Source: Chloroflexota bacterium
GTDB lineage: Bacteria > Chloroflexota > Anaerolineae > Anaerolineales > E44-bin32
Direction: 5' to 3'
Assembly: GCA_024277995.1 (NCBI GenBank)
Contig: JAJRUD010000268.1
Coordinates: 1 to 38,403, forward strand
DNA length: 38,403 nt
In this document: positions 1-38,403 of the stretch, in pieces
Numbering within the stretch: position 1 is the stretch's first letter
Layout of the letters: the number at the start of each line of letters is the position of its first letter
Notes under the pieces: model-generated
Seen by the model: only the letters and a program-made list of their open reading frames with translations
Told to the model about the DNA's origin: nothing
The model's database searches: none
Translations under genes and position numbers: made by a program

Positions 1-2
1 GC

Positions 3-698
3 GAGCCCTCTTACCTCTGGCGCGCCGGGCAGGCGCGCCGCCTGGCCATGATCCTGCAGGCCGCCGGCGAGCGCGCCCTGGGGCAGGTTCTCGACAACGG
101 TTGCGGAGTGGGGGCTTACCTGGAGCGCCTATCCGCCCGGGCGGCGGGGGCCTACGGCCTGGAGTTCGACGTCGAGCGCGCTGTGGAAGCCAGCCGGCGC
201 GGCCTGCAGGTCGTGCGCGCCGCCGGCGAGGCGCTGCCCTTCCCTTCCGATCGCTTCGATCTGGTGCTCTCGCATGAGGTGCTGGAGCACGTGGCCAACG
301 ACCGGCGCGCCGTGGAGGAGATCGTGCGCACCCTGCGCCCGGGAGGGCGATTGGTCCTCTTCGTCCCCAATCGGGGCTATCCCTTCGAGACTCATGGCAT
401 CTATTGGCGCGGCCGCTACCGCTTCGGCAACATCCCCCTGATCAACTACCTGCCGCGTCCCCTGCGCGACCGCCTGGCGCCCCACGTGCGGGTCTACACG
501 GCGCGCGACATCGAACGCCTCTTCGCCGGCCTGCCGATACGGGTGGTGCGTCGCAGCGTGATCTTCGGCGCCTACGACAACCTCATTCAGCGCTGGCCGC
601 GTCTTGGCCGCGCCCTGCGCTCCTTGCTGCACACCCTGGAAGCCACACCGCTGCGGGCCTTCGGTCTCTCCCATCTCTGGGTGGTGGAGCGGAGGTGA
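3..698 (+). CDS. Class I SAM-dependent methyltransferase, 5' end outside the window
   Basis: Predicted cytoplasmic S-adenosylmethionine-dependent methyltransferase of the Methyltransf_11 type; the substrate cannot be told. Motif I is visible as VLDNGCGVGAY, followed by an acidic residue at the end of beta-2 (LEFD) and the motif ALPFPSDRFDLVLSHEVLEH typical of this fold, then LRPGGRLVLFVPN. The ORF track starts at the ATG at 48, but the frame is open to the window edge and the upstream residues (YLWRAGQARRLAM) read like ordinary family sequence, so the gene probably begins to the left. The C-terminal 90 residues are basic and aromatic and may form the acceptor pocket. It is convergent with the protease operon, with a hairpin in between. 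The fold is certain; the role is unknown. Confidence 0.85.
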   Translation, partial: EPSYLWRAGQARRLAMILQAAGERALGQVLDNGCGVGAYLERLSARAAGAYGLEFDVERAVEASRRGLQVVRAAGEALPFPSDRFDLVLSHEVLEHVANDRRAVEEIVRTLRPGGRLVLFVPNRGYPFETHGIYWRGRYRFGNIPLINYLPRPLRDRLAPHVRVYTARDIERLFAGLPIRVVRRSVIFGAYDNLIQRWPRLGRALRSLLHTLEATPLRAFGLSHLWVVERR

Positions 699-757
699 CG
701 AAAAGCTCCCGGAGCCTGCAAAGCCCCGGGAGCCTGCAGTCTCACCTTACACCATTC

Positions 758-782
758 TCCCGGAAGTTGGCAGCTTCCGGGA
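758..782. repeat. Palindromic repeat, copy 1 (hairpin between convergent genes)
   Basis: Inverted repeat TCCCGGAAG - 7 nt - CTTCCGGGA in the 95-bp gap between the convergent methyltransferase and protease operons. No T-run follows on either strand, so it is a weak terminator candidate. The same core with the same flank (ACACCAT) recurs at 26499-26535, so this is a dispersed element. Just upstream, 715-740 holds a short direct repeat of CCGGAGCCTGCA-like sequence. Confidence 0.7.
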
Positions 783-793
783 AGGCGCCGGCT

Positions 794-1063
794 TCAATGC
801 GCCTCGAACTCCCCCATCTGCTGCACGTCCACGGGCACACCCTCGATCTCCTGAGGAACCAGATCACCCTCGGCCAGTTGGGCGCGCGGCACCTTGCGGC
901 TCACCATGACCACGAGCGCCACCTCGCCCGTGTCCTCTCCCCCTCGCTGGCGCAGGCCCACGCCCACCCCCACCACGTTGGCCTTGCCGAGCAGTTCATC
1001 CCTATGGGCCTGCAGCACCTGCCTGGCCCGCTCGATCGCCCGCTGGCGCCCCTCGTCGCTCAC
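794..1063 (-). CDS. Stand-alone N-terminal domain of the neighbouring Nal1-like protease
   Basis: An 89-residue protein of unassigned function. It aligns along nearly its whole length with residues about 10-80 of the protease encoded just upstream: DELLGKANVVGVGVG matches EELLAKPNVVGIGTG, VSRKVPRAQL matches VRRKIPRSAL, and VPQEIEGVPVDV matches VPSRVEGVRTDV. It has no signal peptide and no protease domain. Translation starts at GTG, which overlaps the protease stop codon (GTGA), so the two are translationally coupled. It is therefore a duplicated domain kept as a separate partner, plausibly a trans-acting pro-domain or inhibitor of the protease; that role is inference. Coding status is well supported by the homology. 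Confidence 0.85.
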   Translation of the reverse strand: MSDEGRQRAIERARQVLQAHRDELLGKANVVGVGVGLRQRGGEDTGEVALVVMVSRKVPRAQLAEGDLVPQEIEGVPVDVQQMGEFEAH

Positions 1064-2064
1064 AGCACAACCTCCAGCGCGTCCAGGACGCGTTGAATGG
1101 GATTGAATATGGTGGCTTCCTCGGAACCGGCGAAGAGCAGCCCGACGGCCAGCAGGCCGTTCCCCGCCACCAGCAGCGAGCCCGAGTCGCCCGGGCTGGA
1201 CATGGGCGTCGTGACGATCTGGCCCTCGAAACGCGCCAGCCTGCCGTCGTAGCCCACCTCCAGGATGGCATCCAGCACGCGCACGGTGCCCGTGGTGAAG
1301 CCCGTCGAGCGCCCCGACTTGCGCACCCCCATCCCCAGGGTCGCCGGCGCCGTGCCTCCCACCACGCCGATGTCCAGGATCTCGTCCAGGACCACGCCCT
1401 CCTCCACGGGGCGTGCCACCGCGGCGTCCACCCAGTTGGAGGCCCCGGGGTCGCTGCGGTATGCCTGCAGGCGATGCCTGGAACCCAACAATCGGGCCAG
1501 CAGGTTGACCAGGTCGGTGAAGGCCTGCGCCGTGCGGCAGGTGGCCGGCTCGCGCTTGAAGCGAATGGGGATGAAGCGCGCCAGCCTGGCGATGGTGTCC
1601 TGCTCCCGCCGGCCGCCGTCCACCGCGCCCGGCTGCAGGATGGCGTCACCCGGCTGCGCCTGGTTGCTGTTGGCCAGCACGTGATTGTTGGAGAGGATCA
1701 GGCGCTCGCCGCTGGCCCGATCGCGCACCACCACCCCGAAGGTCCCCGCCGTGACGCGATAATGTCCCAGGCTGACTCCGCCCGGCGCGGGCCGCCAACG
1801 GCCGGTGCGCGATGCCTGGGCCCGCAGCCGGCCCACCTGAATGACGTCCGTGCGCACGCCCTCCACCCTGCTGGGCACCATCGACTTCGGCGTGAGCGCC
1901 GACCGGGGGATCTTACGGCGCACCAACGCCATCAGGCACAGCTCATCGGTCACCTTGCCGCGCGTCTCACGGTAGCCGGTGCCTATGCCCACCACGTTGG
2001 GCTTCGCCAGCAACTCCTCCTTATAGCGCTCCTTGACGGCGGCCACGTCCTTCGGCTGCGCCAT
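1060..2064 (-). CDS. Nal1-like trypsin-fold serine protease
   Basis: A 334-residue predicted serine protease of the bacterial/plant Nal1-like (chymotrypsin-fold) group. An N-terminal domain of about 80 residues (KPNVVGIGTG, RRKIPRSAL) precedes the catalytic domain. The likely triad is His128 in LSNNHVLA, Asp213 in NWVDAAVA and Ser294 in SPGDSGSLLV. The ORF track begins 12 codons earlier, but the ATG at 2064 has GGAGG seven bases upstream and starts the conserved sequence, so it is preferred. There is no signal peptide, so a cytoplasmic location is likely. It forms a two-gene operon with the 89-residue paralogue of its own N-terminal domain. Substrates are unknown. The gap to lpdA (2065-2256) shows nothing else. 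Confidence 0.88.
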   Translation of the reverse strand: MAQPKDVAAVKERYKEELLAKPNVVGIGTGYRETRGKVTDELCLMALVRRKIPRSALTPKSMVPSRVEGVRTDVIQVGRLRAQASRTGRWRPAPGGVSLGHYRVTAGTFGVVVRDRASGERLILSNNHVLANSNQAQPGDAILQPGAVDGGRREQDTIARLARFIPIRFKREPATCRTAQAFTDLVNLLARLLGSRHRLQAYRSDPGASNWVDAAVARPVEEGVVLDEILDIGVVGGTAPATLGMGVRKSGRSTGFTTGTVRVLDAILEVGYDGRLARFEGQIVTTPMSSPGDSGSLLVAGNGLLAVGLLFAGSEEATIFNPIQRVLDALEVVL

Positions 2065-2256
2065 GCTATCCTCCTCTCCGCCTGCGGCTCCCCCGCACAT
2101 GAGTTCTGCGCCGCGCAGGTCCCGCGATCCCAGCGCTGGTGCGAACCAACGGCCGCGGCCGGACCGCCAACGCGCCTTTCGCAGGCGTAGGGACGCGGTG
2201 ATGCCATCGCCTCACGGCGCCCCCGCCAAGCGCGAACTCACCCTGTTGCCGGTCAC

Positions 2257-3654
2257 TCACATGTGAATGGCGTGGCCCTCCGCGGCGTGCGCCGCCTCCA
2301 TGAGCACCTCGCTCAAGGTGGGATGCGCGTGCACGTTGCGGCCGATCTCGGCCGGGGTGAGCTCCATCATCTGTGCCAGCGTCAATTCCGGCAGCAGTTC
2401 CGTCACCTCCGGCCCGACCATGTGCGCGCCCAGGATCTCGCCGTAGCGGGCGTCCACCACCAGCTTGACCCAGCCCGCGTAGTCGCCCAGACCCAGTGCC
2501 TTTCCGTTGGCCTGGAAGGGGAAGCGCCCGACCTTGACCTCCAGGCCCCGTTCTTTGGCCTGGGCCTCGGTGAGACCAAAGGAGGCCACCTGGGGCTGGC
2601 TGTAAGTGGCGCGCGGCATCATCTCGTATTCCAGTTTCACCGTCTCGACGCCGGCGATGTGCTCGGCGCAGACGACACCCATGGCCGAGGCCACGTGGGC
2701 CAGCATCAGCTTGCCCGTCACGTCGCCGATGGCCCACACGCCCGGGACGTTGGTGGCCATACGGTCGTCGATGACCACGCGGCCGTGCTCGTCCAGCGCC
2801 ACGCCCGCCGCCTCCAGCCCCAGGCCCTCCGTGTTGGGCTTGAAACCGATGGCGACCAGCACCTGCTCGGCCTCCAGCCTCTGCTCGCCATCCTCTCCCG
2901 ACACCTTCACTTTGACCTTGGTCTTGAGGACCTCGACCTCTTCGACGCGCGTTCCCGTGAGGACCTTGATGCCGCGCTTGGAGAAGGCCTTGGCCAGCTC
3001 CTTGCCGATCTCCTCGTCCTCCAGGGGCGCCAGGCGCGGCAGCATCTCCACGATGGTGACCTGCGAGCCATAGGCGTCCCACACCGTGGCGAACTCCAGC
3101 CCGATGGCACCGGCGCCCACGATGATCACCGATTTGGGCAGCCTGTCCTGCAGGATGGCCTGGCGATAGGTGAGCACGCGCTCGCCGTCGGACTCGACCC
3201 CCGGGAGCATCATCGGCTTGGCGCCGGTGGCGATGACGACGTCCTTGGCCTGGATCTCCATCACGCTCCCGTCCTCGGCCGTCACCTGCAGGCTGTGCGG
3301 GCCGGTGAACCGCGCCCTGCCCATGTGGACATCGATCTTGTTCTTCTTCATCAAGAAGCCCACGCCCTTCACCAGGCGATTGGCCACCTGACGGCTGCGC
3401 TTGACGGCGGCGGCATAGTCCAGTTTGAGGCCCTCCACCTGGAAGCCAAACTCCTTTCCCCGCTCGCGCAGGGTGTGCGCAACTTCGGCGTTCTTGAGCA
3501 GCGCCTTGGAGGGGATGCAGCCCACGTTGAGGCATACGCCGCCCAGCCACTCACGGTCAATTACGGCCGTCTTCTTTCCCAACTGCGCGGCACGGATGGC
3601 GCATACGTAGCCGCCCGGTCCGGCGCCGATCACCACGACGTCATATTCCGGCAT
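2257..3654 (-). CDS. lpdA: Dihydrolipoyl dehydrogenase (E3)
   Basis: FAD-dependent E3 that reoxidises the dihydrolipoyl arm of E2 and reduces NAD+. All hallmarks are present in 465 residues, the usual length: FAD-binding [17 protein letters not shown] near the N-terminus, the redox disulfide Cys41/Cys46 in [13 protein letters not shown], the NAD-binding [13 protein letters not shown] near residue 180, the second FAD motif VWAIGDVTG, and the C-terminal catalytic dyad in HAHPTLSEV. The start has AAGGAGG ten bases upstream. It is the last gene of the oxoacid dehydrogenase cluster, 128 bp after E2, and could also serve other lipoyl enzymes such as the glycine cleavage system. Confidence 0.97.
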
Positions 3655-3782
3655 GGATGGATCCTCCTTGATGAGCCGGCCCCTCGTAGGCCGGCGAAGT
3701 TCATTGCGCTATCGACGGAGCGTACCTCGTGGCCATCACTCTCAGCCCAGGGCGGCGAGTGCAGCCATACAACTTCGATCTC

Positions 3783-5114
3783 TCAGGCCCAGCTTTCCAG
3801 GCGCATCACCACCAGCCCCAGGAATTGATCCGCCACCGCGCCGTCCAGGATTCGGTGGTCGAAGGTCAGGGTGAGGTAGACCATGGGGCGGATGGCGATG
3901 AGGTCCTGCGTCCCGCCATCGCCCTCGGAGCTTTCGATGACCACAACTCGCTTCTGGATCTTGCCCACTCCCAGGATAGCACACTGCGGTTGGTTGATGA
4001 TGGGCGTGGCGAAGAGCGAACCGCCCACGCCGTGGTTGGTGATGGTGAAGGTCCCACCCTGCACCTCCGCGGGGCTCAGTTGGCCGCTGCGGGCGCGAGT
4101 GGACAGATCCTGAACGGCGCGCGCCAGGCCGCGCAGGGACATCTGATCGGCCTCTTTGATCACGGGGACGATCAGTCCCCGCTCGCCAAGCGAGACGGCC
4201 ACGCCCACGTTCACCGCCCCATGCAGCACGATGCCTTCGTCGCTCCAGGACGAATTGGCCATGGGCACGGCGCGCAGAGCTTCAGCGGCTGCGGCCACGA
4301 AGTAGGGCGTGTAGGTCAGGTTGATCCCCTCGTGAGCGAAGTCCTCCTTGTGGTTGCGGCGATGAGCCATCACCCGGCTCATGTCCGCCTCCATGATGGT
4401 GGAGACGTGGGGGCTGATTCGCTTGGAGCGCACCATGTGCTCGGCGATGGACCGGCGCACGACGTCCAGCGGCTGCACCGTGCCGGGGAGGGCGCGCGCC
4501 TCGGCCTCCGGCTGCGAGGCGGGAGGCCTGGCCCCGCCGAAGACCTCCTCGCTGGGGCGGAACAATTCGCCGCTGCCCGGCTGCTCCCAGGCGGGAGCCG
4601 CCGGCGCTGGCCCCGCCGGGCGTGATTCGAGATAGGCCAGCATGTCCTTCTTGGTGATGCGCCCGCCGCGGCCGGTGCCCCGGACCTGGGTCAGGTCCAC
4701 TTTGTGCTCGGCGGCGATGCGCGCCACCACCGGGGAGATGAACCCCAGGTCCGCCTGGCGTCCGGGCCTGGGAGGGGACGGCGCGACGGATGAGACGGGC
4801 GTCGCTTCGACCGCGGCCGGTGCGCTCACCGGCATCGTTGCCCCGGCGACCTCGGGGGCCTCGGGGATCTCCTCTCCCGGCTCACCGATCACCGCCAGCA
4901 GTGTCCCGGCCTGCACCGTCTGCCCTTCGCCCACGTACACCTTGAGCAGCGTGCCGGCGGCCGGTGAGGGCACCTCGGTGTCCACCTTGTCGGTGTTGAT
5001 CTCCAGCAGCGGCTCGAATTCCTCGACCTGCTCGCCCTCTCGCTTGAGCCATTTGGTGACCGTGCCTTCGACCACCGATTCGCCCAGGCGTGGCATGATG
5101 ACCTTCGTCGTCAT
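3783..5114 (-). CDS. 2-oxoacid dehydrogenase E2, dihydrolipoyl acyltransferase
   Basis: A 443-residue core subunit that passes the acyl group from lipoate to CoA. There is a single lipoyl domain (residues 1-80) with the lipoylation lysine in NTDKVDTE (Lys43), a Pro/Ala-rich linker, a peripheral subunit-binding domain around 125-160 (ISPVVARIAAEHKVDL, GRGGRITKKDM), another flexible linker, and the catalytic domain with the C-terminal TFDHRILDGAVA signature. The start (MTTKVIMPRLGESV) is canonical, with GGGAGG upstream. It follows E1beta by 103 bp. That gap holds pyrimidine-rich degenerate repeats (CCCATCCTCCGTCCCCTGTC). Together with the E1 sequences it fits a branched-chain oxoacid complex better than pyruvate dehydrogenase, but the substrate is not proven. 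Confidence 0.95.
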   Translation of the reverse strand: MTTKVIMPRLGESVVEGTVTKWLKREGEQVEEFEPLLEINTDKVDTEVPSPAAGTLLKVYVGEGQTVQAGTLLAVIGEPGEEIPEAPEVAGATMPVSAPAAVEATPVSSVAPSPPRPGRQADLGFISPVVARIAAEHKVDLTQVRGTGRGGRITKKDMLAYLESRPAGPAPAAPAWEQPGSGELFRPSEEVFGGARPPASQPEAEARALPGTVQPLDVVRRSIAEHMVRSKRISPHVSTIMEADMSRVMAHRRNHKEDFAHEGINLTYTPYFVAAAAEALRAVPMANSSWSDEGIVLHGAVNVGVAVSLGERGLIVPVIKEADQMSLRGLARAVQDLSTRARSGQLSPAEVQGGTFTITNHGVGGSLFATPIINQPQCAILGVGKIQKRVVVIESSEGDGGTQDLIAIRPMVYLTLTFDHRILDGAVADQFLGLVVMRLESWA

Positions 5115-5217
5115 GGAGCCCTATCCTCCCTCACAGGACGGGGAACCAGGCTTGGGGGCGGAAGAAGGTGGACCCAGCCCCCGTCTCTCCCATCCTCCGT
5201 CCCCTGTCTCCCGTCAA

Positions 5218-6204
5218 TCAATACGCATCCAGTTCGCGAATGGCCGCGGCGATCTTTTCCGCGTTCGGCATGAACCAATCCTGCAGCGGGCGGCTGTAGG
5301 GCACCGCCGGGACATCCGGTCCAGCCAGTCGACGGACAGGCGCATCCAGGTCGGTAAAGGCCTGCTCGGCCAGCAGGGCAGCGATTTCCGCGCCGTAGCC
5401 GCCCGTCAGGTTGTCCTCGTAGACGATGAGCGCTTTCCCCGTCTTGCGCACCGAGCCCAGCACAGTTTCCCTGTCCAGCGGGTTCAACGTGCGCAGATCC
5501 ACCACTTCCACCTCGATGCCCTCGGCGGCCACCTGCTGCGCGGCCTGCAAGGAGTAATGGTGCATCATTCCGTAGGCGAACAGGCTCAGGTCGCGTCCCT
5601 CCCTGGAGACGCGCGCCTTGCCGATGGGCACCAGCACCTCCTCGTCCTCGGGCACGGCGCCGCGGATGAGACGATAGCCCTTCTTCGGCTCCAGGTAGAG
5701 CACGGGGTTCGGATCGCGCACGGCGGCTTTCAGCAGCCCCTTGGCATCGTAGGGATTGGAGGGCACCACCACCTTCAGGCCGGGCACGTGCGCGAAGAAG
5801 GCTTCCACCGACTGCGAGTGATACAGGCCGCCGCCGATGCCGCCGCCGTAGGGCGCCCGGATGACCATGGGGGCCGTCCATTCGCCGTTGGACCTGTAGC
5901 ACATTTTGGCGGCCTCGTTGACGATCTGGTTGAAGGCCGGGTGGATGAAGTCGGCGAACTGGATCTCACAGATGGGCCGCATGCCGTAGAGCGCGGCGCC
6001 GATGCCCACACCCACGATGGAGAGCTCGGCCAGCGGCGAGTCGATGACACGCTCGGGGCCGTATTTCTCGTAGAGACCCTGGGTGGCGCGGAAGACGCCG
6101 CCGCGCCGCCCCACGTCCTCGCCCACGATGAACACACGCTCGTCGCGCGCCAGTTCTTCATCCATGGCCTGGCGGATGCCTTCGATGAGCGTGATCTCAG
6201 GCAT
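5218..6204 (-). CDS. 2-oxoacid dehydrogenase E1 component, beta subunit (branched-chain-like)
   Basis: Beta subunit of the thiamine-diphosphate-dependent E1 decarboxylase (328 residues from the chosen start). Family landmarks are VGEDVG near residue 27, RVIDSPLAELSIVGVGIGAA, CEIQFADFIHPAFNQIVNEA, APYGGGIGGGLYHSQS and the C-terminal transketolase domain. The HPAFNQIVNEAAK and GGGIGGGLYHSQS segments resemble branched-chain E1beta more than pyruvate E1beta. The track starts at 6213, but that ATG has GAGG immediately against it, whereas the second ATG (6204, MPEITLIEG) has GAGG nine bases away and matches the usual N-terminus. It overlaps the end of E1alpha by 8 bp, so the two subunits are translationally coupled. 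Confidence 0.95.
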   Translation of the reverse strand: MPEITLIEGIRQAMDEELARDERVFIVGEDVGRRGGVFRATQGLYEKYGPERVIDSPLAELSIVGVGIGAALYGMRPICEIQFADFIHPAFNQIVNEAAKMCYRSNGEWTAPMVIRAPYGGGIGGGLYHSQSVEAFFAHVPGLKVVVPSNPYDAKGLLKAAVRDPNPVLYLEPKKGYRLIRGAVPEDEEVLVPIGKARVSREGRDLSLFAYGMMHHYSLQAAQQVAAEGIEVEVVDLRTLNPLDRETVLGSVRKTGKALIVYEDNLTGGYGAEIAALLAEQAFTDLDAPVRRLAGPDVPAVPYSRPLQDWFMPNAEKIAAAIRELDAY

Positions 6205-7201
6205 GATGGACATCCTCTACATAGACCGGATGGGCGGCCTCAGAGACCTCGGGGTAGGGCGCGGCCTCGGCGAAGGCCACCGCCTGCTCCACCTGCTGTT
6301 TGGCTTGCGCCTCCATCTCCGCTACGACCTCCGCGCTGAGAACGGATTGAGAGCGCAGGAATTCGCGAAAGCTGCCGAGCGGGTCGCGGGCCTTCATCGC
6401 CTCCACATCCTCACGCGTGCGGTAGGTGCGATCGTCGTCGTCCGATGAGTGGGGAGTCATGCGAAAGACCCTGGCCTCGACCAGCGTCGGGCCCTCGCCG
6501 GCCCGGGCACGGGCAGCGGCGGCGGCGACCGCCTGGTACACCTGCAGCGGATCCAGCCCATCCACCGTGACGCCCGGCAAACCCAGGCCGGCGGCCTTGT
6601 CGGCCGCGTTCTCCACCGCCATCTGATGCTCCTGCGGCACAGATATGGCGAAGCGATTGTTCTCCACGAAGAAGATCACCGGCAGTCTGTGCACTGCCGC
6701 CCAGTTTACGCCCTCGTACCACTCCCCCTGAGAGGTGGACCCCTCGCCGACGCTGGTCAGTACCACTGCATCATCGCCGCGCATCTTGATCGCCAGGCCG
6801 ATCCCCGCCGCGTGGGAGGTCTGGGTGGCGACTGGCGAGGAATGGCTGACCACGTTGGCGCGCCGCAGGCTCCAGTGGCTGGGCATCTGGCGCCCGCCCG
6901 AGGAGGGTTCGCCTTTCTTGCCCATGAGCCCCAGGGCGAACTCGCGCGCTGTGAGCCCCAGCGCCAGCGTCATGGCCAGGTCGCGGTAATAGGGCAGGAC
7001 CCAATCATGGCCGCGGCGCAGCGCGAAGGCCGCCCCCACCTGGGCCGCCTCATGCCCGATGCCTGAGATGTGGAAGGCGATTTTTCCCTGGCGGTGCAGC
7101 ACCCAGGCGCGTTCGTCCAGTCGACGCGCCAGCAGCATGATCCAGTAAATCTCGCGCAGGGTCTCCTTCTTGAGTTTCGCTTCGGTACCTGTCACAACCA
7201 T
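6197..7201 (-). CDS. 2-oxoacid dehydrogenase E1 component, alpha subunit (branched-chain-like)
   Basis: Alpha subunit of E1, which binds thiamine diphosphate and decarboxylates the 2-oxoacid (334 residues). It shows GIGHEAAQVGAAFAL, the ThDP/Mg motif from GEGSTSQGEW to FVENN, and the phosphorylation-loop region TPHSSDDDDRTYR. GEGSTSQGEW and SHSSPVATQ are closer to branched-chain E1alpha than to pyruvate E1alpha. The track extends to 7312, but the extra N-terminus (Ser/Arg-rich) overlaps the upstream DUF169 gene. The ATG at 7201 (MVVTGTEAKL) has AAGGAG eight bases upstream and is chosen. It follows the DUF169 gene by 52 bp and overlaps E1beta. Confidence 0.95.
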   Translation of the reverse strand: MVVTGTEAKLKKETLREIYWIMLLARRLDERAWVLHRQGKIAFHISGIGHEAAQVGAAFALRRGHDWVLPYYRDLAMTLALGLTAREFALGLMGKKGEPSSGGRQMPSHWSLRRANVVSHSSPVATQTSHAAGIGLAIKMRGDDAVVLTSVGEGSTSQGEWYEGVNWAAVHRLPVIFFVENNRFAISVPQEHQMAVENAADKAAGLGLPGVTVDGLDPLQVYQAVAAAAARARAGEGPTLVEARVFRMTPHSSDDDDRTYRTREDVEAMKARDPLGSFREFLRSQSVLSAEVVAEMEAQAKQQVEQAVAFAEAAPYPEVSEAAHPVYVEDVHHA

Positions 7202-7253
7202 CCAGGGGTCTCCTTGCGGAATCCGCTTCATCGGGCTCGTCCGAGAGGTAGGA

Positions 7254-8039
7254 CTATCCCTCCTGCCGCTCCCAAAGCTCGAACAGCTTCCTGTAGTGCT
7301 CCGGATAATCACCTGTGTAGCGCAGAAAGCGCGGCACTGGGTAGCGCACGCCTCCCCTGTGGGTGCCCTCCAGCCCCTCCAGGATCATTGCTACCTTGGA
7401 GGCCGGGATGGTGAAGGCCATTTCGTCGTCCCCCGCCTGCCCGAATACCCGATCGCCGTAGCAGGGCAGGATCACCTGACATTCGTCGTGCTTCATGGTG
7501 GTGATGACCGCGTCGGCACAATCGACCCGCCCGGATAAGGAAGAGGCAATCCGTCCGCCGGTGGCCCACAGGCGCGCCGTCACCAGCCGCATGACTTGAG
7601 CGCTGTTGGCGTAGATCAGAATGATATGCGGGGCGAAGGCCGTTCGATGGAGCGGCGCGACCTCCACTCCCGCCCATTGGCCATATTCCCAGCAATCCGT
7701 CTGCGCCTCCGTGACCGCTCCTTCGCGGGCCGTTCGGGTGTACATCCCGGCGCAGAGTCTGCCCTCCAGGACGTAATCCAGCATAGGCTTGAAGCCCCAC
7801 ACGGCCAGGGCAGGCGGGCAGGCGATATCCTCCGCCTGCATCCCCACCGCCCAACCGTAGTGACGCGCGATGGCGAACCCCTGGCAGATGGCGACCTGCT
7901 GGCCCAGGTCCCGCCTGGGGCGCTTAGTCCGCTCGGAAAAGGATTCCCCCTCGGCCAGCATGCGGACAGCGAGGGGGAAAGTGGACAGTCGAAGGTGTTT
8001 TGCCAGCGCCTCATCGAGGCCGGCCAGGTCGAGGCTCAT
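7254..8039 (-). CDS. DUF169 domain protein, first gene of the oxoacid dehydrogenase operon
   Basis: A 261-residue protein recognised as DUF169 (COG2043), a family without an assigned biochemical function. It has the usual features: an N-terminal helical region (LAKHLRLSTFPLAVRML), cysteines in the first half (AICQGFAIARHYGW, DIACPPALAVWGF), a central ILIYANSAQVMRLV segment and late conserved positions such as ILPCYGDRVFG and FTIPASK. The start at 8039 (MSLDLAGLDE) has GGAG seven bases upstream and lies 40 nt downstream of the predicted transcription start; the track's longer ORF runs into the -35 region. Its head position suggests a role linked to oxoacid or CoA metabolism, but this is inference from position only. 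Confidence 0.88.
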   Translation of the reverse strand: MSLDLAGLDEALAKHLRLSTFPLAVRMLAEGESFSERTKRPRRDLGQQVAICQGFAIARHYGWAVGMQAEDIACPPALAVWGFKPMLDYVLEGRLCAGMYTRTAREGAVTEAQTDCWEYGQWAGVEVAPLHRTAFAPHIILIYANSAQVMRLVTARLWATGGRIASSLSGRVDCADAVITTMKHDECQVILPCYGDRVFGQAGDDEMAFTIPASKVAMILEGLEGTHRGGVRYPVPRFLRYTGDYPEHYRKLFELWERQEG

Positions 8040-8085
8040 CGCACTTCTCCATGGGCGTTCGGGCTTGCCGGAGCAGACCACTCTA

Positions 8086-8114
8086 ATCTTATCGAAGTAG
8101 GCCGGATTATTCAA
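8086..8114 (-). promoter_or_regulatory. Sigma-70-type promoter of the DUF169/oxoacid dehydrogenase operon
   Basis: On the minus strand TTGAAT (8114-8109), a spacer of exactly 17 nt and TAAGAT (8091-8086) fit the housekeeping consensus (4/6 in each box). This gives a leader of about 40 nt before the DUF169 start at 8039, with its Shine-Dalgarno. It lies in the divergent gap with panB. Confidence 0.6.
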
Positions 8115-8129
8115 ACCGATCCACCTACA

Positions 8130-8140
8130 GTACAGTGTAC
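8130..8140. promoter_or_regulatory. Possible operator in the divergent bkd-like/panB control region
   Basis: The perfect inverted repeat GTACA-g-TGTAC, within the wider TACA-N6-TGTA, lies just upstream of the -35 box of the minus-strand operon and 27 bp before the panB -10 box. Its position suits a regulator acting on both transcripts. It is short, so chance is possible. Confidence 0.3.
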
Positions 8141-8163
8141 CGCCTCCGGGGGCGGATTTCGCG

Positions 8164-8172
8164 TGCTATAAT
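8164..8172 (+). promoter_or_regulatory. Extended -10 promoter for panB
   Basis: TGCTATAAT is a perfect -10 hexamer with the TGn extension. No convincing -35 box is found 17 nt upstream, as is usual for extended -10 promoters. Transcription would start near 8179 and give a leader of about 120 nt before the GTG start at 8300. Confidence 0.5.
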
Positions 8173-8299
8173 TCGCGTGCCGCTTGGATCGGGCCACGAC
8201 CGAGACGGCAGGATGATGAAGTTCTACCCCTGCCCACCTGGCCCGGTGGGTCTTTTCATCTCGGGCCATTGGGCGTCTCACTCGAAGGAGGAGATAGCC

Positions 8300-9208
8300 G
8301 TGTCCGCAACCCCCATTATGACCAAGGACCGCAAGAAGGTCACCACCCTGGCCCTGCGCCGCAAGAAAGCGCGCGGCGAGCCCATCAGCATGCTCACCGC
8401 CTACGACTACGGCACCGCATTGGCCATCGACCGGGCGGGGATCGACTCCATCCTGGTGGGCGACTCGCTGGGAATGGTGGTGCTGGGCTATGAGAACACG
8501 CTGCCCGTCACCATGCAGGACATGATCCACCACTGCAAAGCGGTGGCGCGCGGGGCGCGCTACGCCCTGTTGGTGGGGGACATGCCCTTCCTCTCCTACC
8601 AGGTCTCCGTTGAAGAGGCCGTGCGCAACGCCGGGCGTTTCCTGCAGGAGGGCGGCATGGACGCCGTCAAGCTGGAGGGCGGACGCGAGCGGCTGCCGGC
8701 CATCGAGGCCATCATCGGCGCCGGCATCCCCGTCATGGGGCACCTGGGATTGACACCGCAGTCGGTGCACCTGCTGGGCGGATTCCGGACGCAGGGCAAG
8801 ACCGCCGCCGCCGCGCAGCGCCTGCTGGAAGATGCCCTGATCCTGCAGGAGGCGGGCTGCTTCGCGTTGGTGCTGGAAGCCGTCCCGGCGCAACTGGCGC
8901 TCTTGATCTCTGAACGCCTGGAGATCCCCACCATCGGCATCGGCGCCGGAGCCGGCTGCGACGGCCAGGTGCTGGTCACGCACGACCTGCTGGGCCTCTT
9001 CGACCGCTTCACACCTCGTTTCGTCAAGAAGTACGCCGACCTGCATGACGAGATGGCGCGCGCCTTCCAGGCCTACAAGGCCGAGGTGGAAACGCGCGCC
9101 TTTCCCGCGCCCGAGCACAGCGTGCAGATGGATCAGGAGGAGTGGGAGGCCTTGCTGCGCAAGTTTAGATGGGCCGAAGATGATGGGCGATCAGCAGGAA
9201 GTGATTAG
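8300..9208 (+). CDS. panB: 3-methyl-2-oxobutanoate hydroxymethyltransferase
   Basis: Makes ketopantoate from 2-oxoisovalerate and methylenetetrahydrofolate, the first committed step of pantothenate synthesis. The 302-residue barrel shows SMLTAYDYGTA, ILVGDSLGMV (Mg-binding Asp), GDMPFLSYQ, AVKLEGG, GIPVMGHLGLTPQS and the catalytic Glu region LVLEAVPAQ. The track begins at 8135, but the first 55 codons cover the promoter and leader and have no family similarity. The GTG at 8300 follows AAGGAGG with eight bases' spacing and is the real start. It is divergent from the oxoacid dehydrogenase operon, whose likely substrate is the same 2-oxoisovalerate. Confidence 0.96.
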   Translation: MSATPIMTKDRKKVTTLALRRKKARGEPISMLTAYDYGTALAIDRAGIDSILVGDSLGMVVLGYENTLPVTMQDMIHHCKAVARGARYALLVGDMPFLSYQVSVEEAVRNAGRFLQEGGMDAVKLEGGRERLPAIEAIIGAGIPVMGHLGLTPQSVHLLGGFRTQGKTAAAAQRLLEDALILQEAGCFALVLEAVPAQLALLISERLEIPTIGIGAGAGCDGQVLVTHDLLGLFDRFTPRFVKKYADLHDEMARAFQAYKAEVETRAFPAPEHSVQMDQEEWEALLRKFRWAEDDGRSAGSD

Positions 9209-9345
9209 TAAGGAGTGATCAGTTGGAAGTGATCAGGAAGAAGCGATCCTCGGGATGCCATCGGCTGGAAACCACGAGAATACTCCCGCTGATCCCTGAT
9301 CGCTGATGGCCGACTGCTGATAACTGATTGCTGTATCCCGCGAGG
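9209..9345. repeat. Degenerate inverted-repeat array between panB and panE
   Basis: The left part repeats AGTGATCAG-like units (AGTGATCAGTTGGAAGTGATC) and the right part carries the complementary type (CTGATCCCTGATCGCTGATG, then CTGATAACTGATTGC). The gap can thus fold into a long imperfect hairpin. Closely similar arrays flank coaX and coaBC. No ORF or promoter is apparent. Confidence 0.7.
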
Positions 9346-9353
9346 CAACCTCC

Positions 9354-10277
9354 ATGCCCCACCCACCCATCCTGATCGTCGGCACAGGCGCCATGGCCTG
9401 CCTCTTCGCCGCCCGGCTGGCGCCACACACCCGGGTGACCATGCTGGGAAGCTGGCCCGAGGGGCTGCGCGCCCTGCGCGAGCGGGGCGTCACCCTGGTG
9501 GAAGGCGATGGCCAGCCGATGGCGCATGCCGTCGAAGTGGCAGGGACGGCGGCCCGCTGCCGCGGCGCCCGATACGCGCTGGTGCTGGTCAAGTCCTGGC
9601 AGACAGCCAGCGCCGCGGCGCGCCTGGCGGCGTGCCTGGCCGAGGAGGGCGTGGCGCTCACCCTGCAGAACGGCCTGGGCAATCTGGAGATCTTGCAACA
9701 GGCGCTGGGCCGTGAGCGTGCCGCGCTGGGCGTGACCACATGCGGGGCCACCCTGCTCGGCCCCGGCCATGCCCGCCTGGGCGGCTCCGGCCCCACTTAC
9801 CTGGCGCGCCATCCGCGGCTGGACCCCCTGGCCGCATTGCTGGGCCAGGCCGGCTTCGAGATCCATTGGGTGGACGACCTGCAGTCCCTCTCCTGGGGCA
9901 AGCTGGCGGTGAACGCCGGCATCAATCCGCTCACCGCTTTGCTGCGCATCCCCAACGGCGCTCTGTTGGAGGACGAGGACAGCCGCGCGCTCATGATCGC
10001 CGCCGCGCAGGAGACAGCCGTCGTGGCCGCCGCCAAAGGCCTGCACCTCCCCTATCAGGACGCCGGCGCTCAGGTGGCCCAGGTGGCGCGCCGCACCGCT
10101 GCCAACCGCTCATCCATGCTGCAGGACGTGCAGCGCGGTGCGCCCACCGAGATCGACGCCATCTGCGGCGCGGTCGTGCACGAGGGTGAGCGTCTCGGCG
10201 TGCCCACGCCCGTCAACCGCACGCTCTGGCACCTGGTGCGGGCCCTGGCAGCCCGCACAGGAGGGATCGAGGCATGA
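9354..10277 (+). CDS. panE: 2-dehydropantoate 2-reductase
   Basis: NADPH-dependent reduction of ketopantoate to pantoate. The 307 residues match the family: the N-terminal dinucleotide motif ILIVGTGAMACLFAARLA, the LVLVKSWQT segment, the substrate-site LQNGLGN near 105, the catalytic Lys183 and Asn187 in SWGKLAVNAGINPLTAL, and the late NRSSMLQDVQRGAPTEID signature. The Rossmann motif reads GTGAMA rather than GxGxxG, a common tolerated form. Its stop overlaps the panC start by four bases (ATGA), so reductase and ligase are co-translated. It is separated from panB by the repeat array. Confidence 0.95.
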   Translation: MPHPPILIVGTGAMACLFAARLAPHTRVTMLGSWPEGLRALRERGVTLVEGDGQPMAHAVEVAGTAARCRGARYALVLVKSWQTASAAARLAACLAEEGVALTLQNGLGNLEILQQALGRERAALGVTTCGATLLGPGHARLGGSGPTYLARHPRLDPLAALLGQAGFEIHWVDDLQSLSWGKLAVNAGINPLTALLRIPNGALLEDEDSRALMIAAAQETAVVAAAKGLHLPYQDAGAQVAQVARRTAANRSSMLQDVQRGAPTEIDAICGAVVHEGERLGVPTPVNRTLWHLVRALAARTGGIEA

Positions 10278-11116
10278 AGACCGTGACCACTCTGGAAGAC
10301 CTGCGACGGGCGCGCGCCGCCCTGCCCGACCCCCTCGGCCTGGTCCCCACCATGGGCTTCCTGCACGAAGGGCACCTTTCCCTGGTGCGCCGCGCCCGTG
10401 CGGACTGCGCCAGCGTCGGGGTGAGCATCTTCGTCAACCCCACCCAGTTCGGCCCCCAGGAGGACCTCGATTCCTACCCGCGCGATCTGGAGCGCGACCT
10501 GGCGCTGCTGCGGGACGAGGGGGTGGACCTGGTGTGGACGCCGACGCCCGAAATCATGTACCCTCCCGGTTTCCAGACCTGGGTCACAGTGGAAGAGCTC
10601 ACCAGGCCCCTGGAGGGCGCCCGCCGGCCGGGGCATTTTCGCGGCGTGACCACCGTGGTCGCCAAGCTTCTCAACGCCTTCCAGCCTCAGCAGGCCTACT
10701 TCGGGCAGAAGGACGCCCAGCAGGCGATCGTCATCCGGCGCATGGTGCGCGACCTGAACTTCCCGCTGCAGGTGGTGGTCTGCCCCATCGTGCGCGAACC
10801 GGATGGATTGGCCATGTCCAGCCGCAACGCCTACCTGAACCCCGAGGAGCGCCGGGCGGCGACGGTGCTGCACCGGGCACTGACCGCCGCCGAGCAGGCC
10901 TTCCGGGCCGGCACCCGCGAGGCGGAGGCCCTGCGGCGCATCATGTCGCAGGTGCTCGCCGAAGAGCCGCTGGCGCGGCCGCAATACGTCTCCGCCGCCG
11001 ACCCCGAGACGCTGGAAGAACTGCAGGGGCCCGTTGAGCGGGCGCTGCTCTCCATGGCGGTGTACGTGGGCGAGACGAGGTTGATTGACAATGTGGTGGT
11101 GGGGGATAGGGGATAG
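10274..11116 (+). CDS. panC: Pantoate--beta-alanine ligase (pantothenate synthetase)
   Basis: ATP-dependent condensation of pantoate and beta-alanine to pantothenate. The 280 residues are of standard length, with the HIGH-like motif HEGH (31-34) inside VPTMGFLHEGHLSLV, FVNPTQFGPQEDL, the KDAQQ motif (146-150) in YFGQKDAQQ, and MSSRNAYL (181 onward). The start overlaps panE by ATGA. The last codons run into the GGGGATAGGGGATAGG arm of the following repeat array. No aspartate decarboxylase (panD) gene lies in the window, so beta-alanine must come from elsewhere. Confidence 0.97.
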   Translation: MKTVTTLEDLRRARAALPDPLGLVPTMGFLHEGHLSLVRRARADCASVGVSIFVNPTQFGPQEDLDSYPRDLERDLALLRDEGVDLVWTPTPEIMYPPGFQTWVTVEELTRPLEGARRPGHFRGVTTVVAKLLNAFQPQQAYFGQKDAQQAIVIRRMVRDLNFPLQVVVCPIVREPDGLAMSSRNAYLNPEERRAATVLHRALTAAEQAFRAGTREAEALRRIMSQVLAEEPLARPQYVSAADPETLEELQGPVERALLSMAVYVGETRLIDNVVVGDRG

Positions 11117-11258
11117 GTGGCCGGCAGCCAGTGATTGGTGATCAGTAATTAGGGATCAGGGCCGGAAGGGTCATAGTTTCCTGCTCCTGTATCACCGATC
11201 ACTGGCTACTGATCCCCGGTCCCTGATCACTGATCACTTATCTCCTATCTCTTTTCCC
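11098..11258. repeat. Degenerate inverted-repeat array between panC and coaX
   Basis: The left arm reads GGGGATAGGGGATAGG, then AGTGATTGGTGATCAGTAAT and GGGATCAGGG. The right arm is its approximate reverse complement: CACCGATCACTGG, CCCTGATCACTGATCAC, then TATCTCCTATCTC and TTTTCCCC. The array spans the panC stop and ends about 30 bp before coaX. It is the same repeat type as at 9209-9345 and 20798-20920. Confidence 0.75.
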
Positions 11259-11290
11259 CATCTTGCTGCCATTCCGAAGGAGGCCTTCCC

Positions 11291-12055
11291 ATGCTCCTCA
11301 CCATCGATGTCGGCAACACCAACATCACGCTCGGGCTGTACGAGGGGGAGGATCGATTCGCCGCCTGGCGGCTGGCCACCGTGCACGAGCGCATGCCCGA
11401 CGAGTACGGCCTGCAACTGCTCGGTCTGCTGCAGCACGCCGGCTGCGAGCCGGAGGACATCCACGGCACGGTCATGGCTTCCGTCGTGCCGCCCCTGACC
11501 ACCACATTCCTGCAGGCCTGCAAGGACTATCTGGACCAGGACCCGCTGGTGGTGGACGCCGGAGTCCGCACGGGCGTGCACATCCGCTACGAGGACCCCA
11601 AGTCCGTGGGAGCCGATCGTGTGGTGGACGCGGCCGCCGTACAGCGCCTCTACGGCGGCCCGGCCTGCGTGGTGGACTTCGGCACTGCCACCACCTTCGA
11701 CGCCATCTCCGCCGAGGGGGACTACTTGGGAGGCGCCATTGCCCCGGGGATCAGCATCGCCGCCGAGGCGCTCTTCATGCGCACTGCCAAGCTGCCGCGC
11801 GTCGATCTGGCCCGCCCTCCTTCGCCCATCGGCCGCAACACGGTGCACGCTATCCAATCAGGCCTGCTCTTCGGCTACGTGAGCCTGGTGGAGGGGATGG
11901 TGGCCCGCTTCCGCGGCGAGTTGGGGCCGGAGATGAAGGTCATCGGCACCGGGGGACTGGCGGAGCTCATGGCGCGCGAGACACGCGTCATCGAGATCCT
12001 GGCCCCCTGGCTCACCCTCGACGGCCTGCGCATCATCTGGGAACTCAACCAGTAG
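11291..12055 (+). CDS. coaX: Type III pantothenate kinase
   Basis: Phosphorylates pantothenate, the first step from vitamin B5 to CoA. It is an ASKHA-fold kinase of 254 residues, usual for CoaX. The N-terminal phosphate motif is IDVGNTN (5-11), GADR (107-110) contacts pantothenate, and the second phosphate motif is DFGTATTFD (129-137), followed by GGAIAPGI. CoaX enzymes need a monovalent cation and are insensitive to CoA feedback; both are family knowledge. The start has AAGGAGG ten bases upstream. It completes the panB-panE-panC-coaX run. Confidence 0.97.
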   Translation: MLLTIDVGNTNITLGLYEGEDRFAAWRLATVHERMPDEYGLQLLGLLQHAGCEPEDIHGTVMASVVPPLTTTFLQACKDYLDQDPLVVDAGVRTGVHIRYEDPKSVGADRVVDAAAVQRLYGGPACVVDFGTATTFDAISAEGDYLGGAIAPGISIAAEALFMRTAKLPRVDLARPPSPIGRNTVHAIQSGLLFGYVSLVEGMVARFRGELGPEMKVIGTGGLAELMARETRVIEILAPWLTLDGLRIIWELNQ

Positions 12056-12338
12056 CGGGGGTATCCCGCCGCGCGCTGCAGGACATCTGCCCCCGGAGGC
12101 GAGCGACGTTCTGCGGCAGCTCGAGGAATTCCAGCCCGCAGCGGGGAGGGCGCGCCTGATGGCCCGCTCCCGCACTTGGCGCTCCGATCCTCTCACGGCC
12201 GGGCTGGAGGGAACCTCTTTCCGCGCGCGCCGTGCCTCCACAGCCAGGCACCGGATGCGCACCCGGTGCCTCGCCCACATAGGCATCGACAGCGGCAGAG
12301 CCGGATTCCATTTCACAAAAGGCCCTCCCGTTGGTTAA

Positions 12339-12887
12339 ATGGGTGAGACTCATTCCCACAGCGAGCGCAGCATGAGCGAGCCGCTCTTCGAAAATCTGGT
12401 GGAAACCCACAGCCCGGAGTTGTTCAGCTACCTGTGGCGCATGACACGCTGCGAGCAGGACGCCGAGGACTGCCTGCAGGAAACCTTGCTGCGTGCCTAT
12501 CGCGCCTACCCGCGCCTGCAGCCGGGTTCCAACCTCCGGGCCTGGCTTTACGCCATCGCCACCAATGTCGCCCGCAGCCACCTGCGCCGGGCACGGCGTC
12601 ACATCGCCCACAGCGCCGAAGTCGACCCGCAGACCCTGCGCAAGCATGGCCCCTCTATCCCGGAATCCTTCTTGCGAGCAGAACTGCTTCAGCAGATCGC
12701 GCGAGCCGTGGATGCACTGCCCCACAAGCAGCGCGCTGCGCTCATCATGCGCAAGTATCAGGGCCTGAGCTACGCGGCCATCGGCGGCGCCCTCGGCTGC
12801 TCAGCCGCTGCGGCGCGGGCCGATGTCTACCAGGGGCTCAAGAAGCTGCGGGCGCGCTTCGCCCCCCACCAGGAGGACCGGTCATGA
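12339..12887 (+). CDS. ECF (RpoE-like) RNA polymerase sigma factor
   Basis: Alternative sigma factor of 182 residues. Region 2 is clear (LFSYLWRMTRCEQDAEDCLQ, then LRAWLYAIATNVARSHLRR) and region 4 has a helix-turn-helix (LPHKQRAALIMRKYQGLSYA, AIGGALGCS, LKKLR). Regions 1.1 and 3 are absent, as expected for the ECF group. Two starts are possible, ATG at 12339 or ATG at 12372 (MSEPLFEN); neither has a strong Shine-Dalgarno. No zinc-type anti-sigma gene follows. Instead the stop codon overlaps the start of an alkyltransferase gene (ATGA), so the two proteins are made together. The 280-bp gap after coaX has no convincing gene and no clear promoter. Confidence 0.93.
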   Translation: MGETHSHSERSMSEPLFENLVETHSPELFSYLWRMTRCEQDAEDCLQETLLRAYRAYPRLQPGSNLRAWLYAIATNVARSHLRRARRHIAHSAEVDPQTLRKHGPSIPESFLRAELLQQIARAVDALPHKQRAALIMRKYQGLSYAAIGGALGCSAAAARADVYQGLKKLRARFAPHQEDRS

Positions 12888-13600
12888 TGCAGCGATCCGC
12901 GCTAGAGGACAACTGGGCCCGCTGGCTCGGGGACGAACCCGGCCCGGTCCGCAGCGAACCGCTGCTCGAAGCGCTGGACGGCCTCCATGCCGCAGAGCCC
13001 GGCCGGGCAGCGGCGGCCCGCGCCGTGCGCAAGACGCGCGCCGCCCTGGACCGCGCCCGCCCCAACGCGCTCTTCTTCGACACCTTCCCCGACTCGCCCC
13101 TCGGCCCGCTGCATATCGCCGTCAGCGAGCGGGGCGTGGTCGCCCTGTCCTTCGGCCGGCCGCTGAGCCGCTTCCTCGAAGAATTGCAGCGTTGGACGGG
13201 GCTGACCCCGGTGCATGACCAGTCACGAGTCGCCCGGGCGGGCCGCCAGGTGCAGGAGTATCTGGCCGGCGAGCGGGCGGTCTTCGACCTGCCCCTCGAC
13301 CTGCGCCTGCTGACCCCCTTCCAGCGCCAGGTGCTGCAGCGCGTGGCAGCCCTGCCCCGCGGCCAGATCGCCACCTACGGCCAGGTGGCAGGTTGGCTGG
13401 GCAAGCCGCGCGCCGCCCGCGCCGTGGGCCAGGCCCTGGCGCGCAACCCCATCCCGCTCGTCATCCCCTGTCACCGCGTGCTGGCCTCCGACGGCTCGCT
13501 GGGCGGCTACTCCGGCGGCCGCGGCCTGCCCACCAAGCTGCGCCTGCTGCGTATGGAGGGCGCCCCCATAGATTCACTCGGAAGAGCACCCCAGCGCTGA
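12884..13600 (+). CDS. ogt: O6-alkylguanine-DNA alkyltransferase with N-terminal extension
   Basis: Suicide DNA-repair protein that transfers the alkyl group from O6-alkylguanine to its own cysteine. The catalytic domain holds PCHRVL with acceptor Cys196, the DNA-binding helix with arginine finger near KPRAARAVGQALARNP, and SDGSLGGYSGG. The first 60 residues (helical, Ala/Arg-rich, no cysteine, for example RAAAARAVRKTRAALDRAR) precede the usual domain start FFDTFPDSPLGPL and are not typical of Ogt. The track ORF begins 150 codons earlier inside the sigma gene; the real start is the ATG at 12884, with AGGAGG seven bases upstream. Coupling to the ECF sigma gene suggests an alkylation-responsive unit (inference). 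Confidence 0.93.
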   Translation: MMQRSALEDNWARWLGDEPGPVRSEPLLEALDGLHAAEPGRAAAARAVRKTRAALDRARPNALFFDTFPDSPLGPLHIAVSERGVVALSFGRPLSRFLEELQRWTGLTPVHDQSRVARAGRQVQEYLAGERAVFDLPLDLRLLTPFQRQVLQRVAALPRGQIATYGQVAGWLGKPRAARAVGQALARNPIPLVIPCHRVLASDGSLGGYSGGRGLPTKLRLLRMEGAPIDSLGRAPQR

Positions 13601-14002
13601 GCACCGGCACAGGAAGAAGACCTGGGGCGCCCCCGTTCGCCGCACCAGCAACCCATCCTGGCCAACACGAGCGGGCGGCGACGGAGGACCACCGAGGTAC
13701 TCACGGCCCAATCTGCCGGGCACCACTCGCCAATCGCGAACCCGCCTCACTGCGCGGGCGGTGAGTGAGCCCGGCCTTTGCAAGGATCGCTTTCCGGGGA
13801 TCGAGTGCCCGCCGCCGGCACGCGGACACCGGCTGCAGCACCTGGACTTCGCCCCCAACGCTTGGTACACTCCTCCGTCGCCTACGCACCACGCAACCGC
13901 CATAGCGCGCACTCCAGCCACCCCGCCCTCGCTATGCGGCACGAGGTGCCCGGCCGCGTTCGGGATTATCCGAATCGATCGCAACAAGGACTCTCGCGGA
14001 TC
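13601..14002. other. 402-bp intergenic stretch without a recognised gene
   Basis: Only shadow ORFs of Arg/Pro-rich composition occur on either strand. A weak stem (CTCAC, 10 nt, GTGAG) near 13745 and a TACACT-like box near 13864 were seen, but neither supports a firm terminator or promoter call. Confidence 0.5.
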
Positions 14003-14941
14003 ATGGCAAAGAGACATCACCCCCTCGACGCGGCTGCACTGCGCCCGCAGGAGCGGACCGTCACCACAACAGGCTTGCTGCACCTTTCCGTGGTCTATGT
14101 GGTCTGGGGTAGCACTTATCTCGCCATCCGCGTCGCGGTGCGGGCGGGAGCCGGCTTTCCGCCCTTCAGTCTGAACCTGTCCCGCATGCTGCTCGCCGGG
14201 GTGCTCTTGCTCCTTTGGGGATACTTCAGCGGCGGTTCTCTACGGCTAAAGCGGCGCGATCTGATCACCATCGCCGCTTCTGGCCTGCTACTCTGGTCCG
14301 GTGGAAACGGCCTGGTGGTCTGGGCCGAGCAGCGCGTCGATTCGGGCTACACGGCGCTGGTCATCGCCGGCACACCCATCTGGGCCGCGGTCATCGAAGC
14401 TTTCCTGGAGCGCCGCGTCCCGAGCGGGCGCTTCATCCTGGCCCTGCTGGTGGGCTTCGCCGGCATCGGCCTGCTGACGGCGCCCACGCTGCAGCAGGGA
14501 TCGCGCGCTGACGCCCTGGCCGTGCTGGCGCTCATCGGTGCCTCGCTCAGTTGGGCGACAGGGTCGGTGCTGCAGAGCAGGCGCCCGATTTCCACCGCGC
14601 CGCGCGTAAGCTCGGGCTTCCAGCACCTCTTCGGCGCCCTGGGCTTCGCCCTGCTGCTGGTGCTCTTCCCCGAACCGCGCCCGACCCCTTCGCCCGAAGC
14701 GTGGCTGGCTTGGGGCTACCTGGTGCTCTTCGGTTCCCTGCTGGCCTTCACCTCATTCATCCAGGCGCTGCGCCTGCTGCCCACCAGCGTGGCCATGACC
14801 TACGCCTATGTGAACCCCGTCATCGCCGTGATCCTGGGGGCGCTGATCCTGGGCGAGGCCATCACCCTGTGGTCCGTCTCCGGCGCAGCCCTGGTCCTCC
14901 TGGGCGTGGCAGGCGTCTTCCACGAGCGCCGCGGCCATTGA
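14003..14941 (+). CDS. EamA/DMT-family membrane transporter
   Basis: Drug/metabolite-transporter superfamily exporter of 312 residues with about ten hydrophobic helices in two EamA repeats. Repeat one opens with LLHLSVVYVVWGSTYLAIRV, a very typical first helix with the WGSTY motif, and contains GLLLWSGGNGLVVWAEQ. Repeat two ends with MTYAYVNPVIAVILGALILG and a last helix, then a short basic tail. The track ORF adds 75 non-homologous upstream codons; the ATG at 14003 (MAKRHHPLDA) is chosen, with AAGGA 12 bases upstream. The exported compound (amino acid or metabolite) cannot be told. It is convergent with the damaged MFS gene; the 200-bp gap shows no clear terminator. Confidence 0.88.
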   Translation: MAKRHHPLDAAALRPQERTVTTTGLLHLSVVYVVWGSTYLAIRVAVRAGAGFPPFSLNLSRMLLAGVLLLLWGYFSGGSLRLKRRDLITIAASGLLLWSGGNGLVVWAEQRVDSGYTALVIAGTPIWAAVIEAFLERRVPSGRFILALLVGFAGIGLLTAPTLQQGSRADALAVLALIGASLSWATGSVLQSRRPISTAPRVSSGFQHLFGALGFALLLVLFPEPRPTPSPEAWLAWGYLVLFGSLLAFTSFIQALRLLPTSVAMTYAYVNPVIAVILGALILGEAITLWSVSGAALVLLGVAGVFHERRGH

Positions 14942-15141
14942 CGTGCACGGCGCCGGAGACCATGATCGCGACGACACACCTGGGCGCCTCATGACACCCC
15001 CATCGCCGAGTGCCTGCGAGGTGATGGTCAACGCGCGGGCACGACCGGGCAGCCCTCACGGCAGGACCTGCCCCTGGCCGACCGGCCCTCGTCGCATGTG
15101 TGTCGGCGTGCAGCTTGCAATATCCCCGCGGGAAGCGCGCC

Positions 15142-15783
<642 letters not shown>

Positions 15784-15880
15784 CGGTCCTTCCTCCCAAT
15801 GTCCGATGTGCGAGCAGCCCCCTGGAGGGGGCAGCGTGGAATGGAAGAGTTTAGTCCGAACGGGACGCCTGGAAAAGCGC

Positions 15881-15910
15881 GCAGGGGCGGACCCATAGGT
15901 CCGCCCCTGC
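15881..15910. repeat. Perfect 13-bp stem hairpin between the M2 peptidase and MFS genes
   Basis: GCAGGGGCGGACC, loop CATA, GGTCCGCCCCTGC. On the minus strand it lies 50 nt after the peptidase stop and is followed by GCGCTTTTCC. It could therefore terminate the peptidase transcript, or be a copy of a dispersed palindromic element. Confidence 0.7.
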
Positions 15911-15962
15911 AATTCGCCGGGTACGCCTATCTACGTCGAGGTCGGTCCTGCGCAACAGGGGC

Positions 15963-17543
15963 CTAGGCCACCGAGCGGACGAAATAATCGGGGTTCAGCG
16001 CCTCGTCGGTGACGGCCACCACGTGGGCCGCCCAATCCAGGCTGGCGCCGGGGCGGAAGACACGCTCCACCAGCCAGCGGCCAGCCTGCGGCCGGCCCAC
16101 CAGTCCGCCTACCTCCCGCTGAACGCGGTCCTGGAACTGCGCCGTGACCAGGTAGCCCAGTTCGTAGTTCTGATAGTAGACGGGCGCCAGGGCTACATGG
16201 TACTTGGCGGCCCAATCGGGCGCCCGGCGTCCCTCGGGGCGCTTGAGGCCCTGGAAACGCTCCACCAGGTCCCACCACAGGCTGTCCAGGTCGCGCTCCG
16301 GATCCCGGTACAGCGCGCGCTCGAAGTTCACCATCACCAGCACCCAGCGGGTGAAAACCAGACGCCCGGCCCGCAGCAGCGCCCGGCCCGCTTCCGCCAG
16401 CCGCTCGGCTTCCTCCTGGGGCACTTCGAGCACCTGAACCAGCCACTCCCGGTCGTCGACCAGCCCACCCATCATGAGGGCGATGGCCTCGGTGGAGAGC
16501 GTATGCGGCGGCGTGCGCAGCAGCCAGGGCAGCTCGCGGTCGATGAACTTATCGTACAGGGCATGCCCCAGTTCGTGCAGCAATGTCTCGATCCATCGGC
16601 GGTTGGGCTCCAGGTTGTTCAGCGTGCGTATGTCGCCCTCATGGTCCAGATCCAGGCAGAAGGCGTGTTGGTTCTTGCCCTCACGCGGATAGAGGTCCGA
16701 GCGCTCCAGGATGTCGCGCACCTCCAGACCCAGTCCGTCGTAGGTGGCCAGGGCCAGCTCGATGGGGTCCTTTCCCAGGAAATGGGATTCCAGGTCTACC
16801 TTGCCGAAGGGCGGCGGCTGCTGGAAGAAGCGGTCACCGTAATGCCAGGGGCGCAGGTCTTCCCGGTCGATGCCGAAATGGTCGGCGCGCGCCTGGTCGA
16901 TCTCCGCTTTCAGGCGCAGGAAGGGCTCGCGCGTGGCGGCATCCAGGCGCTTGAAAAGCGCCAGCAGCTCATCCTCGTCGATTTCGTTCAAGGTGAGGGA
17001 ACGTTGGAAGTGGTCGCGGAAGCCCTGCGCCTGCGCGGCGGCGTTGCGCGTGCGCGCCAGCTCGCGCACGGTATCAGCCACCTGCGCCCCGACCTGCTTG
17101 CTGGCCTCCCAGACCTGCCGCACCACATCGCTATCCGCGCTGGTGCGCAGGATCTCGTCGAGCCGGTTGTCGCTCAGGCGCTCGCCGCCCACCTGGGCGC
17201 GGAAATTGTAGTACACCTTCCGCACCTCGGCCTCCAGTCGTGTGAGCTTCTCGATGGTGGCTTCGTCCTGCTGGGCCTCGGCTGCCGAGAGGTAGATCCT
17301 CTTCAGCAGGCGCGCCATGAGCGGGTCAGGGGCCTGGCCGGACTCGTGCATCCGCCGGGCCGTGGCGCAGCGTTCTGGATCGGCCCAGAAGCGCATCAGC
17401 GCCGCCTGGGCCTCCTGTTCTTTGCGGTTGGCCTCTTCGGAACCCGTCGTCGCCGCCTCCCACATGGCTTGCGTATAGGCCAGGTACAGCGGCCGCACCT
17501 GGGTCTCCACCTCACGAATGAAGGTCTCTAGGTCCCGGCTCAT
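15963..17543 (-). CDS. M2-like zinc metallopeptidase (peptidyl-dipeptidase type)
   Basis: A 526-residue gluzincin-type metallopeptidase, cytoplasmic because it has no signal peptide. The zinc motif HELGH lies near residue 320 (LLHELGHALYDKF), with the downstream third ligand in STEAIALMMG about 27 residues later. It is mostly helical, with LRTSADSDVVRQVWEASK and ARTRNAAAQAQGF segments typical of bacterial M2/M3-type peptidases. I favour family M2 (ACE-like) over M3 because of the spacing and the HALYDKF context; this is recognition, not a search. The track extends 25 codons further; the ATG at 17543 (MSRDLETF) has GAGGAG five bases upstream. It probably degrades short peptides. Confidence 0.85.
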   Translation of the reverse strand: MSRDLETFIREVETQVRPLYLAYTQAMWEAATTGSEEANRKEQEAQAALMRFWADPERCATARRMHESGQAPDPLMARLLKRIYLSAAEAQQDEATIEKLTRLEAEVRKVYYNFRAQVGGERLSDNRLDEILRTSADSDVVRQVWEASKQVGAQVADTVRELARTRNAAAQAQGFRDHFQRSLTLNEIDEDELLALFKRLDAATREPFLRLKAEIDQARADHFGIDREDLRPWHYGDRFFQQPPPFGKVDLESHFLGKDPIELALATYDGLGLEVRDILERSDLYPREGKNQHAFCLDLDHEGDIRTLNNLEPNRRWIETLLHELGHALYDKFIDRELPWLLRTPPHTLSTEAIALMMGGLVDDREWLVQVLEVPQEEAERLAEAGRALLRAGRLVFTRWVLVMVNFERALYRDPERDLDSLWWDLVERFQGLKRPEGRRAPDWAAKYHVALAPVYYQNYELGYLVTAQFQDRVQREVGGLVGRPQAGRWLVERVFRPGASLDWAAHVVAVTDEALNPDYFVRSVA

Positions 17544-17602
17544 ATGTGCTCCTCTTTGTGGATGTGCGCCGGCTCCCGGCCTCTGCCGGGAGGGCCACGC
17601 AG

Positions 17603-17611
17603 AGTATAGCA
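17603..17611 (-). promoter_or_regulatory. Extended -10 promoter for the M2-like peptidase
   Basis: The minus strand reads TGCTATACT, an extended -10 box, about 60 nt upstream of the peptidase start. No good -35 box is seen at 17 nt. The same TGCTATA pattern occurs before panB. Confidence 0.4.
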
Positions 17612-17639
17612 TCCCCATGCCCGCGCCGGCGTGATGAGG

Positions 17640-17667
17640 TTGTGCACGGCAGGAAATCTCTTATGAT
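17640..17667 (+). promoter_or_regulatory. Promoter of the lipoprotein hydrolase gene
   Basis: TTGTGC (17640-17645), 16 nt and TATGAT (17662-17667), about 60 nt before the GTG start. The same TTGTGC -35 form appears before the aminotransferase at 32568. Confidence 0.4.
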
Positions 17668-17727
17668 GGCCATTAGCCCTCGCGCGCGGGGGTCGCCATC
17701 GGTGCCTTTCGGTCAAGGGAGGTCGTT

Positions 17728-18693
17728 GTGCGAGGCATCCTGCGAAGAATACCGCTCCTGCTCGCCCTGTTCGCGGGGGCCTGCAACTATCAGCGCCCGG
17801 TTCCCCAGCCACCTCCGGCTGCTCCCCCCCTCAGCCCGCCTGGCGTGCCCGCGGCCACCGCCGTGGCTACCACCGCCTCTGTCGCGGAGGCACAGGTCGG
17901 CCAGCGACCGGGGGAATACTGGGTGATCAACCCCAGCAGCGGCGCGCGCCTCTACATCACCGCCCTGCTCCCTGAAAACGGTGCCGCCACGGGCTTGCCT
18001 GCGCTGGTGCTGGTCCCCGGTGGGTCGGGCTCTGGCGCCGATTTCCTGCGACCGCCGCACCGGACGGCGCTGGAGCTGGCCGATGCCGGTTTCCTGGTGG
18101 TGCTCTTAGACCCCGACGGGCGGGGGCGCAGCCAGGGACAGGAGGACTACGACGGCTTCGTCCAGCAAGACGGTCTGGCGGCGGTCGTACGCTTCGCCGC
18201 CTCGCTGCCCGAGGCCCAACCGGGCGGCGTGGGCCTGGTCTCCCTCTCCTACGGCATCACCATGGCCAGCGGAGCCCTGGCGCGCCACCAGGATCTGCCC
18301 GTCCGCTTCCTGCTGGATTGGGAGGGACCCGCCGACCGCACCGACACCGGCGGCTGCGACCAGGCCGGCACCGGACACCTGCAGGAGATGGCCTCCTGCG
18401 ACGACGAAGCCTTCTGGGCCGAACGCGAGGCGCTCAGTTTCATGCCCCGGATCACCGTCCCTTACCAGCGCCTGCAGTCCGAGCGCGACCACATCCAGCC
18501 GGACGTGCTGCACGCGCTGCGTCTGGTGAACGCCGCCGTGCAAGGCTCCTGCCCCTGGGCGCGTCTGAACGATCTGGAGCCCAACCTCACCTTCGATCTC
18601 GCCAACCCGCCAGCTATGCTGCCGGAAAGCCTGGACCGCGATCGAGCCGGCCTGGTGATCGACTACACCCGACAGCTCTTCGCGCTCCCATGA
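17728..18693 (+). CDS. Secreted alpha/beta-hydrolase-fold lipoprotein
   Basis: A 321-residue protein with a lipoprotein signal (RRIPLLLALFAGAC, lipid-accepting Cys19), then a Pro/Ala/Thr-rich linker and an alpha/beta-hydrolase-like domain. Visible elements are the strand LPALVLVPGGSGSGADFL (oxyanion region), FLVVLLDPDGRGRSQG, and a nucleophile elbow in GLVSLSYGITMAS; the late His may be in ERDHIQP. It is probably an extracytoplasmic esterase, lipase or peptidase; the substrate is unknown. The GTG start follows AAGGGAGG by five bases. A second, very small lipoprotein ORF follows within 12 bp. Confidence 0.82.
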   Translation: MRGILRRIPLLLALFAGACNYQRPVPQPPPAAPPLSPPGVPAATAVATTASVAEAQVGQRPGEYWVINPSSGARLYITALLPENGAATGLPALVLVPGGSGSGADFLRPPHRTALELADAGFLVVLLDPDGRGRSQGQEDYDGFVQQDGLAAVVRFAASLPEAQPGGVGLVSLSYGITMASGALARHQDLPVRFLLDWEGPADRTDTGGCDQAGTGHLQEMASCDDEAFWAEREALSFMPRITVPYQRLQSERDHIQPDVLHALRLVNAAVQGSCPWARLNDLEPNLTFDLANPPAMLPESLDRDRAGLVIDYTRQLFALP

Positions 18694-18704
18694 GCGAGGT
18701 CTTC

Positions 18705-18956
18705 ATGCTTCGACCTCTCCTGCCAAGCGCCGCGACGGCCCCGACGCTCGCGCTGACGGTAATGGCCTGCAACCTGGCCTCCGCCCTCACCCCCCGCACC
18801 GGTGCGCCCCCCATCGCCAGATACACCCACACACACCACCTCACTGGCACATCAACGGCCCCGGCAGCCTGGCCGTGCACCATCGAAGCCACCCGCACAC
18901 ACCCCGCGGGAGCGCCCACACGCTCGCCCGGCCCGGGTGGCACGCCCGAGACATAA
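18705..18956 (+). CDS. Small putative lipoprotein, Pro/Thr/Ala-rich
   Basis: An 83-residue ORF in the frame ending at 18956. Its N-terminus (MLRPLLPSAATAPTLALTVM followed by AC) has a hydrophobic stretch and a plausible lipobox, VMAC. The rest is low-complexity Pro/Thr/Ala/His sequence without a known domain, like a cell-wall-spanning linker. The ATG at 18705 has a GAGG-like site five bases upstream; another in-frame ATG at 18690 overlaps the hydrolase stop (ATGA). No homologue is recognised and the composition could be accidental, so confidence is low. Confidence 0.4.
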   Translation: MLRPLLPSAATAPTLALTVMACNLASALTPRTGAPPIARYTHTHHLTGTSTAPAAWPCTIEATRTHPAGAPTRSPGPGGTPET

Positions 18957-18977
18957 GATGCAGGACGCAGGATGCAA
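18957..18977. repeat. Three tandem heptamers GATGCAG-type
   Basis: GATGCAG-GACGCAG-GATGCAA, directly after the small lipoprotein stop and in the leader region of the aconitase X gene. It is a short degenerate tandem, different in sequence from the GATCAG arrays. A TATACT box lies further on, near 19038. Confidence 0.5.
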
Positions 18978-19097
18978 GGTGGGACAGGCAGGGTGCGCGG
19001 CGCGAGGGCCGAGGCGGCGGGACCGCGGCGGGCGCGATATACTCGTGACATATTCAGAACGGGGAAACTCGCATGACCCAGGACGGGTCTTGAAACC

Positions 19098-20363
19098 ATG
19101 CCTCTCACCCTGACCGACCACGACCGCGCCCTGTTGAGCGGCGAACATGGCCCGGCGGCCCGGATGGCCATGTCCATCATCGTGCGTATGGCCGAGGTCT
19201 TCGGCGCCGAGCGCCTGCTCAACATCCAGGGCGCCCACATCGACAGCGCACTCTACATGGGCGACGCCACCCTGGAGTTCGCCGAGCGCCTGGCATCGCT
19301 GGGGGCGCGCGTGGTGGTCCCCACCAGTCTCAACGTCAGCGGCGTGGACGAACGAGGCTGGCGGGAGTGGGCCGTTCCGCCGGATTGGGCGGAAAAGGCC
19401 CGCCGCCAGATGGCGGCCTACCAGGGGATGGGCTGCGCGCCCACCTGGACCTGTACGCCCTACCAGACGGGATTCAAGCCTCGGCCCGGTCAGCAGATCG
19501 CCTGGGGCGAATCCAACGCCATCGCCTTCGCCAACTCCGTCATCGGGGCCCGCACCGAGCGCTACCCCGACCTGCTGGACATCTGCGCGGCCATCACCGG
19601 GCGCGTCCCCGCCGTGGGCCTGCACCTGAAGGAGAACCGCGCCGCCACGCTCCTGCTGCGCCTGGTGGACGTGCCCCATGAGCTCCAGGCCGACGATTCC
19701 TTCTACCCGGTACTGGGACACCTGATGGGCAAGCTCGCCGGGGAAGGCAAACCCGCGGTCCTGGGACTGCAGGCGGCGCCCGGCGAGGATCAGCTCAAAA
19801 CCCTCTGTGCCGCGGCGGCCTCCTCCGGCTCCGTCGGCCTCTTCCACCTGGTGGGCATCACCCCCGAGGCCCCCACGCTGCAGGCCGCGTTCCAGGGCCG
19901 GGAGCCCGAGCAGACGATCGACGTGACCTTGGACATGCTGCGCGCCGCCCGCCGCGAACTGACCAGCGCCGCAGGCCAGGCGCTGGACATGGTGGCGCTG
20001 GGTTGCCCACACTTCTCGCTGGCTGAGTTCCGCCGGCTGGCCCCGCTGCTGCAGGGCCGCCGGCGCCATCCGCAGGTGCGCTTTCTGGTCACCACCAATC
20101 GGGCCATGGCCGCCCGGGCCGAGCAGGCGGGTCTGCTGGAGCCCCTGCGGCGCTTCGGCGGCCAGGTCACGCTGGACACCTGCATCCTGACCACCCCCAT
20201 GCTCCCGCCAGAAGTCAAAGTGCTGATGACCCACTCCGCCAAGTACGCCTACTACGCTCCCGGCCTGCTCTCCACCCAGGTGGTCTTCGGCGAGCTGGAG
20301 GATTGCGTGCGCTCGGCGGTGGAGGGGCGTGTAATGAGGGATGAGTCGCTGTGGGGAACGTAA
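19098..20363 (+). CDS. Aconitase X large (catalytic) subunit
   Basis: A 421-residue Fe-S dehydratase of the aconitase X family (formerly DUF521). Family landmarks are IQGAHIDSALYMGDA, GCAPTWTCTPYQ (Cys113, Cys119), WGESNAIAFANSVIGART (136-152), GCPHFSLAEF (Cys303) and LDTCIL (Cys362); the cysteines are candidate cluster ligands. Characterised members are bacterial cis-3-hydroxy-L-proline dehydratases and archaeal phosphomevalonate dehydratases, both with a small swivel subunit, which here is the next gene (13-bp overlap). Which substrate applies cannot be decided from this window: no proline-catabolic or mevalonate gene is nearby. The ATG at 19098 has only a weak Shine-Dalgarno. Confidence 0.9.
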   Translation: MPLTLTDHDRALLSGEHGPAARMAMSIIVRMAEVFGAERLLNIQGAHIDSALYMGDATLEFAERLASLGARVVVPTSLNVSGVDERGWREWAVPPDWAEKARRQMAAYQGMGCAPTWTCTPYQTGFKPRPGQQIAWGESNAIAFANSVIGARTERYPDLLDICAAITGRVPAVGLHLKENRAATLLLRLVDVPHELQADDSFYPVLGHLMGKLAGEGKPAVLGLQAAPGEDQLKTLCAAAASSGSVGLFHLVGITPEAPTLQAAFQGREPEQTIDVTLDMLRAARRELTSAAGQALDMVALGCPHFSLAEFRRLAPLLQGRRRHPQVRFLVTTNRAMAARAEQAGLLEPLRRFGGQVTLDTCILTTPMLPPEVKVLMTHSAKYAYYAPGLLSTQVVFGELEDCVRSAVEGRVMRDESLWGT

Positions 20364-20806
20364 TACGCGGCCGGCCGCTGGTGGCTGGCGAGGCGCAGGG
20401 CCAGGCGTTGGTGAGCAGCGAACCGCTCTCCTTCTGGGGCGGTTACGACCAGCGCACGGGCGAGATCATCGACCGCCGCCATCCGCTCTCCGGTGAAAGG
20501 GCCGCCGGCAAGGTGCTGGCCGTGCCCTTCACGCGCGGCTCCAGCACCACCACCGCCGTGCTGCTGGAGGCCGTGCGCCTGGGCACCGCCCCCGCCGCCA
20601 TCCTCACCACCGGCCCCGATTCCTTCCTCGCCCTGGCCTCCATCGTCGCCGACGAGCTCTACGGCACCCCCTTCCCGGTGATCGCCCTGCAGCCCGAAGC
20701 CTTCGCCGCGCTGCACAGCGGGGATTGGCTCCAGTTGCGGGAGGATGGTACTATCCAGGTGGAGAGAGTCCGCCAGACGACCAAGGGAGAAGTCAGTCGG
20801 GAGTGA
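20351..20806 (+). CDS. Aconitase X small (swivel) subunit, DUF126
   Basis: The 151-residue partner of the preceding gene. It carries the swivel-domain signature: GRPLVAGEAQGQALV, FWGGYDQRTGEIIDRRHPL, then the conserved serine loop FTRGSSTTT, and PAAILTTGPDSFLALA. It starts at GTG and overlaps the large-subunit gene by 13 bp, so both subunits are co-translated. In some bacteria the two are fused; here they are split, as in archaea and type II bacterial enzymes. Its last codons run into the repeat array before coaBC. Confidence 0.9.
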   Translation: MGNVIRGRPLVAGEAQGQALVSSEPLSFWGGYDQRTGEIIDRRHPLSGERAAGKVLAVPFTRGSSTTTAVLLEAVRLGTAPAAILTTGPDSFLALASIVADELYGTPFPVIALQPEAFAALHSGDWLQLREDGTIQVERVRQTTKGEVSRE

Positions 20807-20920
20807 GCAGCCGAATGTGAGAAGTGATCAGCAGGCAGGGATCGTGCACGCGCCATATTCGCCCGGCGCTGGATACCGATCACTGAAACCAATCACTTAC
20901 CAACAATCGCTGCTCCCTCT
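20798..20920. repeat. Degenerate inverted-repeat array before coaBC
   Basis: The left part has GGGAGTGAGCAG and AGAAGTGATCAGCAGGCAGG. The right part has complementary units CCGATCACTG and CCAATCACTTACC. It is the same repeat type as the two arrays beside panB/panE and panC/coaX, here between the aconitase X small subunit and coaBC. Confidence 0.65.
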
Positions 20921-20936
20921 CCCCGCTCAAGAGCCT

Positions 20937-22193
20937 ATGTCCAAGACATCCGCCACCCCCATTCCCGTGCTCCAGGACCGGCGTATTCTGCTGGGTGTGA
21001 CCGGTTCGGTGGCGGCCTACAAGGCCGCCGAGCTGGCCTCGCGCCTGACGCAGGCCGGCGCGCAGGTGGACGTGATCCTGACCCGGGCGGCGGCGCGCTT
21101 CATGGCGCCGCTCACCTTCCAGTCGCTCACCGGCCGCCGCGCCTACACCGACGAGGACCTGTGGGGCGCCGAGGCGCACGTGCTGCACATCGGACTGGCC
21201 GAGGGCGCCGACCTGCTGGTAATCGCCCCGGCCACCGCCAATACCCTGGCCAAACTGGCCCACGGCCTGGCCCAGGACCTGCTCTCCATCACTGCCCTGG
21301 CCGCCCGCTGCCCGCTGCTGGTGGCGCCGGCCATGGACGGCGGCATGTACGAGAACCCGGCCACCCAGGCCAACCTGCAGACCCTGCGGGAGCGCGGCGT
21401 CATCAGCGTGGGGCCGGTGGAGGGGCGCATGGCTTCGGGGCTTGCCGGCCTGGGCCGTATGGCCGAGCCGACTGAGTTGCTGGGACACATCCGCCTGACC
21501 CTCGCCCGCTCGGGCCCACTCGCCGGGCGGCGCGTCGTGGTCACCGCCGGCGGCACTCAGGAGCCGCTGGACCCGGTGCGCGTGCTGGCCAACCGCTCCA
21601 GCGGCAAGCAGGGCTACGCCCTGGCCCAGGCCGCGCTGGACCGCGGCGCGGCGGTGACGCTGATCAGCGGGCCCACGGCGCTGAGACCCCCCGTGGGGGC
21701 GCAGGTGGTGCAGGTCAAGACGGCGGCCGAGATGGCCCGCGCCGTGCTCGAAGTCTGCCGGAAGGCCGACGTCCTGCTCATGGCGGCTGCGGTGGCCGAC
21801 TTCCGACCCGCCCAGGCCGCTCCGCAGAAGCTCAAACGCCGGCAGGGGATCCCCGCCTTCCACCTGGAGCCCACCGAGGACGTCCTGGCCCTGGTGACCG
21901 AGGCCAGACAGCAGGGCGGATTCCCCCGCGTTCTGGTCGGCTTCGCCGCCGAGAGCCAGGACCTGCTCAACAACGCCCGCGCCAAGCTGGAGGAGAAGGG
22001 TCTGGACCTGATCGTAGCCAACGACATTTCCGCCCCGGAGAGCGGCTTCGCCTCCGACTCCAACCGCGTCACCATCATCGACGCCCAGGGCGGCGTGGAA
22101 GAACTGCCTCTGATGCCCAAGACACAGGTGGCCGAGCGGGTGCTGGACCGCGTGACGGCCGTGCTGACCGGCACGGCTTACGAAGGCGCCTGA
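20937..22193 (+). CDS. coaBC: Bifunctional phosphopantothenoylcysteine decarboxylase / phosphopantothenate-cysteine ligase
   Basis: Makes 4'-phosphopantetheine from 4'-phosphopantothenate and cysteine, following coaX. It has 418 residues. The CoaC flavin domain (1-175) has LLGVTGSVAAYKAAEL, HIGL with His84, APATANT, and PAMDGGMYENPA where the usual motif is PAMN (position 134 is Asp). The CoaB domain (about 183-418) has VVTAGGTQEPLDPVRVLANRS, AAVADFRP and KLKRR. The track ORF begins 64 codons earlier across the repeat array; the ATG at 20937 (MSKTSATPIP) is preferred on family grounds although it lacks a clear Shine-Dalgarno. It is separated by about 9 kb from the rest of the pan/coa genes. 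Confidence 0.95.
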   Translation: MSKTSATPIPVLQDRRILLGVTGSVAAYKAAELASRLTQAGAQVDVILTRAAARFMAPLTFQSLTGRRAYTDEDLWGAEAHVLHIGLAEGADLLVIAPATANTLAKLAHGLAQDLLSITALAARCPLLVAPAMDGGMYENPATQANLQTLRERGVISVGPVEGRMASGLAGLGRMAEPTELLGHIRLTLARSGPLAGRRVVVTAGGTQEPLDPVRVLANRSSGKQGYALAQAALDRGAAVTLISGPTALRPPVGAQVVQVKTAAEMARAVLEVCRKADVLLMAAAVADFRPAQAAPQKLKRRQGIPAFHLEPTEDVLALVTEARQQGGFPRVLVGFAAESQDLLNNARAKLEEKGLDLIVANDISAPESGFASDSNRVTIIDAQGGVEELPLMPKTQVAERVLDRVTAVLTGTAYEGA

Positions 22194-22423
22194 ACGCTAC
22201 CCAGCGCGCCGTTTGTAAAAGGTTTGGATGCTGAACGCCTCGCGGCCCCCGCTCCAGGACCCAGGCCGCGGTCGATAAACAAGGTCCCCGAAGGCACGGC
22301 CCAGTCCTGCTGCTGATCTCGCCGCTGAAGCCTGCGACTCATATATCCATCCGCTTGACCCTCCGAGGCCAACAATATTCCACCTGCAAACGCGGCCGCG
22401 CCGGCCACGAGAAGGAGACTCCG

Positions 22424-22735
22424 ATGAGACGAAACCCGCTTGTCGCAGGGCTGCTTTCCCTGGCGATCCCCGGGCTGGGACAGATCTGGGCCGGCGAAGG
22501 GAACAGGGGCGCAGCGATCCTGGCGGCTGCCATCGTCATCGGCAACCTGAACCTCATCTTCCTGCCGATCTTCATAACGGCGAACCCGGATCCAGGCATC
22601 CTCTTAGCGTACTGGATTCCGAGGGTGGGCCATGACGCGATATCCCTCTGGAGCGTCGTCTTCTGGATATGGGCCATCGCCGATGCCCATCGGGTGGCTG
22701 CCAGCCCAGCACAGCGACCGATTCCCACCCGCTGA
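22424..22735 (+). CDS. Small membrane protein with TM2-like motif
   Basis: A 103-residue protein with about three hydrophobic helices. The first carries AGLLSLAIPGLGQIWAGE, the P-G-x-G-Q pattern of TM2-like and related small membrane domains; GAAILAAAIVIGNLNLIFL and a tryptophan-rich last helix (LWSVVFWIWAIADAHR) follow. The start has GAAGGAG six bases upstream; the track ORF's 23 extra codons are rejected for lack of homology. No specific function is known. The 230-bp gap before it (22194-22423) shows no convincing gene or terminator. Confidence 0.75.
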   Translation: MRRNPLVAGLLSLAIPGLGQIWAGEGNRGAAILAAAIVIGNLNLIFLPIFITANPDPGILLAYWIPRVGHDAISLWSVVFWIWAIADAHRVAASPAQRPIPTR

Positions 22736-22813
22736 GCGCTGCCCTCCTCTTGCCATCTCAGCTACAATGGAGTCGCGGAATCCGCCGCACGACCAAAGCC
22801 GGAGGAGGACAAG

Positions 22814-23098
22814 ATGGCCACTTACATTCTGCTCAGCACCCTGACTGACGAAGGTGCCAAGACCATCAAGAAGAAACCAGGCCGTATCAAGGAGGTGAAC
22901 GAAGAGCTGGACAAGTTGGGGGTAAAGGTGACCGCGCAGTACGCCGTGCTCGGGCCGTACGACTTCGTCAACGTCGTCGAGGCGCCCGACAACGAGACCA
23001 TCGCCCGCGTCTCAGCCGAACTGGCCTCGCGCGGCAGCATCAAGATCACCACCCTGCCGGCCATCGACATCGATACATTCATCGCCTCATTCCGCTGA
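22814..23098 (+). CDS. GYD domain protein
   Basis: A 94-residue alpha/beta protein of the GYD family, whose role is not established. The sequence is canonical: MATYILLSTLTDEGAKTIKK at the start, the family motif in YAVLGPYDFVNVVEAPDN, and ITTLPAIDIDTF near the C-terminus. GGAGGAGG lies a few bases before the ATG. It is followed by a strong hairpin at 23121-23150, so it may be a single-gene transcript. Confidence 0.9.
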   Translation: MATYILLSTLTDEGAKTIKKKPGRIKEVNEELDKLGVKVTAQYAVLGPYDFVNVVEAPDNETIARVSAELASRGSIKITTLPAIDIDTFIASFR

Positions 23099-23120
23099 GC
23101 CTGGGCTGCGGAGCAAGCGC

Positions 23121-23150
23121 CCCCCCGGAGTCTTCTCGAGCTCCGGGGGG
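23121..23150. terminator. Hairpin after the GYD gene
   Basis: Perfect 10-bp stem CCCCCCGGAG / CTCCGGGGGG with a 10-nt loop, 23 nt after the GYD stop. There is no T-run, so it is a non-canonical terminator or an attenuating structure before the next gene. Confidence 0.5.
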
Positions 23151-23243
23151 CTGTTGAGGCCGGTGAGGATAGAGGCTGGCCTGCCCTCGACCGGGCGCAA
23201 CCGCAGTGCCGCGCAAGTCGTCCTCCAAGAGGAGAGTGTGGAT

Positions 23244-23732
23244 ATGGAGTTGCTTACCGTCGCCATCGAGAAGCCCGAGGAGGTCAATCTCATCCTGGGC
23301 CAGTCGCATTTCATCAAGACGGTGGAGGATCTTCACGAAGCCCTGGTGAACGCCGTGCCCGGCATCGAGTTCGGCCTGGCCTTCTGCGAAGCCTCGGGCC
23401 CGGCCCTGGTGCGGGCCAGCGGCACCTCCCAGGAGCTCACCGAACTGGCCAAGAAGAACGCCCTGGCCCTGGCCGCCGGCCACATCTTCATCGTCCTGCT
23501 GGGGAACGCCTTCCCCATTAACGTCCTCAACGCGGTCAAGGCCGTGCCCGAGGTCTGTCGCGTGTTCTGCGCCACCGCCAACCCCGTGGAAGTGATCCTG
23601 GCCGAAACCGAGCAGGGGCGCGGTGTGTTGGGTGTGATCGATGGGTACAAGGCCAAGGGGATTGAGACGGAAGGGGACGTGGCGGAACGCATGGCGCTGC
23701 TGCGGCGTTTCGGATACAAGATGGGGGCCTGA
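23244..23732 (+). CDS. Adenosine-specific kinase family protein
   Basis: A 162-residue protein of the Adenosine_kin family (PF04008), known mainly from structures of archaeal members that bind adenosine or AMP. Landmarks are MELLTVAIEKPEEVNLILGQ, FIKTVEDLHEALV, GIEFGLAFCEASG, VLLGNAFPINVLNAVK and FCATANPVEVILAET. The ATG at 23244 is the usual N-terminus, with GGAG nine bases upstream; the 30 extra codons in the track overlap the hairpin region and are rejected. Its role in nucleoside salvage is family inference. Confidence 0.9.
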   Translation: MELLTVAIEKPEEVNLILGQSHFIKTVEDLHEALVNAVPGIEFGLAFCEASGPALVRASGTSQELTELAKKNALALAAGHIFIVLLGNAFPINVLNAVKAVPEVCRVFCATANPVEVILAETEQGRGVLGVIDGYKAKGIETEGDVAERMALLRRFGYKMGA

Positions 23733-23799
23733 GAGGTGATCGGGGACAAGTGAATCGGACCGTGCGCTCGACGGCCGTCCTTACCAATTGGAGGGCTCC

Positions 23800-24180
23800 A
23801 TGCTCCGCCGTTGGCCTCTGATCTTGCTGTCGCTGCTCACCGCCTGCGCCGGCTTGCGGCCCACTCCTGTTCCGACGGGCGGCGTGATGGGCCGGGTGTG
23901 GATCGGACCGATCTGCCCCGTGGTGCGGGAGGGAGAGGCATGCCCCGATCAGCCATTCCAGACGCAGCTCGTGGTGCAGGACAGCCGCGGCCGCACGGTG
24001 GCCGGAGGGAGATCCGATGCCCGGGGCTTTTTCCGCATCCCGCTGCCGCCGGGTGATTACACCCTGATCCCCGAGCTGCCCAATCCCGGCTCGCCAGCCG
24101 ACGCGTCGTCCGTCGAGTTCCACGTCGAGCCAGACGCCTGGACGGAAGTCACGCTGAACTTCGACAGCGGCATTCGCTGA
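23800..24180 (+). CDS. Small lipoprotein with a carboxypeptidase-regulatory-like beta domain
   Basis: A 126-residue protein with signal RRWPLILLSLLTAC (lipobox LTAC), then a compact beta domain: GGVMGRVWIGPICPVV, TQLVVQDSRGRTVAG, GFFRIPLPPGDYTL. The GDYTL-type strand is characteristic of carboxypeptidase-regulatory-like or Cna-B folds. Two cysteines (ICPVVREGEACP) may form a disulfide. The ATG at 23800 has GGAGG five bases upstream; the track's TTG start four codons earlier is not needed. It lies 9 bp before the P1 peptidase gene, probably in one operon. Confidence 0.78.
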   Translation: MLRRWPLILLSLLTACAGLRPTPVPTGGVMGRVWIGPICPVVREGEACPDQPFQTQLVVQDSRGRTVAGGRSDARGFFRIPLPPGDYTLIPELPNPGSPADASSVEFHVEPDAWTEVTLNFDSGIR

Positions 24181-24189
24181 GGAAACGCC

Positions 24190-25203
24190 ATGAGCCCACA
24201 CAACGCCATCACCGACGTGCCCGGCCTGCGCGTGGGCCACGCCCACGACCCCGAGGCACTCACCGGCTGTACCGTGGTGCTGTGTGAGAAGGGCGCCGTG
24301 GGCGGGGTGGACCAGCGCGGCGGCGCCCCGGGTACGCGCGAGACTGACCCCCTGCGCCCCATGCACCTGGTGCAGAAGGTACACGCCGTGCTGCTGGCGG
24401 GCGGTTCGGCCTTCGGCCTGGACGCGGCCTCCGGCGTGGTGCGCTACCTTGAGCAACGCGGCGTGGGTTTCGACGTGCGCGTGGCCAGGGTACCCATCGT
24501 ACCGGCGGCCATTCTCTTCGACCTGGCCATCGGGCGCGCCGACGTGCGCCCCGACGCCGCCATGGGCTACCAGGCCTGTCAGAACGCATCGCAGGAAGCC
24601 CCCGCCGAGGGCAACGCCGGCGCCGGTATGGGCGCCACGGTGGGGAAGATCCTGGGCATGGGGAGCGCGATGAAGGCCGGCATCGGAACGGCCAGCATCG
24701 ACGTCGGCGGCGGCGCCGTGGTCGGGGCCCTGGTGGCGGTGAACGCGCTGGGGGACGTGGTAGACCCCCACACGGGCGCGATCCTGGCCGGCGCCCGCCC
24801 CGCCAGCCTGGGGCCGGTGCACCTGGGAGGGAAGGGGCCCTTCGCCGATACGTTGACGGTGATGAGATCGCTGGCGGGCCGCACGGCTCTGCGCTTCGCC
24901 GGCCGCGGCAACACCGTCATCGGCGTCGTGGCCACAGACGCGCGCCTCACCAAGGAGCAGGCCAACAAGGTGGCCCAGATGGCCCACGACGGCATCGCGC
25001 GCGCCGTCCGTCCCGCGCACACCATGCTGGACGGCGATACGCTCTTCGCTCTCTCCACAGGGAATAAGAAGGCGGACGTCAACGTGGTGGGCGCCTACGC
25101 CGCCGAGGTGGTGGCCCAGGCCATCGTGCGCGCCGTCATGGCCGCCGAGTCCGCCGGCGGCCTGCCCGCGGCGCGCGACCTGTCGGCGCTCACCGCCTCG
25201 TGA
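24190..25203 (+). CDS. P1/S58-family (DmpA-like) aminopeptidase
   Basis: An N-terminal-nucleophile hydrolase of family S58 (DmpA/P1), 337 residues. It shows ITDVPGLRVGHA at the start, VVLCEKGAVGGVDQRGGAPG, VHAVLLAGGSAFGLDAASGV, EGNAGAGMGATVGK, and the autoprocessing region GIGTAS (165-169) before VGALVAVNALGDVVDP. The precursor should cleave itself near that point to expose the nucleophile. The exact residue is not assigned here. Substrates in the family range from D-amino-acid peptides to beta-peptides. There is no signal peptide. The Shine-Dalgarno is GAGGAAA. Confidence 0.92.
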   Translation: MSPHNAITDVPGLRVGHAHDPEALTGCTVVLCEKGAVGGVDQRGGAPGTRETDPLRPMHLVQKVHAVLLAGGSAFGLDAASGVVRYLEQRGVGFDVRVARVPIVPAAILFDLAIGRADVRPDAAMGYQACQNASQEAPAEGNAGAGMGATVGKILGMGSAMKAGIGTASIDVGGGAVVGALVAVNALGDVVDPHTGAILAGARPASLGPVHLGGKGPFADTLTVMRSLAGRTALRFAGRGNTVIGVVATDARLTKEQANKVAQMAHDGIARAVRPAHTMLDGDTLFALSTGNKKADVNVVGAYAAEVVAQAIVRAVMAAESAGGLPAARDLSALTAS

Positions 25204-25309
25204 GCGCGCTTGATACCTGTGGGGAAGGGAGGGCACCACGCACACATCACGCACATTCAGCCTGGGGGTTTGCTGATCCGCTTCGAACGCCTGCCCCAGC
25301 GGTCGCACA

Positions 25310-25338
25310 TTGACACGGCACCAGCCGCAGGGTATCCT
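25310..25338 (+). promoter_or_regulatory. Sigma-70 promoter of the bactofilin gene
   Basis: TTGACA (25310-25315), a 17-nt spacer and TATCCT (25333-25338). The -35 box is perfect and the -10 box is 4/6. The start site would lie near 25345, about 25 nt before the bactofilin ATG with its GAAGGAG site. This is the clearest promoter in the window. Confidence 0.7.
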
Positions 25339-25369
25339 CGCCCCGTTTCAAACCTGGAAGGAGCAGCGC

Positions 25370-25861
25370 ATGTTCCGTAGGAGCAGCGAGCAGAACCGAC
25401 GGCTGGAGGGCACGCCCGAACGAGTGGATTCCGTCCTTGGGCCCGGGATCGCCTGGCAGGGTAATCTGAACGGCACCGGCGGTCTGCGCATCGAAGGGGC
25501 TTTCGACGGCGAGATCGCCCTGCGCGGGTTGGTGGTCATCGGCCCCCAGGGGCGCGTCACCTGCGAGCATTTGCTCGCCAACACAGTGGTGATCGCCGGT
25601 TCCGTCAAGGGGGACATCACCGCCCACAAGGTTGAGATCACCAGCACCGGCCGCGTGTGGGGCAACGTCACCACGCTGGCCTTCTCCACCCAGGAAGGGG
25701 CCTTCCTGCGCGGCCAGATCACCATGGAAGATGAGTTGGACCTGGGGCTGCCGGCGGCACCTCACGACGAAGAGCCACCCATCCCGGCAGAGGCACCACC
25801 GACCGTGGGGGAGACGCACGACGCCGACGCGGCTGATGACAACCCCGAAAAGATAATCTGA
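25370..25861 (+). CDS. Bactofilin
   Basis: A polymer-forming cytoskeletal protein of 163 residues. The right-handed beta-helix domain covers about residues 20-125, with the regular hydrophobic/Gly repeat GLRIEGAFDGEIALRGLVVI, GPQGRVTCEHLLANTVVIAG, SVKGDITAHKVEI. The C-terminal tail is acidic and Pro-rich. Bactofilins assemble into filaments and often scaffold envelope enzymes. The start at 25370 has GAAGGAG six bases upstream; the track's 20 earlier codons cover the promoter. A small interrupted membrane ORF follows 66 bp later. Confidence 0.92.
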   Translation: MFRRSSEQNRRLEGTPERVDSVLGPGIAWQGNLNGTGGLRIEGAFDGEIALRGLVVIGPQGRVTCEHLLANTVVIAGSVKGDITAHKVEITSTGRVWGNVTTLAFSTQEGAFLRGQITMEDELDLGLPAAPHDEEPPIPAEAPPTVGETHDADAADDNPEKII

Positions 25862-25927
25862 GCCCCAGGGATTCACCGGGGAGCCCATATCGATTCAGGC
25901 TCCGCCGTCATCGGCAGGAGGTGCGCT

Positions 25928-26113
25928 ATGTCACCTTTTGGCTTGGATCTGGTGGTGATTCTCCTCCGGATGCTCTAGCTGGTCTCAGCCGGCACCTTGC
26001 TGCTGGGCTGGGTATTGATAGTCATCGCCCTGTGGCGCGCGATGAGAGCCCACGAGGAGCTGGCCCGGGCGGCAAGCCAGATCGCTGCTCACATGCGGCC
26101 GTCAGCCTCCTAG
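25928..26113 (+). pseudogene. Small single-TM protein interrupted by an in-frame TAG
   Basis: An excellent ribosome site (AGGAGG, six bases, ATG) opens a frame MSPFGLDLVVILLRML, then TAG at 25976, then continues LVSAGTLLLGWVLIVIALWR and a helical tail MRAHEELARAASQIAAHM to a TAG at 26111. Read through, this is a 61-codon protein with one transmembrane helix and an amphipathic cytoplasmic helix. A single CAG-to-TAG change would explain the break. It is too short for the ORF track. It could be a recent nonsense mutation, a sequencing error, or readthrough. Its place after bactofilin suggests an envelope role (inference). Confidence 0.6.
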
Positions 26114-26189
26114 AACTGAGACAACACGTGCCTGAGAGGGCCTGAGGCGATCGAAGGGTGGGCGATGCGCAGCGCAATGCGGCCAAGGA

Positions 26190-26490
26190 TCTGCCCTTCG
26201 ACTGCGGGCTGCGCTCCGCCCTCCGCTCAGGGCAGCAGCACGACGATACCGTCGCAGGCTCCACCCATAGAACATCCCCGAGCCCCTCGGCTTCGCTCGC
26301 GGTAAACCCCGCTAATTGGGCCGGATCCCGCAGGACAGCCAGGGACACGCACTACCGTCGCCCCGAGCCCGCTCGATGGCCTGCTGCAACATGGCGAAGG
26401 GGCGAGGCAAGGGATGGATGGGAGTCCCAGGCCGCTGTCTTCGACGGGCTCAGACAGCGGCCGGACCCGTCCTGAGCAATGTCGAAGGAC
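26190..26490. repeat. Intergenic cluster of short palindromes with TTCGAC / GCTCAGG motifs
   Basis: Three hairpin-like units: CTGCCCTTCGAC with GCTCAGGGCAG (26191-26234); GGCCGCTGTCT, loop TCGACGGGCTC, AGACAGCGGCC (26430-26462, an 11-bp perfect stem); and GTCCTGAGC with GTCGAAGGAC (26469-26490). All carry TCGA(C) and CTCAG/CTGAG cores, as in dispersed REP-like elements. The section lies in the 450-bp gap after the interrupted small ORF. Confidence 0.6.
26227..26392 (-). pseudogene. Possible remnant of a small leader-peptide-like gene (NHLP/Nif11-type)
   Basis: On the minus strand one frame gives MLQQAIERARGDGS. One base-frame away it continues VLRDPAQLAGFTASEAEGLG and then a cysteine run (SSCCCP). 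Joined, the pattern (helix, then L..DP..LAGF..SEAE.L) resembles leader regions of nitrile-hydratase-leader or Franean1-type RiPP precursors. A frameshift separates the parts, no Shine-Dalgarno is present, and no modification enzyme is nearby. It is a weak call, most likely a decayed gene or chance. Confidence 0.25.
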
Positions 26491-26498
26491 CTGTAGCG

Positions 26499-26535
26499 AC
26501 ACCATCCCGGAAGCTGGCAGCTTCCGGGATGGTGT
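26499..26535. repeat. Palindromic repeat, copy 2: 17-bp perfect hairpin after the macroglobulin gene
   Basis: ACACCATCCCGGAAGCT, loop GGC, AGCTTCCGGGATGGTGT. On the minus strand it lies about 33 nt beyond the macroglobulin stop and could end its transcript, although there is no clear T-run. It is the same element as at 758-782. Confidence 0.75.
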
Positions 26536-26560
26536 TGTGTCGAGGATGGTATTGTGTCGA
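26527..26560. repeat. Tandem 17-bp direct repeat, two units
   Basis: GGATGGTGTTGTGTCGA followed immediately by GGATGGTATTGTGTCGA, with one mismatch. The first unit overlaps the right arm of the hairpin at 26499-26535, as if part of the palindrome had been duplicated. Confidence 0.8.
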
Positions 26561-26567
26561 TGTCGAA

Positions 26568-29500
26568 TCACGGGCTCGCCGCCTGCTCAGCGGCCTCGAT
26601 CGTGAACACCCGCCCTTCGCCCTGGCCGAAGACCTCAGGGAAGTAGAGCACCCAGGCGCGCGGCGGAAGCACGCGGTATTCGCCGGGCAGCACCGCTCGC
26701 ATGCGGTAGACGTACTGATAGGTTCCGGCGGGCAGGTACTGCGCGAAGAGGCGCAGGCGGTCATCGCCCAGCTCGGCGTGGTCGAACCACCACCAGCCCC
26801 AGGCCCCCTGCAGCACATCAGCGATCGACGCCTCGACCGACGGCCCGCCCTGTGCGCTGGTGCGCAGGCTGGTGTCTATCGGCTCCGCACCAGCCGGGAA
26901 GGGGTCCTCCACCATCACGTAGTACTGATCGGATGGCACCACCAGGGTGACGCGAACGAGCAACTCCTGCCCGACGGCGGCCGAATCGACCGCGCTGCAC
27001 GCCTCCGTCGCCTGGCCGCAGGCCCCGATCAGGAAGACCTGGCGGCTCACAGCCAGACCGCGCGCCGTGGCCCCGGCCTGCTCTACCGGGCGATAGACCG
27101 TCAGGTGAGCGGTGTAATACAGGGTCCCATCGCCGGGGCCATGCTGGATGACCAGCGCGTTGGAGCGGTCGGAGAACAACGCTCCCACAGGTACCGTGGC
27201 GCTCACCGGGGAAGATCCTGGGGTCGCCTGACCGGACGCCAGGCTCTCACCGTTGAGCAAGGCGCCGAACTCGTAGCTCCCCGCGCCATCGCCGGAAACG
27301 CTCAGCCAATCGGCAAGGGCCAGCATGGCCCAGGCGGTCTCATGACCCGAGGACCAGGCCCCGTCGGGCCGGCGGGCAGCGACCAGCCAGCGAACGGCCG
27401 CCGGGATCAGCTGGCTGTCGGGCGCCGTCTCCAGCAGCGCCCGCAGCGCGTGAGCGGTGAGCGCCGTGGAGGTGCCGGGCAGGCTGGCCTGGCGCTCCCT
27501 CTCCTGCCACGCCACGCCGGTCGAAGTCCGCACGGCGGCGGATTCCAGATCGCCGCGCAGGATCGAGATCTGTGCGTCCGTCACATCCAAACCGGCCAGG
27601 GTGAGCGTCAGCAAGGCGCGCGCCTGCAGGGAGAGCCGCTCACGCTCGGCGGCCAGCGCCCGCGCCGCCGGCAGATTGCCGGCGCCGGCTTCTTCCAGCG
27701 CATAGAGCACAAAGGCTTGCAGGTCGCGCGCGGCGTCGTCGGGCAACATCCCCACCGTGGCGACTCCGGCCTGCAGGTAGGTTATGGCGCGCTCCAGTGT
27801 GCGCTCTCCGACCAGCGCCCCGGCCTGGCGCGCCCGGGCCAGGCCGAAGAGGGCGTAGGCCGTCATGTAGGTGTTGGAGGCGCCCAGGCGCCACCAGCCC
27901 CATCCACCGTCTGCACGCTGTCGCGCCCGCAGCACCTGCAGGCTTTCATCGATGACAGCCTCCAGATCCTGCTGCATCGACGCGTCGCCCAGACCGATGG
28001 CCTGCTGGCCGCGGAAGTAAGCCAGATGGGCCAGCAGGCGCGAGACAACCTGCTCAGTGGAAGCATATTGGCCGGCCTGCAGGGCCTCCAGCGCTTCTCC
28101 AGTCACAGCCCCCAAGGAGGGCTCCAGCAACACGCGCAGTTCACCCCGGGTGGCGTCGAAGCTGCGCGGCAGGCTGACGACCTCCAGGCGTTCACCAGGG
28201 CTTGTGAGCGCACCGGCCGTCGCAGCCGTGTCCGGCGCGCTGTAGCGCAGCACCGGCAGGGCGCCCTCGCGAGCCGTGCCCACCGTGGGTTTGCTCGCAT
28301 CCCGCAGGCCGCCACCCGCGACCTGGAAGGTCAGATCCACCGCGGGCACATCCTGGACCTGCAGCGCCCACTCCTGTCGCACGCGCCCCCCGGCGGGCAC
28401 GCTGAGCGTCGTGGCGGCCACCCCCTGGACCTGCGCGCCCGCGGCCACCAGGCGCACTTCTACGGAGAGCTCCTGCTGGGTGTTGTTGTGGACCACAGCG
28501 GCCACCGTCGCCCGATCGCCGGCGGTGAAGAAGCGCGGCGTCACGGGCCGGATCAGCAGCGGTTTGGTGGCGATCAGATCGACCGTGGCCGATCCCACCT
28601 TGGTGTCCATGGTCACGCCGCGCGCCTCCATGCGCCAGGTGGTCAGGCTGTCGGGCAGAGTCAGCGTGATCTCCGCCCGCCCATTTTCGTCGGTGACGAT
28701 GGAGGCGTTCCAGTAAGCGGTGTCGGGGAAATCCTGCCGCACCTCGGCCAGGTCCGCCTCTCCCCCGCCGCCGATGCCCCCCGCGACCTGTTCCGCCTCG
28801 GCCTCGCCGCTCACACTCAGCGAGGCTGCGGTGTGCACCCCGAGAAGCTGGCGGCCGTAGAAGGCCTTGAAGGGGGAGGGGCTATTCGGCTGCGCCAGCG
28901 AGAGCGCTGCCAGATCGGCCAGGGCCAGCGAGAACTCCGCCTGCACCGGCCTGCCCCGCGCATCGCTCGCCTGCAGGATGTAGGTGACCTGCTCGCCGGG
29001 CCCCGCCTGCTCGCGATCCGGCTGCAGGGAGACCTGGATCTGGAACTCGCCCGCCGCCACCTTCAGTTCCACCAGTCCCACTGCCACCGCCGCGGCCCGG
29101 CCCTGCCCCCCGCCCTGAACCAGCACCACGGACAGGTAGACGTTGGGGGCATAGAAGGATTCGATGGGCACTTCCACCAGCGAGCCGCCGGGGGCGATCT
29201 GCACCACCCGCTGATCGATGACCCCCCGACGCTCGACGGTCACCAGAGCCATCACCGGCTCCGAGAAGGGCGAGGGCACCAACACCTGGGCGCTCTGGCC
29301 TGGTTGGTATTCGAATCGGTCCGGCACCAGGACGATCCGCTGGCCGGCGGGCTGGCGCCACAATCCGGCGTCCTCTCCGGCCACCCACAGGGTGACCTGG
29401 CTGCGTGCCTCACGCCCGGCCGCATCGGAGGCGGAGGCCTCGAGTCGATAGGTGCCGGCCTGCTGCGGCTGGAAGCTGAAGAGCAGCGAGCCGTCGGCGG

Positions 29501-32420
29501 CGGTGACCCGCGCACCTTCGTTGACGGGCGTGCCCCTTGAACGCCAGGTCAGGTTGCCCGCGTCGTCCACCACCTGTTCCCAGGTCTGCCGTTCAACGCG
29601 CAGGCTCACCGGCACTCCCCCCAGGGGCTCACCGCCCCAATCGCTGGCCTCGAGCCTCACCACGGCGGTCTCGCCGACCCTCACGTTGTAGCGTTCAGGG
29701 AGCAGGGCCAGGTAAAGCTCGGCCGGGTGCAAATCGACGGCGGTCTGGGCGCTGACGGGGAATCCGCTGCTCTCGGTGAGGGTGGCCGAGAAGATGATGC
29801 GGGCCGAAGTGGGGGTCTCTAATTCATCGGTGGGGATCTCGACGACCAGACGGCCCTCCGGGCCCGTCCGGCCCTGTCCCTCCATTAGGGCAGCCGAATC
29901 GTAGAAAGCGGATAGATACTGAGCACCGCCGACGACAGACCATTCCATCGGTCGCGGCAACCCCGGCGGGAAGAAGGGCTCGAGCCAGGCCCGATATTCG
30001 ACCTCGGCGTCGGCCACCGGTCCGCCAAAGAAATATTCGGCCTCCACCGTGACTTGCAGCGGCTCGCCGACGACCACCTCATCGACAGAGGGTGTCACGC
30101 TGACGGTGAACTCGGGCTTGCGGTAAGCGCTGACCCCAAAGTAGACGCTGCCGTATTCGGTCTCCACCCGATAGGTGCCCAGGGGAGCTTCGGAAGCCAG
30201 CGTGAAGCTCCCGTCGAAGGTGCCGAATGTCGAAAGGGGCAGTTGCTTTTCGAAGACCACCTCATCCTCAGGGTCCCTGATCGTCACCTTCAGCGAGTCC
30301 ATGTCGGGCAAGGAATAGCGCTCGTCCTGGACCCGCCGCAGCACGCCGCGGAAGCGGACCTGATGCCCCGGCCGGTAGAGCGGGCGATCGGTGTACAGAT
30401 AGGCGGTGATCTCAGGCTGCTCCGGCCGCCAGCCCACGCCGAACTGGTAGGGCTGGATGCCATCGTCCCAGGCAGTGCTGGTGAAACCAAAGCCGGGAGA
30501 TCCGGGTGATCCGCTCACAGCGAAATACGGGGTGTAAGGATCCGTGCCGGCCGCGAAAGCCAGTTCCACCAGGCCCTCGGCGTCGGCCCGGCCCGCGGCC
30601 AGCTCGCGCCCATCCTCGTCCAGGAAGCGGACCGCCAGATCGGCATAGGGCTGGCCGTCGCTCAGGTCCACGGCCCAGACCAGCGCGGAATCTTCCGTGC
30701 TCTTCAGCACCAACTCCACACCGCGCACGAGCAGCATACGGCCCTGGGGGCCGCGATCGTCATCGGGGCTGTCGGCGATGAGCAGATAGAAACCCGAATC
30801 CAGGGACTGAGTGTAGAGCTCGACATCCATCCTCTCACGCCGGTTGCGCGTCTGTGGGCCGGGGATGGACCAGACACGCAGCAGTTCACCCGTCGGCCTC
30901 GGGTCGTAGGTGAAGCTGTATCTCTGCATGGCAAGCAGGGCCTGGTCCAGGCTCAGCCGGTACAGGCTCAGATCGATCCGGGACAGATTCTCCGCCTGCA
31001 GCTCCACAGACTGGGCCCCATCCGGAGTGAGCGCGATGACCGGGCTGTAGCGTGTGAAGCCCAGGCTGGGGCGCTCGTCCAGGGTGGTGAAGGACAGTAT
31101 CAGCGGCTCGCGGATGGGAGTGCCGTACGGATCGGTCGCCACCTCCGTCAGCGTGAGCGTATAGCGCGTGGCGGGCTGAAAGGCACCGTGGACGGTGGCA
31201 ACGTTCCGCGTTCCGTCCCAGAAGACCCCCAGGCCCTCCACGGCAGGCGTAACCTTCAGGGCCTGCAGCAGCGTCGCCTTGTCCATGGGCACGTTGAAGG
31301 TGATCTCCACGCCGCGGTAGGGTTCTCGCAGGCCTCCCTGGGACGGCGTGGTCTTCACCACCAGCGGCCGAGGCACAGTGGTAAAGCTGGCCGCCAATTC
31401 GGCGCCCAATGCGGTCCCGCCCCGGCTGCGGGCGGTCTGGGAGAGGCTCCAGCGATAGAGAACGCCATAATCCAATAGATCCTGGGGCGCGAAGGTTACC
31501 CGCTTGCCTTCCTCGTCCCAGGAGAAAGACCCCGCGATGACTCGGCCATCGAGGCTCTCCACCTGGAAGGCTCTTTCCACGGATTCCTGATCCATGGCCT
31601 GGTTGAAAGTGAGCGTGATGGAAGCGTCGCGCGCCACGTTCTGCGTGCCCGGCGCCGGGTCATGGGCGATCAGGCGCGGCCAGGAAGTGGTGAAGGTCCA
31701 GCTGAAGGGTTCTTCAAGCGCACCGCCGAGCAGATCTTCCAGGCCTGCCTCCAGCCGCACCGTGTAGGTCACACCGCCATCCAGCGGCTGCTCGGGTTCG
31801 AAGAGGTAGACGGCGGTATCGATCCAGCGCCCGTGGCCAGGGACGGAAGGGTAAATCCGGAGAGGCTGCGGCAGGTCTTGATCCACCCCCAGGGGGACGA
31901 CGGGGCGGTTGAAGATCACCGTGAGCGGCGAAGCGGGGTCAACTTCCTGCGCGTCTGGTGTTGGCAGCACCTGCGCCACTCGAAGGAAACCAGCCGTCCG
32001 CAGGCTGAACTGCACGGGCGTCGCCAGCCGCAAACCGGCTGCCGATCGCGCCCCGGTCCCGATGCTGACCTGATAGCTGCTCTCCCTGGGTAATGGTGCG
32101 GCGGGTCGGAAGACCAGCGTGCTGGGGTCTGGCCAGCTGAAGCTGCCCTGCACGGAGGGTTCCATCCCGAAGGCAGCCTCGACGCTGGCAGCGTCCATCG
32201 CCTGGTCGAAGTAGAGGGTGATGGCCCCTTTCGGGTGCAGCTCCTCCCCGGGAGCCGGATCGCGCTCCACGAGCACCGGCGGCAGCGGCGGCGATGGCGT
32301 GGGGCTGAGACTGATGGTTTCGGGCGTCTCCGCGGCAGGTCCGAGCCCGGGCAGGCTGCAGGCCTGTGCCACGAGCGTGAGCAGCAAGAGCGCTGCGAAG
32401 AGGCGCGAGCGGTGGCTCAT
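26568..32420 (-). CDS. Alpha-2-macroglobulin-family lipoprotein without thioester cysteine
   Basis: A 1950-residue cell-surface protein. Its lipoprotein-type signal ends in LTLVAQAC, then comes a Pro-rich linker. The N-terminal third has about four Ig-like Big_5/SbsA-type domains (ITLYFDQAMDAASVEAAF, LTVIFNRPV, ITLTFNQAMDQESVERAF, VEITFNVPMDKATLLQAL). Next are the macroglobulin domains, with YLYTDRPLYRPGHQVRFRG (MG2) near 675 and the A2M motif (PDSLTTWRMEARGVTMDTKV) near 1260. The thioester-domain fold follows (GWGWWRLGASNTYMTAYALF, about 1510), then a C-terminal beta domain. At the thioester site, near residue 1455, the sequence reads QYASTEQVVSR instead of CxEQ, so the reactive Cys is absent. 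The start at 32420 has GGAGGG upstream; the track's 152 extra codons are rejected. The usual partner pbpC is not adjacent. It may trap proteases by conformation only. Confidence 0.93.
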   Translation of the reverse strand: MSHRSRLFAALLLLTLVAQACSLPGLGPAAETPETISLSPTPSPPLPPVLVERDPAPGEELHPKGAITLYFDQAMDAASVEAAFGMEPSVQGSFSWPDPSTLVFRPAAPLPRESSYQVSIGTGARSAAGLRLATPVQFSLRTAGFLRVAQVLPTPDAQEVDPASPLTVIFNRPVVPLGVDQDLPQPLRIYPSVPGHGRWIDTAVYLFEPEQPLDGGVTYTVRLEAGLEDLLGGALEEPFSWTFTTSWPRLIAHDPAPGTQNVARDASITLTFNQAMDQESVERAFQVESLDGRVIAGSFSWDEEGKRVTFAPQDLLDYGVLYRWSLSQTARSRGGTALGAELAASFTTVPRPLVVKTTPSQGGLREPYRGVEITFNVPMDKATLLQALKVTPAVEGLGVFWDGTRNVATVHGAFQPATRYTLTLTEVATDPYGTPIREPLILSFTTLDERPSLGFTRYSPVIALTPDGAQSVELQAENLSRIDLSLYRLSLDQALLAMQRYSFTYDPRPTGELLRVWSIPGPQTRNRRERMDVELYTQSLDSGFYLLIADSPDDDRGPQGRMLLVRGVELVLKSTEDSALVWAVDLSDGQPYADLAVRFLDEDGRELAAGRADAEGLVELAFAAGTDPYTPYFAVSGSPGSPGFGFTSTAWDDGIQPYQFGVGWRPEQPEITAYLYTDRPLYRPGHQVRFRGVLRRVQDERYSLPDMDSLKVTIRDPEDEVVFEKQLPLSTFGTFDGSFTLASEAPLGTYRVETEYGSVYFGVSAYRKPEFTVSVTPSVDEVVVGEPLQVTVEAEYFFGGPVADAEVEYRAWLEPFFPPGLPRPMEWSVVGGAQYLSAFYDSAALMEGQGRTGPEGRLVVEIPTDELETPTSARIIFSATLTESSGFPVSAQTAVDLHPAELYLALLPERYNVRVGETAVVRLEASDWGGEPLGGVPVSLRVERQTWEQVVDDAGNLTWRSRGTPVNEGARVTAADGSLLFSFQPQQAGTYRLEASASDAAGREARSQVTLWVAGEDAGLWRQPAGQRIVLVPDRFEYQPGQSAQVLVPSPFSEPVMALVTVERRGVIDQRVVQIAPGGSLVEVPIESFYAPNVYLSVVLVQGGGQGRAAAVAVGLVELKVAAGEFQIQVSLQPDREQAGPGEQVTYILQASDARGRPVQAEFSLALADLAALSLAQPNSPSPFKAFYGRQLLGVHTAASLSVSGEAEAEQVAGGIGGGGEADLAEVRQDFPDTAYWNASIVTDENGRAEITLTLPDSLTTWRMEARGVTMDTKVGSATVDLIATKPLLIRPVTPRFFTAGDRATVAAVVHNNTQQELSVEVRLVAAGAQVQGVAATTLSVPAGGRVRQEWALQVQDVPAVDLTFQVAGGGLRDASKPTVGTAREGALPVLRYSAPDTAATAGALTSPGERLEVVSLPRSFDATRGELRVLLEPSLGAVTGEALEALQAGQYASTEQVVSRLLAHLAYFRGQQAIGLGDASMQQDLEAVIDESLQVLRARQRADGGWGWWRLGASNTYMTAYALFGLARARQAGALVGERTLERAITYLQAGVATVGMLPDDAARDLQAFVLYALEEAGAGNLPAARALAAERERLSLQARALLTLTLAGLDVTDAQISILRGDLESAAVRTSTGVAWQERERQASLPGTSTALTAHALRALLETAPDSQLIPAAVRWLVAARRPDGAWSSGHETAWAMLALADWLSVSGDGAGSYEFGALLNGESLASGQATPGSSPVSATVPVGALFSDRSNALVIQHGPGDGTLYYTAHLTVYRPVEQAGATARGLAVSRQVFLIGACGQATEACSAVDSAAVGQELLVRVTLVVPSDQYYVMVEDPFPAGAEPIDTSLRTSAQGGPSVEASIADVLQGAWGWWWFDHAELGDDRLRLFAQYLPAGTYQYVYRMRAVLPGEYRVLPPRAWVLYFPEVFGQGEGRVFTIEAAEQAASP

Positions 32421-32481
32421 GGTCCCTCCGATCCCGAGAGAAGATGGATGCCAGGCAGCCATCTCCCGGGAGCATGCCTTG

Positions 32482-32487
32482 ATTATA
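32482..32487 (-). promoter_or_regulatory. -10 box for the macroglobulin gene
   Basis: TATAAT on the minus strand, 62 nt upstream of the ATG, preceded by ATG rather than a strict TGn; the -35 box is unclear. The leader contains a palindrome around CTCCCGGGAG (32463-32472) that could be an operator or a transcript hairpin. Confidence 0.45.
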
Positions 32488-32567
32488 CATTCGAGATCGA
32501 TTGCGCCCCCATGCCTGCGGCAGGCGCCGCACCTCATGCGGGCTTCAAACCCGACGCAGACGGCCTT

Positions 32568-32596
32568 TTGTGCCCTGGCACGGCCGGCGATATAAT
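32568..32596 (+). promoter_or_regulatory. Promoter of the aminotransferase gene
   Basis: TTGTGC (32568-32573), 17 nt and a perfect TATAAT (32591-32596), 35 nt before the ATG. The -35 box is only half consensus but has the same form as the one at 17640. Confidence 0.6.
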
Positions 32597-32631
32597 CGCG
32601 TTGTTGGACATCCCTATTCAGGAGCCGAACC

Positions 32632-33750
32632 ATGAGCGCCAAGGTTGGAGATCTGAACCCCTCATCGCGCATCCTGCTCGGTCCCGGCCCCAGCATGTGC
32701 CACCCGCGCGTGCTGCGTGCCATGGCCACCCCGCTGGTGGGGTACATGGATCCGGACTTTCTCTCCGTGATGGCCGACATCAAAACCCTGCTGCAGTACG
32801 CCTTCCAGACCGAGAACACGTGGACCTTCGCCGTCCCGGGGACCGGCACCTCGGCCATGGAGGCCGCCGTGGCCAACCTGGTGGAACCCGGCGAGGGGGT
32901 GCTGGCCTGCGTGAACGGATTCTTCGGCCAGCGGCTGGCCGAGATGGCCCGGCGCTATGGCGGGCAGGTCGATACGCTGGAGCGGCCCTGGGGGGAGGTC
33001 TTCGATCCGGACGAGATCGAGACCGCGCTGCAGGCGCGTCCCGCCAAGGTGGTGACCCTGGTACACGCCGAGACCTCTACGGGCGCGCTGCAGCCGGAGA
33101 TCGGCGCCATCGCCGAGATATGCCACCGGCACGGCGCCCTGCTGGTGCTGGATTGCGTCACGTCGCTGGGCGGGCTGCCGCTGGAGGTGGATAATTGGGG
33201 CGTAGACGTGGCCTACAGTGCGGCGCAAAAGTGCCTCTCCGCCCCACCGGGCCTCTCACCCATCACAATCAGCGATCGGGTGCGGGAGGTCCTCTCACAG
33301 CGCGCTTCGCCGCCGCCGACCTTCTATCTGGACCTGACGCTCATCGCCCGCTACTGGAGCGACCAGCCGGCCTACCATCATACGGCCCCCATCAGCACGG
33401 GATACGCTCTGCGCGAGGCGCTGCGGCTGGTGCAGGAGGAGGGCCTGGAAGCGCGCTTCGCACGCCACCGCGTCAACGCTGAAAGGCTCTGGCTGGGTCT
33501 GGAGGCCATGGATCTGCCCCCCTTCGTGCCTAAAGACCACCGTCTTCCCACGCTCACCACGGTGCGCCTGCCGGAGGGTCTCGACGAAGCACAGGTCCGC
33601 CGCCGGCTGCTGCAGGACTACAACATCGAGATCGCCGGCGGCTTCGGACCGCTGGCCGGCAAGATCTGGCGCATCGGGTTGATGGGGCATTCCAGCCAGC
33701 GCGAGTTCGTGACGCTGCTGCTGGCCGCGCTGGGTGAGATTCTGGAATGA
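32632..33750 (+). CDS. Class V aminotransferase (alanine/serine-glyoxylate type)
   Basis: PLP-dependent aminotransferase of fold type I, 372 residues. Features are LLGPGPSMCHPRVLRAM at the N-terminus, the PLP-phosphate region VPGTGTSAMEAAV, HAETSTG (145-151), LVLDCVTSLGG with the PLP-binding Asp, and the Schiff-base Lys200 in YSAAQKCLSAPPGL. These match alanine-glyoxylate/serine-pyruvate aminotransferases, which detoxify glyoxylate or feed serine metabolism; purine-catabolic relatives are also possible. Leader and promoter are clear, and the gene ends 25 bp before a strong palindrome-type terminator. It is divergent from the macroglobulin gene, with no evident functional link. Confidence 0.93.
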   Translation: MSAKVGDLNPSSRILLGPGPSMCHPRVLRAMATPLVGYMDPDFLSVMADIKTLLQYAFQTENTWTFAVPGTGTSAMEAAVANLVEPGEGVLACVNGFFGQRLAEMARRYGGQVDTLERPWGEVFDPDEIETALQARPAKVVTLVHAETSTGALQPEIGAIAEICHRHGALLVLDCVTSLGGLPLEVDNWGVDVAYSAAQKCLSAPPGLSPITISDRVREVLSQRASPPPTFYLDLTLIARYWSDQPAYHHTAPISTGYALREALRLVQEEGLEARFARHRVNAERLWLGLEAMDLPPFVPKDHRLPTLTTVRLPEGLDEAQVRRRLLQDYNIEIAGGFGPLAGKIWRIGLMGHSSQREFVTLLLAALGEILE

Positions 33751-33775
33751 CTCAGCCGCACTCTCTCTGGCATGG

Positions 33776-33811
33776 GACTTCGGCAGTCCTGCAGGACTGC
33801 CGAAGTCTTTT
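33776..33811 (+). terminator. Rho-independent terminator made of a 32-bp perfect palindrome
   Basis: GACTTCGGCAGTCCTG immediately followed by its exact reverse complement (33776-33807), then TTTTCTCT. It lies 25 nt after the aminotransferase stop. The strong stem and the T-run on the plus strand support intrinsic termination. Confidence 0.8.
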
Positions 33812-33830
33812 CTCTCAGAGAGATGGAAGA

Positions 33831-34182
33831 TCAGCCGCTCGCGCCGAAGGCCGCCGCCAACGCGGCCACCCCGAAGGCCATGAACACCGTCCCCGCGATG
33901 CGGTTGATGGCCCTCATCAGTCCGGGCTCCATGCTCTTGCGCAGCAGGCCGACGCCGCCGCTGAGCAGCAGCCACCATGTCGTACAGCCAGTCCGCGCCC
34001 GCCGCGCCCAGCCCCGAGGCGAGACCGTTCAGTCGCCCGTGAGCCAGCGTTCGCCGGATGCACAGCACGCTGATCGGACCAACCGGGGCCGCGATGGAGA
34101 ACCTCAGGGCCTTGCTGCTCAGGAGAAGATCGGGTTTGGAGGAGCCCCGTGGACCCCGATCTGAGTCCCTCAGCGCCGTCAT
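33831..34182 (-). pseudogene. LysE-family exporter pseudogene (internal deletion and frameshift)
   Basis: Minus-strand remnant. One frame encodes a typical LysE N-terminus (LRFSIAAPVGPISVLCIRRT, GRLNGLASGLGAAGADWLYD). A second frame encodes the C-terminal end (MRAINRIAGTVFMAFGVAAL, ending AAAFGASG and TGA at 33833-33831). The two join near TGGCTGCTGCTCAGC, around 33960-33975, so more than half of the protein is missing and the frame changes. No convincing start codon precedes the first part. LysE proteins export amino acids; this copy cannot be functional. Confidence 0.75.
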
Positions 34183-34206
34183 GCACGCGCGCCGGGGCCG
34201 TGGGGA

Positions 34207-35037
34207 TCAGCGCAGCGACATGGGGTTGCGCCGGTTGAGGCGCGAGGCGTAATAGCCCAGGGCGCCGGCGGCCAGCAGCAACAGCACACCTACCAGCCCC
34301 AAGATGGTTGAGCGTCCCCCGCCCCCTGCGCCGGGTGTCCCGCCCAGCGCCGCGCTGGGTTGTGCGCCGAATTCCACGTACTTGATGTCCCCCGCCTCGA
34401 GGCGCAACGGGATGTTGAGAGAGGTGGTGGGGTTATATCCCGTGGGCACTGCGGCGCTCACGTTGTAATCGCCGTTCTCCAGGCCATCAAAGCAATAGCC
34501 ATCTTCGTCCTCGGTGGTCGTCCATTCACCGGCCACCGCGCCGCCCACATCCACCACGCTCACTTCGCCGCCCGCCAGCGGCGGCTCATCATCCTGCAGC
34601 CTGGCATCGCCGTTCAGGTCCTGGAAGAGCAGTACGCAGACCTCCCCCGTGCCGAAAGCCGGCGTCGGTGTGGCCAGATCGGCTGTTGGGCTGGGCAGCG
34701 GGCCCACATCAGCGGTGGGCTGGACCGGGCCGCCCGTTCCCAGCACGAGCAGCATCCCCTCCGTGATGTAGTCGTTGGGCGCGATGCCGTTCAAAGCCAT
34801 CAACTCTTCGACGCTGATACCGGCGATGGCTGCGATGCGCCACAGGGTGTCATCTTTCTGGACCTGATAGACGATCTTGCCGTCGGGGCCTGGCGTTGGT
34901 GTGAGGAAGGGCGTGGGCTGAGGCGCAGGCGCGCCAGACGGGTCCGCGCTGGCCGGGCCGATCGGCCAGCCAGCGAAGGACCAGATGAGAGCAAGAATCA
35001 GCGCGCTCAGCAGCGCGAGCCGGATTCGTCGCGACAT
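34207..35037 (-). CDS. Secreted LysM protein with SdrD-like domain and C-terminal TM anchor
   Basis: A 276-residue envelope protein. A signal sequence (RLALLSALILALIWSFAGW) is followed by a Pro/Thr linker. A LysM glycan-binding domain lies at about 54-100 (YQVQKDDTLWRIAAIAGISV, LMALNGI). After a second linker comes a SdrD_B/Cna-B-like beta domain (VCVLLFQDLNGDARLQDDE, GEVSVVD, DGYCFDGLENGDYNVSA). A Gly-rich spacer leads to a last transmembrane helix (ILGLVGVLLLLAAGALGYYA) and a basic tail. DLNGDARLQDDE looks like a calcium-binding loop. The start has GGGAGG upstream. It probably tethers to peptidoglycan while anchored in the membrane. Confidence 0.88.
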   Translation of the reverse strand: MSRRIRLALLSALILALIWSFAGWPIGPASADPSGAPAPQPTPFLTPTPGPDGKIVYQVQKDDTLWRIAAIAGISVEELMALNGIAPNDYITEGMLLVLGTGGPVQPTADVGPLPSPTADLATPTPAFGTGEVCVLLFQDLNGDARLQDDEPPLAGGEVSVVDVGGAVAGEWTTTEDEDGYCFDGLENGDYNVSAAVPTGYNPTTSLNIPLRLEAGDIKYVEFGAQPSAALGGTPGAGGGGRSTILGLVGVLLLLAAGALGYYASRLNRRNPMSLR

Positions 35038-35061
35038 GCAGCCTCCCTCAGGTGCGAAAGG

Positions 35062-35067
35062 ATTATA
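35062..35067 (-). promoter_or_regulatory. -10 box for the LysM gene
   Basis: Perfect TATAAT on the minus strand, 25 nt upstream of the LysM start; there is no good -35 box. It lies in the 78-bp gap after menA, so the LysM gene may have its own transcript. Confidence 0.4.
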
Positions 35068-35115
35068 GCCTCTCCAGGCTGCGCAGGCATAGGGTCATGG
35101 AGCAATCCGGGCGGT

Positions 35116-36018
35116 CTATATCACCAGACCAAGCGCGAACAAGAGAGCGTACAGCAGACTGAGACGAGCGGTTCCCGCCAAGGTCGCGTTCAGCCGCCGC
35201 CCTTCCGGCGGCCCGTAGAGAGCGCTCACTAGGCTGAAAGCCAGGGGCAGCGTCAGCAAGGGCAGCAGCACCCAGGCCTCCCGTCGATGGCTCAACCAGA
35301 GCCAGAGGGGGACGGCATAGGCCAGACCCAGCAAGAGCAGGAACTCCACTCGCGTCCCGGCGGCTCCCAGGAACACCGCCAGGGTGCGTTTGCCCGCCGC
35401 CCGGTCCGTTTCTATGTCGCGCAGGTTGTTGACCACCAGAATGTCCGTCACCAGCGCGCCCACCGCCGCGGCGGCCCACAGCGTCTCGGCGCTGATCGCA
35501 CCGGCCTGGACGTAATAGGTCCCCCCTACACCCATCACCCCGAAAAAGAGGAACACCATCAGGTCCCCCAGGCCGTGATAACCGTAGGGCCAGGGGCCGC
35601 TTGTGTAGGCCAGGGTCGCCAGGATGGCGGCCGCGCCGGCCGCCAGCAGGGGCCAGCCCCCCCGGGCGACCAGGTACAGCCCGGGCAGAACAGCCGCGGC
35701 GATGACGAGCGCGGCCCCACGGCGCAGCGCATCCGGGCTGAGCAGGCCGCTGGCGGCGGCCCGCAGCGGGCCTTGCCGCCCCGCCGCGTCCGCACCGCGC
35801 ACGAAATCCGCGTAATCGTTGGCCAGATTGGCCGCGATCTGCAGCAGCAGCGCGGTGAGCAGCGCCGCCAGAGCCGGAAGCAAGGCGAAAGCGCCGTCTG
35901 CCCAGGCCAGCGCGCTGCCGACGATCACCGGCGCGACCGCGGCCGGCAGCGTCTTGGGCCGCGCCGCAAGCACCCAGGCACGGGACGGAGAAATCTTCTC
36001 AGCGCTGGGTACTCCCAT
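35116..36018 (-). CDS. menA: 1,4-dihydroxy-2-naphthoate polyprenyltransferase (UbiA family)
   Basis: Integral membrane prenyltransferase of menaquinone synthesis, 300 residues with about eight helices. The two Asp-rich motifs are NLANDYADF (64-72) and NNLRDIETDRAAGKRTL (197 onward), the latter typical of MenA rather than UbiA or heme-O synthase. The N-terminal ARPKTLPAAVAPVIVG is also MenA-like. The start has GAAGGA upstream. No other men genes are in the window. It indicates menaquinone-based respiration. Confidence 0.93.
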   Translation of the reverse strand: MGVPSAEKISPSRAWVLAARPKTLPAAVAPVIVGSALAWADGAFALLPALAALLTALLLQIAANLANDYADFVRGADAAGRQGPLRAAASGLLSPDALRRGAALVIAAAVLPGLYLVARGGWPLLAAGAAAILATLAYTSGPWPYGYHGLGDLMVFLFFGVMGVGGTYYVQAGAISAETLWAAAAVGALVTDILVVNNLRDIETDRAAGKRTLAVFLGAAGTRVEFLLLLGLAYAVPLWLWLSHRREAWVLLPLLTLPLAFSLVSALYGPPEGRRLNATLAGTARLSLLYALLFALGLVI

Positions 36019-36130
36019 CAGCGTCCTTCAGCCTCCGGTACGGTTCGCCCACCGCAGCCGGCAAACCCGACAGGCGAGAGTGGAGGGGCACATCGTCAAA
36101 GGCGCTTGCATGCCAGAGAGTGTGCGAGAC

Positions 36131-37057
36131 TCACGCCAACAGATCGTGCAGCGCCCCCTCGATCTCAGGAAAGCGAAAATCGAAACCCAGCTCGAGCAGG
36201 CGTCGGGGGACGGCCCGCTGACCGTCGAGCACCAGCGTGGCAACCTCGCCCAACGCCAGGCGCATGGGCCAGGCGGGGGCGGGGATGACCGCCGGACGGC
36301 GGAGAACCTTTCCCAGCGCCCGGGTGAATTCGGCGTTGGTGACGGGATTGGGCGCGGTCAGATTGAAGGGGCCCTGTGCCCGCTCCTGCTCCATCAGGAA
36401 TTGCACGGCGCGCATCTCGTCCTCCAGGTGAATCCAGGGCATCCACTGCCCTCCGCCGCCATAAGCGCCGACGAAGAAGTACCTGGCCGGAAGGGCCATC
36501 CGCGGCAGGGGTCCATGCCGCGCATCGAGCACGATGCCCGTGCGGATCACCACGCGCCGCACGCCCAGTTCTTCGGCTGGCGCCGTGCTGGCCTCCCAAT
36601 CGGCGCACAGCCGGGCCAGGAAATCATCGCCCGGCGGGCTGTCCTCGCTCACCTCGCCGGGCGGGTTGGGCCCGTAATACCCCACCGCCGAGGCCTGCAC
36701 CAACAGGCGCGGCTGGGCGGCGGCCTGCTCGATGGCCTGTAGCACGGCCCGACCGGCGTTGACGCGGCTGTCGTAGAAACGCTGCTTGCGGGCTGCGTTC
36801 CAGCGCGGCGGGGCCAGGCCCTTGCCGCCGATGTTCTCGCCGGCGAAATTGATAATGGCCCAGGCACCGTCGGCCAACCGCCCCCACCCCTGCGCCGTGC
36901 GGCCGTCCCAGCGCTCCAGGCGAACGGCCTGCGGCAGCAGGCGTTTTTTGCCCTCGGGGTCGCGGCTGAGCACGATTACCTCATGTCCCGCCTCCACCAA
37001 TCGGGCGGCCAGGGGCCGTCCCAGGTTGCCGGTGCCTCCAGTGATGATCACGCGCAT
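36131..37057 (-). CDS. TIGR01777-family epimerase (SDR, YfcH-like)
   Basis: Extended short-chain dehydrogenase-like protein of 308 residues. NAD(P)-binding motif ITGGTGNLGRPLAARLVEAG is at the N-terminus, then INFAGENIGG and the family hallmark SAVGYYGPNP, DDFLARLCADWE, VIRTGIVLDARHGPLPRM and the C-terminal DUF1731-type segment. The reaction is not known for the family. The ATG at 37057 has AAGGAG eight bases upstream; the 26 earlier codons in the track are rejected. It lies 112 bp upstream of menA on the same strand. Confidence 0.92.
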   Translation of the reverse strand: MRVIITGGTGNLGRPLAARLVEAGHEVIVLSRDPEGKKRLLPQAVRLERWDGRTAQGWGRLADGAWAIINFAGENIGGKGLAPPRWNAARKQRFYDSRVNAGRAVLQAIEQAAAQPRLLVQASAVGYYGPNPPGEVSEDSPPGDDFLARLCADWEASTAPAEELGVRRVVIRTGIVLDARHGPLPRMALPARYFFVGAYGGGGQWMPWIHLEDEMRAVQFLMEQERAQGPFNLTAPNPVTNAEFTRALGKVLRRPAVIPAPAWPMRLALGEVATLVLDGQRAVPRRLLELGFDFRFPEIEGALHDLLA

Positions 37058-37230
37058 GCCCACATCTCCTTCCCCCTTTGGGGTGTCGCGAACGACAGGC
37101 TCAGTCATGCTACCCAACGCGCGCGGCGGGGTCAAGGCCTGCCGCCGTTAACCCCAATCTAACGAAGCGGCGATACAAGTGAAACCGCAATCCACCTTAC
37201 ACCTTACTGTCGAGTCTGGGAGGTCATGCA

Positions 37231-38382
37231 ATGCCACAATTGCTTGCTGCCGTCATTCTCGCTCTGTCCTCGCTGGGGATCACCACCCAGGCCGACCCAC
37301 CTGGCGTGACCCTCTCCACCCCCTACCCCGCCCAGGTTGTACGGGCCGGCGAATCCATCAGCCTCTCCATCAAGATATCCAACACCACACAGGCGCCACA
37401 GGTCGTGGCGCTGGAGGTGCAGGACGTTCCTGAGGGGTGGCGGGCCAACTTCCAGGGCGGTGGTCGCGTTGTGCGTGCGGTCTATGTGGAGGCCGAGGAT
37501 GACCGCACCCTGACCCTGAAGGTCGAGGTCGGGCAGGACGCCACCGACGGGACCTATCGTCTGGTGGCGGTCGCCAAGAATGGCATCTCGGAAGCGCGTC
37601 TGCCCATCGAGCTCATCGTGGGCGAAGCCGCACCGCCCCAGTTCAACCTGGACGTGGACCTGCCGGTGCTCAAGGGCTCGCCCAACTCGAAATTCAGCTA
37701 CCGGCTGAAGATCAAGAACGACTCCGACGAGGACATGCTGGTTAACCTGGAGGCCGATGCACCGCAGAGCTTCGACGTGACCTTCAAGAAGGCCTACGGC
37801 AGCCAGGAGTTGACCAGCATCCCCGTCAAGGCCGGACAGGAAGAGAGCGTGGACGTCTCGGTGCAGCCCATCGGGCAGATCCCCGCCGGGACATACCTGG
37901 TGCGGGTGCGCGCGCTGGCTGGCGACCTCGCCGAGGAGATCGAACTCACGGCGGTGGTTTCCGGCAAGCCGGACCTGACACTCACGACTCCCGACGGCCG
38001 TTTGAGCGGAAGGGCGACCGCGGGCCGCGCCTCCACGCTGGAACTGGTCCTGCGCAACCGCGGCACCGCTCCCGCCGAGAGCGTGCGCCTGGAAGCCTCG
38101 CCGCCGGCCCGCTGGGAAGTGACCTTCGAGCCGGAGAAAGTGGACTTGTTGCAGCCCGACGATGAAGTGCAGGTCACCGTCAAGATCACCCCGCCGGAGG
38201 AGGCCGTGGCCGGGGATTACATCGTCACCATGCGCGCCATCCCCGAGAACGGCGCGCAGGAGTCCTCCGAATTCCGCATCACGGTGATGACCTCGACGCT
38301 GTGGGGCGTGGTGGGCCTGGTGCTCATCGCCGCCGCCCTGGGAGTCGTGGCCCTCGCCGTCGCCCGATTCGGTCGTCGATAG
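37231..38382 (+). CDS. NEW3-repeat membrane protein, likely ABC-transporter accessory
   Basis: A 383-residue protein with a signal sequence (LLAAVILALSSLGITTQA), three NEW3/CARDB-like beta-sandwich repeats (about 25-135, 140-245, 250-355; for example GESISLSIKISNTTQAPQVV, SKFSYRLKIKNDSDEDM, ASTLELVLRNRGTAPAESV) and a C-terminal helix (LVLIAAALGVVALAVARF) with an RR tail. Such proteins often precede ABC-2 export genes. Four bases after its stop, ATG GAC AAG GTC ATT opens the next gene. GGGAGG lies seven bases before the start. The cargo is unknown. Confidence 0.88.
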   Translation: MPQLLAAVILALSSLGITTQADPPGVTLSTPYPAQVVRAGESISLSIKISNTTQAPQVVALEVQDVPEGWRANFQGGGRVVRAVYVEAEDDRTLTLKVEVGQDATDGTYRLVAVAKNGISEARLPIELIVGEAAPPQFNLDVDLPVLKGSPNSKFSYRLKIKNDSDEDMLVNLEADAPQSFDVTFKKAYGSQELTSIPVKAGQEESVDVSVQPIGQIPAGTYLVRVRALAGDLAEEIELTAVVSGKPDLTLTTPDGRLSGRATAGRASTLELVLRNRGTAPAESVRLEASPPARWEVTFEPEKVDLLQPDDEVQVTVKITPPEEAVAGDYIVTMRAIPENGAQESSEFRITVMTSTLWGVVGLVLIAAALGVVALAVARFGRR

Positions 38383-38386
38383 AGCC

Positions 38387-38403
38387 ATGGACAAGGTCAT
38401 TGA
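38387..38403 (+). CDS. Start of the next gene, probably an ABC transporter ATPase
   Basis: Only MDKVI is visible before the window ends, four bases after the NEW3 gene. MDKVI is a frequent beginning of ABC-2-type ATPases that follow NEW3 proteins, but five codons cannot prove it. Confidence 0.4.

Follow-up and report, generated by a model that had tools for sequence, protein, structure and literature searches.

We analyzed a 38,403-nt stretch of DNA (the window), contig JAJRUD010000268.1 of a Chloroflexota bacterium with relatives in Anaerolineae (GCA_024277995.1; genome of 3.36 Mb, 86% complete). It carries a gene for an ECF sigma factor directly followed by ogt, which codes for an O6-alkylguanine-DNA alkyltransferase with an N-terminal extension (Table 1). 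The earlier note had described an ATGA overlap between the two genes. This is real, with the ogt ATG at 12884 overlapping the sigma stop codon (TGA, 12885 to 12887), and both genes were found where they had been located. The start of the sigma gene had to be corrected. It had been set at 12339 and was moved to the ATG at 12372, almost certainly the true start, because the ATG at 12339 overlaps the -10 element of a promoter and because homologues align from 12372. The ogt start codon follows a good ribosome-binding site, indicating that the N-terminal extension is translated.

Table 1. Features of the sigma-ogt locus (positions refer to the window).
Feature	Position	Strand	Description
Operon promoter	12311..12339	+	-35-like TTTCAC (12311-12316), 17-base spacer, -10-like GTTAAA (12334-12339)
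ECF sigma factor gene	12372..12887	+	171 aa; sigma2 (acidic AED motif intact) and sigma4
Ribosome-binding site of ogt, AGGAGG	12871..12876	+	within the end of the sigma gene; 7 bases 5' of ATG 12884
ogt, O6-alkylguanine-DNA alkyltransferase with N-terminal extension	12884..13600	+	238 aa; ATGA overlap with the sigma gene
N-terminal extension of Ogt, residues 1-62	12884..13069	+	proposed zinc-less anti-sigma domain
Cys196 codon	13469..13471	+	alkyl acceptor in PCHRV; sole cysteine of the window Ogt

The gene downstream of ogt looks by eye like one for an EamA-like transporter; its reading frame runs from 13778 and is well separated from ogt. Upstream of the sigma gene, on the same strand, comes a run of frames (8135-12055) resembling panB, a ketopantoate-reductase-type gene, panC and coaX, which by eye looks like a pantothenate/coenzyme A gene cluster. 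As the downstream gene is well away and coaX lies upstream, the operon probably comprises the sigma gene and ogt only. The locus has no zinc-type anti-sigma gene, in agreement with the earlier note.

In Pfam searches the sigma protein matched Sigma70_r2 (74.3 bits) and Sigma70_r4_2 (50.6 bits). Its composition of sigma2 and sigma4 only, with an acidic motif in region 2.2, is that of an ECF sigma factor. The motif reads AED-C-LQE, and D33 was invariant across 23 sequences. Cys34 in region 2.2 (AEDCLQE), beside this polymerase-binding acidic motif, was nearly invariant (22/23). The window sigma was 38 to 56% identical to the products of sigma genes adjoining extended Ogts.

The Ogt core matched PF01035 (105.7 bits) and PF02870 (36.5 bits), both domains being found from residue 68. 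N188, P195-C196-H197-R198 and E225 were invariant in 25 sequences, and R179 was nearly invariant (Gln in L031). The protein thus has the PCHRV cysteine, arginine finger, hinge asparagine and catalytic glutamate of an O6-alkylguanine-DNA alkyltransferase, and it is the single copy found in the genome. Ogts with a single cysteine were also frequent among the sigma-linked relatives (31/37 of the Anaerolineae type and 13/13 of the short type). The window Ogt has neither an Ada_Zn_binding domain nor an AraC-type helix-turn-helix and hence is not an Ada regulator, and the Ada zinc domain PF02805 was not found anywhere in the 86%-complete genome assembly.

The extra N-terminal residues, estimated at about 60 in the earlier note, number about 62 and are missing from Ogts without a sigma gene. 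They had been called helical and basic; an AlphaFold model of a relative supports the former, whereas the charges are nearly balanced, with 10 Arg/Lys against 9 Asp/Glu in residues 1-62. The extension features a WL helix, an LDxLYA helix and a GP...A(Q/V)xxLRxAL helix. All 24 sigma-linked relatives retain it; P39 does not vary among them, and L31 and A47 hardly do. In some lineages it spans just 35 to 40 residues or so, which is short for a domain that would need to cover both sigma2 and sigma4. We found no Pfam match within residues 1-62 of the window Ogt, and specifically neither a zf-HC2 match nor a cysteine that could contribute to an HxxxCxxC motif. The extension was also considered as a degenerate zinc anti-sigma domain, but hhalign and HMM comparisons with shuffled controls gave nothing significant, the resemblance of its last helix (A..LR.AL) to the zinc anti-sigma counterpart being visible by eye only. 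The zinc-less extension is therefore proposed to act like an anti-sigma domain, not to belong to the zinc anti-sigma class.

The association of the extension with a sigma gene, set beforehand as a test, was assessed in 100 related genomes and the window, counting the extended Ogts that could be read. A sigma gene lay immediately upstream of all 25 extended Ogts, window included, but of none of the 23 others (P = 3e-14, relatedness ignored). Twenty-two of the latter have no comparable extension, and the last one (L115) is fused by eye to an AraC-type helix-turn-helix, an Ada-like arrangement in a relative with no adjoining sigma gene. Several genomes carry one Ogt of each kind, and the pairing of extension and sigma gene holds within them. 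The overlap between the two genes is mostly 4 or 8 bases among the extended-Ogt loci, ATGA being the commonest form in the loci found from the sigma side; no fused sigma-Ogt gene appeared among the overlap distances.

A sigma-first search of 85,462 species gave consistent results, with such an Ogt next door in 70 of the best 80 loci. The other 10 comprise 2 at a contig edge and 8 with Clostridial sigmas of approximately 30% identity. In an independent phylum-wide sample, such an Ogt was found behind the sigma gene in 17 of 18 loci. The pairing occurs in Chloroflexota, Actinomycetota, Binatota, Gemmatimonadota, Acidobacteriota and other phyla, at sigma identities down to some 36 to 40%. One such operon, a Binatota-like sigma gene with a zinc-Ogt-Ada gene, is in a record filed as a Klebsiella pneumoniae MAG (L079; CAMBFS010000032.1), probably mislabelled or contaminated. 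The arrangement of a sigma gene with an extended ogt is far beyond chance. Sigma distances correlate with extension distances (r = 0.81 over 37 pairs), as they do with Ogt core distances (0.79), and the former correlation could come from shared ancestry alone. Trees of the Ogts neither supported nor contradicted a single origin of the sigma-linked forms. Among the 101 genomes, the 27 with a sigma-ogt operon and the 13 with ada shared no member, against 3.5 expected (P = 0.013, relatedness ignored), as would be expected if both systems do the same job.

We found a conserved promoter motif upstream of these operons. The Anaerolineae-type consensus is TTTCAC-N17-GTTATA, with GTTAAA, GTTTTA and GTCTTA as variants and a spacer of 17 or 18, and in nearly all Anaerolineae-type operons it lies 6 to 63 bases 5' of the aligned sigma start. 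Of 41 related sigma genes, 32 had the strict motif in their upstream region, compared with 0.005 expected from shuffles. In the group with short extensions, TCAC-N18-20-GTN occurred in 16/16 upstream regions (0.69 expected). The window motif is unique in its 3.36-Mb genome, even allowing one mismatch, so that a search for a wider regulon across that genome yielded none. In 101 genomes the strict pattern gave 15 matches, 12 of them at this type of sigma gene; the off-sigma matches, in G008, G065 and G095, look like chance rather than regulon members (G008 and G065 inspected). The conservation of the promoter and its uniqueness in the genome imply autoregulation. As judged from sequence, the locus thus looks like an autoregulated ECF operon with a group-specific upstream promoter.

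The slot occupied by the extension can hold other domains. In sigma-linked Ogts of Binatota, of the Chloroflexota locus L158 and of MAGs labelled Desulfurellaceae, Gemmatimonadetes, Acidobacteria and Proteobacteria, an HxxxCxxC zinc domain is found there. The Pfam model zf-HC2 is typical of zinc anti-sigma factors. With a cut-off of 22.2 bits, it scored 24.8 and 22.6 bits on N-terminal fragments of L103 and L098, more weakly on the other zinc-type Ogts, and just under the cut-off on the whole proteins (20.8 and 19.9 bits, respectively). In the distant Clostridial loci (sigmas about 30% identical), a classical zf-HC2 membrane anti-sigma gene lies directly behind the sigma gene, and the profile of the HxxxCxxC Ogt domain matched these anti-sigma factors in hhalign (89.8%, E = 1.8e-6, 48 columns). 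The sole locus without an Ogt in the phylum-wide sample, L171, has in that slot a membrane protein with HxxxCxxC and no Pfam match.

Eleven related sigma-linked Ogts carry an Ada_Zn_binding domain (PF02805) at the C terminus, with scores of 28.9 to 48.2 bits (cut-off 23 bits). Through this domain E. coli Ada accepts methyl groups from phosphotriesters (PMC4437013), and the fusions tie the sigma-ogt operon to a predicted function in alkylation sensing. From the zinc-type and Ada-type fusions together, one operon type thus appears to unite a sigma factor and Ogt with an anti-sigma-like domain and a sensor of alkylation. The replacement of the extension by zinc domains, together with the sensor fusions, is the strongest evidence for its putative anti-sigma role. 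A third combination of modules was seen in two sigma-linked Ada-sensor Ogts with a short extension devoid of zinc ligands (L078:645-1445 and L082:3468-4274). A Chloroflexota Ogt (L157:797-1504, minus strand) has an extension with a CPDCEH motif, a last helix like that of the window type and no Pfam match in that region; it is possibly an intermediate between the zinc and zinc-less forms.

Structure models were obtained by using a relative, L033, in which the sigma gene and ogt share a frame. Reading the stop codons as Gln gave one artificial chain of 418 residues, which was modelled with AlphaFold from a 42-row alignment; some Ogt rows in it have the start of the extension misplaced. A combined alignment of 88 rows was discarded, as MAFFT had placed Ogt rows over sigma. 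The read-through model (pLDDT 85, pTM 0.63) has three helices in the region of the linker and extension. In Foldseek comparisons its sigma part best matched sigma factors bound to RsiW and NepR (5wur, TM 0.73; 5uxx, TM 0.70), as opposed to TM values of 0.37 to 0.45 with holoenzyme-bound sigmas and of 0.38 with AlgU-MucA. The window sigma modelled alone (pLDDT 90, pTM 0.49) did not adopt the anti-sigma-bound arrangement (0.42 to 0.46). In these models, therefore, sigma takes an arrangement like the anti-sigma-bound one only with Ogt attached, a suggestive result given the artificial tether, the lack of PAE and a control from another species.

The best reading of these data is an Ogt that senses alkylation and acts as the anti-sigma factor, in a split analogue of Ada. 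The earlier note had given Ogt the place and role of an anti-sigma factor, with the extension facing sigma. This proposal survived the refuting condition that the note had set, conservation of the extension in homologues beside the sigma gene, and gained partial support from the linkage, the zf-HC2 and Ada fusions, the promoter and the model; sigma binding, inhibition and release by alkylation are what we infer. It is likely, in our estimate, that the operon forms a self-contained, autoregulated alkylation switch, in which the Ogt extension inhibits sigma and alkylation of Cys196 frees it. The sigma factor would transcribe its own operon from TTTCAC-N17-GTTAWA, and Ogt, which is also predicted to be active in repair, would bind it through the extension and keep it off RNA polymerase. 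Once Cys196 had accepted an alkyl group, Ogt would change shape, unfold or be degraded. Its loss would free sigma, and both proteins would be made in greater amounts until unreacted Ogt was back in excess and shut sigma off again. Conformational change, unfolding and degradation are known fates of reacted alkyltransferases (PMC4605297), so that the release of sigma would need no extra part.

It may be that Ogt is an anti-sigma factor that responds to something other than alkylation of Cys196, such as binding to DNA or to a lesion, proteolysis, temperature or some other stress, repair being the output. The positional evidence all fits this equally well, and zinc-type anti-sigma factors, which often sense redox, have counterparts among the relatives. 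We nevertheless consider it unlikely, since Cys196 is the sole cysteine of the window Ogt and leaves no other obvious entry for a chemical signal, the catalytic residues are conserved, and eleven relatives have an Ada-type sensor domain fused to Ogt. That ogt is simply a target of a sigma factor that drives its own gene but is controlled from elsewhere, with an extension that serves folding, localization or DNA binding, appears less probable still. Such a scheme agrees with the autoregulatory appearance of the promoter, but it leaves unexplained why the extension is restricted to sigma-linked Ogts, why zf-HC2-like domains sit in its slot in related operons and why there is no other anti-sigma gene.

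The sign of the regulation might also be the opposite, with the extension recruiting or activating sigma and an alkylated or DNA-bound Ogt delivering it to the polymerase. This two-protein activator would be nearer to Ada, which activates once methylated (PMC4437013). The inhibitor-type domains in the same slot of zinc-type relatives and Clostridial sigma loci, and the inhibitor-bound-like arrangement of sigma in the model, make it very improbable. As for adjacency by chance or lineage without functional coupling, many relatives do come from one phylum and kinship inflates the counts, but a pairing that crosses many phyla, at sigma identities as low as approximately 36 to 40%, makes this explanation barely credible.

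The pairing itself is not new, since ECF122 has already been catalogued with a methyltransferase neighbor. In a 2022 review (PMC8999054, citing the ECF reclassification by Casas-Pastor et al., 2021), ECF122 is described as having no anti-sigma factor, a conserved 6-O-methylguanine DNA methyltransferase neighbor and an "unknown mechanism". The window resembles it by gene context alone, with a sigma gene next to a 6-O-methylguanine methyltransferase gene and no recognized anti-sigma gene. The example listed there is from Cellulomonas (Actinomycetota), a phylum represented here by the sigma-Ogt pairs L093, L100 and L110. The review mentions neither the extension nor the promoter, nor does it refer to an anti-sigma role or to fusions with zf-HC2 or the Ada sensor. 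Beyond it, our literature search returned nothing on the extension, fusions, promoter or Ogt as an anti-sigma factor; the supplement of the original ECF122 paper may say more. New here are the zf-HC2-like and Ada-sensor fusions, the linkage between extension and sigma, and the promoter.

Like E. coli Ada, the proposed switch relies on a suicide alkyl acceptor that governs transcription of its own gene. The zinc sensor domain of Ada is present in some related sigma-linked Ogts but absent from the window Ogt. In contrast with Ada, the window system has no AraC-type DNA-binding domain and would act via a separate sigma factor, through the loss of an inhibitor instead of the gain of an activator. 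Class I zinc anti-sigma factors (zf-HC2; ChrR, RsiW and RshA type) occupy the same slot directly behind the sigma gene, and the fusion of a zf-HC2-like domain to Ogt in relatives parallels that of zf-HC2 to other sensor modules; the window extension differs from them in lacking zinc ligands and shows no detectable similarity to them in sequence. Class II proteins such as CnrY and NepR are short and zinc-less and hold sigma2 and sigma4 with a few short helices, and the sigma part of the L033 model resembles NepR-bound RpoE, although the window helices are attached to an enzyme.

We somewhat favor the broader view that Ogt, a suicide repair enzyme, doubles as an anti-sigma factor of which one molecule is lost per repair, damage being titrated into ECF-sigma-dependent transcription, and that this is a widespread sigma-based counterpart of Ada where Ada is missing. 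If true, it would amount to an Ada-free adaptive response to DNA alkylation, in which a single enzyme repairs damage, counts it and inhibits sigma. The promoter, sigma factor and inhibitor would form an orthogonal alkylation-responsive set for which O6-benzylguanine-type ligands could be inducers. It would also supply a mechanism for the ECF group listed with an "unknown mechanism" in the 2022 review and explain how bacteria devoid of Ada could induce alkylation repair.
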